Shown here piece after piece: positions 1-64,000 of a DNA stretch of 64,000 nt. A model generated the notes under the pieces. The model was given only the letters and a program-made list of their open reading frames with translations, was not told the origin of the DNA and searched no databases. Where the stretch lies: NCBI RefSeq assembly GCF_017894365.1, contig NZ_CP059467.1:2356001-2420000 (forward strand). Reading direction: 5' to 3'. Position 1 is the first letter of the stretch; the number at the start of each line of letters is the position of its first letter. This DNA comes from Aromatoleum bremense (lineage in GTDB: Bacteria > Pseudomonadota > Gammaproteobacteria > Burkholderiales > Rhodocyclaceae). A program made the translations under genes and the position numbers.

Positions 1-600
1 CGGGTCGGCGATCACTTGGCGCGCGCGTTCGACCAGCGCCTCGTCGCACGGCTCGTCGTCGGCCCCTGCGAATCGCCCGCCGCCTTGCGGCAGAAGCAGC
101 CTTGCACGGGCCCCGAACCCGTCGCGCAGATAGCGCGCCGTGATGTCCGCGATCTGCGCCGCGGTCAGCGCGGCCGACAGCTCGCCGCCCATTTCGCAAA
201 GGGCCTGCGTGTGCCGTTCACGAAGCTGCGCGGCGTCACGCTGCAGCTTCAACTTCGTCGCGAGCTCCGCGGTGATCAGCGCCACCGCGAGCAGCACTGC
301 GAAGGTCAGCAGGTACTGCAGATCGCCGACCGCGAACGTGAGATGCGGTGCGACGAAGAAGAAGTCGAACAGCGCGACGGACAGGAAGGCTGCGAAAACC
401 GCCGGCCCGCGCCCGAACCGTGCCGCGGAGAACAGCACCGCGAGCGGGAACAGCATGACGATGTTGACTGGATCGAGGTGGCCGAGCGCCGCCGTGCTGA
501 ACAAGGCCACCGCACCGACCGCGAGGCCTGCCATCGCATACATTCGCCAACCCGGCCGGATCCCGTGCGGCGTGAACATGTTCTGGACGGAATCGGTCAT
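1..600 (-). CDS. DUF4118 (KdpD-like) membrane sensor, partial at left edge
   Basis: About 200 N-terminal residues are visible; the gene continues past the left edge. The reading begins MTDSVQNMFTPHG, and an in-frame TAA four codons upstream fixes the start region at ATG 600. Four hydrophobic segments (about residues 20-115) contain the short-loop pattern FFFVAPHLTFAVGD, typical of the DUF4118 four-helix sensor module of KdpD and related kinases. The part after about residue 125 (RERHTQALCEMGGELSAA) is the linker seen before a GAF or HisKA domain. Full-length KdpD has an N-terminal KdpD/Usp region before DUF4118; here DUF4118 is at the N-terminus, so this is a short KdpD-like sensor rather than KdpD. 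Kinase domains would lie outside the window. Confidence 0.75.
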   Translation of the reverse strand, partial: MTDSVQNMFTPHGIRPGWRMYAMAGLAVGAVALFSTAALGHLDPVNIVMLFPLAVLFSAARFGRGPAVFAAFLSVALFDFFFVAPHLTFAVGDLQYLLTFAVLLAVALITAELATKLKLQRDAAQLRERHTQALCEMGGELSAALTAAQIADITARYLRDGFGARARLLLPQGGGRFAGADDEPCDEALVERARQVIADP

Positions 601-661
601 GGGTGGACTTTAACCCGGGTTGCCGCCCTTGCATCCCGGACGAGGCCGCCGTCCGGCTGGA

Positions 662-1444
662 TCAGCGGCCGGTGAAGCGCGGCGGGCGCTTGGCGAAGAA
701 CGCTTCGAGCCCTTCGCGGTAGTCCGTGGTGTCGAGGAAGGCGAAGGCGGCGCGCTTCTCGTCCGCGCTGAGCGGCTCGTCCCGCATCAGCCGGTGCACC
801 CACTGCTTGTGCCAGCGCGCCACCAGCGGCGCCCCCGCGGCGATGCGGGCGGCGCTCGCCTGCGCTTCGTCGATCACTTTCTCGTCGTCGACGATCCGCG
901 TCAGCAGGCCTTTCTGCAGCGCTTCACGCGCGCTCAGGATGCGGCCTTCGAGCAGGATCTCAAGCAGCACCGCCGGCCCGACGAGCTCGAGCAGCCCCGC
1001 CATCTCGCCCGGATACATCGAGAAGCCGAGGCGGTTGATCGGTGCGCCGAAGCGCGCGGATTCGCCGGCGATGCGCAGGTCGCAGCAACCCGCGATCTCG
1101 AGGCCGCCGCCGACGCACGCGCCCTGGATCGCCGCAACGGTTGGAACCGGACATGCACGGATCGCGTCGAGCGCGGCCGCGACGAGTTCGTCGTGGTAGT
1201 GCAGCGCGTCCTCGACAGTCGCGCGCACGGTGAGGAATTCCTCGATGTCGCCGCCCGCCGCGAAGGCCTTGTCGCCGTCGCCGCGCAGGATCACGCAGCG
1301 CAGCCCGTCGTCGGCCGCGATCCGTTCGAACGTTTCGTGCAGCGCGATCCACATCGCCGAATCGATCGCGTTGAGCTTGCCAGGGTTCGACAACACGAGG
1401 GTCGCGATACCGTCGCCGGACGAAAAAACGATCCGGCCTTTCAT
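662..1444 (-). CDS. Enoyl-CoA hydratase/isomerase family protein
   Basis: A 260-residue crotonase-fold protein of usual family length. Oxyanion-hole segments are visible: AFAAGGDIEEF near residue 62 and IQGACVGGGLEIAGCCDLRIA near residues 104-124. The first catalytic glutamate equivalent (GGGLE) is kept. The second position, normally within a GxPE motif in true hydratases, reads GAPINRLG, with Asn instead of Glu, so hydration may not be its reaction; isomerase or hydrolase activity is possible. It lies 61 bp upstream of the DUF4118 sensor on the same strand and is divergent from the DUF485-actP pair across an AT-rich spacer. A role in CoA-thioester metabolism is inferred; substrate unknown. 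Confidence 0.85.
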   Translation of the reverse strand: MKGRIVFSSGDGIATLVLSNPGKLNAIDSAMWIALHETFERIAADDGLRCVILRGDGDKAFAAGGDIEEFLTVRATVEDALHYHDELVAAALDAIRACPVPTVAAIQGACVGGGLEIAGCCDLRIAGESARFGAPINRLGFSMYPGEMAGLLELVGPAVLLEILLEGRILSAREALQKGLLTRIVDDEKVIDEAQASAARIAAGAPLVARWHKQWVHRLMRDEPLSADEKRAAFAFLDTTDYREGLEAFFAKRPPRFTGR

Positions 1445-1530
1445 CGCGCGGTGCCGTGGGTAGTCTTCAACATGCTGTTTTCGCTTGTATTTTATGTAAT
1501 AAAAATTCTTTTTTGCGTTACAAAAAAACT

Positions 1531-1571
1531 TCCATACTCAACAGTATGGAGGGATTTAAATGATATATCAT
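1531..1571. promoter_or_regulatory. Palindromes in the divergent AT-rich spacer
   Basis: The spacer between the enoyl-CoA hydratase-family gene and the DUF485 gene is markedly AT-rich. It holds an 8-bp perfect inverted repeat, TCCATACT (1531-1538) and AGTATGGA (1543-1550) with a 4-nt spacer, and a perfect 12-bp palindrome ATGATATATCAT (1560-1571). These are plausible binding sites for a dimeric regulator acting on one or both divergent genes. No regulator gene is adjacent. Inference only. Confidence 0.4.
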
Positions 1572-1673
1572 CCGCCCCATGTCACGACCGCATCAGACGG
1601 TCGGGCGGAAAAATGAAGGGGAAGGTGGGGGCAGCCGTGTTTTCGTTGCTTTCTTACTTTGGGAGAGGTGAAG

Positions 1674-1994
1674 GTGTCCAGTTCCATGTATGCGCATATC
1701 AGGCGCAATCCGCGTTTCGCGGAACTCGTTTCGAAGCGCACGCGCTTTGCGACGATCCTGTCGGCCATCGTGCTGACGATCTTCTACGGCTTCGTGCTGC
1801 TCGTGGCGTTCGCGCCCGATCTGATCGGCTCGCGCCTGTCCGGTACCAGCAACCTGACGTTCGGCGTCGCTGCCGGTCTGTTCCAGTTCATCTTCTTCTG
1901 GGTGCTGACCTTGGTCTACGTGCGCCGTGCGAACGGCGAGTTCGATGACATCAACAATGAAATCGTGCGTGCCGCATGGAAGGATGAAAAATGA
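1674..1994 (+). CDS. DUF485 small membrane protein (YjcH-like)
   Basis: About 106 residues with a charged N-terminus ([19 protein letters not shown]) and two membrane segments, near residues 30-50 and 62-85. This is the DUF485 pattern that accompanies acetate/solute symporters (E. coli yjcH-actP). Start chosen as GTG 1674, because the purine-rich GGAGAGG at 1662-1668 sits 5-6 nt before it; ATG 1686 and TTG 1659 are alternatives. Its stop overlaps the actP start (ATGA at 1991-1994), indicating translational coupling. The family's exact role is not established; it probably supports the symporter. Confidence 0.85.
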
Positions 1995-3670
1995 GGAAAT
2001 CATCCTTCCTGTCGTGTCTCGCGGGCGGCCTGCTGCCGCTCGGATTCGCTGCTTCGGCGTTCGCCGGTGACGCGATCGAGGCCACCGAGAAGCAGGGCGT
2101 CAATCTCACCGCGATCGGCATGTTCTTCGTCTTCGTGCTGATGACGCTCGGCATCACCTACTGGGCGGCGAGCCGCACCAAGTCGACCGCCGACTTCTAC
2201 ACCGCCGGCGGTGGCATCACCGGCTGGCAGAACGGGCTGGCGATCGCCGGCGACTACATGTCGGCGGCGACGCTGCTCGGCCTGACCGCGATGATGTACA
2301 CGCAGGGCGTCGATGCGTACATCTACATGATCGCGTTCTTCGTCGGCTGGCCGATCATCCTGTTCCTGATGGCCGAACGCCTGCGCAACCTCGGCAAGTT
2401 CACGTTCGCCGACATCACGTCGTACCGCCTCGACCAGGGCAAGGTGCGCACGATGGCGGCGGTCAGTTCGCTGACGGTCGTGTGCTTCTACCTCGTCGCG
2501 CAGATGGTCGGCGCCGGTCAGCTGATCAAGCTGCTGTTCGGCCTCGACTACGTCTATGCGCTGTTCGTCGTCGGCGCGCTGATGATGGTGTACGTAACCT
2601 TCGGCGGCATGGTCGCGACGACCTGGGTGCAGATCATCAAGGCCTGCATGCTGCTGATCGGCGGCACGACGGTGATGCTGCTGGCGTTCAGCCAGTTCGG
2701 TTTCAGCTTCGACGAGCTGACGTTGCGCGCGATGGAAGTGCACAAGCTCGGCGGCAAGCTGCTCGCGCCGGGCAGCCTGCTCGCCGATCCGGTCACCGCG
2801 ATCTCGCTCGGCCTCGGGCTGATGTTCGGCACCGCCGGCCTGCCGCACATCCTGATGCGCTTCTTCACCGTCACCGACGCCAAGGAAGCGCGCAAGTCGG
2901 TGCTCTACGCTTCGGGCATCGTCGCGTACTTCTTCAACGTCATCGCCATCATGGGCCTGTGCGCGATCCTGATCGTCGGCACGAACCCGGCGTTCTTCGA
3001 AGGCGGCGAGCTCGGCGGCAAGGTCATCGGCGGCGGCAACATGATCGCGATGCACCTGGCGAAGGCGGTCGGCGGCAACCTGCTGCTGGGCTTCCTGTCG
3101 GCGGTCGCGTTCGCGACGATCCTCGCGGTCGTCGCCGGCCTCGCGCTGGCCGGTGCATCGGCGATCTCGCACGACATCTACTCGCGCGTGATCATGAAGG
3201 GCAAGGCCTCGGAATCGACCGAGCTGAAAGTGTCGAAGTTCGCGACGATCGGCCTCGGCATCGTCGCGGTGCTGCTCGGCATCGCGTTCGAGAAGATGAA
3301 CATCGCGTTCATGGTCGCGCTGGCTTTCGGCGTCGCGGCGTCGGCCAACTTCCCGGTGCTGATCCTGTCGATGTACTGGAAGGGCCTGACGACGCGCGGT
3401 GCGCTGGTCGGCGGCTACTCTGGCCTCGTGAGCGCGGTGATGTTCGTCGTGCTGTCGAAGTCGGTGTGGGTGGACGTGCTCGGCAACGCAACGGCGATCT
3501 TCCCCTACACCCAGCCGGCGCTGTTCTCGATGCCGATCGCGTTCCTGCTGACGATCATCGTGTCGAAGCTCGACATGAGCGCGCGGGCGAAGCGCGAGAT
3601 CGAGGCCTTCGAAGACCAGTACGTACGTGCCCAGACCGGTGTCGGAGCGGCGACCGCTTCCAGTCACTGA
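1991..3670 (+). CDS. actP: Cation/acetate symporter ActP
   Basis: A 559-residue sodium:solute symporter family protein. The N-terminus resembles a cleavable signal (residues 1-25, ending SAFAGD) and is followed by about thirteen hydrophobic segments. Characteristic stretches are [20 protein letters not shown] near residue 60, [13 protein letters not shown] near 82, and [19 protein letters not shown] near 280, all typical of ActP. It imports acetate or similar short monocarboxylates with a cation across the inner membrane. It is translationally coupled to the upstream DUF485 gene (ATGA overlap). The gene ends directly against an intergenic repeat shared with 60797. Pyruvate or propionate transport cannot be excluded from sequence. 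Confidence 0.92.
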
Positions 3671-3753
3671 GCGTCCCCAGGAAACGGCTTTGCCGTTTCC
3701 GCCCCCCAAGGGGGACAAGAAAACTTGGGGCGGCCCGGCGTTTTCTTGAGAGC
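3671..3753. repeat. 83-nt intergenic repeat, copy A (after actP)
   Basis: Begins at the first base after the actP TGA and matches 60797-60880 with only a handful of differences. Internal structures: a 9-bp hairpin GGAAACGGC/GCCGTTTCC with a TTT loop, a run CCCCCC-AA-GGGGG, and a 9-bp inverted repeat CAAGAAAAC/GTTTTCTTG enclosing a GC-rich core. It lies between convergent actP and the tad locus end, so it could act as a terminator. No coding capacity is evident. Confidence 0.8.
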
Positions 3754-3856
3754 CCAGGTACAAGAGACACCGTCGCGCTTCGGCGCGGCGGCGCGACCCC
3801 CGCCAGGGCCACCGTCCGGCGGGGGTTGTTTTTGTGCTCCCTGCGCGACGCCTGCG

Positions 3857-5302
3857 TCACTCCCCGGAAGCGGCAGCGGTCCGCACCTCTGCAACCTGCA
3901 CAGCGGGACTGCGGGCGATCCGGGTGCACAGCCCCAATACGGCGCAGGCATCGCTGCGGGTGAGGTCGCGCCCCAGCATCAGCCGCACGTCGACGGCGAG
4001 ATCGTTCGATGCCGTGGCCCGGATTGTCGGCCGGAACGGCAGGCGGGCGGCGAATGCGGTGGCCGCTTCGCGGTAGCCGTCGCGGTATTCGACGAAGGAG
4101 ACGGCCTGGTCGAACGGCCGGCTATTCGTCAGCCGCGGGCGCGCCACCCCCTGCTGTCCGAGCAATCCGGCGAGCCGTCGAGCGAGGCCTTCGCCGCCAT
4201 GACCGTTCGAGATCTCGTAGCGTGCCGGCCGGGACGCTGACGGAAGGGGCGCAGCTGCCGGGGGCAGGCCATCTGCGACGCTCGGGTTGGCGGCACGAAC
4301 GGCAACCGGCTCGGCCGTCCGTGCGAGGGCAGAGGGGCGTGCGGCGGCCGTGATGATCGCGGCCGCCTCGACGACAGCCGTTTCACGGCTTACCGGCGCA
4401 TTGCGCAGTTCGAAAACGTTTTCGGCAATTTTCACGAGAATCGCGCGTGGCGCGGTGCCAGCCGCAGGCGTTCCGGCCGCCCGGGCCGGCGCGAGCGCCG
4501 GTGCGGCGGTCTGCACCTCGATGCCTGTTGCGGGAGCGGCGGCAAGCGGCGCCGTCGCCAGGGCAGGTGCCAAAGCAGGAAGCGGCGTTGCGGCGTCCAG
4601 CTGCTCGGCACCTATCGTGCCGACCGTAACTGGCGGCAGCGCCCCTGCTGCGGCGCTATCGGCCGCGGCCAGAAGCGGTTGTGACGGCGCGCCTGCACCC
4701 GGCGCGAGGGGCAGTGCGGCATTGCGGCGCGGCGCGGGTGCAGCGGAGGCTCGCGGTGCGCCAGACCCGTTGCCGCTCGCGCGCGCAGCGGCGAATTCCG
4801 CCTGGTCCTGCAGGCCGAGGTGCCGATACGTCGTTGCAAGATTGCTCCACGCGCGGCGATTGTTCCCGTCGAGTTCGACGGCCCGGCGCAGCGACGCGAC
4901 GGCGGCTTCGTGCCGGCCCGCGAGCAGCAGGGCATAACCGAGGTTGTTGTGCAGGTGACTCGCCTCCGGGGAGTGATCTATCGCACGCGTGAGCGCCTGC
5001 AAGCCGTCTTCGACCCGGCCGAGCCGTACCTGTAGCGCGCCGAGCGCGTTCCACGCCGCGGCGTGTTCGGGGTCGGTGTCGAGCGCACTGCGGTACGCAG
5101 CGACGGCCTGCTCGTTCGCGCCCCGGCTCTCGTTGTAACGCCCGAGCGCGAAATAACCCGGCGCGGCGTTCATGCCGCCGTGACGCACGGTCTGCACCGG
5201 CGCGATCTTCCATGCGTTTTCCGGCATCGTCGGGCTCGTGCTGCAGGCACCGAGCACGAGCGCAGCGAACACGGGTGTCAAAGTGGGTGCGAGCTTGTTC
5301 AT
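3857..5302 (-). CDS. tadD: TPR lipoprotein with LytR C-terminal-like domain (TadD-like)
   Basis: A 481-residue protein. The N-terminus MNKLAPTLTPVFAALVLGAC carries a lipobox (LGAC), so it is probably lipid-anchored in the envelope. At least three TPR units span about residues 45-170 (for example NALGALQVRLGRVEDGLQAL). A low-complexity Ala/Pro-rich linker occupies about 175-360, and a LytR_C-like domain about 363-447 (YEISNGHGGEGLARRLAGLL, then LTNSRPFDQ). It is the last gene of the tad operon, 16 bp after tadC. TPR lipoproteins at this position are named TadD and help pilus assembly. The LytR_C-type tail may contact peptidoglycan; that is inference. Confidence 0.8.
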   Translation of the reverse strand: MNKLAPTLTPVFAALVLGACSTSPTMPENAWKIAPVQTVRHGGMNAAPGYFALGRYNESRGANEQAVAAYRSALDTDPEHAAAWNALGALQVRLGRVEDGLQALTRAIDHSPEASHLHNNLGYALLLAGRHEAAVASLRRAVELDGNNRRAWSNLATTYRHLGLQDQAEFAAARASGNGSGAPRASAAPAPRRNAALPLAPGAGAPSQPLLAAADSAAAGALPPVTVGTIGAEQLDAATPLPALAPALATAPLAAAPATGIEVQTAAPALAPARAAGTPAAGTAPRAILVKIAENVFELRNAPVSRETAVVEAAAIITAAARPSALARTAEPVAVRAANPSVADGLPPAAAPLPSASRPARYEISNGHGGEGLARRLAGLLGQQGVARPRLTNSRPFDQAVSFVEYRDGYREAATAFAARLPFRPTIRATASNDLAVDVRLMLGRDLTRSDACAVLGLCTRIARSPAVQVAEVRTAAASGE

Positions 5303-5318
5303 TCCGTTCTCCCTCGTG

Positions 5319-6263
5319 TCAGCCGCCGCCGCCGGCCATCGTCGGCAGCAGGATGCGGTAGATCTGGATCATCGCCGGCCCGAGCAGCACCAGCATCAGC
5401 GACGGGAAGATGAAGAAGATCAGCGGGAACAGCAGCTTCAGCGCGATTTTCGCCGCGGCTTCCTCGGCGCGCTGGCGGCGGCGCGTGCGCAGCATGTCCG
5501 AATGGATGCGCAGCGACGCGGCGATGCTGGTGCCGAAGCGCTCGGCCTGGATGATCATCGCGACGAAGCCATCGACCTCGTCGATGCCGGTGCGCGTGGC
5601 GAGGTTGCGCAGCGCGCGTGCGCGTTCGAGCCCGGCGCGCAGTTCCAGTGTCACGAGGTGGAGTTCCTCGGCGAGCGCCTCGCTCTTGTGCTGCATCTCG
5701 TCGGCGACGCGAACGAGCGCCGCCTCGACGCCGAGCCCGGCTTCGACGCACACCGTCATCAGGTCGAGCGCGTCGGGGAAAGTCTCGAAGATCTCGCGCT
5801 GGCGCACGAAGATCAGTCGGTTCAGCACGAGGTTCGGCAGGTAGTAGCCGAATGCTGCCGCGACCAGCACGACCAGAAGCGTGCCCTGGAACTCCAGTTC
5901 GGGGGTCGAGATCAGCACGGTGAAATACGCCAGCAGCGGCAGCCCGAGCGCCAGCACCGTCTTGATGCCGAAATAGGCGAGCGGGGCGGACGCGTGGCGG
6001 ATGCCGGCATGGAGAAAGCGCGTGCGCAGCGCCGACATGTGCTCGCTGTCCTCGGGAGTCGACAGTTTCGCGAACGGGCGGGTCAATTGGACGGTGCGCT
6101 CGATCCACGCCTCCGCCCCCGGCGCGGACGAGGCCTTGCCGGCGCCGAGCGCATGCAGGCGGTCCGCCGTCGGCGAGCGCGAAAACAGGCTCATGACGAA
6201 GAACGCGCCGGCCGAAACGGCGACGAACATCAGCCCGAGAATTGCAATTTGCGGATAGTCCAT
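5319..6263 (-). CDS. tadC: Tad pilus inner-membrane platform protein TadC
   Basis: A 314-residue GspF/T2SSF-family membrane protein. A hydrophobic N-terminal segment (about residues 5-25) is followed by paired segments near 90-135, a cytoplasmic T2SSF domain at about 150-275 (FPDALDLMTVCVEAGLGVEAA, then RTGIDEVDGFVAMIIQAERF), and a C-terminal hairpin (FFIFPSLMLVLLGPAMIQIY). With TadB it forms the platform that couples the TadA motor to Flp assembly. It sits between tadB (28 bp upstream) and the TPR gene, the usual order. Length and composition are typical. Confidence 0.93.
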   Translation of the reverse strand: MDYPQIAILGLMFVAVSAGAFFVMSLFSRSPTADRLHALGAGKASSAPGAEAWIERTVQLTRPFAKLSTPEDSEHMSALRTRFLHAGIRHASAPLAYFGIKTVLALGLPLLAYFTVLISTPELEFQGTLLVVLVAAAFGYYLPNLVLNRLIFVRQREIFETFPDALDLMTVCVEAGLGVEAALVRVADEMQHKSEALAEELHLVTLELRAGLERARALRNLATRTGIDEVDGFVAMIIQAERFGTSIAASLRIHSDMLRTRRRQRAEEAAAKIALKLLFPLIFFIFPSLMLVLLGPAMIQIYRILLPTMAGGGG

Positions 6264-6291
6264 GTTCGCGTTCTCCCCTTTGCCGCCGTGG

Positions 6292-7266
6292 CTAGACCCG
6301 GATGCGGATGATCTTGCGCATCCACAGCACGCCGAGAACCATCATCACCAGCGCGCCGTAGATGAAGTTGATGCCTGCCGGGTCCTCCCACAGCACCTTC
6401 ATGAAGCCTGGATTCACGATGTTGATCATTGCCGCGGTCGCGAACGGCAGCCCGCCGAGAATCCACGCCGATAGTCGCCCCTCGGCCGACAACGTGCGGA
6501 TCTGGCCATACAGCTTGAGGCGCGCGCGGATGATCGCGCTGATGTTGTCGAGCAGCTCGGCGAGATTGCCGCCGGAGTCGCGCTGGATCAGCACCGCGAT
6601 GACGAAGTAGCCCAGGTCCGTGCTGTCGGTGCGTGAGGCGAGGTTCAGCAGCGCGGTCTCTAGCGGCACGCCGTAGTTCGTCTCGTCGAACAGGATGCGG
6701 AACTCGCCGCCGACCGGATCCTTCATCTCCTCGCCGACCATCTTGATCGCGGTCGGGAACGCGTGGCCCGCGCGCAGCGCCCGGCTCATCAGGTCGAGGG
6801 CCTCCGGCAGCTGCTGCTCGAAGCGCTGCATGTGCTGGTTGCGTGCCCGCAACACGTACAGCGTCGGCAGCGCGGCCAGCACGCCGCCGACGACCAGGCC
6901 GATGACCGCCGGCCGGTTCAGCAGCACCGGCGCCGCGTAGCCGAGCGCGCCGAGCGCCACCGTCCAGCCGACGAACTGCGCCAGCGTCAATGACAGGCGC
7001 GACTGGACGATCAACCGGTTCAAGCCATGCAGGCGCGGTACTGCAGCGAGCAGCCGGTCGCCGGCGGCCGAGCCCGTGGCACTCTGTTCCTTGTACAAGG
7101 ATGCCGGCCGTGAGCCCTGCACACTGCCCGCGACCTCTTCGAGACGGCGGTTGAGGCGCTTGGCTTCCGTGCTGCGCGTCGAGGCCCACCACAGGTAGCC
7201 GCCTTCGAGGAACAGCACCACGGCGATGAAGGTCGCCAGCGCAAACAGCAGCGTCAGGATGTCCAT
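6292..7266 (-). CDS. tadB: Tad pilus inner-membrane platform protein TadB
   Basis: A 324-residue GspF/T2SSF-family protein. It has an N-terminal membrane anchor ([20 protein letters not shown]), a pair of segments near residues 95-135, the F domain at about 150-280 ([38 protein letters not shown]) and a terminal membrane segment. It is the paralogue of TadC and the expected partner of the TadA ATPase, whose gene ends 7 bp upstream of this start. Such tight spacing supports one transcript. Confidence 0.93.
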
Positions 7267-7273
7267 TTCAGCC

Positions 7274-8626
7274 TCACTCGAAGCGTCGCGTCGGGTCGAA
7301 CATTTCCTCCGGCAGGCGGATGCCGAAGGAACGCAGGCGTTCGGCGAAATGCGGGCGCACGCCGGTCGCCGCGAAATGCCCCTGCACCGCGCCGCTGTCC
7401 GAGATGCCCTGCTGCCGGAACGTGAAGATCTCCTGCATCGTGATCATGTCGCCTTCCATGCCGGTGATTTCCTGGATGCTCACCAGCTTGCGCTTGCCGT
7501 CGGTGAGGCGGCTCGCCTGCACGATGACGCCGATCGCGCTGGCGATCTGCGCCCGCGCGACCTTCTGCGGCAGATTCACGCCGGCCATGCCGATCATGTT
7601 CTCCATGCGGCCGAGCGCATCGCGCGGCGTGTTCGCATGCACCGTCGTCATCGAACCCTCGTGGCCGGTGTTCATCGCCTGCAGCACGTCGAAAGCTTCT
7701 GCGCCGCGCGTCTCGCCGAGGATGATGCGGTCGGGGCGCATGCGCAGCGCGTTCCTCACCAGCGCGCGCTGCGTCACCTCGCCCTTGCCCTCGATGTTCG
7801 GCGGGCGCGTTTCGAGCCGCACCACGTGCGGCTGCTGCAGCTGCAGTTCGGCCGCGTCCTCGATCGTGACGATGCGTTCGTCCTCGGGAATGTTGTGCGA
7901 CAGGATGTTCAGCAGCGTCGTCTTGCCGCTGCCGGTGCCGCCGGAAATGAGGATGTTCACCTTCGCCCGCACCAGCCCCGCGAGCAGGTCGGCCATCGCC
8001 GGCGTCAGCGCCTTGAAGTCGAGCAGTTTGTCGATCGTCAGCGGAATCGCGGCGAAGCGGCGGATCGACACCACCGGCCCGTCGAGCGCGAGCGGCGGGA
8101 TGATCGCGTTCACGCGCGAGCCGTCCGGCAGGCGCGCGTCGACCATCGGGCTCGATTCATCGACGCGCCGTCCGACCCGCGACACGATCTTGTCGATGAT
8201 CTTCATCAGATGCGCGTCGTCGCTGAAGGTCACGTTCGTCAGTTCGATCTTGCCGTGGCGCTCGACGTAGATCTGCTGCGAGCCGTTGATCAGGATGTCC
8301 GACACCGTCGGGTCGGCGAGCAGCGGCTCGATCGGCCCGAGCCCGAGCATCTCGTACTGGATGTCGCGCACGAGGTCGCGTCGTTCGTTCGCATTGATGA
8401 CAACGTTTTCCTCGGCGAGCAGGCGCTCGACCATCAGCCGCAGCTCGTCCCGCAGCCGCTCGGGGGCGAGGTTCTCCATCGCCTCGAGATCGATGCGCGA
8501 CAGCAGCAACTGGTGGATGTGCAACTTCAGGCTCTGGTAGGCCCTGCTCGCGCTGGAGTCGGAAGCCGCCTGCGAGCGCAGGGCGTTTTCCGGCGAGACC
8601 GATTCGAGACGCTGGCGCAGACTCAT
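7274..8626 (-). CDS. tadA: Tad pilus secretion ATPase TadA/CpaF
   Basis: About 450 residues from ATG 8626, chosen because GAGGGAG lies just upstream; the longer open frame to 8719 has no supporting site. This is the hexameric motor that powers Flp pilus extension. Visible motifs: Walker [17 protein letters not shown] (about residues 236-251), Asp box [18 protein letters not shown], and the His/Walker B region [18 protein letters not shown]. The N-terminal all-alpha region includes [20 protein letters not shown]. The protein is cytoplasmic and docks on TadB/TadC. The gene follows tadZ with 31 bp between them. Confidence 0.95.
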
Positions 8627-8657
8627 TTCATGCTCCCTCGGTTGTTGGCAGTCGGCT

Positions 8658-9812
8658 TCAGTGCGTCGCGAACAGGCGCCCGAACCAGCCCTTGCCAGCC
8701 TTCTCCGGCTCGGCGGCAAGCGATTCGGCGATCTCGCGCAAGGCCTTCGTCACCGGGCTGTTCTTCGCCAGGCGCGCGATCGGCTCGCCCTGATTCACCG
8801 ACGCGGCGACCGCCTCGTAACAATTCGGCACCGTCTTGAACACCTTCGCATTGACCGTGCGTTCCAGGTCCTGCAGCCCGATGTCGCTGTTCTTCTGGTG
8901 GCGATTGACGATCAGCCCGACTTTCGACATCGGGTACCCCAGCGACACGAACACCTCGACGAGGCGCTTTGCTTCGCGGATGAACGGCAACGTGAGCTGC
9001 ACCACCGGAAAGATCCTGTCCGCCATGTCGAATGGTCGCAGGCTCACCGCGTCGAGCGAGCGGCCGACATCGACGATGACGAAGTCGTAGTTCGCGCGCG
9101 CCACCTTGAGGATCGCCTCGACGTGCTCGGGCTTGACGTCAGTCGCGTGCGCCGGGTCTTCCGGTGCCGCGAGGAGGTGGAAACCGGGCGCGACCTCGAT
9201 CATCGCCGACGCGAGGAAGGCGGCGTCGAGGCGATGGATCTGCTGGCACACCAGCGCGAGGTTGCTCGCCGGCTTCTGGTTCGTGACGAACATTGCCGCG
9301 TCGCCGAACTGCAGGTTCAGATCGATCAGCGCGACCCGCTTGGCATGGGTGGCGGCGAGCACCCACGCGAGGTTCGTCGCGAGAAAGGTCGCGCCGCTGC
9401 CGCCCTTGCATGACATCATCGCGAGGATCTTGCCCTCGGTCGCCGCGCCGCCGCGCTTGTGGGCGATGCGCGCCAGCGCCGCCTGCAGCGCCTCGGCGCT
9501 CGGCGCGCTCGGCAGCACTTCGCGCACCCCGGCGCGAAATGCCTGCAGCAGGAAGTCTGACGAGGTGTCGGCAGTGATGATGATCGGGTCGATCGTGGGA
9601 TAGCGCTGTGTCAGCCGTTCGAGTGCGTCGAGGCTGCTCGGCTCGAAGGCATCGAGTACGACGATATCGGGCACCGTGCCGTTGACGGCGCCGATCGGAT
9701 CGCTCGACGTCGCGTGTCCGACTGCGACGTCCATCGTGTTGCCACCCCGGGTCAGCGCGGCGCGCAGGCGCTCGGCGTTGTCATGGCTGTCGGAAAGAAT
9801 CCTGATTTTCAT
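8658..9812 (-). CDS. tadZ: Pilus localisation ATPase TadZ/CpaE
   Basis: A 384-residue protein with an N-terminal receiver-like atypical domain (about 1-120: [21 protein letters not shown]) and a C-terminal ParA/MinD-type ATPase. The deviant P-loop reads [20 protein letters not shown]: the usual GKT is GAT, a change known in the CpaE/TadZ group. Further ATPase signatures are [16 protein letters not shown] and [16 protein letters not shown]. TadZ proteins mark the pole and recruit the Tad machinery. The GAT variant suggests weak or absent hydrolysis. A GAGGA sequence precedes ATG 9812. Confidence 0.92.
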
Positions 9813-9848
9813 GGCGACATCCTCAGTTGCACTTGTCTGCTGCGTCCA

Positions 9849-10283
9849 TCAGCTGCATACCGGATTACCGGCCGAACTCATGCTTTCCCGTGTCAAGGTG
9901 GTGGCAAAGCCCGGCATCGTCAACGTCAATGGAATGTACGGAATCACCGTGTTCACCGTGATGCCGGACACGGAAACCGTGGCCTCGCTGCAGGTATCGG
10001 CGGTACAGCCCGGCGGGGTGTAGCTGACATTGATCGCACCGATCGGAATGACCGGGAAGAAGGCATTCATCTTCGCCTTGATCACCCCGTCGTCGATGTC
10101 GCAGACGACCGCCGTGCGCGCACCCAGGCGCGTCGCCTCGACCGAGGTATTCCAGTAGAACAGCACCCGCCCCATCTCCATGATGCCGATCAGCAGCGAG
10201 AAGAAGACCCCCGCGACCAGCGCGAACTCGACGGCCGCGACGCCGCGCTGACGTTTGCCGAAGCGTGCCATTCGCGCAGTCAT
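9849..10283 (-). CDS. tadE: TadE-like pseudopilin
   Basis: 144 residues from ATG 10283, which overlaps the upstream gene's stop (ATGA). N-terminal pattern KRQRGVAAVEFALVAGVFF: a basic stretch, then Gly-Val and a hydrophobic segment with Glu at +5 after the presumed cleavage site. This is the TadE/TadF signature processed by the TadV peptidase. The C-terminal half has four cysteines (VVCDID, PPGCTADTCSEA, NPVCS) that could form disulfides outside the membrane. It is a minor pilin probably needed for Flp assembly. Confidence 0.88.
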   Translation of the reverse strand: MTARMARFGKRQRGVAAVEFALVAGVFFSLLIGIMEMGRVLFYWNTSVEATRLGARTAVVCDIDDGVIKAKMNAFFPVIPIGAINVSYTPPGCTADTCSEATVSVSGITVNTVIPYIPLTLTMPGFATTLTRESMSSAGNPVCS

Positions 10284-10750
10284 AGCACCTGCTCCATAGT
10301 TGAACTGATCGGGCCGAAGGTGATGCTGGGCATCACGAACGGCACCAGGGAATTGAACTGGAAGCCGGAAGCCGTCATCGTCACCAGATTCACCTGGCCC
10401 AGCGTGCTGCCGCCATAAACCACCGGTTGCAGGTTGTGGTCGGCGCAATTGCTGCGATCGCAGACGCTGATCATGCCGACGTTCAGGCCGGTCACGAGCG
10501 CCGAAGCGCCGGAACAGGCGGCGGTCGTGCCGCACACCGCCAGATTCTTCGCAATTGCGATGCGCGCGGCATCTCCCGGAGCGTAGTGCGTGAGGTAGCG
10601 CACGCCATCGCGTACCCCCTTGGCAATGGTGTTGTACTGGTACATCGCGCGGCCGAATTCGGTGATGCCGAACGCGAGCAGCACCAGCGGCACGATCAGG
10701 ATGCCGAGTTCCACTGCGGCCACGCCGCGTTGTCTGGATCGTAAGTTCAT
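10280..10750 (-). CDS. Second TadE/TadF-like pseudopilin
   Basis: 156 residues from ATG 10750, chosen over an upstream start because MNLRSRQRGVAAVELGIL gives the family-type short basic leader. The processing region is QRG|VAAVE followed by a hydrophobic stretch. The periplasmic part has four cysteines (AVCGTTAACSGAS, SVCDRSNCADH). Its stop overlaps the start of the next tadE-like gene, so the two are probably co-translated. It may correspond to TadF; the two pseudopilins cannot be told apart with certainty by eye. Confidence 0.86.
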   Translation of the reverse strand: MNLRSRQRGVAAVELGILIVPLVLLAFGITEFGRAMYQYNTIAKGVRDGVRYLTHYAPGDAARIAIAKNLAVCGTTAACSGASALVTGLNVGMISVCDRSNCADHNLQPVVYGGSTLGQVNLVTMTASGFQFNSLVPFVMPSITFGPISSTMEQVL

Positions 10751-10758
10751 CGCCGTTC

Positions 10759-12033
10759 TCACTGCACCAGGGTGGGGACGCGCGGGCCGGTGGCGAGGTT
10801 GCTGCCTGGCAGCCCGGCGCTTCGGCACGGGCTACCGGCGGCGTTCGCCGCTCCGCGGTACTCGATGTAGATGGTGCCGGTCGCGCCGTTGGACATCGGA
10901 TTGAGCATCAGGGCGCAGGCCATGCCGAGGATCGGCACCTGGTTTCCCGCGTCGCAGTCGATCATCGGTACGCCCACCACGCGGCGCTCGGCTCCATAGG
11001 TGGCGTGCTCGGCGGGGCTGATCGGATTGCCCGGAATATTCCCGGCCGCACCCGTTGGTGCGTATTCGTTGCTGATGAACGGATCATTAGCGTCCTGCCT
11101 GCTCACGTAGTCGTCATAGGCGCTGGTGCCGACCGGGATCACCGGACTGCCCGGCGCCTTGTTCGGGTAGGCATAACCCGTTCGATCCGGGGGCGCGGTC
11201 TGCGCCGTGTAGGCGTTGGCCCCGTTCGGATAGATGCCGAAGCGGGTGTTGTAAGCCGACTTGGCGCCCTGCTGCGTTCCGGGCTGGCGGATATCGTCGC
11301 CGACACGCAGACCGCAGACCGCGCCGTTGCCCGCGAGCTGATCGCGAATCTCGGAGTTGCCGCCGGCACTGATGGTGAAATCCACCCACCTGAAGTTGCC
11401 GTCCAAACTCTCGTCGCTGTTGGCCCCGGAGTTGAACGTCGACCCGATCCATTCTCCGATCGTGTAGCCGAAGTCGGGCATCGCCGAGCCCGGCTTCTTG
11501 CAGATGCCGATCGGCAGCGCGTTGCAACTCGTCTGTCCGGGCGCGAGGGTTGCCACCGCGCTGGCCGTTACCGCCTGCGCTCCGACTCCCAGGACCCCCA
11601 TGAACCACGGCGTGATGCCCGTGGCACGGGTGATGCACATCGCGAACTTGGAATTCGGATCGGCGCTGCCCCGCGGCGCATAGCTCGAGTTCGGGCCGAG
11701 GGTGGTGCTGAAGCGGACATCGCCGGCGGCGATCGTCACCGCGTCGCCCTGAAAATCCTTGTTGCCCTTGCCGCCGACGAAAATGCCCGCGGCTTCGGCG
11801 TTCAGGAGAAACGAAGCCGGGCAGGTGCCGACCACGGCGGGATCGCAGACCAGTTCGTTGGCCGCTGCCAGCGCGCAAGCATCGGCGGCACTCTGCAACT
11901 CGGTCTTGTTGACATACAGCCGCCCAAGGTCGAGCGCGAGGCCAGTGAAGCCGACCAACACCGCCATCGACAGCCCGGTGATGATCGCGACCGCACCGCG
12001 CTGCCGGGAACGTATGCTGAAAGTCTTTGGCAT
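10759..12033 (-). CDS. tadG: TadG-like pilus assembly protein
   Basis: About 424 residues from ATG 12033, with GAGGAGA seven bases upstream. The N-terminus RSRQRGAVAIITGLSMAVLV carries a TadE-type basic leader and membrane segment. It continues GLALDLGRLYVNKTELQSAADACALAAA, the conserved TadG N-terminal region. The remaining roughly 350 residues are extracytoplasmic, Gly/Asn/Pro-rich and low in charge. Many TadG proteins carry a von Willebrand A domain; I see no clear MIDAS motif (DxSxS), so this is the vWA-less form. It sits directly upstream of the two TadE-like genes. Confidence 0.85.
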   Translation of the reverse strand: MPKTFSIRSRQRGAVAIITGLSMAVLVGFTGLALDLGRLYVNKTELQSAADACALAAANELVCDPAVVGTCPASFLLNAEAAGIFVGGKGNKDFQGDAVTIAAGDVRFSTTLGPNSSYAPRGSADPNSKFAMCITRATGITPWFMGVLGVGAQAVTASAVATLAPGQTSCNALPIGICKKPGSAMPDFGYTIGEWIGSTFNSGANSDESLDGNFRWVDFTISAGGNSEIRDQLAGNGAVCGLRVGDDIRQPGTQQGAKSAYNTRFGIYPNGANAYTAQTAPPDRTGYAYPNKAPGSPVIPVGTSAYDDYVSRQDANDPFISNEYAPTGAAGNIPGNPISPAEHATYGAERRVVGVPMIDCDAGNQVPILGMACALMLNPMSNGATGTIYIEYRGAANAAGSPCRSAGLPGSNLATGPRVPTLVQ

Positions 12034-12058
12034 GTCTGCTCTCCTCGCGCGCATGGTG

Positions 12059-12343
12059 TCAGCGCCCCGAACCACCGCTGCCCACGCCGATGGTGAACAC
12101 GTCGGGCTGTGGCTGTGGCTGCGTGTAGCTCTTGGCATATTCGCCCATCGCCCCCTGCGCCGCCTTGCCGTCGATACCGGTGACCGGGTCGGCGTTGTGT
12201 GATGCGCCGGGGTCGATCGCCTGCTGCGCGGCGACGGTTCTTGCCGCTTCGCCGAAACGGGCGTCCCAGTGGGGGGAGGTGGACATGCAGCCGGTCAGGC
12301 CCAGGATCACCAGGGCGCCGGTCAGGCTCGCGAATTTGTTCAT
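12059..12343 (-). CDS. Small tad-locus lipoprotein
   Basis: 94 residues from ATG 12343, with GAGG at good spacing. The signal sequence MNKFASLTGALVILGLTGC ends in the lipobox LTGC followed by MSTSPHWD. The mature part is short, with a conserved-looking FGEAARTVAAQQAIDPGAS stretch and a Gly-rich tail. It lies between the secretin and tadG genes, where small lipoproteins often serve as secretin pilotin or assembly factors. That role is inferred from position only. Confidence 0.75.
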   Translation of the reverse strand: MNKFASLTGALVILGLTGCMSTSPHWDARFGEAARTVAAQQAIDPGASHNADPVTGIDGKAAQGAMGEYAKSYTQPQPQPDVFTIGVGSGGSGR

Positions 12344-12354
12344 GATCCGCCTCC

Positions 12355-14058
12355 TCATTTGGGTTCGAAGCCGCCGCGGGCGGGATCGGTGATCTGGGGC
12401 ATCGCTTCCATCCTGTCGGCTGGAGCAGGGCTATCGCCTTCGACCTTGCCGCGCAGGATCACGTCGGCGCGGTTCGGCTCGACGTAGTTGTCGGTCGGCA
12501 GCACGTAGTCCGCGGGCAGCGGCTTCACCAGGCGCGGCGTGATGACGAACACCAGCTCGGAGCGGTCGGTCTGGAATTCGGTGCTGCGGAACAGCGCGCC
12601 GAGCACCGGGATCTCGCCGAGGAAGGGGAAGGCCTTGATGTTGGTCGTGGTGTTGTTCTTGATCAGGCCGCCGATCGCGAAGCTCTGGCCGTCGTGCAAC
12701 TGGACGGTCGTGAAGGCCCGGCGCGTCGTGAAGGATGGCAGGATCGCCAGGCCACTGATGCCCGGTGCAGTGATGCCGACGCCCTCGCGGTTCAGTTCGG
12801 ATACCTCCGGCCGCACCGCGAGGTTGATGCGCCCGCCTTCGAGCACGGTCGGCGTGAACTTCACCGAGACGCCGAACTCCTTTTCCTCCAGCGTGATCGT
12901 TCTCGTGCCGCCGTCGTTCTGCGACACCGGGATGAAGATCTTGCCGCCGGCGAGGAAGCTGCCCTCCTGGCCGCTGATCGCCATTACCGTCGGCTCGGCG
13001 AGAATCTTGATCAGGCCGTCGCTCTTCAGCGCATCGACGCTGAGCATCGTGCTGTTGCTGCCGGAAATCAGCGGAATCGTTGTGGAGTCGCCGCCGATCG
13101 TCGCGTTGCCGATCGGCGCGGTGATCGCGCTGGTGGCGCTGCTGTTGCTGAGGGAGTCGACGATACCGCCGCCGACGCGGGCGCCGACCGTGCCCGACAC
13201 CTGGCCGCCGACAGCGCTGCGTCCGCCGAAGACGCCGGACAGGAAGCGGATCATCGAGCCGTCGCCGGCGGCATAGGCGCGGGTGAAGTCGATGCCGAAG
13301 CGATCCAGCACCGCTTTCGACACCTCCGCTACCTTCACTTCCAGCATCACCTGTTGCGGTGCGCCGACGTTGAGCATGTTCAGCACCCGCACGTTGCGTC
13401 CGTCCTCTCCGCCGCCGTCCCGAACATACGCCGAAGCGATTTCGACGGCGCGATCGACCTTCGTCGCATCGCTGACGGTGCCGGTGAGCACCAGCGAGTC
13501 GTACGCCGAGCTCACCTTGATGCCGGTCTCGTTCGGCAGCAGCGTCGCGAGGACCCCCTGCACCGAGGTCACGTCCATCGCGACCGTCACGTCGAGCGCG
13601 GTGCAGCCGCCGGAGCGGTCGACGAGCACGACGTTCGTCGAGCCGACGGTCTTGCCGAGCAGGTAGATCTCGTTCGGGCTCAGCAGCAGCACGTCGACCT
13701 GCGCGACGCCGGGGCGGCCGTCGGCCTGCTTCGTCTGCTGCTTTGCAGCTTTGTCGTCCTTCGCAGCTTCGGTGCTCGGGCGCGCGGCCTGGGCGTTTTC
13801 CGGGTTGCCCAGCAGGATGCGCGTGACCGGGATCTGCGGCCGGATCACCGAGGACTTGCCGACCGGGATCGTCACCATCGGCGCGATTTCGACACGCCCG
13901 CAGGGCGAGCCGCCGCCCGCGGCGACGGCGACGGGCTTTTTCGCCACCGGCGTACCGGTGACGGCCGCCTGTGCCGCACCGGACAGCATCAGCGCGATGA
14001 GCGCTGTCGTGCCAACCCCTGCGAGCCTGCGACTGCTGCTGTTCTTGTTCGTGGTCAT
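12355..14058 (-). CDS. rcpA: Outer-membrane secretin RcpA/CpaC
   Basis: About 567 residues from ATG 14058, preceded by AGGGGA. A signal peptide (GVGTTALIALMLSGAAQAAV) is followed by a pilus-formation N-terminal domain (VEIAPMVTIPVGKSSVIRPQ), a BON-like region (VSSAYDSLVLTGTVSDATKV) and the secretin domain at about 300-500. Conserved late signatures are FGVSVKFTPTVLEGGRINL, VQLHDGQSFAIGGL and FLGEIPVLGALFRSTEFQ, then ELVFVITPRLVKPL. It forms the outer-membrane pore for Flp pili. A segment rich in Lys/Gln (AAKDDKAAKQQTKQ) is an unusual low-complexity insertion. Confidence 0.94.
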   Translation of the reverse strand: MTTNKNSSSRRLAGVGTTALIALMLSGAAQAAVTGTPVAKKPVAVAAGGGSPCGRVEIAPMVTIPVGKSSVIRPQIPVTRILLGNPENAQAARPSTEAAKDDKAAKQQTKQADGRPGVAQVDVLLLSPNEIYLLGKTVGSTNVVLVDRSGGCTALDVTVAMDVTSVQGVLATLLPNETGIKVSSAYDSLVLTGTVSDATKVDRAVEIASAYVRDGGGEDGRNVRVLNMLNVGAPQQVMLEVKVAEVSKAVLDRFGIDFTRAYAAGDGSMIRFLSGVFGGRSAVGGQVSGTVGARVGGGIVDSLSNSSATSAITAPIGNATIGGDSTTIPLISGSNSTMLSVDALKSDGLIKILAEPTVMAISGQEGSFLAGGKIFIPVSQNDGGTRTITLEEKEFGVSVKFTPTVLEGGRINLAVRPEVSELNREGVGITAPGISGLAILPSFTTRRAFTTVQLHDGQSFAIGGLIKNNTTTNIKAFPFLGEIPVLGALFRSTEFQTDRSELVFVITPRLVKPLPADYVLPTDNYVEPNRADVILRGKVEGDSPAPADRMEAMPQITDPARGGFEPK

Positions 14059-14093
14059 GATGTCCCCTGCGATCCGTGATCGGTTCGATTTGG

Positions 14094-14942
14094 CTAGAAG
14101 CATTCGTTGACCTTGCTGACGCCGCGGATCACTTCGACGCAGACCTGTGCGCCGGGTGCGGGCGCAGGGCGCGGCTTGGCCGCCGTGCGGCGCGGGGCTG
14201 CGGCCTTCGCAGGAGTCGGTGCCGGCGGCACCTCGACCGAGGTGCGCAGCAGCATCGCCTTGGTAATGCCGACGGTCTCGGTGGGGCTCGAATCGATCTG
14301 GTTGCGCAGCACCAGCGACAGGTTGCCGACGCTGCGCGCGAGGTCGAGCCGCTCGGCCTGCTCGGGGGTGACTTCGAGCGTGACGGCATTGACGACGCGG
14401 GGCTTTGTCTCGTCGCGGTTCGCTTCCTGCGCGACGGCGAGCACGAGGATGCGCTCGAGCACGATTTTCGAGATCATCTGGTCCTGGTTGTTACGGCTCG
14501 CTCCCGTGTCCTCGGTATTCACCATGATGTCGACATAGTTGCCGGGCAGCGTGAAGCCGGCGACGCCGACGACGTCATTGACGCGCACGGTGATCGCGCG
14601 CTTGCCGTCGGGCACGACTGCGGAAAGGCCCCCTTTGGTGCCGACCGGAGCGAGGCGGGATTCCAGGATCGGCTCACCGGGCTGGATGCCGGTGATCGCG
14701 ACGCGGCCGTCGAGCGCCGCGATGTCGGTGAAGGCGCCGCTGGGAATGCTGCTGGATGGCCAGTCCACGAGGCGGATCGCCTCCGGGCCGATTCGGCCGC
14801 CGAGCTGCAGTTCGACCGCCGCGACGGCGATGCGGTTGCCGTCGCCGCCGGCCTTCGCCTGCAGCCAGCGTGCTCCGAGGACGACCGCGGCAAGGCCGGC
14901 GAGCATCGCTACCAGGAGAAAGACGAGACCTTTGGCCTTCAT
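14094..14942 (-). CDS. rcpC: Flp pilus assembly protein RcpC/CpaB
   Basis: 282 residues. The N-terminal membrane anchor is GLVFLLVAMLAGLAAVVLGA. An SAF domain follows (about 35-110, IAVAAVELQLGGRIGPEAIR) and then the RcpC region (KRAITVRVNDVVGVAGFTLP, GNYVDIMVNTED, VTLEVTPEQAERLDLARSVG). CpaB/RcpC proteins stabilise the secretin channel in the periplasm. A basic Ala/Pro/Lys-rich linker precedes the C-terminal QVCVEVIRGVSKVNECF, whose two cysteines may pair. It lies 35 bp upstream of rcpA. Confidence 0.93.
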   Translation of the reverse strand: MKAKGLVFLLVAMLAGLAAVVLGARWLQAKAGGDGNRIAVAAVELQLGGRIGPEAIRLVDWPSSSIPSGAFTDIAALDGRVAITGIQPGEPILESRLAPVGTKGGLSAVVPDGKRAITVRVNDVVGVAGFTLPGNYVDIMVNTEDTGASRNNQDQMISKIVLERILVLAVAQEANRDETKPRVVNAVTLEVTPEQAERLDLARSVGNLSLVLRNQIDSSPTETVGITKAMLLRTSVEVPPAPTPAKAAAPRRTAAKPRPAPAPGAQVCVEVIRGVSKVNECF

Positions 14943-15072
14943 GTGAGCCCCCTTGTTTCCGGACCGTCAGAGTCTGCCTCGCGGTCCTGCAAGTGCCCGC
15001 CGGGGCGGGCGTTCCGGTACTGTGCCGGCGGCCATCGGTGCGCCGCCGGCCCCTCCCTCCGATGCGCGGCCC

Positions 15073-16380
15073 TTACTGGGCCGCGAAGTAGTTGTGCCAG
15101 GCCCAGTGCAGCGCGTCGGGCGTCAGCTGTGCCGGTTCGCCGAGGTAGCGGGCGAGATCGGCGATCTGGTTCACGATGTCGCGTGGGAAGCACGCCAGCA
15201 GCGGCTGTCCATGCACCGCGTGGTAGTCGTTCAGCAGGGTCTGGAACGCCGCTTCATCGAACGGTACGCCGCGTTCCTCGCAAACCCGTGTGAATATGTT
15301 CCTGTATTCCTGTTCGTTCATCGGCCCGATGTGGATCTTGTAGCCGAGGCGGCGCAAGAAGGCCGGGTCGGCGACATCGGACGGCGTCAGGTTCGTCGAG
15401 AACACCAGCACGACGTCGAACGGCAGCGTGAACTTCGTGCCGCTGTGCAGCGCGAGGTGGTCGTGATGCCGGTCCATCGGCACGATCCAGCGGTTCATCA
15501 GCTGCTCCGGCGTGACGAGCTGCCGGCCGAGGTCGTCGACGACGAACAGCCCGCCATTCGCCTTGACGTGTGGCGGCGCCTGGTAGAAGCCGGTGCTCGC
15601 GTCGTAGTCGAGGTCGAGCATGCGCAGCGTCAGCTCTCCTCCGGTGATCGCGACCGGCCGCCGGCAGCGCACCCAGCGCAGGTCCGGGCGCAACAGGTTG
15701 TCGAGCACGGCAGGGCGATGATCGTCGTCCACCGGCGTATGGATCAGCGGGTCGAACACCTGGATGATCTCGCCGTCGACGAGGATCGCATGCGGCACCG
15801 CGACGTCGCCATCGAGCAGCAGCGCGAGCCGTTCGGCGAGGTAGGTCTTGCCGGCGCCCGCGGGGCCGTAGAGGAACAGCGCGCGCCCCGAGCCCATCGC
15901 GGCGCCGAGCTGGTCGCGCACTTCCGGCTTGATGATCAGACCGCGAAACGCTTCGTTCACGCCCTCGCGGGTCACGCACATCTTCGTCACCGACTGGCGC
16001 TCGACCTGGGCGACATACGCCGCGAGGCCGACCGGCGCCGCGCCGGCGTACTTGCAGCGGCCGAGGAATTCGGCGGCGCGGGCGCGGCCCGCGTCGGTGA
16101 GTTCATACAGGATGTCGCCGTCCGTCTCGCCGCGGCGCATGACTTCGCAGATCCGCTCCGCGCGCATGAACGCGAGCAGGCTTTCGAGCACGATCGCCGG
16201 CAGGCGCAGCTGCTGCGACAGCTCGGTGAGGCGCAGCTGGCCGCGCACGAACAGCAGCTTCGCCGCCAGCTCGACGAGAAACAGCAGCGGCAGGCCGGTT
16301 TCGTCGAGCGTACGCGGCGCGCGCGGGTACGCGGCGGGTTCGTCGAAGGGGATCACTCGGGCGCTGGAGGAGGCGTTCAT
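15073..16380 (-). CDS. AAA+ ATPase with N-terminal winged-helix-like domain, in tad locus
   Basis: About 435 residues from ATG 16380 (GGAG seven bases upstream). Residues about 40-120 look like a winged helix (RGQLRLTELSQQLRLPAIVL, then ILYELTDAGRARAAEFLGR). The C-terminal half is an AAA+ ATPase: Walker A FLYGPAGAGKTYLAERLAL, Walker B GLFVVDDLGRQLV, and sensor-1-like FDVVLVFSTNLTPSDV. It sits between the prepilin peptidase and rcpC genes in the same orientation, so it is probably co-expressed with the pilus. No Tad component of the classic 14-gene set matches. A MoxR-like remodelling role or a regulatory one is possible. Function not assigned. Confidence 0.8.
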   Translation of the reverse strand: MNASSSARVIPFDEPAAYPRAPRTLDETGLPLLFLVELAAKLLFVRGQLRLTELSQQLRLPAIVLESLLAFMRAERICEVMRRGETDGDILYELTDAGRARAAEFLGRCKYAGAAPVGLAAYVAQVERQSVTKMCVTREGVNEAFRGLIIKPEVRDQLGAAMGSGRALFLYGPAGAGKTYLAERLALLLDGDVAVPHAILVDGEIIQVFDPLIHTPVDDDHRPAVLDNLLRPDLRWVRCRRPVAITGGELTLRMLDLDYDASTGFYQAPPHVKANGGLFVVDDLGRQLVTPEQLMNRWIVPMDRHHDHLALHSGTKFTLPFDVVLVFSTNLTPSDVADPAFLRRLGYKIHIGPMNEQEYRNIFTRVCEERGVPFDEAAFQTLLNDYHAVHGQPLLACFPRDIVNQIADLARYLGEPAQLTPDALHWAWHNYFAAQ

Positions 16381-16402
16381 GGCGAGGCTCCGCAAAATCC
16401 GT

Positions 16403-16972
16403 TCAGCTCAGTGCCCAGCCGCCGGAGCGGACCAGGATCAGTTGCAACAAAGTCCCGGCGGCGATCGCGACCGCGTACGGCATGCGCCCGGCGGTCTGCT
16501 GCAGCGGTTCGAAGCGGGGGCTCTCGCCGCCCGCGGCGCGCACTGCGCTGGTCGTCAGCATGAAGCGCAGGTTCAGCGCGAGCTGGGCGAACGAGCGCTG
16601 CCACAGCGCCATGCCGAGCGCGAGCACACCGCCGGCGGCGAAGGTCAGCACGACGACGCCTAGAGTCTGCAGCGGGCCGAGGAAGGCGCCGACCATCATC
16701 ATCAGCTTGACATCGCCGGCTCCCATGGCGTGCAGCACGTAGAGGGGAAACAGCGCCGCGAAGCCGACGGCGATACCCGCCATGGCGGCAAGGAGGCCGA
16801 TCGCTCCACCGGGCGCGCTAAGAATTCCGGGGCCCGGATCTGCTATTCCGTGGAAGATCAATGCCGAGAGCAATCCAGTGAGCACGAGCAGATTCGGCAC
16901 CTTGCGGTCACGCAGGTCACTAAACAGAGTTATTGTCAGCGTGCCGAACAAGATTGTAAGAACCCATGTCAT
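16403..16972 (-). CDS. tadV: Prepilin peptidase TadV/CpaA (A24 family)
   Basis: 189 residues from ATG 16972; the open frame extends further upstream but lacks membrane character there. Both aspartates of the A24 aspartyl protease are visible: TLFSDLRDRKVPN near residue 20 and MGAGDVKLMMMVGA (GxGD motif) near residue 80. About six hydrophobic segments place it in the inner membrane. It should cleave the leaders of the two Flp pilins and of the TadE-like pseudopilins. It lacks the cysteine-rich methylase domain of type IV prepilin peptidases, as is usual for TadV. Confidence 0.92.
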   Translation of the reverse strand: MTWVLTILFGTLTITLFSDLRDRKVPNLLVLTGLLSALIFHGIADPGPGILSAPGGAIGLLAAMAGIAVGFAALFPLYVLHAMGAGDVKLMMMVGAFLGPLQTLGVVVLTFAAGGVLALGMALWQRSFAQLALNLRFMLTTSAVRAAGGESPRFEPLQQTAGRMPYAVAIAAGTLLQLILVRSGGWALS

Positions 16973-17033
16973 TGGATTGGCCTCGTCTTGTGAAATGCTT
17001 TCCTGTTCGGCGTCCAGCCTGGAGCTGGCAGCA

Positions 17034-17050
17034 AGAACGCCGAACGTTCT
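17034..17050. other. Hairpin between flp and tadV
   Basis: AGAACG and CGTTCT form a 6-bp stem with a 5-nt loop in the 88-bp spacer downstream of the second pilin gene. No T-run follows. It may act as a processing or attenuation element, so that pilin is made in excess over machinery proteins. Weak evidence. Confidence 0.35.
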
Positions 17051-17060
17051 AGCGGCGTAC

Positions 17061-17225
17061 TTAATCGAGTTCGCCCGCGATCTTTGCGAACAGCAAGTCA
17101 AGGTTGGTGCCGACCAGCTTTACCGACGCAATAATCACCACAGCGATCAGCGCAGCAATCAATCCATATTCGATCGCCGTCACGCCTTCTTCATCCCGAA
17201 TGAACTGCTTCATCATTTCCAACAT
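17061..17225 (-). CDS. flp: Flp-type pilin 1
   Basis: 54 residues from ATG 17225, with AAGGAGA four to five bases upstream. Leader MLEMMKQFIRDEEG, then VTAIEYGLIAALIAVVIIAS: the Gly before the cleavage site and the Glu-Tyr pair are the Flp hallmark. The hydrophobic core is followed by a short amphipathic tail (LVGTNLDLLFAKIAGELD). It is processed by TadV and assembled into the thin Flp fibre used for surface attachment. It is adjacent to a second, longer pilin gene. Confidence 0.93.
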   Translation of the reverse strand: MLEMMKQFIRDEEGVTAIEYGLIAALIAVVIIASVKLVGTNLDLLFAKIAGELD

Positions 17226-17342
17226 GATTCTCTCCTTCATCAAGAAAACGCCGGACCTCCGGCTGCCACACCGGAGCGGGAGGCCCGTTCCGGAAAACCG
17301 CTGCGAGTGGCCTTTGCTCCTCGCAGTAAAACCTCTACCCGT

Positions 17343-17543
17343 TCAGGACACCGCGTCGGTCACCTTTGCGGCAACGTCGTCATAGAGCACCTTGAGGCTA
17401 TCCCCGACCAAGCCGACCGAACCAACAATCACCCCGAAGATCAGTGCCGCGATCAGCGCGTACTCGATTGCGGTGACGCCGTCCTGTTCTGTCCGGAATG
17501 CGTTGAGCATTGCCATGATCTGCACGGTCTTCATTTCTGTCAC
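17343..17543 (-). CDS. flp: Flp-type pilin 2
   Basis: 66 residues if started at GTG 17543 (AGGA upstream); ATG 17534 (MKTVQIMAM) is an equally possible start. Leader residues AFRTEQDG precede VTAIEYALIAALIFGVIVGS, the Flp processing and assembly motif. The tail LKVLYDDVAAKVTDAVS is longer than in pilin 1. It is the most upstream gene of the tad locus, so it is likely the first cistron. Two similar pilins may form mixed fibres or serve different conditions. Confidence 0.9.
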   Translation of the reverse strand: MTEMKTVQIMAMLNAFRTEQDGVTAIEYALIAALIFGVIVGSVGLVGDSLKVLYDDVAAKVTDAVS

Positions 17544-17879
17544 CCCGTCCTGTGCGTCTTGAGTTCAGATTAGGCCCCCCCCTTTTTCGAGGCATCGGCA
17601 ATTGCGCCCAATCTGCCTAGTCATATGCAACGAGGGATATGGGTGACAGTTGTCATGGTCAGAAAGAAGCTTCGGTGACCGGTCGTCGGGTGCGGGGGCA
17701 GTGCAAGCCCACGCGCGACTTGATGCCGCGATGAATATCGAACGACCCGGGACGAGGGCGCGATCAGCGGGCGAACGGTGTTAGGCAAGGCGGGGACGGG
17801 TGAAGGAAGACTCGGGCGCCAGGGACGGAGGCGAATTTCGTCCGGCCCGGTCATCGCAACTGTTCTTTGATCCTACCCG
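17544..17879. promoter_or_regulatory. Upstream region of the tad locus
   Basis: About 336 bp without a convincing gene, between the first pilin gene and the receiver gene (both on the minus strand). It contains a palindrome, TGACA-GT-TGTCA (17644-17655), and an 8-base C run near 17577-17584. The main tad promoter should be here, but I cannot assign -35/-10 boxes with confidence. A 77-codon open frame in it looks spurious. Confidence 0.35.
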
Positions 17880-18263
17880 TCAGCCGGTCGCCCCGCGGAT
17901 CGCCGCGATCAGTTCTTCGCCCGGCGCGGTTTTCGCAACGAAGCCGGCCGCGCCGAGGCGTAGCGCCCGCAGGCGTACGCAGGGTTCGGCGAGGCAGGTG
18001 AAGACGACGATCGCGGCGCTGCAGCAGCCGAGAAGCAGCGGAATGAGGTCGAGGCCGTCCTCGCCGCCGAGGTCGACATCGAGGACGATGACGTGGGGTC
18101 GGGCGCTGCGGGCGAGTTCGAGCGCCTGGCGGCCGCAGCGGGCGTGACCGGCGACCCGCATATGCGGTGCCTCGCTCTCGATCAGCGCCGTCACGCCGGA
18201 CAGGATCGCCCGCTGGTCGTCGACTAGGAGGACTTCGATCGGCGGGGCGAAAACGCTCGACAC
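17880..18263 (-). CDS. Receiver-only response regulator
   Basis: About 127 residues from GTG 18263 (GGAG nine bases upstream); longer starts are possible. A single CheY-like receiver is present: acidic pair EVLLVDDQRA, phospho-acceptor Asp in HVIVLDVDLGGEDGLDL, conserved Lys in GFVAKTAPGEE. The protein stops right after the last receiver helix, and no helix-turn-helix is readable downstream in any frame. It therefore looks like a genuine stand-alone receiver, working by protein contact. It is immediately upstream of the tad locus on the same strand, which suggests control of pilus function. No kinase gene is adjacent. Confidence 0.8.
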   Translation of the reverse strand: MSSVFAPPIEVLLVDDQRAILSGVTALIESEAPHMRVAGHARCGRQALELARSARPHVIVLDVDLGGEDGLDLIPLLLGCCSAAIVVFTCLAEPCVRLRALRLGAAGFVAKTAPGEELIAAIRGATG

Positions 18264-18547
18264 GGTGGCGTGCTCCACGCATGCGGCAAAGGCCGCGGAT
18301 GATCGCAAGGTACCGCGAACGCCGTAAGCGGCCCATAGTAAGAGATGCCCGGATTCGGCAGGACAAAACGACCGGGGGGTGGAGCGACGATGCATGGACG
18401 ATGAGGCTGCCTCGTGCCCGGCCGCCGCCGCGGTGAGGATGCAGGCTGCGTTCGGAGTGCGGCTGACGGCGACCCGCGAGCTGGTGCAGCGATGTGGTCG
18501 AGCAGGAGGCGACCTGCCGGAATGCGCCGGCTGCCGCGCCGGCCGAG

Positions 18548-19129
18548 TCAGTCGTCGGCGAAGACTTCGTCGAGGCTCGCGGCGTTGATCACCCGGTCGG
18601 CCCAGGTTTCCAGTTGCCGGGACTCGGCGCAGGCGAGGCGGTCGAGCACGTTCTGCGGAAGAGGGCCGAAGCGGCGGGTGAGCAGGCGGCGCAGGATGGT
18701 GCCTTCGCCTTCGATACGGCCTTTCTCCATGCCCTGTTGCATGCCGCGCTCGACTGTGAGCCGTTCGACGCTGGTCACGTATCGCACTTTCCGTTCTCCT
18801 TCAATGTGGAAGTGATCGGGTTTCCAGCCCGCGTCTTGATCCGCCAGAACGGCGAGGCTCGCGACCGGGCGGTCGTAGCGGTCGAAGAGGCGGTAGTTGT
18901 AGACGAAAATGCGCCTGGCGAAGTCCGCTTCGCGGCTGCCCTGCACCTCGACATGGACGTACACCCATCCTTCGCCGCCGCCGAGGCGCGTGACCCGCAC
19001 CAGCTTATCGACGAAGCGCCGGCCGAGCTCGGCATCGCGCACGACCTGGCGGAGTTCCTGGTCGAGAAAGACGTGTTCGTGCGTCCAGTCGATCTGGCGA
19101 TGGGCGTCGGGAAAAGGCAGCGGCCGCAA
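18548..19129 (-). pseudogene. Truncated Rpn/YhgA-like PD-(D/E)XK nuclease family gene
   Basis: 193 readable codons. The nuclease-like core is FPDAHRQIDWTHEHVFLDQE, then GWVYVHVEVQGSREADFARR and FVYNYRLFDRY, as in the Rpn transposase-related nuclease family. The C-terminus is the family's ERGMQQGMEKGRIEGE repeat region and ETWADRVINAASLDEVFADD. From memory of the family (about 300 residues), the N-terminal 25 or so residues are missing, and the middle is shortened where WKPDHFHIEGERKVRYVTS joins core to tail. It is therefore probably a decayed gene. A second copy of the C-terminal tail lies at 19903. Confidence 0.65.
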
Positions 19130-19162
19130 CCAAACTCGATGATCCGTGGTGGCCGTAGCCGA

Positions 19163-19486
19163 TCAAGCAGCCAGCTTGGCGCTCGCGAGACGGTTCAGGC
19201 TGACTCCTTGTTCGGCAGCCTGCATCGCCAAGGCGCGATGGACCTCAGGCGGAATGCGAACCCGGAATTCGCCGCTGTAGTGTTTTTCAGCAATCGGTGA
19301 CGGGATCTTCTCGCCAGCGGTCTGCATCTCGGCCACAACATCCGCTACCACCTGGCGGATGCCTTTCAAGGCCGCTTCCGGCGTTTCAGCCAGCCACGAC
19401 AGCGACGGAAATTCCGCGCACAGGCCCACATGTTCGCCATCCTCCGGCGACCACGTAACGCGGTAGGTATAGTGATCAACGCTCAC
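19163..19486 (-). CDS. hicB: HicB-type antitoxin
   Basis: About 107 residues from GTG 19486, with GGAGGA at good spacing; it overlaps the hicA end by 11 bases. The N-terminal HicB fold (YTYRVTWSPEDGEHVGLCAE, FPSLSWLAETPEAALKGI) is a degraded RNase-H-like domain. The C-terminal segment EFRVRIPPEVHRALAMQAA and QGVSLNRLASAKL is a ribbon-helix-helix/Arc-type DNA-binding region. It neutralises HicA and probably represses the operon. The module lies between two fragments of Rpn-type genes. Confidence 0.88.
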   Translation of the reverse strand: MSVDHYTYRVTWSPEDGEHVGLCAEFPSLSWLAETPEAALKGIRQVVADVVAEMQTAGEKIPSPIAEKHYSGEFRVRIPPEVHRALAMQAAEQGVSLNRLASAKLAA

Positions 19487-19733
19487 GGCGCATTTCCTCC
19501 AACTTCGCGATTGCGAGAAGCACCTGCCGAACCTGATATGCCTTGGCTTTGCCCTTGTCGTCCTGAATGTTGATTCGAGGATCACCAGCCCAAGGCATCT
19601 TGAAAATCGCGTGACTGGTGCCCATCTGGCGTCGCTTGCCGAAGTATTCCTCGCAGACTTTCTTGAGGTCACCGAACCGGACATTAGCCGGTTCATGTCG
19701 CATCTGATCAAGGATCTTCTTCGAAGCCGCCAT
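19476..19733 (-). CDS. hicA: HicA-type mRNA interferase toxin
   Basis: 85 residues. A dsRBD-like HicA fold is inferred from FGDLKKVCEEYFGKRRQMGT and the catalytic-type histidine in GTSHAIFKMPWAG, followed by IQDDKGKAKAYQVRQVL. HicA toxins cleave mRNA and are checked by HicB. The toxin comes first in the operon, as is common. The extended C-terminal helix IAKLEEMRRER is typical for this branch. No strong ribosome-binding site precedes ATG 19733. Confidence 0.88.
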   Translation of the reverse strand: MAASKKILDQMRHEPANVRFGDLKKVCEEYFGKRRQMGTSHAIFKMPWAGDPRINIQDDKGKAKAYQVRQVLLAIAKLEEMRRER

Positions 19734-19736
19734 GTG

Positions 19737-19768
19737 GAAAATGGTATCAATAGTGGCACCACATTTTC
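19737..19768 (-). promoter_or_regulatory. Candidate hicAB operator
   Basis: Just upstream of hicA, GAAAATG (19737-19743) and CATTTTC (19762-19768) form a 7-bp perfect inverted repeat. A nested ATGTGG/CCACAT pair (19732-19737 and 19759-19764) is also present. A HicB dimer with a ribbon-helix-helix tail could bind here for autoregulation. Inference from position and symmetry. Confidence 0.4.
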
Positions 19769-19817
19769 AAGCTGATCGCGACTTCCGATACAAAAAAATC
19801 CCGGCCGTAGCCGTGCT

Positions 19818-19860
19818 CAGCCGCGAATGGGCCGGTTCGCGGCTGAAGCCGCTCCTGCAG
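19818..19860. repeat. REP-like palindromic element
   Basis: CAGCCGCGAA (19818-19827) and TTCGCGGCTG (19836-19845) form a perfect 10-bp inverted repeat, followed by AAGCCGCTCCTGCAG. Read on the minus strand, the core GGAGCGGCTTCAGCCGCGA matches the well-known REP core of Pseudomonas and relatives. Only one copy is obvious in this window. Confidence 0.55.
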
Positions 19861-19902
19861 CGTGTCGTCGAGGCAGTTCCGCGAGCCGGATTCTCGCGGT
19901 GG

Positions 19903-19992
19903 TCAGTCCTCGGCGAAGACTTTGTCGAGGCTCGTGGCGTCGATCACCCGGTCGGCCCAGGTTTCCAGTTGCTCGGACTCGGCACGGGTGAG
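19903..19992 (-). pseudogene. C-terminal fragment of a second Rpn-like nuclease gene
   Basis: About 29 codons ending in a stop: AESEQLETWADRVIDATSL and DKVFAED. They align with the tail of the truncated gene at 18548-18637, with roughly three quarters of residues identical and similar DNA. No matching upstream nuclease coding sequence is seen. It is a remnant of a paralogue or of a segmental duplication bracketing hicAB. Confidence 0.65.
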
Positions 19993-20050
19993 GGGCGGGC
20001 GGGGCGCGCCTGCGGCTAACCCGCCCGGAAGGCTGCGGATGTGCGAAGCG

Positions 20051-21670
20051 CTAGAAAACGACGACGGCCTCGTTCGAGCAGGTGGCCGTTCCCGCTTCGC
20101 ACAGCTTGTAGGTGTAGGCGCCGCCGCCGTTCTTGTTGATGGGGTCGGTGTAGGCACCGTCGTTGCTCTCGGAAGGGGCGGACACGATGCTGCCGTTGCG
20201 CCAGACGTCGATGAAGGCGGATGTCGCGCCGGTCCACTGCAGATTGGCCTTTTGCAGGCCTTTGACCTTGTAGCCGGTGGCGGTCAGGCTGATGTTGGCG
20301 GGGGGCGGGGCGGGATCGTCGGCGGTCAGAGCCTGGTAGGCATTCACCCGGCCGTATTTCACCCAGGCGCGGAAGTTCTGGCCGAGCGCACCCTGCGCGT
20401 CCGCGCCGTCTTCGATGGAGCTGCGCACTTGCGCGTTCGTGATGCCGGGATAGTGCGCCCAGACCAGCGCCGCGACGCCGGCGACGTGCGGCGATGCCAT
20501 CGACGTGCCCGACAGCCAGGTGTAGCAGCCGTCGGGGTCGTTCGCGGGCAAGCCGCAGGCGGCGTTCGGATAGGCGGAGAGAATATTGTGGCCCGGCGCG
20601 GCGACCGACACCCACGCGGAGCCGAAGCTCGAGAAATATGCGAGGTTGTCATGGCGGTCGGTCGCCGCGACGGAGATGACTTCGGGGAAGGCGGCGGGGT
20701 AGTGGCGGGTCGAGGCGTAGTCGTTGCCTGCGGCCGCCACCAGCACCACGCCCTTGCTCCAGGCGTACGTGATCGCATCCGCTTCGGCCTGCGACGGTGA
20801 ATAGGGATCGGGGTCGCTGCCATAGCTCATGTTGATGACCTTGTAGCCCTGATCGGCGGCATAGAGGATGCCTTCGACCGAGTCCGCGACGTCGCACATG
20901 CCGAGCAGCGGAAAGGACTCCGACGGGTATTCGCGGCACACTTTCAGCGAGCCGATTTTCGCGCTCCACCCCACGCCGGCGGTGCCCCTGCCGTTGTCGG
21001 TGTTGGCGGCGGCAATGCCCGCGACGTGCGTGCCGTGTCCGATCAGGTCGCCGGGCGTGCTGCTGATCGTGAAGTTCTTCTGCTCGACACATTTGCCGAG
21101 CAGATCGACGTGGGTACATTCGACGCCGGCATCGAGGATCGCGATCCTGACGGTGTCGCTGCCGGTCGACAGGTTCCAGGCCTCCTCCGCATCGATGTCC
21201 GCGTTCAGCGTACCCGTGACGCTGCCCCCGGTGTCCGGGTCGTACAGCGCCTGGGCGGTGTTGTCGAGCCCCCACTGTTCGGGAAAGTAATCGATGCCGA
21301 GCCCCGCCGGCGGCGCCGGATCCTTGCCCTCGGTGGGCAGGATCAGCAACCGGTAATGGTCCGGTTCGGCGTAGCGGACATTGGGATTGCGTTGATAGAG
21401 CGCGACCGCGTCCTCGACCGTCCCCGCCGGCACCGCGAGCACCTGCACGCCGATCGCATCGAAGCGCTTCACCAGTTGCGCCCCGGCGGCGGCATGCGCC
21501 TGGGCGATCTGGGCGCCTGCGGTGCCGGGCCGGAAGGCGACCAGGACTTTGTCCGGCGCGAAGCGCGGCGGGGTTTCGACGCCAGCTGGGAGGCCGCCGG
21601 CATCGGCGAGTGGCGCTGCGAGCAGGAAGAAAGCGCCGGCGAGCGGTGCGAGGAAGGCGGCATGACGCAT
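20051..21670 (-). CDS. Secreted subtilisin-like serine protease (S8 family)
   Basis: About 539 residues from ATG 21670, with GGAGGA at ideal spacing. Signal peptide MRHAAFLAPLAGAFFLLAAP followed by LADAGG. An inhibitor-I9-like propeptide spans about 40-105 (KVLVAFRPGTAGAQIAQAHA). The catalytic triad is visible: Asp180 (RIAILDAGVE), His212 (GHGTHVAGIAA), Ser390 (SGTSMASPHVAG). The oxyanion Asn is in VLVAAAGNDYAS. The last 80 or so residues form a small beta-rich domain (ISLTATGYKVKGLQKANLQW). It is likely exported, by the general secretory route, to the periplasm or outside. It is a single gene with no obvious partner. Confidence 0.93.
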   Translation of the reverse strand: MRHAAFLAPLAGAFFLLAAPLADAGGLPAGVETPPRFAPDKVLVAFRPGTAGAQIAQAHAAAGAQLVKRFDAIGVQVLAVPAGTVEDAVALYQRNPNVRYAEPDHYRLLILPTEGKDPAPPAGLGIDYFPEQWGLDNTAQALYDPDTGGSVTGTLNADIDAEEAWNLSTGSDTVRIAILDAGVECTHVDLLGKCVEQKNFTISSTPGDLIGHGTHVAGIAAANTDNGRGTAGVGWSAKIGSLKVCREYPSESFPLLGMCDVADSVEGILYAADQGYKVINMSYGSDPDPYSPSQAEADAITYAWSKGVVLVAAAGNDYASTRHYPAAFPEVISVAATDRHDNLAYFSSFGSAWVSVAAPGHNILSAYPNAACGLPANDPDGCYTWLSGTSMASPHVAGVAALVWAHYPGITNAQVRSSIEDGADAQGALGQNFRAWVKYGRVNAYQALTADDPAPPPANISLTATGYKVKGLQKANLQWTGATSAFIDVWRNGSIVSAPSESNDGAYTDPINKNGGGAYTYKLCEAGTATCSNEAVVVF

Positions 21671-21953
21671 GATCTTGTCCTCCGGGGTGACGGCTGACGT
21701 CTCGGGAACGGGGAAGCCCGGCACGACGCTGCGGCGGCCTGCGCATTGCGCTCCGCGGCCCGGCGTGCCGGTCGCCCTGCCTGCCGAGGAGCTCGCGCAA
21801 TGGCTTGCCGAACCCGCCGGGCTCATCAAGCTTAGTGCGTGACGGACGCTGCGCGCGCGGGAGGAGATGCCCGCCGCGGCCATGACAATTCGACTAGCGG
21901 GCCGGGCCGCTTCGGATGTTCGTGTGATGACGCGGCTGCGCCGAGTGCGGAAC

Positions 21954-22637
21954 TTACTGGTCGGCCGCGCCGAGCCCGTGTTCCTTGGCGTACACATACA
22001 GATCGAGCCGGCCGTGCAGCTCGAGCTTGTGGTAGATCACGGTGAGGTGGTTGCGCAGCGTATGTTCGCTGATGCCGAGGCCTTCTGCGATGATCAGGCT
22101 TTTTGCGCCCCGGTGCCGGACCACCGCGGCGATCACTTCGTGTTCCTTCGGCGTCAGGCTGGCGATCCGGGCGCTGTGCTCGTCGTCGGCCGGGCGGGCG
22201 CCGGTCAGCATGTCCATGATGTCGCCGATCAGCGCGCGGTTGACCCAGACGTCACCCTCATGGACTTTCTCGATCGCGCGCAGCAGCACGTCCACCGGTT
22301 CTTCCTTCCTGACGACTCCGCGCGCGCCGGCCAGCACCGCGCGGCGATGCACATCGAGATCGCGCGCGCCGGTGAGCACCAGGATGCGGGCGTTGAGAGT
22401 CCGTTGCAGGTCGGCCAGCGAGGTGCTGGAGTCGAGGCCGCCCAGGTCGAGATCGAGCACGATCACGTCGGCCTCGCGGCTGTCGGGCGACGAGAGCAGC
22501 TCGGCCATGCTGGTGGCGCTGCCGACCAGGCGCATGCGGCCGGCGGCGCTGTCGATGAGCCGCTCGAGCCCCCACAGGGTCGCGCGGTGGTCATCCACGA
22601 GGAATACCCGGATCGGACTTTCGGTGGTTACTACCAT
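21954..22637 (-). CDS. NarL/FixJ-family response regulator
   Basis: 227 residues. Receiver domain about 8-125 (RVFLVDDHRATLWGLERLI; phospho-acceptor region DVIVLDLDLGGLD; Lys in GVVRKEEPVD). The LuxR-type helix-turn-helix spans about 158-215 (LTPKEHEVIAAVVRHRGAK, ISEHTLRNHLTVIYHKL). It follows the kinase gene by 13 bp on the same strand, so the two form a two-component system. Targets are unknown; the tad locus and the subtilase gene are downstream on the same strand. Confidence 0.93.
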   Translation of the reverse strand: MVVTTESPIRVFLVDDHRATLWGLERLIDSAAGRMRLVGSATSMAELLSSPDSREADVIVLDLDLGGLDSSTSLADLQRTLNARILVLTGARDLDVHRRAVLAGARGVVRKEEPVDVLLRAIEKVHEGDVWVNRALIGDIMDMLTGARPADDEHSARIASLTPKEHEVIAAVVRHRGAKSLIIAEGLGISEHTLRNHLTVIYHKLELHGRLDLYVYAKEHGLGAADQ

Positions 22638-22650
22638 GATTCGTCCCTGC

Positions 22651-24357
22651 TCATGAAGTCTTGGGGATGGAGATGATTAGATCAGTGAAACCGGGCCGCT
22701 GGAGGTCGACTTCTGCACACCCGTGCAGAGATTCCGCGCGTTCCACGATCGCGCGTGGCACGAACTGGGCGGGTGGAGCCACCGCGTCGCCGTGCGCGTT
22801 GCTGATTCGCAGAACGTACGTGTCGGCCTGCACGCCAAGCTCAATGTCGGCACGCATGGCGTTCGTGTGCCGGCGGATGTTGGTGAGCGCTTCGCTGACG
22901 ATGGGGAAAATGGCACTGGCGAGCTTGCGGCTGATCGGCAGATCGTCCGGACAACTCACCGACACGGCTATGCCGAAAAGCTCGGAAAAGCGTTTGGCCT
23001 GCCGGCGCAGCGCAAGTCCGATCGTGTCGTCGGCCCCGCTCGCGCTGCTGCGCATGCCGGTCACGAGTTCGCGCAATTCATGTAGTTCGCATATCGCGAC
23101 GTCCTTCAGGGCGTGGATGTCGTGGTGCAGCGGATTGTCATGGCCGGTCTTGCGTGCCAGCGCCTCGATTCCATACTTGAGTCCCAGGTAGGGCTGGATC
23201 GCGGTGTCGTGGAGATCGCGGCCGATGCGGGCGCGTTCGGCCGCCATCGCGGCTTCGGTGAGTCGCTCCAGCAGGCCCGCGTTTTCGATGACCGGTGCGA
23301 GCTGCTCCATCACCCCGTACAGCAGGTCGGCGTCGCGCGCGCGGTAGCGCCGGTGCCGCGACTCGAGCAGCAGCCGGCAGGGGTGCGGCGCACGGCGGCA
23401 AATCGGCATCGCGATCATCGACTGTGCGTCAAGCAGTTCGGCGAGGTGTTCGGCGGCGGGCCGTGCCGCGCTGCTCGGTGATTTGGTTTCGAGGTGGAAG
23501 CCGCTGTGATAACGGAGCGGGAGGCGGCCGAACAGGTGCCCGAGATGATGCACGACAGCGACGTCGGACGGCAGTCGGCCCAGCGACTCGACCAGGCTGG
23601 CGTGCAGTTCGCCCGACAATTCGCTGACTTTGCCGCTGGCGTTGCAATGAAACAGACGCGGCTCGCTGTCCGGGAGCCACAGCAGAATCAAGCCCAGATC
23701 GGCTTCGAAATGGTGCGTGAGGGCGCGCAGCGTCGTCTCCGCGACCCGCTGCACGCCCAGTCTCGGGTCCACCTGTCCGAGCAGGCGATCGGCGACCGTC
23801 AGTTGCTCGTTCATCTGCACGCCTGCTCGCGCGAGACCGGCCACCAGCGGGCCGAGAACGAGGACCGACAGCGGCTGCAGCATCGCGCCCTGCCACGGAA
23901 CGTCGCCGTACCGGCCGTGGATGATCAACTGGGCTGCCGCGACTGCGGCGGCGAACAGCGAAACCAGCAGGCCGGAGACAAAGCCGAAGCTCAGCGACGC
24001 GAACAGGACCGGAAAGAGCAGCAGCAGGATGAACAGGCTGCTTTGCGCATCGGCGAGCCAGGCGAAGAGCAGGATCCAGGCCGCATCGACCCACGGCGTG
24101 AGGCGCGGCAGAATCGGGCGACTGCCGCGGGTTTCCATCCAGCACAACCAACCGGCATACACGGCGTAGCCGAGGACCGCGAGCGCGGCCGGCGTGCGTC
24201 CTGCGCCCGAGATCGAGATGGCTTCCGTTTCGGCGACGATCGCGACGAGAACGCGAATGTTCGCGAGAATCCGCCGAAGCTCGGGGTTCAGGTGCAGGCT
24301 GGCGTTCGCAGCGCCAGGCGGGAGCATCGCCGCCGAGGTGGCGTTGCTGTTGTCCAT
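22651..24357 (-). CDS. NarX-type sensor histidine kinase with atypical ATP lid
   Basis: 568 residues. About six membrane segments lie in residues 55-195, followed by a GAF-like region (about 215-370) and a HisKA_3 dimerisation domain with the phospho-acceptor in RARIGRDLHDTAIQPYLGL. The N-box EALTNIRRHTNA is present. However, the place of the G1 box (usually DNGxG) reads LRISNAHGDAVAPP, with no DxGxG, and the following ERAESLHGCAEV has only part of the G2 pattern. ATP binding may therefore be weak. The partner is the NarL-type regulator just downstream. Confidence 0.85.
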   Translation of the reverse strand: MDNSNATSAAMLPPGAANASLHLNPELRRILANIRVLVAIVAETEAISISGAGRTPAALAVLGYAVYAGWLCWMETRGSRPILPRLTPWVDAAWILLFAWLADAQSSLFILLLLFPVLFASLSFGFVSGLLVSLFAAAVAAAQLIIHGRYGDVPWQGAMLQPLSVLVLGPLVAGLARAGVQMNEQLTVADRLLGQVDPRLGVQRVAETTLRALTHHFEADLGLILLWLPDSEPRLFHCNASGKVSELSGELHASLVESLGRLPSDVAVVHHLGHLFGRLPLRYHSGFHLETKSPSSAARPAAEHLAELLDAQSMIAMPICRRAPHPCRLLLESRHRRYRARDADLLYGVMEQLAPVIENAGLLERLTEAAMAAERARIGRDLHDTAIQPYLGLKYGIEALARKTGHDNPLHHDIHALKDVAICELHELRELVTGMRSSASGADDTIGLALRRQAKRFSELFGIAVSVSCPDDLPISRKLASAIFPIVSEALTNIRRHTNAMRADIELGVQADTYVLRISNAHGDAVAPPAQFVPRAIVERAESLHGCAEVDLQRPGFTDLIISIPKTS

Positions 24358-24560
24358 CCTTGGAGTTCTCCCTTCGGTCGTGGCGCTTTCCGCGCGTCTG
24401 CCAGGAGCAATTGCCCCGTCTGCCGAATGTCAGGATATTAAGGCATTCGGTCGTTGCATAGCTTTACGAATACCACAATCGGGCAACGAACCTGCTTTTG
24501 GGGAATCCCCGCCGGCGGCGTGCGTCAAACCATCCGGGGCCGGGAAGCGGCCGGGAGACG

Positions 24561-25964
24561 ATGATGGACGCCACGCGTACCGAAACCGACTCGATGGGAC
24601 CTGTCGAAGTCGCGGCTGACCGTTACTGGGGAGCCCAGACCGAACGCTCGGTGGCTCATTTTCCGATCGGCACCGAGCGCTTCCGCTGGGGGCGGGCGAT
24701 GATCCGTGCGCTGGGCATCCTGAAGAAGGCGGCGGCCCGGGCGAATGCGGAACTCGGCGAGTTGCCGCCGGAAGTCGCGGTGCTGATCGAGCGCGCCGCG
24801 GACGAGGTCATCGACGGCACGCTCGACGCACACTTCCCGCTGGTGGTGTTCCAGACCGGTTCCGGCACGCAGTCGAACATGAACGCGAACGAGGTCATCG
24901 CGAACCGCGCGATCGAGCTCGCCGGCGGCGAGCTGGGTTCAAAGCGCCCCGTGCATCCGAACGACCACGTGAACCGCGGCCAGTCGTCGAATGACACGTT
25001 CCCGACCGCGATGCATATCGCGGCGGTCGAGCAGCTGCAGGACCGCCTGCTGCCGGCGGTGGCGCGGCTGCGCGGCACGCTCGCCGACAAGGCGAAGGAA
25101 TTCAGCGACGTCGTCAAGACCGGGCGCACGCATCTGCAGGATGCGACGCCGATCACGCTTGGGCAGGAGATCGGGGCGTGGGGCGCACAGATCGATTTCG
25201 GCATCGCGGCGGTCGAGGGCGCGCTGCCGGGGCTGTACGACCTGGCGATCGGCGGCACCGCGGTCGGCACCGGGCTCAACGCCCATCCGCGTTTCGGCGA
25301 CCGCGCGGCGGCGGAGATCGCCGCGCTCACCGGCTGCCCGTTCCGCAGTGCGCCGGACCGCTTCTTCGCGCTGGCTGCGCACGACGCGCTGGTGCAGGCG
25401 TCGGCGGCGATGCGCACGCTCGCGGGCGGTCTGATGAAAATGGCGAATGACGTGCGCTGGCTCGCGAGCGGGCCGCGCTGCGGCATCGGCGAACTGACGA
25501 TCCCCGAGAACGAGCCGGGGTCGTCGATCATGCCGGGGAAGGTCAACCCGACGCAGTGCGAGGCGCTGACGATGGTGTGCGTGCAGGTGTTCGGCAACGA
25601 CGCAGCGGTCGCCTTCGCCGGCACGCAGGGGAATTTCCAGCTGAATGTCTACAAGCCCGTGATGGCGCACAACGTGCTGGAGAGCATCGCGCTGCTCGCC
25701 GACGCGTGCGACGCGTTCGAGGCGCACTGCGCACGCGGGCTGCTGCCGAACTTGCCGCGCATCCGCGAGAATCTCGAAAAGAACCTGATGCTGGTGACGG
25801 CGCTCAATCGCCAGATCGGCTACGACCGTGCCGCCGAGATCGCGAAGAAGGCGCACAAGGAAGGGGTGTCGCTGCGCGAGGCGGCGCTCGCGTCGGGCTA
25901 CGTCGGTGCCGAGGAGTTCGATCTGTGGGTGGACGCGGAGGCGATGACGCGGCCCGGCACTTGA
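24561..25964 (+). CDS. fumC: Fumarate hydratase class II
   Basis: About 467 residues from ATG 24561 (a second ATG at 24564 has slightly better spacing to GGGAG). The fumarase/aspartase signature [15 protein letters not shown] is near residue 320. Other class II motifs are [38 protein letters not shown] and [18 protein letters not shown]. It is iron-independent and catalyses reversible hydration of fumarate to malate in the TCA cycle. It sits divergent from the NarX-like kinase gene and convergent with gntR. Downstream succinate from the methylmalonyl-CoA pathway would feed through this step. Confidence 0.95.
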
Positions 25965-25981
25965 CGCTTGTTGTCCCGGGC

Positions 25982-26653
25982 TCAGGCGACCTTGTTCCTC
26001 GCCTTCGCGATCCGCGCGAGGGCCGCGCGCCCGCTGTCGATATGGGCGCGCATCAGCAGCTGCGCCCGCTCCGCGTCGCGTTCGGCGAGCGCGGCGAGGA
26101 TCCCACGGTGCTCGGCAAGCGACTGTTCGAGCCGGCCCTCGCTGAACAGCGAATGGTGGCGCGACAGCTTGATGACCTTGCGCAGGTCCTCGATGACCTG
26201 CAGCAGCCAGCGGTTGTCGGTGATCTTCTGCAGCGCCTGGTGAAACGCCTGGTTGGCTTCGAAGTAGCCGTCGATGTCGCCCCCGCCGGCAGCTTTCTCC
26301 AGTTTTTCGTGGATTTTCCGCAGGCGCTCGAGATCGGCGTCCGTCGCCTTGCGGGCCGTGATGTGCGCGCACTGGCCTTCGAGCAGCGCCATGACGCCGA
26401 AGATCTCGTCGAGATCGCGCTCCGAGATTTCGGTGACGTAGCAGCCGCGCCGCGGCTTGAGCGTGACGAGCCCCTCTGACGCGAGCACTTTCAGCGCCTC
26501 GCGCAGCGGCGTCCGGGAGATGCCGTAGTCGTCGGCCAGCGCCTGCTCGTCCACCCACGTGCCGGGGGCGAGATCGTGCGAATAGATACGCTGGCGAAGC
26601 CGCTCGGCGACCTCCTGGTAAAGGGCTAGCGGGGCAATGCGGGAGGCGGTCAT
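25982..26653 (-). CDS. GntR-family regulator, FadR/FCD subgroup
   Basis: About 223 residues from ATG 26653; the frame stays open further upstream, including ATG 26716. N-terminal winged helix about 10-75 (LRQRIYSHDLAPGTWVDEQA, ISRTPLREALKVLASEGLV). An all-helical FCD ligand-binding domain spans about 80-215 (YFEANQAFHQALQKITDNRW), including HRGILAALAERD near the C-terminus, which supplies a metal-binding-type His. It is divergent from the methylmalonyl-CoA mutase gene, so repression of mcm with an organic-acid or CoA-ester effector is likely. Convergent with fumC, 17 bp between stops. Confidence 0.9.
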   Translation of the reverse strand: MTASRIAPLALYQEVAERLRQRIYSHDLAPGTWVDEQALADDYGISRTPLREALKVLASEGLVTLKPRRGCYVTEISERDLDEIFGVMALLEGQCAHITARKATDADLERLRKIHEKLEKAAGGGDIDGYFEANQAFHQALQKITDNRWLLQVIEDLRKVIKLSRHHSLFSEGRLEQSLAEHRGILAALAERDAERAQLLMRAHIDSGRAALARIAKARNKVA

Positions 26654-26706
26654 AGGCGATTCACTGCGGAGGTGGTAGCGCTTCCGGCAGTCATGGTGCG
26701 CGGAAG

Positions 26707-26736
26707 TTGCATTCATAATTATGGATAAAGTATTAT
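26707..26736 (+). promoter_or_regulatory. Predicted mcm promoter with palindromic operator
   Basis: TTGCAT (26707-26712) and TATTAT (26731-26736) are separated by 18 bp and form a plausible sigma-70 promoter toward mcm. A perfect palindrome CATAATTATG (26714-26723) lies between the two boxes, where binding of the divergent GntR-type regulator would block RNA polymerase. The resulting leader would be about 260 nt. Confidence 0.5.
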
Positions 26737-26863
26737 TCCGCGGTCGGCACAAGTCAACTTCCGGCGCGCGGCGTAGCATGGGAGTGCCAAGGGTTCAGGA
26801 ATGCGCTGAACCTGCGGCGAGGGAAGGGAGAGCGCTACGCTGCAGGCGCAGGAGCGTCGGCGG

Positions 26864-26891
26864 CCGCCCGCGGGGTCCGTTCCGCGGGCGG
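26864..26891 (+). other. GC-rich leader hairpin upstream of mcm
   Basis: CCGCCCGCGG (26864-26873) and CCGCGGGCGG (26882-26891) form a perfect 10-bp stem with an 8-nt loop inside the long mcm leader. A weaker GCCGC/GCGGC hairpin around a T run follows near 26970-26986, shortly before the start codon. Possible attenuation or mRNA-stability element. The 26654-27005 interval otherwise holds only the promoter described. Confidence 0.4.
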
Positions 26892-27005
26892 TCTCGTCGC
26901 CGCCAGTTCGTTGTTGGCCCGGTTTCCGTCGGGTTTCGACCCGGTTCGCGTTTTACCGAATATCGCACCGCCGCTTTTTGCGGCCCTGAACAGAGAGGGT
27001 TTGTC

Positions 27006-29171
27006 ATGTCGAACGCCAAGATGCCGGCGTACCCCCAGCCGGATATGGACGCCTGGAAGAAGGCCGCGGCGAAGCACGCGCCCGAAGGCGATGTCGAGAA
27101 GCTGAACTGGATCACCCCCGAGGGGATCGCGGTGAAGCCGCTGTATACGAAGGCCGACGTCGCCGACCTGCAGCATGTCGACACGCTGCCGGGCTTCGAG
27201 CCGTTCCTGCGCGGGCCGCAGCCGACGATGTACGCGGTCAAGCCATGGACGATCCGGCAGTACGCGGGCTTCTCGACCGCCGAGGAGTCGAACGCGTTCT
27301 ATCGCAAGGCGCTCGCCGCCGGCGGCCAAGGCGTGTCGGTCGCGTTCGACCTCGCGACGCACCGCGGCTACGATTCCGACCATCCGCGCGTCACCGGCGA
27401 CGTCGGCAAGGCCGGGGTTGCGATCGACTCCGTCGAAGACATGAAGATCCTCTTCGACAGCATCCCGCTCGACAAGGTGTCGGTGTCGATGACGATGAAC
27501 GGCGCGGTGCTGCCGATCCTCGCCGGCTACATCGTCGCCGCCGAGGAACAGGGCGTGCCGCAGGACAAGCTCTCGGGGACCATCCAGAACGACATCCTCA
27601 AGGAGTTCATGGTTCGCAACACCTATATCTATCCGCCGACGCCGTCGATGAAGATCATCGCCGACATCTTCGGCTACACCGCGCAGCACATGCCGAAGTT
27701 CAACTCGATCTCGATTTCCGGCTATCACATCCAGGAAGCCGGTGCGAACCAGGCAATCGAGCTCGCGTTCACGCTCGCCGACGGGCTCGAATATGTCCGC
27801 ACCGGCATCAACAGCGGCATGGACGTCGACGCATTCGCCGGCCGGCTGTCATTCTTCTGGGCGGTCGGGATGAACTTCTATCTCGAAGTCGCGAAGATGC
27901 GCGCCGCGCGCCTCTTGTGGTGGCGGATCATGAAGGGCTTCAACCCGAAGAGCGCGAAGTCGATGATGCTGCGCACGCACAGCCAGACCTCGGGCTGGTC
28001 GCTGACCGAGCAGGACCCGTACAACAACGTCGTGCGCACGACGATCGAGGCGATGGCAGCCGTCTTCGGCGGCACGCAGTCGCTGCACACCAACGCGCTG
28101 GATGAAGCGATCGCGCTGCCGACCGAGTTCTCGGCGCGCATCGCGCGCAACACGCAGATCATCATCCAGGAAGAGACGCACATCTGTAACGTCGTCGATC
28201 CGTGGGCCGGCTCCTACATGATGGAGAAGCTCACGCAGGACATGGCCGACACCGCGTGGAACTTGATCGAGGAGATCGAGGCGATGGGCGGCATGACGAA
28301 GGCCGTCGAGTCCGGCTGGGCGAAGATGAAGGTCGAGGAATGCGCCGCCGAGAAGCAGGCGAAGATCGACTCGGGCCAGGACGTCATCGTCGGCGTGAAC
28401 AAGTACAAGCTCGCGAAGGAAGACCCGATCGAGATCCTCGACATCGACAACCACGCGGTGCGCGATTCGCAGATCACGCGGCTGAAGAAGATTCGCGCGA
28501 CGCGCGACGCGGCGGCGGTGCAGGCGGCGCTCGACGCGCTGACCGCGTGTGCCGAAGGCGCCGGCGGCAACCTGCTCGACCTCGCGGTGAAGGCGGTGCG
28601 ACTGCGGGCGACGGTCGGCGAAGTGTCGGACGCGCTCGAAAAAGTGTTTGGCCGCTACCGCGCGAACCCGCAGGCGGTGTCCGGCGTGTATGGCGCGGTC
28701 GTCGAGAACGATGCGGACTGGAAAGCGCTGAAAGCCGACATCGAAGCGTTCGTCGCCGAGGAAGGCCGGCGCCCGCGCATCATGATCGCGAAGCTCGGCC
28801 AGGACGGCCACGACCGCGGCGCGAAAGTCGTCGCCTCGGCATTCGCCGACCTCGGCTTCGACATCGACATCGGCCCGCTCTTCCAGACGCCGGAAGAAGC
28901 CGCGCGCCACGCGGTCGAGAACGATGTCCACGCGATCGGCTGCTCGAGCCTCGCCGCCGGCCACAAGACGCTCGTGCCGGAGATCATCGACGGCCTGAAG
29001 CAGCTCGGCGCCGGCGACATCGTCGTCTTCGTCGGCGGCGTGATCCCCGCGCAGGACTACGACGGGCTGTACGCGGCCGGCGCGAAAGGCATTTTCGGCC
29101 CGGGCACGCCGATCCAGACCGCGGCGCGCGAAGTGCTGAAGCAGATCCGCGCGGCGCGCGTCAAGGCGTGA
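27006..29171 (+). CDS. scpA: Methylmalonyl-CoA mutase (single-chain)
   Basis: 721 residues from ATG 27006; GAGAGGG lies six bases upstream. The catalytic TIM-barrel domain (about 20-560) shows [39 protein letters not shown] and [20 protein letters not shown]. The C-terminal cobalamin-binding domain (about 590-720) has [14 protein letters not shown], the His ligand being about residue 602, plus [12 protein letters not shown]. It converts (R)-methylmalonyl-CoA to succinyl-CoA with adenosylcobalamin. It is followed by its chaperone meaB and by propionyl-CoA carboxylase genes, together giving propionyl-CoA to succinyl-CoA. A GntR regulator is divergent upstream. Confidence 0.96.
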
Positions 29172-29179
29172 TTACGGGC

Positions 29180-29256
29180 GTAGGGCGGAAAAGCGTAGCG
29201 CCTTCCGCCAGCGGTATGACATGCGGCGGAAGGCGCCTTCGGCTTTTCCGCCCTAC
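29180..29256. repeat. Long imperfect hairpin between mcm and meaB
   Basis: Outer arms GTAGGGCGGAAAAGC (29180-29194) and GCTTTTCCGCCCTAC (29242-29256) pair over 15 bp. Inner arms GCGCCTTCCGCC (29198-29209) and GGCGGAAGGCGC (29225-29236) pair over 12 bp. The loop is about 15 nt. It starts 8 bp after the mcm stop. This is a REP/palindromic-unit-like element that may stabilise the mcm mRNA or lower readthrough into meaB. Confidence 0.75.
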
Positions 29257-29280
29257 GAGAGTTACGAGAGCTACGAGAGC
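29254..29280 (+). repeat. 9-bp tandem repeat, three units
   Basis: Three consecutive copies of TACGAGAGT/C directly abut the right arm of the preceding hairpin. Too short for a CRISPR or regulatory array. It probably arose by slippage next to the palindromic element. Confidence 0.6.
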
Positions 29281-29328
29281 TGTTGCCCCGGCGGAACCGT
29301 CCCGCGAAGTGATGCACCCGACGTATCG

Positions 29329-30369
29329 ATGCCGATGAACAAATCCGAACGCCTGCCGGAATCCAGGGCCGATTTCGTGCCCGAGCTCGACGCCGCCGAC
29401 CGCGCCTTGGTCGACGGCGTGCTAGCCGGACAACTACGCCCACTGGCGAAGACGATCACGCTGATCGAGTCGTCGCGCGAGGACCATCAGGCGCGCGCGC
29501 ACAAAGTAATGGAGGCGCTGTTGCCGGCGAGCGGCAATGCGCTGCGCATCGGCATATCCGGCGTGCCCGGCGTCGGCAAGTCGACGTTCATCGAGGCGCT
29601 GGGCCTGTACCTGATCGAACAGGGGCATCGCGTCGCGGTGCTCGCGGTCGATCCGTCGTCTTCGGTGACCGGGGGCTCGATCCTCGGCGACAAGACGCGC
29701 ATGGAGATGCTGTCGCAGCGCACCGAAGCGTATATCCGCCCCAGTCCGTCGGCCGGTTCGCTCGGCGGCGTCGCAGCGAAGACGCGCGAGACGATGCTCG
29801 TGTGCGAGGCGGCGGGCTTCGACGTGATCATTGTCGAGACGGTCGGCGTCGGCCAGTCGGAGACCGCCGTCGCCGGCATGACCGACATCTTCTGCCTGCT
29901 GCAGCTGCCGAATGCCGGCGACGACCTGCAGGCGATCAAGAAGGGGATCATGGAGATCGCCGACCTGATCGTCATCAACAAGGCCGACATCGATGCGCGC
30001 GCGGCGCAGCTCGCGAAATCCCAGATGAAGAGTGCGCTGATGATGTTCCGCCACGCGTCGCCGAACTGGACGCCGCCGGTGCTGACGCTGTCGGCGCTGC
30101 AGAAGGACAGTGTCGCCGGGTTCTGGGACGAAGTGAAGCGCTACCGGGACACGCTGAGGCCGACCGGAGAGTTCGACGCGAAGCGCCGCCATCAGGCGCT
30201 CGCGTGGATGTGGGAAATGATCGACGGCGGCCTGCGCAGCCGCTTTCGCAGCCACCCGCAGGTGAAGCACGAGTTGCCCGGGCTTGCCCGCGCGGTCGAA
30301 GAGGGCGCGACCACGCCGTCGGCCGCCGCGATGCGCCTGCTCGGCTATATGGAAAAACCGTCACAGTAG
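29329..30369 (+). CDS. meaB: Methylmalonyl-CoA mutase-associated GTPase MeaB
   Basis: About 346 residues from ATG 29329; a second ATG follows two codons later. G-protein motifs: P-loop [17 protein letters not shown], base-II-type [20 protein letters not shown], Walker [20 protein letters not shown], and NKAD ([13 protein letters not shown]). The C-terminal helices resemble the dimerisation arm of MeaB. It protects the mutase, gating cofactor loading and release. It follows mcm after a 157-bp spacer containing a large hairpin, and precedes pccB by 53 bp. Also known as ArgK; the mutase context makes MeaB the better name. Confidence 0.95.
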
Positions 30370-30422
30370 CGCGGAAAACGAAATTTCGGCGCCGCCAAAA
30401 GCGAAGCACAAGGAGGTTTTCA

Positions 30423-31955
<1,533 letters not shown>

Positions 31956-31984
31956 CCGTTCATCGCTCTGAATTGAGGTAAGAA

Positions 31985-32110
31985 ATGTTCAAGAAGATTC
32001 TGATCGCGAACCGGGGTGACCAGCCGCGCAGCGGCGCAGCGACGAAGTCACATTGCCTTGCACGCGCAGCGTGCCGAGGCGATTTCACCGCGGAGACCGC
32101 CAATGTTTAA
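31985..32110 (+). pseudogene. Diverged duplicate of the pccA 5' end, readable as a 41-codon ORF
   Basis: ATG 31985, with GAGG seven bases before it, opens with MFKKILIANRG, the same first eleven residues as PccA. The DNA differs from the pccA start at four third-codon positions in about 35 bases. The reading then diverges (DQPRSGAATKSHC) and stops at TAA 32108-32110, which overlaps the real pccA start region (ATG 32103). It may be a relic of a second biotin-carboxylase gene, or a leader peptide coupling translation to pccA. Whether it is translated is unknown. Confidence 0.6.
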
Positions 32111-32145
32111 GAAGATCCTGATCGCAAACCGCGGTGAAATCGCCT
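32077..32145 (+). promoter_or_regulatory. 17-bp inverted repeat enclosing the pccA start
   Basis: AGGCGATTTCACCGCGG (32077-32093) is the exact reverse complement of CCGCGGTGAAATCGCCT (32129-32145) inside pccA codons 9-15. The 35-nt loop holds the start codon (32103), and the ribosome-binding GGAGA (32092-32096) straddles the stem edge. In mRNA this would be a strong hairpin able to modulate initiation. The upstream arm looks like an inverted copy of the pccA 5' coding sequence. Confidence 0.65.
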
Positions 32146-34091
32146 GCCGCGTCATCAAGACCGCCCGCAAAATGGGCATCAAGACCGTTGCCGTGTATTC
32201 CGAGGCCGACCGCGACGCGCTGTTCGTCGACCTGGCCGACGAAGGCGTGTGCATCGGACCGGCGGCGTCCAAAGAGTCGTATCTGGTCATCGACAAGATC
32301 ATCGCCGCGTGCAAGCAGACCGGCGCGGAAGCGGTACACCCGGGTTACGGCTTCCTGTCCGAGAACGCCGAGTTCTCGCGCCGGCTCGAGGAAGAAGGTA
32401 TCGTTTTCATCGGGCCGAAGCACTACTCGGTCGGCCAGATGGGCGACAAGATCGCGTCGAAGAAGCTCGCCAAGGAAGCCAAGGTCAACACGATTCCGGG
32501 CTACGCCGACGCGATCGACACCGCCGAGCAGGCGGTCGAGATCGCCAAGGGCATCGGCTACCCGGTGATGATCAAGGCTTCGGCAGGCGGCGGTGGCAAA
32601 GGTCTGCGCGTCGCATTCAACGACCAGGAGTGCTTCGAAGGCTTCACGTCGTGCCGCAACGAAGCGAAGACCGCGTTCGGCGACGACCGCATCCTGATCG
32701 AGAAATACGTGCTCGAGCCGCGCCACATCGAGATCCAGGTGCTGGGCGACGCGCACGGCAACGTCGTGTACCTGCACGAGCGCGAGTGCTCGATCCAGCG
32801 CCGCCACCAGAAAGTCATCGAAGAGGCGCCGAGTCCGTTCCTCGACGCGGCGACCCGGCGCGCGATGGGCGAGCAGGCGGTCGCGCTCGCGAAGGCGGTG
32901 CAATACCAGTCGGCCGGCACGGTGGAATTCGTCGTCGGCGCCGACAAGTCGTTCTACTTCCTCGAGATGAACACCCGGCTGCAGGTCGAGCACCCGGTCA
33001 CCGAGATGATCACGGGGCTCGATCTCGTCGAGCAGATGATTCGCGTCGCCGCCGGCGAGAAGCTCGCGTTCTGCCAGGAAGACATCCCGCTCAACGGCTG
33101 GGCGATGGAGTGCCGCATCAACGCCGAAGACCCGTTCCGCGGCTTCCTGCCGTCGACCGGGCGGCTCGTGAAATTCCAGCCGCCTGTTTCGGTCGAGGGC
33201 CAGGTGCGCGTCGATACCGGCGTGTATGAAGGCGGCGAGATCTCGATGTTCTACGATTCGATGATCGCGAAGCTGATCACGCACGGCGCGAACCGCGACC
33301 AGGCGATCGAGCGGATGCGCGACGCGCTCAACGCGTTCGTGATCCGCGGCATCAGTTCGAACATCCCGTTCCAGGCCGCGCTGATGCAGCATCCGCGCTT
33401 CGTCTCGGGGCACTTCAACACGGGGTTCATCGCCGAGGAGTACCCGAAGGGCTTCGACGCTTCGATGGTGCCGCACGACGACCCGACGCTGTTCATCGCG
33501 GCCGCCGCCGCGCTGCACCGCCATTTCGAGGACCGCGACGCGCAGATCTCCGGGCAGATGCCGGGCCACGAGCGGATCGTCAGCGACAAATACACGGTGA
33601 TGCGCGGTGATGAACGCAGCCTTGTGACGGTCGTGCCGGCTGTGGGTGGCTACGACGTGAAGCTCGCCGGCGAGACGTTCGCGGTGCGCACCGACTGGAA
33701 GTTCGGCGACGCGCTGATGAACGGTACGCTCAACGGCAAGCCGTTCACGATCCAGGTCGCCCGCACCGGCCTGCGCTATCGCCTGTCGCACAACGGTACG
33801 CACGCGGTGCTGCTGGTGATGAGCGCCCGGTGGGCGGAATTGCAGGCGCTGATGCCGACCAAAGTGCCGCCGGACCTGTCGCGTTTCCTGCTGTCGCCGA
33901 TGCCGGGGCTGCTGCGCGAGATCGCGGTGCGCGAAGGTCAGGAGGTCAAGGCGGGCGAGAAGCTTGCGGTCATCGAGGCAATGAAGATGGAGAACGTCCT
34001 CAAGGCCGAGCAGGACGGCAAGGTGAAGAAGATCGTCGCCACGGCTGGCGCCAGCCTCGCGGTGGACGAGGTGATCGTCGAGTTCGAGTAA
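32103..34091 (+). CDS. pccA: Propionyl-CoA carboxylase alpha subunit (biotin carboxylase/BCCP)
   Basis: About 662 residues from ATG 32103 (GGAGA seven bases upstream). The biotin carboxylase N-domain (MFKKILIANRGEIACRVIKT) is followed by ATP-grasp with KASAGGGGKGLRVAFNDQE and HERECSIQRRHQKVIEEAPS, then FLEMNTRLQVEHPVTEMITG. The BT linker spans about 460-580, and the C-terminal biotinyl domain has EAMKMENVLKAEQDGKV, with biotin-Lys at about residue 628. It carboxylates its own biotin for PccB. The open frame upstream of 32103 is not family-like. The operon terminates 54 bp later. Confidence 0.95.
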   Translation: MFKKILIANRGEIACRVIKTARKMGIKTVAVYSEADRDALFVDLADEGVCIGPAASKESYLVIDKIIAACKQTGAEAVHPGYGFLSENAEFSRRLEEEGIVFIGPKHYSVGQMGDKIASKKLAKEAKVNTIPGYADAIDTAEQAVEIAKGIGYPVMIKASAGGGGKGLRVAFNDQECFEGFTSCRNEAKTAFGDDRILIEKYVLEPRHIEIQVLGDAHGNVVYLHERECSIQRRHQKVIEEAPSPFLDAATRRAMGEQAVALAKAVQYQSAGTVEFVVGADKSFYFLEMNTRLQVEHPVTEMITGLDLVEQMIRVAAGEKLAFCQEDIPLNGWAMECRINAEDPFRGFLPSTGRLVKFQPPVSVEGQVRVDTGVYEGGEISMFYDSMIAKLITHGANRDQAIERMRDALNAFVIRGISSNIPFQAALMQHPRFVSGHFNTGFIAEEYPKGFDASMVPHDDPTLFIAAAAALHRHFEDRDAQISGQMPGHERIVSDKYTVMRGDERSLVTVVPAVGGYDVKLAGETFAVRTDWKFGDALMNGTLNGKPFTIQVARTGLRYRLSHNGTHAVLLVMSARWAELQALMPTKVPPDLSRFLLSPMPGLLREIAVREGQEVKAGEKLAVIEAMKMENVLKAEQDGKVKKIVATAGASLAVDEVIVEFE

Positions 34092-34144
34092 CGGCGGTTC
34101 CGCTGCGATAACCCGGCCGCGCGATCCTGGTGGGGGCGGTCTGG

Positions 34145-34181
34145 GAAAAGGGCTCCTCGAGGTGAGCCCTTTTCTTTTTCC
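34145..34181 (+). terminator. Rho-independent terminator after pccA
   Basis: GAAAAGGGCTC (34145-34155) and GAGCCCTTTTC (34164-34174) form an 11-bp stem with an 8-nt loop, followed by a T-rich tract (TTTTTC, then more T runs). It ends the mcm-meaB-pccB-pccA unit. The rest of the 458-bp gap to 34549 holds only the promoter described next and no convincing gene. Confidence 0.85.
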
Positions 34182-34332
34182 TTTTTTCTTTTCCCTTTCC
34201 GCCTTTCTCTCTTTCCGCATCCGCGCCACACTCTTCTCGTTGACGTGATCATGATCGATGTGGCCGGAGAGTGATCCCGGGCAATCTCTTGGCAGCGCGG
34301 CGCCTGGTCGTGGCGTCGATGCTCGCATTTCA

Positions 34333-34365
34333 ATATTTGCCCAAATATAAATTGTGAGATATTAT
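34333..34365 (+). promoter_or_regulatory. Predicted promoter and operator of the KamA-like gene
   Basis: TTGCCC (34337-34342) and TATTAT (34360-34365) are spaced by exactly 17 bp in an AT-rich patch. A perfect 16-bp palindrome ATATTTG-CC-CAAATAT (34333-34348) covers the -35 box, suggesting repression by a dimeric regulator. The start codon is about 185 bp downstream. Confidence 0.5.
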
Positions 34366-34549
34366 GGCTGCGCTTCACGAACGCCTGCTGCGTGCCGGCG
34401 TTCGTTCCTGAACGGCAGCGGGTCGCTCACTTCTTCGCGACGTCCTGTACCGCCGCCACAAGACCAACGTTCGACGGACCGCGCATTACCCCTTGATCGC
34501 CTTCGCGGGGACTTCGCGTGCCGGTCCGGAACGAGATCAGGAGACATCC

Positions 34550-35938
34550 ATGACGGCCCAAGCCCAGTCCCTTACCCGCCCGATCACTTTCAACGCCGCG
34601 CGCTTCGAGCCGGTGCCGTTCAAAGTCTACACGCAGCGCGACTTCGACCAGATCGTGCCGCTCGCGAAGCTCTCGGAGGCGCAGCGCTTCGAGATGAAAG
34701 TCGTGTCGTCGGTGCTGCCGTTTCGCGTCAACCAGTACGTCATCGACGAACTGATCGACTGGGACAACATCCCTGCCGATCCGATGTTCCAGCTGACGTT
34801 CCCGCAGCGCGGCATGCTCGCGCCGGAACATTTCGACCGCATCGCCACTTTGCTCGAGCGCGGCGCGGACAAGAAGGATGTCGACGCGGCGGTCGACGCA
34901 GTGCGCCACGAGCTGAACCCGCACCCCGCCGACCAGATGGAAATGAACATGCCGCGCGACGAGCACGGCAACCGCCTCGAGGGCATTCAGCACAAGTACC
35001 GCGAGACCGTGCTGTTCTTCCCGAGCCAGGGCCAGACCTGCCACAGCTATTGCACGTTCTGCTTCCGCTGGGCGCAGTTCGTCGGCGACAAGGAGCTGCG
35101 CATCGCGTCGTCCGAAGCCGAGACGCTGCACGCCTATCTGCGCCATCATCGCGAAGTCACCGACCTCTTGTTCACCGGCGGCGACCCGATGGTGATGAAA
35201 ACGCGCCACCTGCGGGATTACCTCGAGCCGCTGCTCAAGCCGGAATTCGACCACATCCAGACGATCCGCATCGGCACCAAGGCGCTGACGTTCTGGCCGC
35301 ACCGCTTCCTCGGCGCCGATGATGCCGACGAGCTGATCGCGCTGCTCGAACGCCTCACGGAGGCGGGCAAGCACGTCGCGCTGATGACGCATTTCAACCA
35401 TTGGAAGGAACTCGACACCGAGGCGACGCAGGCCGCGGTGCGGCGGCTGCGCAAGGCCGGCGTCGTGATCCGTGGGCAGGGGCCGCTGATCGCCCACCTC
35501 AACGACGATCCCGACGTGTGGGCGCGGATGTGGAAGACGCAGGTGCGGCTCGGCATCGTGCCCTACTACATGTTCGTCGAGCGCGACACCGGCGCGCGCA
35601 ACTACTTCGAAGTGCCGCTCGTGCGTGCGTGGGAGATTTACCGCGATGCGATGCAGCAGGTATCGGGCTTGGGGCGTACGGCCCGTGGCCCGAGCATGAG
35701 CGCGAGCCCCGGCAAGGTCGAGATCCAGGGCGTGACGGAAGTCGCCGGCGAGAAAGTCTTCGTGCTGCGCTTCATCCAGGGACGAAACCCGGACTGGGTG
35801 CAGCGGCCGTTCTTCGCGAAGTTCGACGCGCAGGCGACGTGGTTCGACCACCTGAAGCCGGCGTTCGGCGACGAAAAATGGTTCTGGGAGGACGAGTACG
35901 AGGCGATCCGCGACGACAAGCTGTCGGCCGCCTGCTGA
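34550..35938 (+). CDS. KamA-family radical SAM protein (lysine 2,3-aminomutase-like)
   Basis: 462 residues from ATG 34550, with AGGAGA six bases upstream. Radical SAM cluster motif Cys164-x3-Cys168-x2-Cys171 in QTCHSYCTFCFRWAQF, followed by a GGDPMVM segment that binds the SAM amino group. A later SMSASPGKVEIQGV resembles the PLP-lysine region of lysine 2,3-aminomutase (PGGGGK), so PLP may be used. It is longer than EpmB (about 340) and has its own C-terminal extension (RPFFAKFDAQATWFDHLKP). An aminomutase on lysine or another amino acid is plausible. It has its own promoter between the pcc operon and a convergent VOC gene; substrate unproven. Confidence 0.78.
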   Translation: MTAQAQSLTRPITFNAARFEPVPFKVYTQRDFDQIVPLAKLSEAQRFEMKVVSSVLPFRVNQYVIDELIDWDNIPADPMFQLTFPQRGMLAPEHFDRIATLLERGADKKDVDAAVDAVRHELNPHPADQMEMNMPRDEHGNRLEGIQHKYRETVLFFPSQGQTCHSYCTFCFRWAQFVGDKELRIASSEAETLHAYLRHHREVTDLLFTGGDPMVMKTRHLRDYLEPLLKPEFDHIQTIRIGTKALTFWPHRFLGADDADELIALLERLTEAGKHVALMTHFNHWKELDTEATQAAVRRLRKAGVVIRGQGPLIAHLNDDPDVWARMWKTQVRLGIVPYYMFVERDTGARNYFEVPLVRAWEIYRDAMQQVSGLGRTARGPSMSASPGKVEIQGVTEVAGEKVFVLRFIQGRNPDWVQRPFFAKFDAQATWFDHLKPAFGDEKWFWEDEYEAIRDDKLSAAC

Positions 35939-35966
35939 AGTCTGCCTGCGTCGCGGGTCGTACATT

Positions 35967-35998
35967 CGCCGGCGTTCGGGTCAAACCGAAGGCCGGCG
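35967..35998. terminator. Bidirectional hairpin between convergent genes
   Basis: CGCCGGCGTTCGG (35967-35979) and CCGAAGGCCGGCG (35986-35998) pair at 12 of 13 positions around a 6-nt loop. The hairpin lies between the stops of the KamA-like and VOC genes. There is no T-tract, so termination would need Rho or rely on stem stability. Confidence 0.55.
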
Positions 35999-36027
35999 CC
36001 GTCTCGTCAAAGCGACGATCCTGCCGG

Positions 36028-36504
36028 TCAGCCCGCAAGGCGCGCGAATGCGTCGACGACTTCCGGCGGCGCCTGCACCAGTTCGACGAGCACGCCTTCG
36101 CCGCCGATCGGGAATTCGTCATTGCCTTTCGGATGCAGGAAAGTGATGTCGAAGCCCGCCGCGCCGCGGCGGATGCCGCCGGGCGCGAACCGCACGCCCT
36201 GCGCCGTGAGCCACTCGACCGCGACCGGCAGATCATCGACCCACAGGCCGACGTGGTTGAGCGGCGTCGCGTGCACCGCGGGCTTCTTTTCGGCATCGAG
36301 CGGCTGCATCAGGTCGACTTCGACCTTGAACGGCCCCTTGCCCATTGCGCAGATGTCCTCGTCGACGTTCTCGCGCTCGCTGACGAAGTTGCCGGTGACT
36401 TCCAGCCCGAGCATGTCCACCCACAGGGTCTTGAGCCGCTCCTTGCTCGGGCCGCCGATGGCGATCTGCTGGATGCCGAGGATCTTGAACGGGCGGTGGG
36501 TCAT
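36028..36504 (-). CDS. VOC-family protein, methylmalonyl-CoA epimerase/glyoxalase-like
   Basis: 158 residues from ATG 36504, with AGGAGA eight bases upstream. Two beta-alpha-beta-beta-beta vicinal oxygen chelate units are visible: [20 protein letters not shown] at the N-terminus and [20 protein letters not shown] in the second half, ending [16 protein letters not shown]. Second-half His and the terminal Glu fit metal ligands. The first-half ligand position, usually His in methylmalonyl-CoA epimerase, reads Gln. Its place near mcm and pcc suggests epimerisation of methylmalonyl-CoA. Another lyase or isomerase role is possible. Confidence 0.7.
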
Positions 36505-36631
36505 TTGGGGAATCTCCTGAATTCGGGCGAGGGAAGGAAACCAAAGCCGGAATTGTAGCGAACGGACGAGGGCGGTGCATGAGCCCCGTACCGGGCCGTC
36601 CGGTCCCGCACCGCCGTCCTGCTCCCCCATG

Positions 36632-37459
36632 TCACGGCCGGGACTCGCTCGTTGCGCGCCGCAGCCGCAGCGATTCCCCGCGTTCGACGAGATAGCGCGC
36701 CGGCGGCTTGCCGAGCACTTTCTTGAACATCGTGATGAAGGCGCTAACGGATTCGTAGCCGAGATCCTGCGCGACCACCTGCACCGTCATCCCCGCCGAC
36801 AGGCGCTGCAGCGCGATGACGATGTGGAGCTGCTGGCGCCAGCGGCCGAAGGTCATGCCGGTCTCACCGACGATCAGGCGCGCCAGCGTGCGCTCGCCGA
36901 TCGACACGCGCCGTGCCCATTCGGCCATCGTGCTGCGGTCGGACGGATCGTCCATCAGCGCGTCGGCGATGCGGCGCAGGCGCGGGTCGGCCATGATCGG
37001 CAGATGAAGCTGTTCGGCCGGCATCTGCACGAGCTCGTCGAGCAGCACCGCGACGAGGCGACCGGTCGGGCTGTCGGCCGAATAGCTGCGAGGCAGTTCG
37101 ACGAGGCGCTGGATCAGCTCCCGCAGCAGGGGGCTCACCGACAGCGTGCAGCAACCTGCCGGCAACGCCGCCGCGTCGGGCTCGACGAACAGCAGGCAGA
37201 TGCGGCCATTCAGCGACACCCGGTTGGTGTGCGGCATGCCGCCCGGGATCCACACCGCGCCGTGCGGTGGCACGATCCACAGGCCGGAGGGTACTTCGCA
37301 CGTCACCGAACCGCGCGCCGCCAGGACGAGCTGCCCCTTGCGGTGCCGGTGCACCGGCAGCTCGCGGCTGTTGTCGCGGATGTCGACGGTCAGCGCCACG
37401 GCCGGGCTGTACAGCTCGTCCGGGTCGAAGCGCGCCAGGCTGTCAAGAAGGTCGGACAT
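36632..37459 (-). CDS. nimR: AraC-family regulator, NimR-like
   Basis: 275 residues. N-terminal cupin (about 15-110: [32 protein letters not shown]) and a C-terminal double helix-turn-helix (about 160-260: [40 protein letters not shown]). It is divergent from an MFS exporter, the arrangement of E. coli nimR-nimT (yeaM-yeaN), and both proteins fit those families. The regulator probably activates or represses the exporter gene. The gene name is by architecture and context only. Confidence 0.75.
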
Positions 37460-37486
37460 GAAGGGAAGGCTCGTGTGGAGGCAGGA

Positions 37487-37510
37487 TCAAGATATTAACC
37501 GTCAAGATAT
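37487..37510. promoter_or_regulatory. Direct-repeat operator candidate between nimR and nimT
   Basis: TCAAGATAT occurs twice (37487-37495 and 37502-37510), 15 bp apart start to start, in the 117-bp divergent spacer; a weaker version (TTCAGATAA) follows. Direct repeats on one face of the helix are typical of AraC-family sites. Confidence 0.5.
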
Positions 37511-37576
37511 CGAGATTCAGATAACCGGCCACCCTCTAGAATCGAATCCATCTCCCATTCTTCCACGTGGATTCGC

Positions 37577-38815
37577 ATGAAACCGCACACCTCCGTCACG
37601 CCGCCTGCCGCCCAGGGCCTCCTCATCGTCGGCATCCTGCTGATCGCCGCGAACCTGCGCGCGCCGGTCACCGGCGTCGGCCCGGTGCTCGCCGATATCC
37701 AGCGCAGCTTCGGTTTCAACGCCACGCAGGCCGGCGTGCTGGCGACGCTGCCGCTGCTCGCGTTCGCGCTCGTCTCGCCGCTCGCCGCCGGCCTCGCGCG
37801 CCGGCACGGGCTCGAGCGCACGCTGTTCGGGGCGCTGCTGCTGCTGACGATGGGCATCGTCGTCCGTTCGTCGAATACCGCGTGGGGGCTGTTTGGTGGC
37901 ACGGTGATACTGGGCAGCGCGATCGCGCTGTGCAATGTCCTGCTGCCGAGCCTGCTGAAGCGGGACTTCGCCGCGAAGGTCTCGACGATGACGTCGCTTT
38001 ACGCGGTGACGATGAGCGTGACCGCCGCCTTGTGTTCGGCGGTGATGATTCCGCTGGCCGGCCTGTCGTCGTACGGCTGGACTTTCGCGCTGGGAATCTG
38101 GGCTGTTCTTGCCGCGTTCAGTGCGGTGGTGTGGCTGCCGCAACTGCGCAGCGCGACGCGCCCGGTGCAGCAGGCCGCGGCGTCGCCCGCCATCCCGATA
38201 TGGCGCTCGCCGCTGGCGTGGCAGGTGACGGCCTTCATGGGGCTCAATTCGTTCGTCTACTACGTCGTCATCAGCTGGCTGCCCGCGATCCTGCAGCAAA
38301 ACGGCTATTCCGCGGCGTCCGCCGGCTCGCTGCACGGGCTGCTGCAGCTCGCCACGGTGGTCCCCGGCGTGCTCGCGGTGCCGCTGATCCATCGCCTGAC
38401 CGATCAGCGCGCCGCCGCGTTCCTGAGTTCGGCCCTCGCCGTGGCCGGCCTCGCCGGCTTCATCGCGCTGCCGGGCTGGAGCGTCGTGTGGTGCATCGTC
38501 TATGGCTTCGGCAGCAGCGCCTGCCTGATCCTCGCGCTGACCTTCATGAGCCTGCGCGCGGGCAGCGTGCACCAGGCGGCGGCGCTGTCGGGCATGGCGC
38601 AGGCGGTGGGCTACCTGCTCGCCGCGGTCGGCCCGACCCTCGTCGGCGCGCTCTACGACACCTTCGGCGGCTGGTCCGCCGCGCTGCTGCTGTGCGCGAC
38701 GATATCCGCGATCCAGGCCGTGTTCGGACTGTACGCCGGCCGCCCGACGCAGATCGGCGCGCTGTCGCCGGGGGCGGTGGAGCCGGCGTCGGAACTGGCG
38801 GTGAGGCGGCGCTGA
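37577..38815 (+). CDS. nimT: MFS transporter, NimT/CynX family
   Basis: 412 residues with about twelve hydrophobic segments. The opening LLIVGILLIAANLRAPVTGV and GFNATQAGVLATLPLLAFAL are typical of the CynX/NimT branch of the major facilitator superfamily. The central loop (RSATRPVQQAAASPAIPIWR) separates the two six-helix halves. E. coli NimT exports 2-nitroimidazole; CynX relates to cyanate. The divergent NimR-type regulator favours the exporter role. Substrate here is unknown. Confidence 0.82.
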   Translation: MKPHTSVTPPAAQGLLIVGILLIAANLRAPVTGVGPVLADIQRSFGFNATQAGVLATLPLLAFALVSPLAAGLARRHGLERTLFGALLLLTMGIVVRSSNTAWGLFGGTVILGSAIALCNVLLPSLLKRDFAAKVSTMTSLYAVTMSVTAALCSAVMIPLAGLSSYGWTFALGIWAVLAAFSAVVWLPQLRSATRPVQQAAASPAIPIWRSPLAWQVTAFMGLNSFVYYVVISWLPAILQQNGYSAASAGSLHGLLQLATVVPGVLAVPLIHRLTDQRAAAFLSSALAVAGLAGFIALPGWSVVWCIVYGFGSSACLILALTFMSLRAGSVHQAAALSGMAQAVGYLLAAVGPTLVGALYDTFGGWSAALLLCATISAIQAVFGLYAGRPTQIGALSPGAVEPASELAVRRR

Positions 38816-38953
38816 CGAGGACTGCTGGTTACAGAGAATGGCTTCGCCGAGGAAAAGCCTTGATCCCTTGATTTCAGGGCATCAGTTACCACTTGCACGG
38901 ATGCCTGAAATTCTGGTGGACGTTCTATCGATATGCATAAAAACACGGTTTCG

Positions 38954-38982
38954 TTGCGGACAATTTTACCGTCAGATATAAT
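38954..38982 (+). promoter_or_regulatory. Strong sigma-70-like promoter of the secreted orphan
   Basis: TTGCGG (38954-38959), 17-bp spacer, then a perfect TATAAT (38977-38982), 45 bp before the ATG at 39028. It is the best housekeeping-type promoter seen in the window, and lies in DNA much richer in A+T than its flanks. Confidence 0.75.
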
Positions 38983-39027
38983 CTTTTTGGAATATTCGAA
39001 CCGATTTATCATACTTGGAATAAAAGC

Positions 39028-40164
39028 GTGAAAATAAGTCCTCTGCTTGCTATTTTCTTGCCGCTCGCTGCTTCCGCGCAAGGCTATCTTGAGAATCCAC
39101 AACCGGGGGCTAATGAATCTGGAATCTCCTTGGTGTCTGGATGGCATTGTAGTGCAAGCGAAGTCACCGTTTTCATTGACGGAGTATCTCTCGGGAAGTC
39201 AGGGGTCGGAAGCATTAGAAATGACACAGTGGACATTTGCGGTCACGCAGGTACCGGGTTCTCTCTTCTCTATAACTACAATATTCCAGAGCCAGGAGTT
39301 CACGAGATTTCCGTATTTTCGGATGGCGCTCTCATGGAGCGCAGAACGTTCAACACGGTACGATCAGGAGGAACTCCATTCCTAAGCGGTGCGACCAAAA
39401 CTATTCAGGTCGAAAATTTCCCATCAGTGGGTCAGGCGGCGATCCTTGAGTGGAGCCAAGCAAAGCAAAGTTTTGTCGTTACGAATATAGAAGGCGGGGA
39501 TGGCGCTTCGGGTCCCAACACTGCGGAGGGCATGTGGACTGGGGTATCTGAGGATAATCGGCGCATGACCGGCTTTGTCCTTGATGATGGTGCGTACTAC
39601 GTCTTCTACACGTTATCTAATAATCATAGTTTTATGGGCGGAGTGGTTCAGGGCTCTGGTAATTCGGCTAACGGTACTTTCTCGTCGACGAACCTCCGTG
39701 ACTTTAGCTTGGAAGAGTTAGATGTTTTTTCAGGATCCTTTTCAGCGAGCTATGATCCTCAGAACACAATGAATGGAACTGGGAGTTACAGTAACGGTGC
39801 GCAGTCGAAATTTTCTGCTACATATTCAACCGCTTGGGAGACACCAAGCAGCCTCGCCGGTATTGCGGGCCACTATGCTGGCTCGGTTGCGACAGAATTC
39901 GGCATCGAAGGGGCGACAGTCAGAATTTCGTCCTCAGGCCTTATAGCCGCTGCTGCTTCGGGCTGTCAGCTATCAGGCAATCTCACCCCGAGGTCACGAG
40001 GAAACGTCTTTAACATGACCCTGAAATTTGGATCCTCTCCGTGCGCCTATGCTGGGCAGACATTCCGCGGGATCGCAACTCTTGCAGGGTCCAGCGATAC
40101 GTTGGTCGCGGCCGCACTAAATGGTGCGCGTACCGAAGGCGTCATGTTCATAGGGCAAAAATAG
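39028..40164 (+). CDS. Secreted protein of unknown function in low-G+C DNA
   Basis: 378 residues. Signal peptide MKISPLLAIFLPLAASAQG. The first mature domain (about 20-125) begins YLENPQPGANESGISLVSGW followed by HCSASEVTVFIDGVSLGKSG. This is an Ig-like beta sandwich of a kind seen at the N-terminus of secreted proteobacterial proteins. The rest is Ser/Gly/Asn-rich and beta-prone, with two repeat-like sections (TGFVLDDGAYYVFYTLSNN; LIAAAASGCQLSGNL). Codon usage is clearly more AT-rich than neighbours, suggesting recent acquisition. No partner gene is visible. Function not recognised. Confidence 0.75.
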   Translation: MKISPLLAIFLPLAASAQGYLENPQPGANESGISLVSGWHCSASEVTVFIDGVSLGKSGVGSIRNDTVDICGHAGTGFSLLYNYNIPEPGVHEISVFSDGALMERRTFNTVRSGGTPFLSGATKTIQVENFPSVGQAAILEWSQAKQSFVVTNIEGGDGASGPNTAEGMWTGVSEDNRRMTGFVLDDGAYYVFYTLSNNHSFMGGVVQGSGNSANGTFSSTNLRDFSLEELDVFSGSFSASYDPQNTMNGTGSYSNGAQSKFSATYSTAWETPSSLAGIAGHYAGSVATEFGIEGATVRISSSGLIAAAASGCQLSGNLTPRSRGNVFNMTLKFGSSPCAYAGQTFRGIATLAGSSDTLVAAALNGARTEGVMFIGQK

Positions 40165-40223
40165 GAATTCGTTTATGACAATGGGGCACCTCGAAAAGCT
40201 CGGCTCGCCCGCCCTTGGTAAAA

Positions 40224-40362
40224 TTACAGCATTCTGAATCTTGCTCTAGCCCGCAGCGCGGCGCCGAACTGCCCGCGCAGCAGCGATCCGGCGTAGTCGG
40301 GCAGATGCAGCGGGTTGGCCTGGCGGAAGGTGAAGTGGTAACGGGCGAGGGGGGAAGGTCAT
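40224..40362 (-). pseudogene. N-terminal remnant resembling a Cas6-type RAMP gene
   Basis: From ATG 40362 the frame is MTFPP..., but deleting one C from the six-C run (plus-strand G 40349-40354) gives MTFPLARYHFTFRQANPLHL followed by PDYAGSLLRGQFGAALR. The LPDYAGSxLRGxFGxAL pattern is that of the N-terminus of Cas6-type CRISPR endoribonucleases. The reading is cut by a stop soon after. It is therefore a frameshifted and truncated relic. No CRISPR repeats or other cas genes are nearby. Confidence 0.5.
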
Positions 40363-40398
40363 GAGGCGGACTTCGGGCGACCGCGAATATTCGATGTG

Positions 40399-40562
40399 TC
40401 AGATGCCCGCGAGCGACTCGAACTCGGGGATGGGCATCAGCATACCCCCTTGCCTTTCGGAATGAAGACGAATTCCTGCCCGGCTTGCCAGTGCTGTTCT
40501 TCGCGCACTGCCTTCGGGATGGAGATCTGGAACTTGTTTGACAGGGTGGCTGCAGCTTGCAT
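40399..40562 (-). pseudogene. Frameshifted AbrB/MazE-type antitoxin remnant
   Basis: ATG 40562 opens MQAAATLSNKFQISIPKAVR, then EEQHWQAGQEFVFIPKGKGV, a typical SpoVT/AbrB swapped-hairpin domain. A stop interrupts at 40437-40439, and the expected continuation LMPIPEFESLAGI is in another frame, ending at 40399. One indel near 40440 explains this. No intact PIN toxin gene follows; the remnant lies next to the Cas6-like fragment. Confidence 0.65.
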
Positions 40563-40615
40563 GATGACCTCGGTGATCGATGAGGATTTGGTAAGAATTA
40601 TAGGGATTGGCTGGA

Positions 40616-40722
40616 TCAGGGGCGCATCCAGGCAAGCAGGGTCTGCTTGAGGTCGGGCAGTTCCCTCGCCTTGATCACGCGTACCGGGTATTGGCGAGCC
40701 CGCTCGGCTGGGAAGTAGTCAT
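40616..40722 (-). pseudogene. Unidentified short remnant downstream of the Fic gene
   Basis: A reading YPVRVIKARELPDLKQTLLA ending WMRP is open to a stop at 40616. An ATG overlaps the Fic stop codon (ATGA) but in a frame that closes after 15 codons; one frameshift would join them. It looks like the end of a small coupled gene that has decayed. Family not recognised. Confidence 0.3.
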
Positions 40723-41693
40723 GTGCCGTTCCCGGCGAGCATGTTCATGAGCAGGCGGATCAGCACGTCCCGGTCGTCGGGGCGGGACTGGGCGACGAGG
40801 AGCGACAGGGCGGCGAGGCCGACGTCATTGATCACCGGGCTGCCGTCGGTGTCGAACAGGCGGCCGTTGCGATGCAGGAAGCCGGCGAAGAGGAAGGCGC
40901 CGATGCGCTTGTTGCCGTCGGTAAAGGGGTGGTTCTTGACGATGAAATACAGCAGGTGGGCGGCGCGCGACTCCAGCGTGGGGTAGGCCGGTTCGCCGAA
41001 GGCGGTCTGGTCCAGGTTGCCGAGGAGGGCGGCGAGGCCGTCTTCACGCTCGATGCCGAACAGCGCACTGGCCTGCCCCTTGGCCATCAGGTCGGTCTTG
41101 AGATTGGAGATCCCGGCACGCGCCTCGGTCACCGAAGGCAGCTCGCCGCCGGGATGGCCGCGCGGCTCGGTGAGCAGGCCCTCGTCATAGCGCTGCAGCC
41201 ACAGGAAGGTCTGGGTGTAGCGCACGACGATTTCCGCCAGGCCGCGCCCGGCTTCCTGCCCCAGTTCGGGGTGGGCGAGGGTCCGGCGCACGAGCTGCAG
41301 CGCGGCTTCGAGTTCGCGGGCGTTGTGTTCCAGGCGCTGGCGGTCGAGGGCGTAGCCGCGGGTGAGGTACTCCTTGAGTACGCGGCTGGCCCATTGGCGG
41401 AACTGGGTGCCGCGCCTGGAGTTGACGCGGTAGCCCACGGACAGGATGGCATCGAGGTTGAAGAAGCGCGTCTGGTAGGTTTTTCCGTCGGAAGCAGTAC
41501 GTGCAAAATTTGCACATACTGCCGCCTCGTCCAGTTCGCCTTCCCTGAACACGTTGCGCAGGTGCTTGGTAATCACCGAGCGGTCGCGTTCGAACAGTCG
41601 TGCGATCTGCTCCTGCGACAGCCAGACCGTTTCCTGCTCGATACGCACCTGGATGGATTCACCTTCGGCTTCGAAAAAGACCAACTCGTTCAT
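40719..41693 (-). CDS. RhuM-Fic/Doc fusion protein
   Basis: About 324 residues from ATG 41693; ATG 41702 is an alternative. The N-terminal RhuM-type domain (about 1-165: VWLSQEQIARLFERDRSVIT, RFFNLDAILSVGYRVNSRRG) is followed by a helical linker and a Fic/Doc domain with the motif HPFTDGNKRIGAFLFAGFL (about residues 250-270). Fic proteins AMPylate or otherwise nucleotidylate target proteins. No clear (S/T)xxxE(G/N) inhibitory helix was seen. RhuM was named for a Salmonella island gene. Likely part of accessory defence or toxin-type content, being amid gene remnants. Biological target unknown. Confidence 0.82.
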   Translation of the reverse strand: MNELVFFEAEGESIQVRIEQETVWLSQEQIARLFERDRSVITKHLRNVFREGELDEAAVCANFARTASDGKTYQTRFFNLDAILSVGYRVNSRRGTQFRQWASRVLKEYLTRGYALDRQRLEHNARELEAALQLVRRTLAHPELGQEAGRGLAEIVVRYTQTFLWLQRYDEGLLTEPRGHPGGELPSVTEARAGISNLKTDLMAKGQASALFGIEREDGLAALLGNLDQTAFGEPAYPTLESRAAHLLYFIVKNHPFTDGNKRIGAFLFAGFLHRNGRLFDTDGSPVINDVGLAALSLLVAQSRPDDRDVLIRLLMNMLAGNGT

Positions 41694-41852
41694 CTGTGGC
41701 ATTCCGTTGTGGCGGGCAGGTAGCTGAAGTTTATTTTTATGGCATTGAGAGGGCGTGCTTGCGTGACGAGGCAGTTCCTTCATGCAAGAAAACGCGTGAC
41801 CCGTTGGGTTTTCTGGGACGGCTCGTCCTTGCCTGCACCCGTCGTCGTGCCG

Positions 41853-42578
41853 TCATTCCCATCGCACCTGCGCCGAGAATAGATAGCCCGCGCCATACAC
41901 CGTCTTGATCAGCTTCGGCTGCTGCGGGTCGTCGTCGAGTTTGCGGCGCAGGCGCGAGATGCGCACGTCGATGCTGCGGTCGAACGGGTCGACGTCGCGC
42001 TCGCCGAGCAGCTGTTCGCGGCTCAGGATCTTGTTCGGCCGGCGCAGCAGCGTGAGCAGCAGCGCCGCTTCGGCAGCCGAAAGGCTGACTTCGGGTTCGC
42101 CGGGGCGGGCCAGCGCGAGCCGTCCGGTATCGAAGCGCCAGTTTGCGAAGACCGCGACATTGCGTTCGTCGGCGCCCGGATCGGGCGACGCGGCGCGCTG
42201 GTAGCGGCGCAGGATCGAGCGCACACGGGCGACGAGTTCGCGCGGTTCGAACGGCTTGACGAGGTAGTCGTCGGCGCCGAGCTCGAGTCCGAGGACGCGG
42301 TCGGTGACGTCGTTGCGGCCGGTGAGGATCAGCACCGCGCACGGGCTGCCGTCCTGCAGTTCGCGCACGACCTGCATGCCGTCCATGTCCGGCAGGCCGA
42401 GGTCGACGATCACCAGGTCGGGGGAAGCCTTCCGCGCGCGGGCGAGCAGTTCGCGACCGGTCGCGACGTGTTCGCTGCGGAAGCCGTAGTCGGCGAGCGC
42501 GCCGCAGATCAGGCGGGCGATGTCCGCTTCGTCCTCGAGAACCAGGATAAGCGGCGGCACAGACGCGTTGTCGGTCAT
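41853..42578 (-). CDS. OmpR/PhoB-family response regulator
   Basis: 241 residues. Receiver about 8-125 (LILVLEDEADIARLICGAL; phospho-acceptor in DLVIVDLGLPDMDG; Lys in DDYLVKPFEPREL). C-terminal winged helix about 145-238 (EVSLSAAEAALLLTLLRRPN, IDVRISRLRRKLDDDPQQPK, IKTVYGAGYLF). The start overlaps the hybrid kinase stop (ATGA at 42575-42578), so the two are coupled and probably form a phosphorelay. Regulon unknown. Confidence 0.94.
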   Translation of the reverse strand: MTDNASVPPLILVLEDEADIARLICGALADYGFRSEHVATGRELLARARKASPDLVIVDLGLPDMDGMQVVRELQDGSPCAVLILTGRNDVTDRVLGLELGADDYLVKPFEPRELVARVRSILRRYQRAASPDPGADERNVAVFANWRFDTGRLALARPGEPEVSLSAAEAALLLTLLRRPNKILSREQLLGERDVDPFDRSIDVRISRLRRKLDDDPQQPKLIKTVYGAGYLFSAQVRWE

Positions 42579-44725
42579 CGGGGGGGCAGGTCCTCAGTGG
42601 TTGCCGGAACATCCAGGATCGCGGCGAGGCTCGTCGCGAGCGTGTCCTGGTCGAAAGGCTTGCGCAGCACCGGTACGTCGAGCTGCGCCGTGCCGGCGAG
42701 CGCATTGTCGCTGGCGTAACCGGTGATCATCAGGATCGGCAGCCGCGGACGCAGCGCGCGGGTACGTGCGACCAGTTCGCGACCGCCGATCGCGCCGGGC
42801 ATCACGGTGTCGGTGACGAGGACCGCGATCTCCGGGACCGACTCGATCAGGCTCCACGCTTCGACGCCGTCGGCGGCCTCGATGACGGGGTGGCCGAGCG
42901 CGGTCAGCTGCAGCCGGATGACGCGGCGTACTTCGGGGTCGTCCTCGACGAGCAGCACCGGTCCGGCCACCTTGCGCTCGCGCTGCACCGGGGATGGGCG
43001 TTTATCCGTCGTCGGCGGCGTCGCGCCGACGGCGCGCGGCAGCACGAACGTCACTGTCGTTCCCGAGCCCGGCGTGCTGCGGATGCGGATGTTGCCGCCC
43101 GACTGGCGCACGAAGCCATACACCATCGCGAGCCCGAGGCCGCTGCCCTGGCCGAACGGCTTGGTCGTGAAGAATGGCTCGAACAGCCGCGGCAGCAGTT
43201 TCGCGTCGATGCCGCTGCCGGTGTCGGTGACGTCGATCTGCACGTAGTCGCCGGCCGGCAGCTCGATGAGCATCGCCAGGCTCGCGGGGATGTGGCGCTC
43301 GCTGATCGCGATCGTCAGCTCGCCGCCGTCCGGCATCGCGTCGCGCGCGTTGAGCGCGAGGTTCAGCAGCGCGTTCTCGAGCTGGTGCGGATCGACGAAG
43401 GCGTACAGCGGCGCCGGCGGCAGGCGCGTCTGCAGGCGGATGTTCTCGGTCAGCGAGCGTGACAGCAGTTGCGCCATGTTGAGCACCAGCGCGCCGACCT
43501 CGACCGCGGCCGGTTCGAGTCCCTGGCCGCGCGAGAACGTCAGCAGCCGCTTGATCAGGTCGGCGCCGCGCCGCGCCGCGTGCAGCGCCGGGTCGAGGTG
43601 CTCGCCGGCGGGGCCGCCCGGCGGCAGCTTCGATTTCAGTTCCGACAAGTTGCCGATGATGATCGTCAGCAGGTTGTTGAAGTCGTGTGCGAGACCGCCG
43701 GTGAGCTGGCCGACGGCTTCCATCTTCTGCGCCTGCACGAGCGCGGCCTGGCTCGCCTTCTGTTCGGTGATGTCGCTCGACAGCACGAAATAGCCGACCA
43801 CCTCGCCCTGCGCGGATACTTCCGGCACGACGACGCTGCGCGCGTGCACGGTGCGCCCGTTGTCGAGCTTGCGCGAATATTCGTAGCTGACGCGCTCGCC
43901 GGTCGCAGCGACCTTCAACTGCTCGACGACCAGCGGGTACAGCGCGGCGCCGAACACGCTCTCGATGCTGCGGCCGACGATCGCGTCCTTGGTCAGGCCG
44001 AACCATTCGGCGTAGCCGCGGTTCGCGAACTGGTAGATCTCGCCGCGATCGACGTACGCGATCAGCGCCGGGATCGAGTCGATGATCAGCTTCAGCCGCT
44101 CTTCAGAGCGCCGCAGCGCGCCGGCGATCTCGTCGACCTCGGCGTGCGCCTGCGCGAGCCGCGCGTTTGCGCCCTCGAGTTCGGTCGTGCGCGCCTTGAC
44201 GCGCGCCTCGAGTTCGGCGTTCTGCCGCTGGATGACGTCCTCGTAGCGGCGCTGCTCGGTGATGTCGGTCCATAGCGAGACGAAGCCGAGATTGGGGATC
44301 GGCACGCCGCGGATCGCGAGGATCTTGCCGTTCGGCCGCGCGCGCTCGGCGTAGTGCGGCAGGAACGCCCGCGCGGCCGCCATGCGTTCGGCGACGAGCT
44401 GGTCGACGTCGCCTTCGCCGTATTCGCCGCGTTCGGCATTGAACCGCGCGAACTCCTCGAACGGCGTGCCAACGTGGACCATCTTCTCGGGGAAGTCGAG
44501 CAGCCGCAGCATCGCCTTGTTCCACGTCACGAGCTTCGGCGTCGCATCGAAGACGGCGATCGCCTGGTCGAGCAGGTCGAGGCCGGCGAGCAGGAGATCG
44601 TAGCGGCGCAGCTCGTGGGACGACGGCTTCGGCGGCGGCGGGCCGCCTTTTGCAGGCGGAGTCGGCGTGTTGCGCAACATCAGGCGTGCATCCCCCGGGT
44701 CGGCTGGGTTGTAGGGCTTGCCCAT
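42575..44725 (-). CDS. PAS-domain hybrid histidine kinase with C-terminal receiver
   Basis: About 716 residues from ATG 44725 (GGAG eight bases upstream); the open frame continues much further but overlaps the AraC gene. Two PAS domains (about 40-155 and 220-335; DLLDQAIAVFDATPKLVTWN and SIPALIAYVDRGEIYQFANR) are joined by a coiled coil. HisKA has GGLAHDFNNLLTIIIGNL. HATPase shows NLALNARDAMPDGGE, DVTDTGSGID and GQGSGLGLAMVYGFVRQ. A receiver (about 585-700) has VLLVEDDPEVRRVIRL and Asp in LVTDTVMPGA. No membrane segments, so it senses a cytoplasmic signal. Confidence 0.92.
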   Translation of the reverse strand: MGKPYNPADPGDARLMLRNTPTPPAKGGPPPPKPSSHELRRYDLLLAGLDLLDQAIAVFDATPKLVTWNKAMLRLLDFPEKMVHVGTPFEEFARFNAERGEYGEGDVDQLVAERMAAARAFLPHYAERARPNGKILAIRGVPIPNLGFVSLWTDITEQRRYEDVIQRQNAELEARVKARTTELEGANARLAQAHAEVDEIAGALRRSEERLKLIIDSIPALIAYVDRGEIYQFANRGYAEWFGLTKDAIVGRSIESVFGAALYPLVVEQLKVAATGERVSYEYSRKLDNGRTVHARSVVVPEVSAQGEVVGYFVLSSDITEQKASQAALVQAQKMEAVGQLTGGLAHDFNNLLTIIIGNLSELKSKLPPGGPAGEHLDPALHAARRGADLIKRLLTFSRGQGLEPAAVEVGALVLNMAQLLSRSLTENIRLQTRLPPAPLYAFVDPHQLENALLNLALNARDAMPDGGELTIAISERHIPASLAMLIELPAGDYVQIDVTDTGSGIDAKLLPRLFEPFFTTKPFGQGSGLGLAMVYGFVRQSGGNIRIRSTPGSGTTVTFVLPRAVGATPPTTDKRPSPVQRERKVAGPVLLVEDDPEVRRVIRLQLTALGHPVIEAADGVEAWSLIESVPEIAVLVTDTVMPGAIGGRELVARTRALRPRLPILMITGYASDNALAGTAQLDVPVLRKPFDQDTLATSLAAILDVPATTEDLPPR

Positions 44726-44757
44726 TCTAGTCATCTCCGCTGGCGAGCACGCGCCGA

Positions 44758-45894
44758 CTACCTCACGGGACGCACCGCAGGGCGCGGCGGCGCCGGAGCC
44801 TGGAGGTCCGCCCCCGCGCCCTGATTCAGCAACTGCTTCCGAAACCGCTCCGGCGACATCCCGGTCCAGGCGACCACGGCACGATAGAACGCCGAGGGAT
44901 CGGCGTAGCCGAGCTCGGTGGCGATCTGCGCGATCGGCAGGGCGGTTTTCGTCAGCCGGGACAGCGCGATGTCGCGGCGCAGGGCGTCCTTGATCGTGCG
45001 AAAGCTCGAGCCTTCCTCCTCGAGCCGGCGGTGCAGCGTGCGCGGTGACAGGTGCAGCCGGTCGGTGACGGCCTCGAGCGACAGGTTGTCGGGCAGGGCG
45101 TCGCGCAGCAGGTCGCGCACGCGATACACCATGTCGCGGTCGCGCCGGTAAAGCATCGTGATCTTGCCCGGCGCGCCGTCGAGGAAGGTGGCGAGCGCGG
45201 CGTCGTCGCGGCGGACTGGCAGGTCGAGCAGGTTGTCGCGCAGCCGCGCGACGAGCGTGCCGGCGTCGAAGAACGAATGTTCCGTATAGACCAGTGTGTA
45301 GTCGTCGGCGTGCGGCGGGCGGGGGTAGGGGAAATGCACCGAGTCGAGCGCGAGCTCGCGGCTGACGAGCCAGCACGAAACCGCGTGGATCAGCCGCAGC
45401 AGCCACTCGAACGCGAACACGCGGGCCGGATCGCCGCGCCGATCCGCGAGCCGGCGCGTCTCCGAAATGCGCAGTTCGGCGCGCTCGTCGCCGTCGCCGC
45501 GCCGCACGCTCACCGCAAGATCGGGCAGCACGATGCGCAGGAAGCGCGCGGCGCGATCGAGCGCGTCGCCGAGCGTCGCCGCACCGAGCATGCTGCGGCA
45601 CAGGAACTCGAAGCTGCCCGAGCGCATCGGCTGCGCGAACAGGCCAAAGCCCTCGTCGTCCATCTCGCGCCCGATCAGGTTGTACAGCGCCGCGTAGCGG
45701 TCGATCGGGATGCGTCTGGCAGCGTCTGCAAGGTCCACCCCCGTCTCGGCGAGCAACGGCGCGGGATCCCGCCCCTGCCGGACCATTCCCGACAGCATTC
45801 CCGTGACGAAGCCTCGCGCAACCGTCGCGCGGCGGCTGCGAGCGGGGCGCGGCGAGGCGGCGGCAAATGCGTCACCAGCGGAACGGGCGGGCAT
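44758..45894 (-). CDS. AraC-family regulator with arabinose-binding-like N-terminal domain
   Basis: About 378 residues from ATG 45894. The N-terminal ligand-binding-like region (about 30-250: GMVRQGRDPAPLLAETGVDL, RYAALYNLIGREMDDEGFG) matches the OruR/ArgR-type AraC group. The helix-turn-helix pair spans about 265-365 (SLEAVTDRLHLSPRTLHRRL, QIATELGYADPSAFYRAVVA, WTGMSPERFRKQL). It is divergent from icmF, making it the obvious candidate regulator of the mutase, possibly responding to an acyl-CoA or amino-acid-derived signal. That is context inference. Confidence 0.85.
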   Translation of the reverse strand: MPARSAGDAFAAASPRPARSRRATVARGFVTGMLSGMVRQGRDPAPLLAETGVDLADAARRIPIDRYAALYNLIGREMDDEGFGLFAQPMRSGSFEFLCRSMLGAATLGDALDRAARFLRIVLPDLAVSVRRGDGDERAELRISETRRLADRRGDPARVFAFEWLLRLIHAVSCWLVSRELALDSVHFPYPRPPHADDYTLVYTEHSFFDAGTLVARLRDNLLDLPVRRDDAALATFLDGAPGKITMLYRRDRDMVYRVRDLLRDALPDNLSLEAVTDRLHLSPRTLHRRLEEEGSSFRTIKDALRRDIALSRLTKTALPIAQIATELGYADPSAFYRAVVAWTGMSPERFRKQLLNQGAGADLQAPAPPRPAVRPVR

Positions 45895-46036
45895 GTTCGG
45901 ACTCGTGCAGCGCAAGGCGCGAGGTTGATCGGAAGGTTGGCGGATTTTGCACGATGGACGTCCGGCCGGGCAATGGCAATCGGTCGGTCGGCCCCCTAAG
46001 ATGCAGGGCATCAGCGAACATCACGTGGAAAACGAC

Positions 46037-49000
46037 ATGACCAACCTCAGCGAAGCCAGGAAGCTCGTCAACTACAAGCCGAAGAACAAAGTCCGCTTCG
46101 TGACCGCGGCGGCACTGTTCGACGGTCACGACGCGTCGATCAACATCATGCGGCGGATCCTGCAATCGACCGGCGCCGAAGTGATCCATCTCGGGCACAA
46201 CCGCTCGGTCGGCGAAATTGTCAACGCGGCGCTGCAGGAAGACGTGCAGGGTATCGCGATCACGAGCTACCAGGGCGGACACGTCGAGTTCTTCAAGTAC
46301 ATGATCGACCTTTTGCGCGCGAACGGCGGCGAGAACATCAAGGTGTTCGGTGGCGGCGGCGGCGTGATCGTGCCGTCCGAGATCCGCGAGCTGCACGACT
46401 ACGGCGTCACGCGCGTGTATTCGCCCGAAGACGGCGCGATGATGGGGCTGCAGGGCATGATCAACGACCTTGTCGAGAATTCCGATTTCGACCTCACCGC
46501 GGTTGCGCCGCAGACTGCCGACGATATCGTCAGGCAGCTCACGACGGGCGAGCGCGCGGACCGCCAGCGCGTGCTGTCGCGTGTCATCACCGCGCTCGAG
46601 AACGGCGCCTATGGCGATGACGTCAGGAAGGCGATCATCGACGCGGCGGCGAAAGTCAGGACGCCGGCGCTCGGCATCACCGGCACCGGCGGCGCGGGCA
46701 AGAGCTCGCTGACCGATGAACTCGTGCGTCGTTTCCGCCTCGACCAGGCTGACCGCCTCAAGCTCGCGATCGTGTCGATCGACCCGTCGCGCAAGCGCAC
46801 CGGCGGTGCGCTGCTCGGCGACCGCATTCGCATGAACGCGATCGAGCACGTCAACATCTACATGCGCTCGCTGGCGACGCGCGACACCGGCTCGGAGATC
46901 TCCGCGGCGCTGCCCGAAGTCATCGCCGCGACGAAGCTCGTCGGCTTCGACCTCGTCATCGTCGAGACTTCCGGCATCGGCCAGGGCAACGCCGCGATCG
47001 TGCCGTACGTCGACCTGTCGCTGTACGTGATGACGCCGGAATTCGGCGCGGCGAGCCAGCTGGAGAAGATCGACATGCTCGACTTCGCCGATTTCGTCGC
47101 GATCAACAAGTTCGACCGCAAGGGCGCCGACGACGCGCTGCGCGACGTGAGGAAGCAGTACCAGAGGAACCGCGAGCTCTTCAGCCAGCCGACCGACGCG
47201 ATGCCGGTGTTCGGCACGATGGCGGCGCGCTTCAACGACGACGGCGTGACCGCCTTGTACCAGGCGATGTTCCCGAAGCTCGTCGAGAAGGGCCTCAAGG
47301 CCAAGCCTGGCGTGCTCCCGGCCGTGGTGACAAAGGCGTCCTCCCACGGCCGCGCGATCGTGCCGGCCGAGCGCACTCGCTATCTCGCGGAAATCGCCGA
47401 CACCGTGCGCGACTACCACAGGCACGTGCAGCAGCAGGCGCGCGTCGCCCGCGAGCGTCAGTCGCTTCGAACCGCGAAGGCGCTGTTCGAGCAGTGCGGC
47501 AAGGACGCGGGCTCGCAGGTGACGTTCGACGAACTGATCGGCTGGAAGGACGGCGAGCTGACGCCCACGGCGAAGAAGCTGCTCGAGATGTGGCCGAAGA
47601 CGAAGGAGCTCTACGCCGCCGACGAATACGTCGTGAAGATCCGCGACAAGGAGATCCGCACCAAGCTGACGAGCGAATCGCTGTCGGGCAGCAAGATCCG
47701 CAAGGTCGCGCTGCCCGCGTTCGACGACGACGGCGAATCGCTGAAATTCCTCATGAAGGAGAACGTGCCCGGCTCGTTCCCCTACACCGCCGGCGTGTTC
47801 GCGTTCAAGCGCGAAGGCGAGGACCCGACGCGGATGTTCGCCGGCGAAGGCGACGCGTTCCGCACGAACCGCCGCTTCAAGAAGGTCTCCGAAGGCATGC
47901 CGGCGCACCGGTTGTCGACCGCCTTCGACTCGGTGACGCTGTACGGCTGCGACCCGGATCTGCGCCCCGACATCTACGGCAAGATCGGCAACTCCGGTGT
48001 GTCGATCGCGACGCTCGACGACATGAAGGTGCTGTACGACGGCTTCGACCTCGTGGCGCCTTCGACCTCGGTGTCGATGACGATCAACGGGCCGGCGCCG
48101 ATCATCCTCGCGTTCTTCTTCAACACCGCGCTCGATCAGCAGGTTGCGAAGTTCAAGGCGGACAACGGCCGCGAACCGACCGAGACCGAATTCCAGAAGA
48201 TCAAGGAATGGACGCTGTCGTCGGTGCGCGGCACCGTGCAGGCCGACATCCTGAAGGAAGACCAGGGCCAGAACACCTGCATCTTCTCGACCGAGTTCGC
48301 GCTGAAGATGATGGGCGACATCCAGGAATACTTCGTCCATCACCAGGTGCAGAACTTCTACTCGGTGTCGATCTCCGGCTACCACATCGCCGAAGCCGGC
48401 GCGAACCCGATCTCGCAGCTCGCCTTCACGCTGTCGAACGGCTTCACCTACGTCGAGTCGTATCTCGCGCGCGGCATGCACATCGACGACTTTGCGCCGA
48501 ACCTGTCGTTCTTCTTCTCGAATGGCATGGACCCGGAATACTCGGTGATCGGCCGTGTCGCACGCCGCATCTGGGCGGTGGCGATGAAGAACAAGTACGG
48601 CGCGAACGAGCGCAGCCAGAAGCTGAAGTACCACGTGCAGACTTCCGGGCGCTCGCTGCACGCGCAGGAGATGGACTTCAACGACATCCGCACGACGCTG
48701 CAGGCCTTGATCGCGATCTACGACAACTGCAACTCGCTGCACACCAACGCGTACGATGAGGCGATCACGACGCCGACCGAGGAATCGGTGCGCCGCGCGA
48801 TGGCGATCCAACTCATCATCAACCGCGAGTGGGGCCTGGCGAAGAATGAGAACCCGAACCAGGGCGCCTTCATCATCGAGGAACTCACCGACCTGGTCGA
48901 AGAGGCGGTGCTGCAGGAGTTCGAGGCCATCTCCAGCCGCGGCGGCGTGCTCGGCGCGATGGAGACCGGCTACCAGCGCGGCAAGATCCAGGAGGAGTCG

Positions 49001-49324
49001 CTCTACTACGAGCACAAGAAGCACGACGGCTCGTACCCGATCATCGGCGTCAATACCTTCCTGAACCCCAAGGGCAGCGCGCAGCCGGAAATCGAGCTCG
49101 CGCGCTCGACCGAGGAGGAGAAGCAGGGGCAGTTGAAGCGCCTCGCCGACTTCCAGGCGCGCAATGCCGCGGAAGCGCCGAAGTGGCTCGCGAAGCTGCG
49201 CCAGGCCGTCATCGACGACGGCAACGTGTTCGAGGTGCTCGTCGACGCGGTGCGCTACTGCTCGCTCGGGCAGATCACGTCGGCGCTGTACGAGGTCGGC
49301 GGGCAGTACCGGCGCAGCATGTGA
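46037..49324 (+). CDS. icmF: Fused isobutyryl-CoA mutase IcmF
   Basis: About 1095 residues from ATG 46037; ATG 46001 is an alternative. Order of domains: cobalamin-binding (His31 in [17 protein letters not shown]), MeaB-like GTPase (P-loop [17 protein letters not shown] near residue 215; [26 protein letters not shown]), and the mutase TIM barrel ([20 protein letters not shown] near 780). IcmF interconverts isobutyryl-CoA and n-butyryl-CoA with adenosylcobalamin; some members act on isovaleryl/pivalyl-CoA. It has its own fused chaperone, unlike the mcm/meaB pair upstream. It is divergent from an AraC gene; a hairpin follows the stop. Confidence 0.95.
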
Positions 49325-49341
49325 CCCACCTAACGCCGACT

Positions 49342-49373
49342 CCGGCTCCCCGCATTTCAGGGCGGGGAGCCGG
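49342..49373 (+). terminator. Stem-loop after icmF
   Basis: CCGGCTCCCCGC (49342-49353) and GCGGGGAGCCGG (49362-49373) form a perfect 12-bp stem with an 8-nt loop, 18 bp after the icmF stop. No T-tract follows. Probable transcript end or 3' stabiliser. Confidence 0.65.
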
Positions 49374-49504
49374 GGCACCGGTCTGAAGGCCGGCTCCGGG
49401 AAGTTGCTGCGAAATGGTCGATGCTGCCGCGACGCCCACATGTTGACCGGCGCGATGTGCGGCGCCAGACTTCAGAGTTTTATCGGCCCTCCGGATTCCA
49501 GACC

Positions 49505-50620
49505 ATGCTTTTCGACTCGTCCAAGCCTTCGATCGTCATCGCTGGCGACAAGGGCGTATCAGGAACCTTGACTCGCAACCAGAAAACTTTCAACCGCCTG
49601 ATCAAGCAGATCGAACAGAAGCGTCAACGCCTGGCGGCATGGGAAATACTCCTGCCGCGCTACCAGAAGAAGTACGCGGAAGAGCTTTTGCCCATTGAAG
49701 CCGAACTCGAAGGCCTGCAGTTGCAGATGGTGCGAAAGCTGGACCAGGCATATGGGCAGAAAGGCCTGACGCGCACCGAGCGCAAGGTCCTGGCCGAATT
49801 TATCGCCAATCTGGTGGCTCCGCTTCTCGAGAAGTCGGACGATCCGGAACTCAAGGAAATCTACAACCGGCACAGCGGGTCGGATTACGACGAGGATCTT
49901 GCGGCGGAAAAGCAGCAGCTCAAGGAAATGTTCGAGGGCATGATGGGCGTCGGGCTGGACGACGATATCGATTTCAACGACCCCGAATCCTTCCTGCGTC
50001 AGGCACATGAGAAAATGACCGAGCAGGCGGAAAAGGCGAGTGCCGAGCAGGCCTCACGCGCGGCGCGGCGCAAGAAAACGGCGAAGCAACTGGCCCGCGA
50101 ACAGGCGCAGGAAACCGAGGAAAAGGAGATCAGCGCCTCGATTCGCGACGTTTACCGCAAGCTCGCCAGCGCGCTGCACCCCGATCGTGAGCCGGACCTG
50201 GCCGAGCGCGAGCGCAAGAACCTGCTCATGCAGCGCGTCAATCGCGCTTATGAAAGCCGGAATCTGCTGCAGCTTCTCGAACTGCAGCTGGAACTGGAGC
50301 ACATTGACCCGGCCGATCTGGCCCAGATGAGCGAAGATCGTCTGAAGCGCTTCAATGCGATCCTGAAGGACCAGTCGAAGGAACTCGACATGGAGATCAC
50401 GGGTATCGAACATGCGTTCACCCTGCGCTTCCAGGTCGATCCGCGGCAACGCCTGTCTCCCGAGAGCATGTTGTCCTTGCTCGACGTTCAGATCGTGCGG
50501 AAGAAGCAGACGTTCAGGTCCATGGAAGAGGATCTTGCGAAGTTCGACGACATCAAGGAAATCAAAGCGCTGCTCAAGGATCTGAAGTCCATGCGGTTTG
50601 ACGAAGGGATGATGTTCTGA
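49505..50620 (+). CDS. J-domain-containing protein with central HPD motif
   Basis: About 371 residues from ATG 49505. The protein is strongly helical and charged. Residues about 25-200 are predicted coiled coil with acidic (DDDIDFNDPESF) and basic (RAARRKKTAKQLAREQAQE) tracts. A J-like domain is centred at HPD 225-227 (YRKLASALHPDREPDLAERE), followed by the last J helix (RVNRAYESRNLLQLLELQ). The J domain is internal rather than N-terminal, so it may recruit DnaK to a partner held by the coiled coil. No neighbours in the same direction. Function not known. Confidence 0.72.
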   Translation: MLFDSSKPSIVIAGDKGVSGTLTRNQKTFNRLIKQIEQKRQRLAAWEILLPRYQKKYAEELLPIEAELEGLQLQMVRKLDQAYGQKGLTRTERKVLAEFIANLVAPLLEKSDDPELKEIYNRHSGSDYDEDLAAEKQQLKEMFEGMMGVGLDDDIDFNDPESFLRQAHEKMTEQAEKASAEQASRAARRKKTAKQLAREQAQETEEKEISASIRDVYRKLASALHPDREPDLAERERKNLLMQRVNRAYESRNLLQLLELQLELEHIDPADLAQMSEDRLKRFNAILKDQSKELDMEITGIEHAFTLRFQVDPRQRLSPESMLSLLDVQIVRKKQTFRSMEEDLAKFDDIKEIKALLKDLKSMRFDEGMMF

Positions 50621-50791
50621 GCGGGTGGGGGCGCCAGTAAAGCATTGCCGGCGTCCCGTCGTGTCAGCCGACTGACGGCCCGATCCGGGCGGGCTGTGGG
50701 CAGACGCCGGGGTTTCCCGCTACGGCAGAGAGTTTCGGTTTCCTTGGCGGCGGAGCTGCGAACTTTCCGCCCGGGCCCGGCTCACGAACCG

Positions 50792-52672
50792 TCAGTGAGC
50801 AGTTGCCAGCGTTGTGTCCCCGGCCGGGGGGCGGTGCCTCCACTGGCAATGCGCCTCCCAGTCGACGAACTGTTCGGTCGGAATCGGAAAGCCGACGAAA
50901 TGGCCCTGGGCGGTGTCGCAGCCGAGTGCCCGCAGGCTGTCCCACTGCGCCTCGCTTTCGACGCCTTCGGCGACGACGCCGAGCCCGAGGTTGTGGCCGA
51001 GTTCGACGGTCGAGCGCACGATGACCGCGGAGCCGGCGTTTGTCAGCATGCTTGCGACGAACGACTGGTCGATCTTCAGCGAGTCGACGGGCAGCTTCTG
51101 CAGGTAGCTCAGGCTCGAGTAGCCGGTACCGAAATCGTCGATGAAGAGATCGACACCCAGCGCCTTCAAGCGCTGGAGCGTCTTGAGCGCGCCGACCGGG
51201 TCTTCCATCAGCGCGCTTTCGGTCAGTTCGAACTGCATCATCTCGGGCGGCATCGCCCAGGTGGCGAACAGGCTCGAGATCCGGTCGACGAGGTGCGGAT
51301 CGCGCAGGTCCTGTGCCGACAGATTGACCGACAGCGGCTGGCGGATGCCCTGTTCGAACCACGTGTGGCTCTGACGGAACGCGGTTTCGAGCACCCAGCG
51401 CGTCAGCGGCATGATCAGGCCGGCACGTTCGGCGAGCGCGATGAATTCGCCGGTCGCGATCATGCCGTGCTGCGCGTGCTGCCAGCGCACCAGCGCTTCC
51501 GCGCCGCATACTTCGCCGGACGAGATCGATACTTTCGGCTGGCAGTACAGCAGCAGTTCGTTCTTGTCGATCGCGCTGCGCAGGTCGCTCATCAGCGCGA
51601 GGCGGCGCGTGCATTCCTGATCGGCGGTGCCCTGGTAGAGCGCGAATTTCGCGGCGGTGCGTTTTGCCTGGACGGCGGCGATCTTCGCGCGGCGCAGGAT
51701 CGCATCAGCAGTGTTGCCGTGGCCGGGAAACATCGCGACGCCGATGTAAGCGTGCGGGTCGACGGTCAGCGGGCCGAGCGGCACCGGGTCGCAGACTTCG
51801 CGCATGATCCGCTGCGCCAACCGGATCGCGACTTCGGCGCTGGTGTTCGGCAGGGCAAGCGCGAATTCGTCTTCACCGGCGCGCGCGACCGACTGACCTT
51901 CGCCGGCGAGTTGCGACAGACGCCTCGCCATCTCCCGCACCAGGAGGTCCGCCTCCTCGTAGCCCAGCGTGTCGCTGATCTCCTGGAAGTGCCCGATCTT
52001 GATGATCAGCAGCGCGAGCGGATTGTGCGCGGCGTGCACCGCCTCGATCGCGCTCGTCAGCTCCTGCTGCAGCGACGTGCGGTTCGGCAGCCCGGTGAGC
52101 GTGTCGAAGTAGGCCATGTGGCGGATCGTTTCTTCCGCCTCGCGGTGGCGCGCGCGCATCCGCAACGTGCCGATGCCGAAGCCCAGGTCATCGGCCATCT
52201 CGCCGAGCAGCGCGCATTCCTGTTCGTTGAAGGCGTCGGGCTCGGCGGCGAAAATCGTCAGGTTGCCTGCCACCCGGCCTTCGACCAGCAACGGAAAGGC
52301 CGCGACCGAACCATAGCCGCGATCGATGGCTTCGGTGATCGCGATCGGCAGGTGGGGCGCGGCCACCGTCTTGATGTCCTGCACCACAGCCGGTTTGCCG
52401 GTTCGCACCGCCTGCGCGGTCGGGCCGCCTTCCCCTTCGGCCCAGGTGAAATGCGCGATGTCGAAAAAGCCGTCTTCGAATCCTCGATGAGCGACCGGGC
52501 GCAATGTCTTCCCTTCATCCTGCTCGGCAAAGCCAACCCATGCCATGCGGTAGCGGCCGAGTTCGACGATGACCCTGCACATCTCCTGCAGCAGGCTCGT
52601 TTCGTCCTCGGCCCGCAGCAGTGTCCGGTTTCCGGCGCTCAACGTGCGCAATGCACGTTCGGCATAGTTCAT
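50792..52672 (-). CDS. GAF-GGDEF-EAL cyclic-di-GMP protein, probable phosphodiesterase
   Basis: About 626 residues from ATG 52672 (AAGGA six bases upstream). The GAF domain spans about 10-160 (EDETSLLQEMCRVIVELGRY). The GGDEF domain, about 175-335, starts HMAYFDTLTGLPNRTSLQQE, but its catalytic motif reads AGEDEF, so cyclase activity is doubtful. The EAL domain (about 350-600) has GAEALVRWQHAQHG, the metal-binding ELTES, and DDFGTGYSSLSYLQ, all intact. It should hydrolyse c-di-GMP, with GAF sensing a small ligand. No membrane segment is seen. Such enzymes often tune attachment, and this genome has Flp pili. Confidence 0.9.
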   Translation of the reverse strand: MNYAERALRTLSAGNRTLLRAEDETSLLQEMCRVIVELGRYRMAWVGFAEQDEGKTLRPVAHRGFEDGFFDIAHFTWAEGEGGPTAQAVRTGKPAVVQDIKTVAAPHLPIAITEAIDRGYGSVAAFPLLVEGRVAGNLTIFAAEPDAFNEQECALLGEMADDLGFGIGTLRMRARHREAEETIRHMAYFDTLTGLPNRTSLQQELTSAIEAVHAAHNPLALLIIKIGHFQEISDTLGYEEADLLVREMARRLSQLAGEGQSVARAGEDEFALALPNTSAEVAIRLAQRIMREVCDPVPLGPLTVDPHAYIGVAMFPGHGNTADAILRRAKIAAVQAKRTAAKFALYQGTADQECTRRLALMSDLRSAIDKNELLLYCQPKVSISSGEVCGAEALVRWQHAQHGMIATGEFIALAERAGLIMPLTRWVLETAFRQSHTWFEQGIRQPLSVNLSAQDLRDPHLVDRISSLFATWAMPPEMMQFELTESALMEDPVGALKTLQRLKALGVDLFIDDFGTGYSSLSYLQKLPVDSLKIDQSFVASMLTNAGSAVIVRSTVELGHNLGLGVVAEGVESEAQWDSLRALGCDTAQGHFVGFPIPTEQFVDWEAHCQWRHRPPAGDTTLATAH

Positions 52673-52930
52673 GATCTTCCTTTTGTACCCCGCGCCCCGG
52701 GGGGCGCGCGGTCTCGCTGGATTCGATCGTGGCTGTCCTGCACGACGTGGCGATGGTTTGCCGGCGCGTCGCCCGATAAACAATAAGACCAGAGCTCTCG
52801 CAGATCGTGCCACCCTCCTGCCTTCAGGGTAGTGTCCGGAATGTTCTGGTGCAACGACGGTAGGTTGCCGGGTGGGCGGCGGCGCGAAACCGCTGTGCGA
52901 GGGCGATCCGCATGATCACCGGCCCCCATC

Positions 52931-53569
52931 TTACGCAGTCGAGCGTGATTTCCACGCGCCGAGCGCGACCGGCACCAGCGACAGGACGATGATCGCGACG
53001 ATGACGAGCGTGAGGTTCTGCTTGATCCACGGCATGTTGCCGAACCAGTAGCCGGCGAACGTCAGCGACACGACCCATGACAGCGCGCCGATGACGTTGA
53101 AAAGCGTGAAACGTGCATACGTCATGTTGCCGATGCCGGCGACAAACGGGGCGAAGGTGCGGAACAGCGGCAAAAAACGCGAGATCACGAGCGTCTTGCC
53201 GCCGTGCTTCTCGTAGAAAAGGTGCGTCTTCATCAGCGCCGCCTTGTTGAAGAGGCGCGAGTTCTCCCACTGGAACACCTTCGGCCCGAAGTAGCGGCCG
53301 ATGGCGTAGTTGACGGTGTTGCCGAGTACCGCGGCGATCGTCAGCACGGTGATCAGCAGGCCGATGTCCATGCCGCCCACCGCCGCGAGCGCGCCGGCGA
53401 CGAACAGCAGCGAGTCGCCCGGCAGGAATGGCGTGACGACGAAACCCGTCTCGCTGAAGATCACCGCGAACAGGATCGCGTAGATCCATATCCCGTAAGC
53501 CTGGACGAGCGCCTCGAGGTGCTTGTCGAGGTGCATGACGATGTCGATGAGGAGATTGATGATTTCCAT
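52931..53569 (-). CDS. DedA-family membrane protein
   Basis: 212 residues. Family hallmarks: FSETGFVVTPFLPGDSLLFV near residues 38-57, GNTVNYAIGRYFGPKVF near 82, and the conserved Arg stretch FYEKHGGKTLVISRFLPLFR with TFAPFVAGIGNM. About five to six membrane segments. DedA/VTT-domain proteins take part in lipid-carrier recycling and proton-motive-force homeostasis. Both the conserved acidic and arginine positions are kept. Single gene with 258 bp of non-coding DNA between it and the EAL gene's start. Confidence 0.92.
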   Translation of the reverse strand: MEIINLLIDIVMHLDKHLEALVQAYGIWIYAILFAVIFSETGFVVTPFLPGDSLLFVAGALAAVGGMDIGLLITVLTIAAVLGNTVNYAIGRYFGPKVFQWENSRLFNKAALMKTHLFYEKHGGKTLVISRFLPLFRTFAPFVAGIGNMTYARFTLFNVIGALSWVVSLTFAGYWFGNMPWIKQNLTLVIVAIIVLSLVPVALGAWKSRSTA

Positions 53570-53642
53570 GGGCGGGGGCGCGTGCGCCGGTCGGCGAAGT
53601 TGGGGATTTTACCCGACGGCGTCCGCCCCGCCCTGCGGTGTT

Positions 53643-54119
53643 TCACCGGAGTCGCTCGGCGCGCCGGCACTCGAAAAACTCCCGCTCCGACAGCTTTTCC
53701 GCGGTTTCCCCTTCGCGCCGGGCATTGTCCGGGTGCCGCCGCGTTTTCGCCAGGCGCTGCGCCCTGGCCCTGTCTTCGCGGATCTGCAGGCAGCGGTCCG
53801 ATTCGGCCTTCCGCTGCACCGCGTTCTCGACGGCGGCCTCGCGGCGCCGGGCCGCCCGCTCGTCGTCAATGCGCCTCAGTTCGACCCGGCCGGTCTCGGT
53901 TCGCGAGCGCGCCCGCAGGTCGTCGAGCCGGTCGTAGTCGCCTGCCGCCGGCTTCACTTCCAGCGGCGCTGAATCGGCGTCGCAGGGGGTGCCGGAAAAC
54001 ACCGTCCTGCCGCCTTCCCGGCATTTGTAGACCTGCCCGTGCGCGGGTGGATGGAGCGCCAGCACGGCGGCGCCGATGCATAGCGAAAGGAGGCGGAGGG
54101 TGAATGGACGTTCCTGCAC
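53643..54119 (-). CDS. DUF4124-domain secreted protein
   Basis: 158 residues from GTG 54119. A signal peptide (LRLLSLCIGAAVLALHPPAH followed by GQ) leads into a DUF4124-type segment VYKCREGGRTVFSGTPCDAD with two cysteines. The rest is a long charged helix rich in Arg and Glu (RAARRREAAVENAVQRKAES) with two more cysteines near the end (DRCLQIRED, EFFECRRAE). A periplasmic location is likely. DUF4124 proteins have no defined function; many accompany envelope processes. Confidence 0.78.
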   Translation of the reverse strand: MQERPFTLRLLSLCIGAAVLALHPPAHGQVYKCREGGRTVFSGTPCDADSAPLEVKPAAGDYDRLDDLRARSRTETGRVELRRIDDERAARRREAAVENAVQRKAESDRCLQIREDRARAQRLAKTRRHPDNARREGETAEKLSEREFFECRRAERLR

Positions 54120-54476
54120 GGTCGCTCCGTTTGAGGGGCCGCGTTCCGCCGGCTTCGTCCGCCCGCAGACGTGGTCGCCCTTCTGTGAAGCCCGATTCTA
54201 ACGAATGGCGAAAACCATTCGGGTTATTCCATGTGGTTTTGTTTTTGGGCGGTGTGACGTTGTGCACTACCTCGCGGCGCCATTGCAATAATTGACTACA
54301 TTTCCCAAACAGTTGCGCAAACATCGCTTGCGACACTACCCATCAACACGTTCCGCCCGGTCTCTCTGACCGGGCCGGGGCCCCGGCGCCAGCGCTGCGC
54401 CATCCCGCAGGCCTGCAGCGAACAGCAGGGTTCGGGCACATAAGCGAAAGGTATCGAACCGAAGGAGGAGGTGGGT
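54120..54476. promoter_or_regulatory. Non-coding region upstream of the acyl-CoA/ABC operon
   Basis: 357 bp with no convincing gene. It carries a perfect 7-bp inverted repeat CGAATGG-CGAAAA-CCATTCG (54202-54221) and an AT-richer patch around 54225-54310, where the operon promoter probably lies. I cannot place -35/-10 boxes reliably. Confidence 0.4.
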
Positions 54477-56453
54477 ATGTCCGAATCGACCGGGCAAGCC
54501 GTGCACTTGGCCGCGCTGGACACGTTCCCGCGGCTGCTGATGCACCACGCCAGCGTGCGGCCAAACCGGCCGGCGATGCGCGAGAAGGAATACGGCATCT
54601 GGCAGACCCATAGCTGGGCGGCCGTGGCGCAGAACGTCCGCGCGATCGCGTGCGGGCTCGCCGAACTGGGCTTCAAGCGCGGTGACCGGCTCGCGATCAT
54701 CGGCGACAACCGGCCGCGGCTGTACTGGTCGGTCGCTGCGTGCCAGTGCCTCGGCGGCATTCCGGTGATGCTGTATCAGGATGCGGTCGCGCAGGAGATG
54801 ATCTATGTGCTGCAGGATGCCGAGATCCAGTTCGCCGTCGTCGAGGACCAGGAGCAGGTCGACAAGATGCTCGAGATCCAGGCGGAAGTGCCGTTGCTGC
54901 GCCATGTCATCTACGACGACCCGCGTGGGATGCGGCATTACACGCAGACGCTCTTGATGGGGCTCGATGCGTTGCAGGAGATGGGGCGCATCCACGACCG
55001 CAACCACCCCGATTTCCTCGACGCCGAGATCGACAAAGGCGCCTCCGACGACATCTCGGTGATGCTGTACACGTCCGGCACGACCGGCAAGCCGAAAGGC
55101 GTGTGCCAGACGCATGGCGCATTCATCGCCGCGGCGACCGGCGGCATGGAGTTCGACCGGCTGACCGACCGGGAGGACATCCTGTCGTACCTGCCGATGG
55201 CGTGGGTCGGCGACCACCTGTTCTCGTTCGCGCAGGCGATGGTCGCGGGCTTCACGATCAACTGCCCCGAGTCGGGCGACACGGTCATGACCGACCTGCG
55301 CGAAATCGGTCCGACCTACTATTTCGCGCCGCCGCGCGTGTTCGAGAACCTGCTCACCCAGGTAATGATCCGCATGGAGGACGCGGGCGCGGTGAAGCGC
55401 AAGCTCTTCCACCATTTCATGGACGTCGCGCGCCGCTGCGGTGCCGACATCCTCGACGGCAAGCCGGTGCCGGTGGCCGACCGCGTGCAGTACGCGCTCG
55501 GCAACTTCCTCGTGTACGGGCCGCTGAAGAACGTTCTCGGCATGAGCCGCATCCGCGTCGCCTACACGGCGGGCGCGGCGATCGGGCCCGATCTGTTCCG
55601 CTTCTATCGCTCGATCGGCGTGAACCTGAAGCAGCTCTACGGCCAGACCGAGACCTGCGCCTACGTGTGCCTGCAGCCGGATGGCCAGATCAAGCTCGAT
55701 TCGGTCGGCAAACCGGCGCCGTTCGTCGAAGTCAGGCTCGACGACAAGGGCGAGATCCTGGTCAAGGGACCGATGCTGCTGAAGGCCTACTACAAGCGCC
55801 CGGACGCGACCGCGGAATCGATCAACGCCGAGGGCTATTTCATGACCGGCGACGCCGGCTTCTTCGACGAGGACGGCCACCTGAAAATCATCGACCGCGC
55901 CAAGGACGTCGGCAAGCTCAACGACGGGTCGATGTTCGCGCCGAACTACATCGAGAACAAGCTGAAGTTCTTCCCGTACGTGAAGGAGGCGGTCACGTTC
56001 GGCAATCACCGCGAGTGCGTCACCGCGTTCATCAACATCGACCTCGAGGCGGTCGGCAACTGGGCCGAGAGGAAGGGCATGGCGTATTCGGGCTACACCG
56101 ACCTCGCGTCGCAGCCGGCGGTGTATGAGCTGATTCGCGACTGCATCGAGAAAGTCAATGCCGACCTCGCTGCCGATCCGAAAATGAGTGGCTCGCAGAT
56201 CCGCCGCTTCCTGATCCTGCATAAGGAGCTCGACGCCGACGACGGCGAGCTGACGCGCACGCGCAAGGTCCGCCGCAACTTCATCGCGGAACGCTACGGC
56301 GTACTGATCGAGGCGCTGTTCGAAGGACGGAAGAGCCAGCACATCGAGACGCTGGTGAAGTACGAGGATGGTCGCGAGGGCCGCATCAGCGCCGACCTGC
56401 GCATCGAGGAAACGAAGACTTTCGCGCCGCACGCGGCGACCCGCGCCGCGTGA
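54477..56453 (+). CDS. AMP-dependent acyl-CoA synthetase (long-chain type)
   Basis: About 658 residues from ATG 54477, with GGAGGAG eight bases upstream. ANL-superfamily motifs: P-loop MLYTSGTTGKPKGVCQTHG near residue 200, SYLPMAWVGDHLFSFAQAM, LKQLYGQTETCAYVCL, and YFMTGDAGFFDEDGHLKIID. The C-terminal lid has the catalytic-type Lys in TRKVRR. It activates a carboxylic acid to its CoA thioester with ATP. Being first in an operon with an ABC importer suggests the imported acid is its substrate. Long-chain-type architecture does not fix chain length; an aromatic or branched acid is possible. Confidence 0.9.
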   Translation: MSESTGQAVHLAALDTFPRLLMHHASVRPNRPAMREKEYGIWQTHSWAAVAQNVRAIACGLAELGFKRGDRLAIIGDNRPRLYWSVAACQCLGGIPVMLYQDAVAQEMIYVLQDAEIQFAVVEDQEQVDKMLEIQAEVPLLRHVIYDDPRGMRHYTQTLLMGLDALQEMGRIHDRNHPDFLDAEIDKGASDDISVMLYTSGTTGKPKGVCQTHGAFIAAATGGMEFDRLTDREDILSYLPMAWVGDHLFSFAQAMVAGFTINCPESGDTVMTDLREIGPTYYFAPPRVFENLLTQVMIRMEDAGAVKRKLFHHFMDVARRCGADILDGKPVPVADRVQYALGNFLVYGPLKNVLGMSRIRVAYTAGAAIGPDLFRFYRSIGVNLKQLYGQTETCAYVCLQPDGQIKLDSVGKPAPFVEVRLDDKGEILVKGPMLLKAYYKRPDATAESINAEGYFMTGDAGFFDEDGHLKIIDRAKDVGKLNDGSMFAPNYIENKLKFFPYVKEAVTFGNHRECVTAFINIDLEAVGNWAERKGMAYSGYTDLASQPAVYELIRDCIEKVNADLAADPKMSGSQIRRFLILHKELDADDGELTRTRKVRRNFIAERYGVLIEALFEGRKSQHIETLVKYEDGREGRISADLRIEETKTFAPHAATRAA

Positions 56454-56464
56454 GGAGAGGAGCG

Positions 56465-57289
56465 ATGATGATGAACGACCTGATTCACGTGGCTCCCGTT
56501 GCGCAGGCCGAGCGGCACATCGGCGACGTGATCCTCGATCTGCAGGGCATCTCGCTGTCGTTCGGCGGCGTCAAGGCGCTGACGAACATCAGCTTCGACG
56601 TGCGCGAGCACGAGATCCGCTCGATCATCGGCCCGAACGGCGCGGGAAAAAGCTCGATGCTGAACGTCATCAACGGCGTCTATCACCCACAGGAAGGCCG
56701 CATCATGTTCCGCGGCGAGCTGCGCCAGAAGATGGAGCCGCACGTCGCCGCCGCGCAGGGCATCGCGCGCACCTTCCAGAACATCGCGCTGTTCAAGGGC
56801 ATGAGCGTGCTCGACAACATCATGACCGGGCGCAACCTGAAGATGAAATGCAACCTCTTCCAGCACGCGCTGTACTGGGGCCGCGCGCAGAAGGAGGAGA
56901 TCGAGCACCGCCTGAAAGTCGAGGAAGTCATCGATTTCCTCGAGATCCAGGGCATCCGCAAGACGCCGGTCGGGCGGCTGCCGTACGGCCTGCAGAAGCG
57001 CGTCGAGCTCGGTCGCGCGCTCGCCGCCGAGCCGTCGCTGCTGTTGCTCGACGAGCCGATGGCCGGCATGAACGTCGAGGAGAAACAGGACATGTGCCGC
57101 TTCATCCTCGATGTGAACGACCAGTTCGGCACGACGATCGTGCTGATCGAGCACGACATGGGGGTCGTCATGGACATCTCGGATCGCGTCGTCGTGCTCG
57201 ACTACGGCAAGAAGATCGGCGACGGCGCGCCGGACGAGGTCAAGAACAATCCGGAAGTGATCGCCGCCTACCTCGGCACCTCGCATTGA
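56465..57289 (+). CDS. livG: Branched-chain-type ABC transporter ATP-binding protein LivG
   Basis: 274 residues from ATG 56465 (two more ATGs follow directly; GGAGAGGAG upstream). Walker A IIGPNGAGKSSMLNVINGVY, Q-loop ARTFQNIALFKGMSVLDN, a signature region LPYGLQKRVELGRAL (the YGxQ form typical of LivG) and Walker B LLLLDEPMAGMN with the switch His in IEHDMGVVMDIS. With LivF it powers HAAT-type uptake. It follows the synthetase gene after 11 bp. Confidence 0.95.
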   Translation: MMMNDLIHVAPVAQAERHIGDVILDLQGISLSFGGVKALTNISFDVREHEIRSIIGPNGAGKSSMLNVINGVYHPQEGRIMFRGELRQKMEPHVAAAQGIARTFQNIALFKGMSVLDNIMTGRNLKMKCNLFQHALYWGRAQKEEIEHRLKVEEVIDFLEIQGIRKTPVGRLPYGLQKRVELGRALAAEPSLLLLDEPMAGMNVEEKQDMCRFILDVNDQFGTTIVLIEHDMGVVMDISDRVVVLDYGKKIGDGAPDEVKNNPEVIAAYLGTSH

Positions 57290-57320
57290 GCGCGGACAAA
57301 AAAGAGATCGGGAGACAAGG

Positions 57321-58247
57321 ATGGGATTCTTTTTCGAAGTGCTGATCGGTGGCCTGCTGTCGGGCGTGCTGTACGCGCTGGTCGCGCTTGGCTTTGTGCT
57401 GATCTACAAGGCGTCGGGGGTGTTCAACTTCGCCCAGGGCGCGATGGTGTTCTTCGCCGCGCTGACCTTCGTCGGCTTCCAGGAAGTGCTGCCGGGCTGG
57501 ACCGGGCTCGACGCGGACAGCAATGTCGTGTTCTGGCTCGCGTTCGTGCTCGCGCTCGCGGCGATGGTCGTGCTCGGGATCCTGACCGAGAAGGTCGTGC
57601 TGCGCCCGCTCGTGAACCAGCCGCACATCACGCTGTTCATGGCGACGATCGGTCTGACCTTCCTCATCGAGGGGATCGCGCAAGCTTTGTGGGGTGCGAA
57701 CGTGCGGGGGCTCAGCTTAGGCATCGCCGACGAGCCGGTCGGATGGATCATGGAGAGCGCCGACATCCTGGTGTCGAAGTTCGATCTCTTCGCCGCGACG
57801 CTCGCCGGTGCGCTCGTCGCGTCGCTCGCGCTGTTCTTCCAATACACGAAGGTCGGCCGCGCACTGCGGGCGGTCGCCGACGACCACCAGGCGGCGCTGT
57901 CGATCGGCATCCCGCTGCAGCACATCTGGGCGATCGTCTGGGCGGTGGCCGGTTTCGTCGCGCTCGTCGCCGGGCTGATCTGGGGCGCGCGGAGCGGCGT
58001 GCAGTTCGCGCTGACCTTCACCGCGCTGAAGGCGCTGCCGGTGCTGATCCTCGGCGGCTTCACGTCGGTGCCCGGGGCGATCGTCGGCGGGCTGATCATC
58101 GGCGCGTCGGAAAAGCTCGCCGAGGTGTATATCGGTCCGTTCGTCGGCGGCGGCATCGAAGGCTGGTTCCCGTACGTGCTCGCGCTCGGCTTTCTGCTGA
58201 TCCGCCCCGAAGGGCTGTTCGGCGAGCGCCACATCGACAGAGTGTGA
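57321..58247 (+). CDS. livH: Branched-chain-type ABC transporter permease LivH
   Basis: 308 residues, with GGGAGA upstream of ATG 57321. About eight membrane segments; typical starts are LIGGLLSGVLYALVALGFVL and IYKASGVFNFAQGAMVFFAA. A later coupling region reads RALRAVADDHQAALSIGIPL, followed by GLIWGARSGVQFALTFTALK. It forms half of the inner-membrane channel with LivM. The stop abuts a partial copy of the intergenic repeat found at 3671 and 60797. Confidence 0.95.
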   Translation: MGFFFEVLIGGLLSGVLYALVALGFVLIYKASGVFNFAQGAMVFFAALTFVGFQEVLPGWTGLDADSNVVFWLAFVLALAAMVVLGILTEKVVLRPLVNQPHITLFMATIGLTFLIEGIAQALWGANVRGLSLGIADEPVGWIMESADILVSKFDLFAATLAGALVASLALFFQYTKVGRALRAVADDHQAALSIGIPLQHIWAIVWAVAGFVALVAGLIWGARSGVQFALTFTALKALPVLILGGFTSVPGAIVGGLIIGASEKLAEVYIGPFVGGGIEGWFPYVLALGFLLIRPEGLFGERHIDRV

Positions 58248-58273
58248 GCCCCCACGCTTGGGGCGGCCCGGCG
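58248..58273. repeat. Partial copy of the intergenic repeat (after livH)
   Basis: Immediately after the livH TGA, GCCCCC precedes CTTGGGGCGGCCCGGCG (58257-58273), a 17-nt perfect match to 3724-3740. The hairpin part GGAAACGGC/GCCGTTTCC is absent, as if deleted. Confidence 0.55.
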
Positions 58274-58311
58274 GCGGGCGGGTTCCGACTAATGAAATTT
58301 GGAGACAATGC

Positions 58312-59379
58312 ATGCTTTATCGTGAAGCGGGCCAGTTCAAGGTCAGTTACCAGGAGGATCAGCAGATCTTCCCGATCCGCCAGGACAGGGTCGGGTTCAT
58401 CGCGATCCTCGGCTTCTTCTTCCTCGTCCTGCCGTTTCTCGCCAGCGAGTACTGGCTTCAGGCGATCCTCATCCCGGTGCTGATCTTCTCGCTCGCCGCG
58501 ATCGGTCTGAATATCCTCACCGGCTATGCCGGCCAGCTGTCGCTCGGTTCGGCGGCGTTCATGGCGGTCGGCGCGTTCGGCGCGTACAACTTCATGCTGC
58601 GCGTCGACGGCATGCCGTTCCTCGTCGCGCTGGCGATCGGCGGGCTGTGCGCGGCGGTGGTCGGCGTCGCGTTCGGCCTGCCGAGCCTGCGCATCAAGGG
58701 TTTCTACCTCGCGGTGGCGACGCTCGCGGCGCAGTTCTTCATCGTCTGGGCGCTGGTGAAGTTCCCGTGGTTCTCGAACAACTCGTCCTCGGGCGTGATT
58801 TCCGCGCAGCAGATCGAGATCCTCGGCTTCGCGTTCGATACGCCGGTGTCGAAATACCTGCTGACGCTCGGCATCGTCGCGGTGCTCGCGCTCGCCGCGA
58901 AGAATCTCGTGCGCAGCACAACGGGGCGCTCATGGATGGCGGTGCGCGACATGGACGTGGCGGCCGAAGTCATCGGCATCCGGCCGATGTTCGCGAAGCT
59001 GTCGGCATTCGCGGTGTCGTCGTTCTATTGCGGCGTCGCCGGCGCGCTGTACGCGTACGCCTACCTCGGCACGGTCGAGCCGGAAGGCTTCAACCTCGAC
59101 CTATCGTTCAAGATCCTGTTCATGATCATCATCGGTGGTGTCGGTTCGATCATGGGCTCCTTCCTCGGTGCGGCGTTCATCGTGCTGCTGCCGATCTTCC
59201 TGAACGTCACGATGCACTCGCTGTTTGCCGGCTCGATGCCGGCGGGGCTCGGCTCAAACCTCGAACTGATCATCTTCGGTGGCCTGATCATCTTTTTCCT
59301 CATCGTCGAGCCGCACGGACTCGCGCGGCTGTGGCAGATCGGCAAGGAAAAGCTGCGGCTGTGGCCATTCCCGCACTGA
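58312..59379 (+). CDS. livM: Branched-chain-type ABC transporter permease LivM
   Basis: 355 residues from ATG 58312, with GGAGA upstream. About nine membrane segments. Family stretches: AIGLNILTGYAGQLSLGSAA, AFGLPSLRIKGFYLAVATLA, and the coupling helix MAVRDMDVAAEVIGIRPMFA. A cytoplasmic N-terminal stretch of about 35 residues precedes the first membrane segment. It pairs with LivH. The C-terminal end GLARLWQIGKEKLRLWPFPH is positively charged. Confidence 0.94.
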   Translation: MLYREAGQFKVSYQEDQQIFPIRQDRVGFIAILGFFFLVLPFLASEYWLQAILIPVLIFSLAAIGLNILTGYAGQLSLGSAAFMAVGAFGAYNFMLRVDGMPFLVALAIGGLCAAVVGVAFGLPSLRIKGFYLAVATLAAQFFIVWALVKFPWFSNNSSSGVISAQQIEILGFAFDTPVSKYLLTLGIVAVLALAAKNLVRSTTGRSWMAVRDMDVAAEVIGIRPMFAKLSAFAVSSFYCGVAGALYAYAYLGTVEPEGFNLDLSFKILFMIIIGGVGSIMGSFLGAAFIVLLPIFLNVTMHSLFAGSMPAGLGSNLELIIFGGLIIFFLIVEPHGLARLWQIGKEKLRLWPFPH

Positions 59380-59473
59380 GTATCGAACCCTCGAATACCG
59401 GCCCGCAAGGGGGGGCGCCGGCCGGCGGTCAAGGTAGAACGCAGCACCATTACACACAAGAAGAGGAGGCAAC

Positions 59474-60796
59474 ATGAAACTGAAGCACACCGCACTGATC
59501 GGCGCCGCTGTCGCCGGATTGCTCGCCACCGGCTATGCCGCGGCCCAGGAACAGTTCATCGGCCTGCCGAGCTACCGCGTCGGCCCGTTCGGCGCGAATG
59601 GCGCGTCGCTGTATGGTGGCTGGATCGACTACATGGCGATGATCAACGCGCGCGACGGCGGCATCAACGGCGTCAAGCTGACGTGGGAAGAGTGCGAAAC
59701 CGAATACAACAACGCGCGCGGCGTCGAATGCTACGAGCGGCTGAAGACGAAGGGCGCGACCGGCAACACGGTGTTCCAGCCGCTGTCGACGGGCATCACC
59801 TACTCGGTGCTCGAGAAAGTCGCGCAGGACAAGATCCCGATGGTGACGATCGGCTACGGCCGTACCGACGCCGCCGACGGGCGCGTCTTCCCGTGGGTCT
59901 TCCCGATGATCTCGACGTACTGGACGCAGGCGTCCGCGATCATCAACTACCTCGGCACCAGGGAAGGCGGCATCGACAAGCTGAAGGGCAAGAAGATCGG
60001 CCTGCTGTACCACGACTCGGCGTACGGCAAGGAGTCGCACGCGATCCTCGACAAGCTCGCGGCGAAGCACGGCTTCACGGTCGAGAAGATCGCGGTGGCG
60101 AACCCTGGCAACGAGCAGCAGGCGCAGTGGCTGCAGATCCGCCAGATGAAGCCGGACTACGTGATCCTGTGGGGCTGGGGCGTGATGAACCCGACCGCGC
60201 TGCGCACCGCGGCCAAGACCGGCTATTCGCGCGAGAAGATCGTCGGCGTATGGTGGTCGGGCTCCGAGGAGGACACGATCCCCGCGGGCGACGCGGCAAA
60301 AGGCTACACCGCGGCCGGCTTCAACGTCGCCGGGACGAACTATCCGGTCGTGCAGGAGATCCAGAAGCACGTCTATGCGAAGAACGCCGGCAACATGGCC
60401 GACAAGGACCGCGTCGGCTCGGTGCTCTACAACCGCGGCGTGGTGCACGGCATCATCACCGTCGAGGCGATCCGCAAGGCGCAGGAAAAATACGGCAAGG
60501 GCAAGCCGGTGACGGGCGAGCAGGTGCGCTGGGGTTTCGAGAACCTGGACATCGACAACGCGCGGCTGACCCAACTCGGCGCCGCCGGCTTCATGCCGGA
60601 TCTGAAGATCACCTGCGCCGATCATGAAGGCGCGGGAAAAGTGAAGTTCCAGCAGTGGGACGGCACGAAATGGAAAGTCGTCACCGACTGGATCCAGGGC
60701 GACCAGTCCGTCGTGCGCCCGATGATCGAGGAGTCGGCCGCGGCCTACGCGAAGGAAAAGGGCATCACGCCGCGCGACTGCTCGAAGGAGAACTGA
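59474..60796 (+). CDS. ABC transporter substrate-binding protein (LivJ/LivK-like)
   Basis: 440 residues. Signal peptide MKLKHTALIGAAVAGLLATG ending YAAAQEQ. A type I periplasmic-binding fold is evident: LPSYRVGPFGANGASLYGGW, INARDGGINGVKLTWEECET, KLKGKKIGLLYHDSAYGKES and AGTNYPVVQEIQKHVY. It is longer than classic LivJ/K (about 370) and belongs to the group linked with acyl-CoA ligases and aromatic- or fatty-acid-type substrates. It delivers ligand to LivHM in the periplasm. A long repeat lies directly after its stop and before livF. Confidence 0.9.
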   Translation: MKLKHTALIGAAVAGLLATGYAAAQEQFIGLPSYRVGPFGANGASLYGGWIDYMAMINARDGGINGVKLTWEECETEYNNARGVECYERLKTKGATGNTVFQPLSTGITYSVLEKVAQDKIPMVTIGYGRTDAADGRVFPWVFPMISTYWTQASAIINYLGTREGGIDKLKGKKIGLLYHDSAYGKESHAILDKLAAKHGFTVEKIAVANPGNEQQAQWLQIRQMKPDYVILWGWGVMNPTALRTAAKTGYSREKIVGVWWSGSEEDTIPAGDAAKGYTAAGFNVAGTNYPVVQEIQKHVYAKNAGNMADKDRVGSVLYNRGVVHGIITVEAIRKAQEKYGKGKPVTGEQVRWGFENLDIDNARLTQLGAAGFMPDLKITCADHEGAGKVKFQQWDGTKWKVVTDWIQGDQSVVRPMIEESAAAYAKEKGITPRDCSKEN

Positions 60797-60880
60797 GCGC
60801 CCCCAGGAAACGGCTTTGCCGTTTCCGCCCCCCGCGGGGGACAAGAAAACTTGGGGGTGGCCCGGCGTTTTCTTGAGAGC
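60797..60880. repeat. 84-nt intergenic repeat, copy B (after binding-protein gene)
   Basis: Begins at the base after the TGA and matches 3671-3753 nearly throughout, including the GGAAACGGC/GCCGTTTCC hairpin (9 bp, TTT loop) and CAAGAAAAC/GTTTTCTTG arms. Here it lies inside an operon, between the abundant binding protein and livF, where it could attenuate transcription or protect the upstream mRNA. Confidence 0.8.
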
Positions 60881-60963
60881 GCAACGGACGGCGGGCGGGG
60901 TTTCTCCACTCGTCGCCGGTTCAGGCGCCCCGGGGCGCAGACCACAACAGGCGAAGACACAGC

Positions 60964-61806
60964 ATGCAGACGAATACAGCCGCGGCCCCTGCCGTGCCGG
61001 CAGCAGCGCCGTACCTTAGCATCAACAACGTCGAGGTCATCTACGACCACGTGATCCTCGTGCTCAAGGGTGTGTCGCTCGACGTGCCGAAAGGCCGCAT
61101 CGTCGCGCTGCTCGGCGCGAACGGTGCGGGCAAATCGACGACGCTGAAGTCGATCTCGAACCTGCTCGGCGCCGAGCGCGGCGACGTGACGAAAGGCAGC
61201 ATCGAATTCAAGGGCGCGCGCATCGACCAGATGACGCCCAACGACCTCGTCCGGCGCGGCGTGATCCAGGTCATGGAAGGCCGCCACTGCTTCGGCCACC
61301 TGACGATCGAGGAGAACCTGCTGACCGGGGCCTATACGCGCTCGATCTCGCGCACCGAGCTGAAGGACAGCCTCGAGAAGGTTTACCACTACTTTCCGCG
61401 GCTGAAACAGCGGCGCATGTCGCAGGCCGGCTATACGTCGGGCGGTGAGCAGCAGATGTGCGCGATCGGCCGCGCGCTGATGGCCAAGCCCGAGATGATC
61501 CTGCTCGACGAGCCGTCGATGGGCCTTGCGCCGCAGATCGTCGAGGAGATCTTCGAGATCGTGAAGGACCTGAACGTGAAGGAGCAGGTGAGCTTCCTGC
61601 TCGCCGAGCAGAACACGATGGTTGCGCTGCGTTACGCCGACTATGGCTACATCATGGAAAACGGCCGCATCGTGATGGAAGGCGAAGCCAAGGGCCTGGC
61701 CGACAACGAGGACGTCAAGGAGTTCTACCTCGGCCTGTCGGGCGAGGGGAGGAAGAGCTTCCGCGATGTGAAGCATTACCGCCGGCGCAAGCGCTGGCTT
61801 TCTTGA
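60964..61806 (+). CDS. livF: Branched-chain-type ABC transporter ATP-binding protein LivF
   Basis: 280 residues. Walker A LLGANGAGKSTTLKSISNLL, Q-loop-type VIQVMEGRHCFGHLTIEENL, signature YTSGGEQQMCAIGRALMA and Walker B MILLDEPSMGLAPQIVEE. It carries an Ala/Pro-rich N-terminal extension and a basic C-terminal tail (VKHYRRRKRWLS) beyond the usual LivF length (about 240). It is the second ATPase of the importer. The upstream ribosome-binding site is weak (AGGCGAAG), and a long repeat separates it from the binding-protein gene. Confidence 0.93.
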   Translation: MQTNTAAAPAVPAAAPYLSINNVEVIYDHVILVLKGVSLDVPKGRIVALLGANGAGKSTTLKSISNLLGAERGDVTKGSIEFKGARIDQMTPNDLVRRGVIQVMEGRHCFGHLTIEENLLTGAYTRSISRTELKDSLEKVYHYFPRLKQRRMSQAGYTSGGEQQMCAIGRALMAKPEMILLDEPSMGLAPQIVEEIFEIVKDLNVKEQVSFLLAEQNTMVALRYADYGYIMENGRIVMEGEAKGLADNEDVKEFYLGLSGEGRKSFRDVKHYRRRKRWLS

Positions 61807-61877
61807 GCGCGGACGGCCGAGGAGCCAGCGTGACGGCCGCGCGCCTGATCCGGTCGTCTTTCCGTACCAAGGACTTA

Positions 61878-63113
61878 ATGATGAACTTCTACGACGCCCG
61901 AGAAACCCGTGATCCCGCCGCGCGCGAACGCGAGCTGTTCGCTCGCCTGCCGGCGCAGCTCGCCCATGCGAAGGCAAATGCGCCGGCTTTCGCGAAGCTG
62001 CTCGACGGGGTCAACGCGGACGCGGTGACGAGCCGCGAAGCGCTCGCGAAGCTGCCGGTGACCCGCAAGTCCGAACTACTCGAACGCCAGAAGGCGGCGC
62101 GCCCGTTCGGCGGCTTCGCGACGACGCGCTGGGGCGCCGGCTGCCGCCGCGTGTTCGCGTCGCCCGGTCCGCTGTACGAGCCGGAGGGCGCGCGGCCCGA
62201 CTATTACCGCATCGCGCGGGCGTTGTTCGCAGCCGGTTTCGGTGAAGGCGACCTCGTGCACAACACGTTCTCGTACCATTTCACGCCGGCCGGCTCGATG
62301 ATGGAAACCGCCGCGCACGCGCTCGGCTGCACGGTGTTCCCGGCCGGCACCGGTCAGACCGAGCAGCAGGTGGCGGCGCTCGCGGATTTGCGGCCGAACG
62401 CGTATGTCGGCACGCCGTCTTTCCTGCGCATCATCCTCGAGCGCGCCGATGAACTCGGCGTCGCCCACAGTTTCACGAAAGCTCTCGTCTCCGGCGAGGC
62501 CTTTCCGCCGAGCCTGCGTGAGGCGTTCGCGGCGCGCGGCATTCCGGCATTCCAGGCCTACGCGACGGCCGACGTCGGGCTGATCGCATACGAGACGCCG
62601 GCGCGCGACGGCATGGTCGTCGACGAGGACGTCGTGCTCGAGATCGTCCGCCCCGGTACCGGCGACCCGGTCGCCCCCGGCGAAGTCGGTGAAGTCGTCG
62701 TCACGACCTTCAACCCGGACTATCCGCTGATCCGTTTCGGCACCGGCGACCTCTCCGCGCTGTGGCCGGGGACGTCGCCATGCGGACGCACAAACGTGCG
62801 GATCCGGGGTTGGATGGGGCGCGCCGACCAGACGACCAAAGTGAAGGGCATGTTCGTGCATCCGGGCCAGATCGCCGACGTCGTGCGGCGCCATCCCGAA
62901 GTCAGGCGCGCGCGCCTCGTCGTCGACAACCCGGATCTGACCGACCGCATGATCCTGCATTGCGAGGTCGAGCAGGCCCAAGCGGGCCTCGACGCGGCGC
63001 TCGCGGCGAGCATCCGCGAGCTGACAAAGCTGCGCGGCGAAGTGAGCTTCTGCGCGCCCGGCAGCCTGGCCAACGACGGCAAGGTCATCGACGACGTGCG
63101 CACGTATGAGTGA
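61878..63113 (+). CDS. PaaK-like phenylacetate-CoA ligase family protein with altered P-loop
   Basis: 411 residues from ATG 61878 (AAGGA upstream); an in-frame GTG 61830 with GAGGAG is an alternative. The family resemblance includes ARETRDPAARERELFARLPA near the start, HNTFSYHFTPAGSMMETAAH, YVGTPSFLRIILERADELGV and TTFNPDYPLIRFGTGDLSAL. The ATP P-loop of true ligases (SSGTTG-type) is replaced by VFASPGPLYEPEGARPD. The C-terminal DGKVIDDVRTYE keeps a lysine. It may be a ligase subfamily with a different loop, or a non-adenylating homologue. Operon context implies action on the transported acid. Confidence 0.82.
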   Translation: MMNFYDARETRDPAARERELFARLPAQLAHAKANAPAFAKLLDGVNADAVTSREALAKLPVTRKSELLERQKAARPFGGFATTRWGAGCRRVFASPGPLYEPEGARPDYYRIARALFAAGFGEGDLVHNTFSYHFTPAGSMMETAAHALGCTVFPAGTGQTEQQVAALADLRPNAYVGTPSFLRIILERADELGVAHSFTKALVSGEAFPPSLREAFAARGIPAFQAYATADVGLIAYETPARDGMVVDEDVVLEIVRPGTGDPVAPGEVGEVVVTTFNPDYPLIRFGTGDLSALWPGTSPCGRTNVRIRGWMGRADQTTKVKGMFVHPGQIADVVRRHPEVRRARLVVDNPDLTDRMILHCEVEQAQAGLDAALAASIRELTKLRGEVSFCAPGSLANDGKVIDDVRTYE

Positions 63114-63187
63114 GCGTCATGGTGCGGGACGCGCGCCGCGGCCGGCTAGAATGACGCCTCCGATCCCTTTCCGGTAATCCGCAAAGC

Positions 63188-64000
63188 ATGCGACCGAAAC
63201 CCCTGCACGGCCTGCGCGTCCTCGATCTCACACGCCTTCTGCCCGGCCCGCTCGCGACCCAGCACCTGGCCGATTACGGCGCCGAAGTCATCAAGATCGA
63301 AGACACCGGCGCCGGCGACTACGCGCGCACGATGGGTGCGATGAACGGCGCGACGAGCTATTTCTACCAGGTCGTCAATCGCGGCAAGAAGAGCCTGCGC
63401 CTCGACCTCAAGAACCAGGCGGGACGCGCGCTGTTCCTGCGCCTCGTTGCAACCGCCGACGTCGTCGTCGAAGGCTTCCGCCCCGGCGTCATGGACAAGC
63501 TCGGCCTCGGCTACGATACGCTCGCCGAGGCAAAACCGGCGATCGTCTACTGCAGCATCTCCGGCTACGGCCAGACCGGCCCGTACGCGCAGCGCGCCGG
63601 CCATGACATCAACTATCTCGGCTATTCCGGCGTGCTCGACCAGATCGGCGTGGCTGGAGGGCCGCCAGCGATCCCCAACCTGCAGATCGGCGACCTGCTC
63701 GGCGGCAGCCTGTCCGCGCTGCTCGGTCTGCTCGTTGCGGTCATCGATGCGAAGGCGACCGGGCGTGGTCGCCATGTGGACGTCGCGATGACCGACGCGG
63801 CGCTCGCGCATGCAATCTTTCCGCTCGTCGAGGTGCTCGCGCATGGCGGCGTGCGCCCGCGCGGCAAGGACCTGCTGACGGGCGGCGTGCCGTGCTACGG
63901 CGTGTATGAGACCGCCGACGGACGCCACATGGCGGTCGGCGCGCTCGAGGAGAAATTCTGGCTGCTGGTGTGCGACACGCTCGGCCGGCCCGATCTGAAG
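63188..64000 (+). CDS. CoA-transferase family III protein, alpha-methylacyl-CoA racemase-like, partial at right edge
   Basis: 271 residues are visible, and the gene continues beyond the window. The start MRPKPLHGLRVLDLTRLLPG and DYGAEVIKIEDTGAGDYART are typical of CaiB/BaiF proteins. YGQTGPYAQRAGHDINYLGY carries the GHDINY motif, the His-containing site characteristic of alpha-methylacyl-CoA racemase, and NLQIGDLLGGSLSALLGLL supplies the second-site Asp. It would racemise 2-methyl-branched acyl-CoA thioesters. It lies 74 bp after the PaaK-like gene on the same strand. Confidence 0.85.
   Translation, partial: MRPKPLHGLRVLDLTRLLPGPLATQHLADYGAEVIKIEDTGAGDYARTMGAMNGATSYFYQVVNRGKKSLRLDLKNQAGRALFLRLVATADVVVEGFRPGVMDKLGLGYDTLAEAKPAIVYCSISGYGQTGPYAQRAGHDINYLGYSGVLDQIGVAGGPPAIPNLQIGDLLGGSLSALLGLLVAVIDAKATGRGRHVDVAMTDAALAHAIFPLVEVLAHGGVRPRGKDLLTGGVPCYGVYETADGRHMAVGALEEKFWLLVCDTLGRPDLK

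Follow-up and report, generated by a model that had tools for sequence, protein, structure and literature searches.

A candidate laterally spreading translational-coupling leader at biotin-carboxylase gene starts in Betaproteobacteria

Biotin-dependent carboxylases commit carbon to fatty acids, propionate and branched-chain metabolism. Among the short repeats of bacterial genomes, Rickettsia palindromic elements sit in frame within a wide range of unrelated genes, whose products they extend, and MITEs carry terminal inverted repeats with a short target-site duplication. Control by short upstream open reading frames (uORFs) is exemplified by E. coli iraD, in which a short uORF acts through translational coupling (PMC5574718), and the GeneTack collection contains a cluster, 697472870, labelled 'Biotin carboxylase' and assigned to translational coupling, with 128 fs-genes from 44 genera (PMC3711429).

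The locus compared here with these systems lies in a 64,000-nucleotide stretch of Aromatoleum bremense (contig NZ_CP059467.1, positions 2,356,001 to 2,420,000), which we call the window and whose coordinates are used throughout, on the forward strand unless stated. Positions 26721-36630 hold what is, to judge from the ORF sequences, a putative methylmalonyl-CoA pathway cluster, with a mutase, a MeaB/ArgK-like GTPase, pccB and pccA, a presumably lysine-2,3-aminomutase-like ORF (34493-35938) and, on the minus strand, an ORF that we assume to be VOC/epimerase-like (36028-36630). The pccA gene (32103..34088, ATG at 32103-32105), downstream of pccB, encodes a 662-aa protein with biotin carboxylase (BC) and biotinyl domains (Pfam Biotin_carb_N, CPSase_L_D2, Biotin_carb_C, PCC_BT and Biotin_lipoyl). 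Between the two genes lies a leader ORF of 41 codons (31985..32107), defined by the ORF list, by identity to relatives with an empty junction and by the conserved placement of its stop; GAGG, 6 nt upstream of its ATG, bears out the initial annotation, which had credited it with a ribosome-binding site of its own. Leader and PccA share residues 1-11, with synonymous differences at codons 2, 5, 8 and 10, exactly the 11 residues and four differences first reported, and codon 12 encodes D in the former and E in the latter. The leader stop, TAA at 32108-32110, does overlap the pccA start region as had been stated, at codons 2-3 (ATG TTT AAG), but the ATG itself is not overlapped.

Compared with two close relatives whose pccA junction is empty, the window carries a net insertion of 118 nt (32017..32134), with imported bases reaching to at least 32138. 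It contains three small hairpins: H1 (GCCGC-GCA-GCGGC, 32023..32035), recognised by covariation and RNAalifold, H2 (GAC-GAA-GTC, 3 pairs, 32041..32049), recognised by covariation, and H3 (GCACGC-GCA-GCGTGC, 32060..32074), recognised by covariation and folding in the window sequence. They are followed by an inverted arm (32078..32093; inverted repeat, covariation and folding), which is the 5' side of a long hairpin, H4, whose 3' arm (32129..32144) lies within pccA codons 9-14 and was imported, at least in its variable bases, along with the 5' arm. The 17-nt inverted repeat described at the outset holds, 32077-32093 and 32129-32145 being exact reverse complements separated by 35 nt. The pccA Shine-Dalgarno (SD) sequence, GGAG at 32092..32095, identified by sequence 7 nt upstream of the ATG, is supplied by the insert and lies half within the H4 stem, the terminal GG of the 5' arm being part of it.

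The pccA frame is also open upstream, through 32016-32102, as far as a GTG at 32016 (691-aa ORF), and that of accC in the same genome is likewise open upstream (485-aa ORF). Gene callers may therefore annotate a false N-terminal extension, and annotators should be warned of this open frame and of the fact that leaders named in databases are mostly 'hypothetical protein'.

Comparison of the junction in relatives, a check that the initial annotation had proposed, returned filled copies as well as empty pccA junctions in two species of the same genus. In these, G007 and G005, the pccA product shares 98% and 95% identity with its window counterpart over 450 residues, and the 60 nt upstream of the junction are identical in the window and in both empty genomes. 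Across 32 bases their gene start is identical to the window leader, whereas the present window pccA start differs from theirs at 6 of the first 36 bases (6, 15, 24, 30, 33 and 36); nucleotides 1-32 of the leader ORF are thus the native pccA 5' end of the two relatives, and the remainder is insert read in the leader frame. To judge from these alignments, the original pccA start survives as the window leader, and the start now in use, with pccA codons 1 to about 12, came along with the insert. The earlier proposal of a relic of a second BC gene that had recombined here was right in so far as a second BC 5' end appears to have recombined, but its direction is reversed, the leader being the native start and the pccA start the import. 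As these ~12 new codons belong to the imported piece, so do the two arms of the long hairpin.

A gain in the window lineage is the simpler history, because deletion from a window-like ancestor would not yield the GGAGAG common to both empty junctions; the argument is one of parsimony and draws on two empty relatives whose junctions are identical. A further three empty junctions (G009, G013 and G011) differ in flanks and starts and have no bearing on gain. Set against the empty G014 and G004, the filled G010 has 1 and 2 mismatches in the leader and 6 and 5 in the main start (per 35 bases), the same pattern as in the window, which taken alone fits gain or loss equally. As part of the explanation that we favour below, the insertion point is probably BC codon 11-12 (..N-R-G / E..).

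Within the window's genome, a DNA search located a single other place, upstream of accC and behind accB, that is 82% identical. There the leader begins MFEKILIANRGD, the insert is the same, the inverted arm matches accC and the leader stop overlaps the accC start. The genome search for a matching BC gene, which the initial annotation had suggested, turned up a copy of the whole arrangement. Neither its attribution to the pccB/pccA pair nor the idea of a private relic survives: the junction holds one copy of an unannotated module, made up of leader, ~80-nt insert and inverted arm, which stands before accC here and before other BC families elsewhere. The module is present at two of the three BC-domain matches of this genome. 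Among 60 relatives, the DNA search returned near-full-length copies (query 1-168 or longer) in G005, G007, G008 (three), G010, G017, G021, G023 and G028, and a degraded copy close to a contig end in G022; the other matches comprise the BC start or short pieces only. At the G022 contig end (L043) the module follows a hydratase-like gene and precedes a start, ATGTTTAATAAA, without BC continuation, which makes it either a degraded copy or an assembly edge.

A protein search with the leader peptide gave 187 matches at E <= 0.01, of which the best 120 are mostly unnamed or 'hypothetical protein', with one named carboxylase alpha subunit; those listed include Variovorax, Xenophilus, Silvimonas, Azoarcus and Thauera. 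Three proteins (P0057, P0077 and P0104) are leaders with different BC-like N-termini (MTMKKVLIANRGD, MPLTMERVHKLLIANRGD); known as proteins alone, they suggest gene-specific leaders at further BC families. A contig scan with leader-peptide patterns yielded 259 relatives, of which 80 loci were kept; the use of these patterns biases leader conservation in this set. By NCBI ranks these loci all belong to Betaproteobacteria bar one in a Nevskia MAG (L086), which is probably mis-binned, since its BC protein matches one from Polaromonas at ~100% identity, with the genes diverging by 3% at 4-fold sites.

A second retrieval used a covariance model built from the insert, with a match threshold of E <= 0.01. 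It matched 41 of 150 genomes at family level (37 at 46 bits or more), 26 of 399 at order level (25 at 53 bits or more, the remaining one, L203, not being the module) and, at class level, this genome alone among 369, all of them lower bounds given the stricter filters in the large scans. At genus level, strong copies number 8 against 72 BC-domain matches at E <= 1e-60; the 72 take in frames longer than 1,100 aa, truncated ends and a single place that appears on two contigs, and a ninth module match, of 28 bits, was discounted. Model matches of 26-32 bits were mostly left out: L152 (26 bits, in G457) and L203 proved on reading not to be the module, L210 was left out, and some stronger matches also lie outside the set read. 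No module copies were found in viral contigs or in E. coli genomes; of 174 plasmid records none reaches 80% query coverage, with matches confined to the BC start among the 20 listed; and Rfam gave no match at E up to 1 for 31800-32400 of the window. The same architecture in many separate assemblies makes chance very unlikely, and with it the assembly artefact that the initial annotation had named as a possible refutation.

The copies share their genomic position. Among the 80 contig-scan loci, 74 lie directly before a BC-like gene, 4 do so via a further module copy and 2 are at a contig edge. The 56 model loci L151-L206 were placed at BC starts by script in 44 cases and by eye in 7 more; the rest are L167, which runs off the contig end, L152 and L203, which are chance matches, and L205 and L206, the upstream copies of tandems at BC starts that the count already includes. 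Every copy with a readable downstream side sits at a BC gene start in Betaproteobacteria. Blastn matches away from BC genes (L045-L050, L062-L066 and L070) were dismissed on reading as chance short matches. At the clustering used, which took 81 copies (one short BC left out), the BC families at module loci number 34, 30, 9, 3, 3, 1 and 1 members. Tandem copies were read in L093, L125, L128, L150 and G082, and match spacings of ~117-121 nt suggest more in G317, G734, G740, G744, G779 and G786. The tandem arrays at L125, L093, L128, L150 and L061 have two modules each, apparently three in L125, with the leader stop of one module at the start of the next; one inner L125 start reads AGG.

Folding of the junction RNA, likewise proposed at the outset, gave -34.2 kcal/mol for 32076-32146 (z = -6.3, 0 of 200 shuffles as good), a less extreme value for the whole 181-nt junction (z = -1.5, 15 of 200 shuffles as good) and nothing better than shuffles for 32010-32075 (z = +0.85); in the minimum-free-energy fold of the single window sequence H3 is present and H1 and H2 are absent. 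Alignment A4 comprises 82 of 87 distinct copies (L082, L109, L116, L120 and L148 were excluded for odd length or start), and alignment A5 the 69 that pass a 95% identity filter. In A4, 96.9% of the cells of H1-H3 and the 16-bp H4 are paired, 17 of the 30 pairs change on both sides, and both-side-changed cells number 174, a figure that 0 of 500 shuffles reached (39.6 +/- 5.1); slid controls gave 10-20. In H2, two of the three pairs are G-C at some loci and A-U at others, with 20 and 32 double changes, all six pairs of H3 show double changes, and the H4 inverted arm has compensatory changes against the gene. RNAalifold recovers H1-H4 when no structure is supplied. H3 and H4 also contain 12 and 43 other mismatched cells, and since the arms of H4 travel jointly, part of its covariation may be co-inheritance. 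The inverted arm, first ascribed to a one-off template switch, is instead a conserved part of the module, with compensatory changes at many BC genes. In the predicted structure of the downstream initiation site, H4 encloses half of the SD in its stem and leaves the AUG in the loop.

In A4 there are 53 G-U cells to 15 A-C cells, as expected if the sense strand folds as RNA, but G-T pairs in single-stranded DNA would give the identical excess. GNA loops, a motif of unusually stable DNA mini-hairpins, occur in H3 (75/82) and H2 (77/82, GAA or GCA in all 77) and less often in H1 (49/82; A4 columns 47-52, 66-68 and 89-91 for H1 to H3). Both observations would suit a DNA-level element, in which C-GNA-G hairpins in the top strand, when single-stranded, mark the module for a transposase or recombinase acting in trans. 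We consider this explanation very improbable, because among the loci read no copy lies off a BC start and no insert has a gene of its own, and because homologous recombination would suffice. Two other pairings were tried and set aside. An alternative helix within the insert (AAATTGCC/GGCGATTT), which would make a two-state switch, has a covariation score equal to that of shuffles (245 of 500). The leader copy as a competitor for the inverted arm shows an excess on some measures (25 double-change cells against 10.5 in shuffles), but more mismatches than H4, with 26 and 16 mismatched cells at two informative pairs where H4 has 8 and 4.

Placement of the leader stop was measured at loci from the covariance model, which ignores the ORF and includes leader codons 10-12. 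The stop lies -21 to +16 nt from the BC start in all 50 measured copies and overlaps it in 38, a count made up of 44 of 44 scripted copies in that range, 32 of them at a TTTAA/TTTGA overlap, and six of six read by eye that overlap the BC start (a seventh by-eye locus, L168, is outside the count). The stop-placement parser required leader-like motifs and the parser that compared leader with main start a GGNGA-like site, which removes copies whose leaders are strongly degraded. Of the 74 copies parsed in the contig-scan set, 66 have a stop that overlaps the BC start. If overlap is precluded by the frame or by codons 2-3, there is a nearby stop instead (UGA in the inverted arm, or a stop at -2, +8 or +16). 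BC codon 2 is TTT at 86 of 93 module-bearing starts against 11 of 21 simple starts, and the distance from leader to start equals 1 modulo 3 in 89 of 94 rows, in which some loci are repeated.

In 32 disjoint pairs of orthologous loci, leader codons 2-11 differ by 107 synonymous and 13 non-synonymous changes and main-start codons by 83 and 3. Between a leader and its own main start there are 113 and 13 (codons 2-10 without codon 3, 46 model-found copies), a count that skipped six loci, including L185 and L196, the latter with three replacements in leader codons 4-9. Leaders may keep their BC-like residues in part through repeated renewal from genuine gene starts. For the insert-coded stretch of the leader a role as a peptide was rejected, the synonymous share being 34 of 147 where 26% is expected. 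In the BC frame of the insert, 59 of 146 changes are synonymous (26% expected), an excess that we ascribe to pairing with gene third positions rather than to an N-terminal extension, because 24 of 94 rows have a stop in the upstream BC frame. Retention of the first leader codons as amino acids, with a hairpin directly after them, would also be anticipated if ribosomes bypassed the insert, hopping from the leader NRG codons to the pccA NRG so that the leader encoded the true N-terminus. Programmed bypassing calls for take-off and landing codons that match; leader and main start agree at Gly codon 11 in 45 of 81 copies, no better than at neighbouring codons, and the main start retains its SD, ATG and conserved codons, which makes bypassing extremely unlikely.

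The inheritance of the module can be followed by comparing its divergence with that of the genes. Leader third positions diverge along with gene 4-fold sites, somewhat faster, and the insert diverges about 3x slower than those sites. For 67 of 81 copies the closest insert lies before a gene of the same BC family (26 when shuffled), which, together with the parallel divergence, argues that much of the inheritance is vertical. Inserts can also be 92% identical across BC genes that are only 44-46% identical, and L036 and L073 have identical inserts although their proteins are 83% identical and 43% of the gene 4-fold sites differ. These sequence comparisons indicate that the module spreads laterally between BC genes, and it is likely that the transfers occur mostly within one BC family and sometimes across families.

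Lateral transfer, tandem copies and a patchy distribution among close relatives would all be expected of a selfish or neutral insertion that spreads by recombination at BC 5' ends and does no harm, since a working start is rebuilt; the patchiness within the genus fits tolerated DNA as well as it fits regulation. The hairpins and the stop placement would then be just what keeps the gene expressed, and a leader stop near the start would aid expression anyway. A merely tolerated insert, however, would need neither H1-H3 pairing kept through many double changes nor divergence so much slower than that of 4-fold sites, and its direct repeats should make deletion easy. We regard a purely selfish or neutral insertion as unlikely.

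Our preferred explanation, which we hold to be probably correct, is that the module is a laterally spreading, BC-specific translational-coupling leader; the sequences show its anatomy, recurrence, insertion, lateral spread, covariation and stop placement, while its effect on expression and its route of recombination are inferred. Insertion would convert the old BC start into a leader ORF that keeps the old ribosome-binding site, and would bring three mini-hairpins, a new SD, the first ~12 codons anew and both arms of the long hairpin. H4 would make it hard for ribosomes to initiate directly on the BC gene; those engaged on the leader would melt H4, end at the stop that overlaps or adjoins the BC AUG and re-initiate there, so that BC output would be the product of leader translation and re-initiation efficiency. 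A leader ORF and hairpin that gate PccA synthesis, as the initial annotation had proposed, would be the best-supported function, and the coupling may lower or tune BC output relative to partner subunits. The module would move most simply by homologous recombination via the common BC 5' end; as its left end coincides in pccA with the extreme edge of the shared stretch, a more specific route is possible. A more far-reaching version, which we offer as tentative, is that of a gene-family-homing riboregulator that moves among the starts of orthologous and paralogous BC genes with a hairpin-matched replacement start and installs shared post-transcriptional control on acetyl-, propionyl- and other acyl-CoA carboxylases throughout Betaproteobacteria, possibly in answer to carboxylase supply or biotin status.

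If the coupling reading is true, a transferable leader that rewires BC starts would be a new route by which a regulatory part spreads, new in that the target's own start is reused as leader and a matched new start is supplied. Sister species with empty and filled junctions and identical upstream flanks offer a test bed for translational coupling, for the tolerance of insertions at important genes and for mobility restricted to a gene family. A coupling leader is, as a functional kind, already known; we know of no precedent for a self-copied leader, a matched imported start and family-restricted spread. A search of titles and abstract openings in the literature, with subscription journals largely outside its scope, found no description of the module.

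Like Rickettsia palindromic elements, the module is a short, hairpin-rich repeat in coding genes without a transposase of its own; it differs in occurring at one gene family, where the protein is restored, and in place of in-frame insertion into diverse genes, all copies read lie at BC starts. With MITEs it shares being short, non-autonomous and repeated. Between the ends of 32017-32134, however, there is no inverted repeat as long as 12 nt, the sole match being the 5-nt GGTGA/TCACC between the left edge and the inverted arm, and the direct repeat, unlike that of MITEs, is ~32-35 nt long and anchored at the start codon, its second copy being imported. The 'Biotin carboxylase' cluster of GeneTack resembles it in that a genome-wide scan flagged BC genes as coupled to an upstream ORF (PMC3711429); the passages of that report seen contain no description of the module and leave the nature of the upstream ORF unstated. 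Coupling uORFs such as that of iraD share with it a short ORF whose stop meets the downstream start, a downstream start held in structure and an output that depends on uORF translation, the last of which would apply to the module by our model. The module differs from them in that its uORF appears to be the old start of the very gene that it precedes, in that its structure pairs with that gene's own codons, and in that it recurs at many BC loci and seems to move laterally among them.
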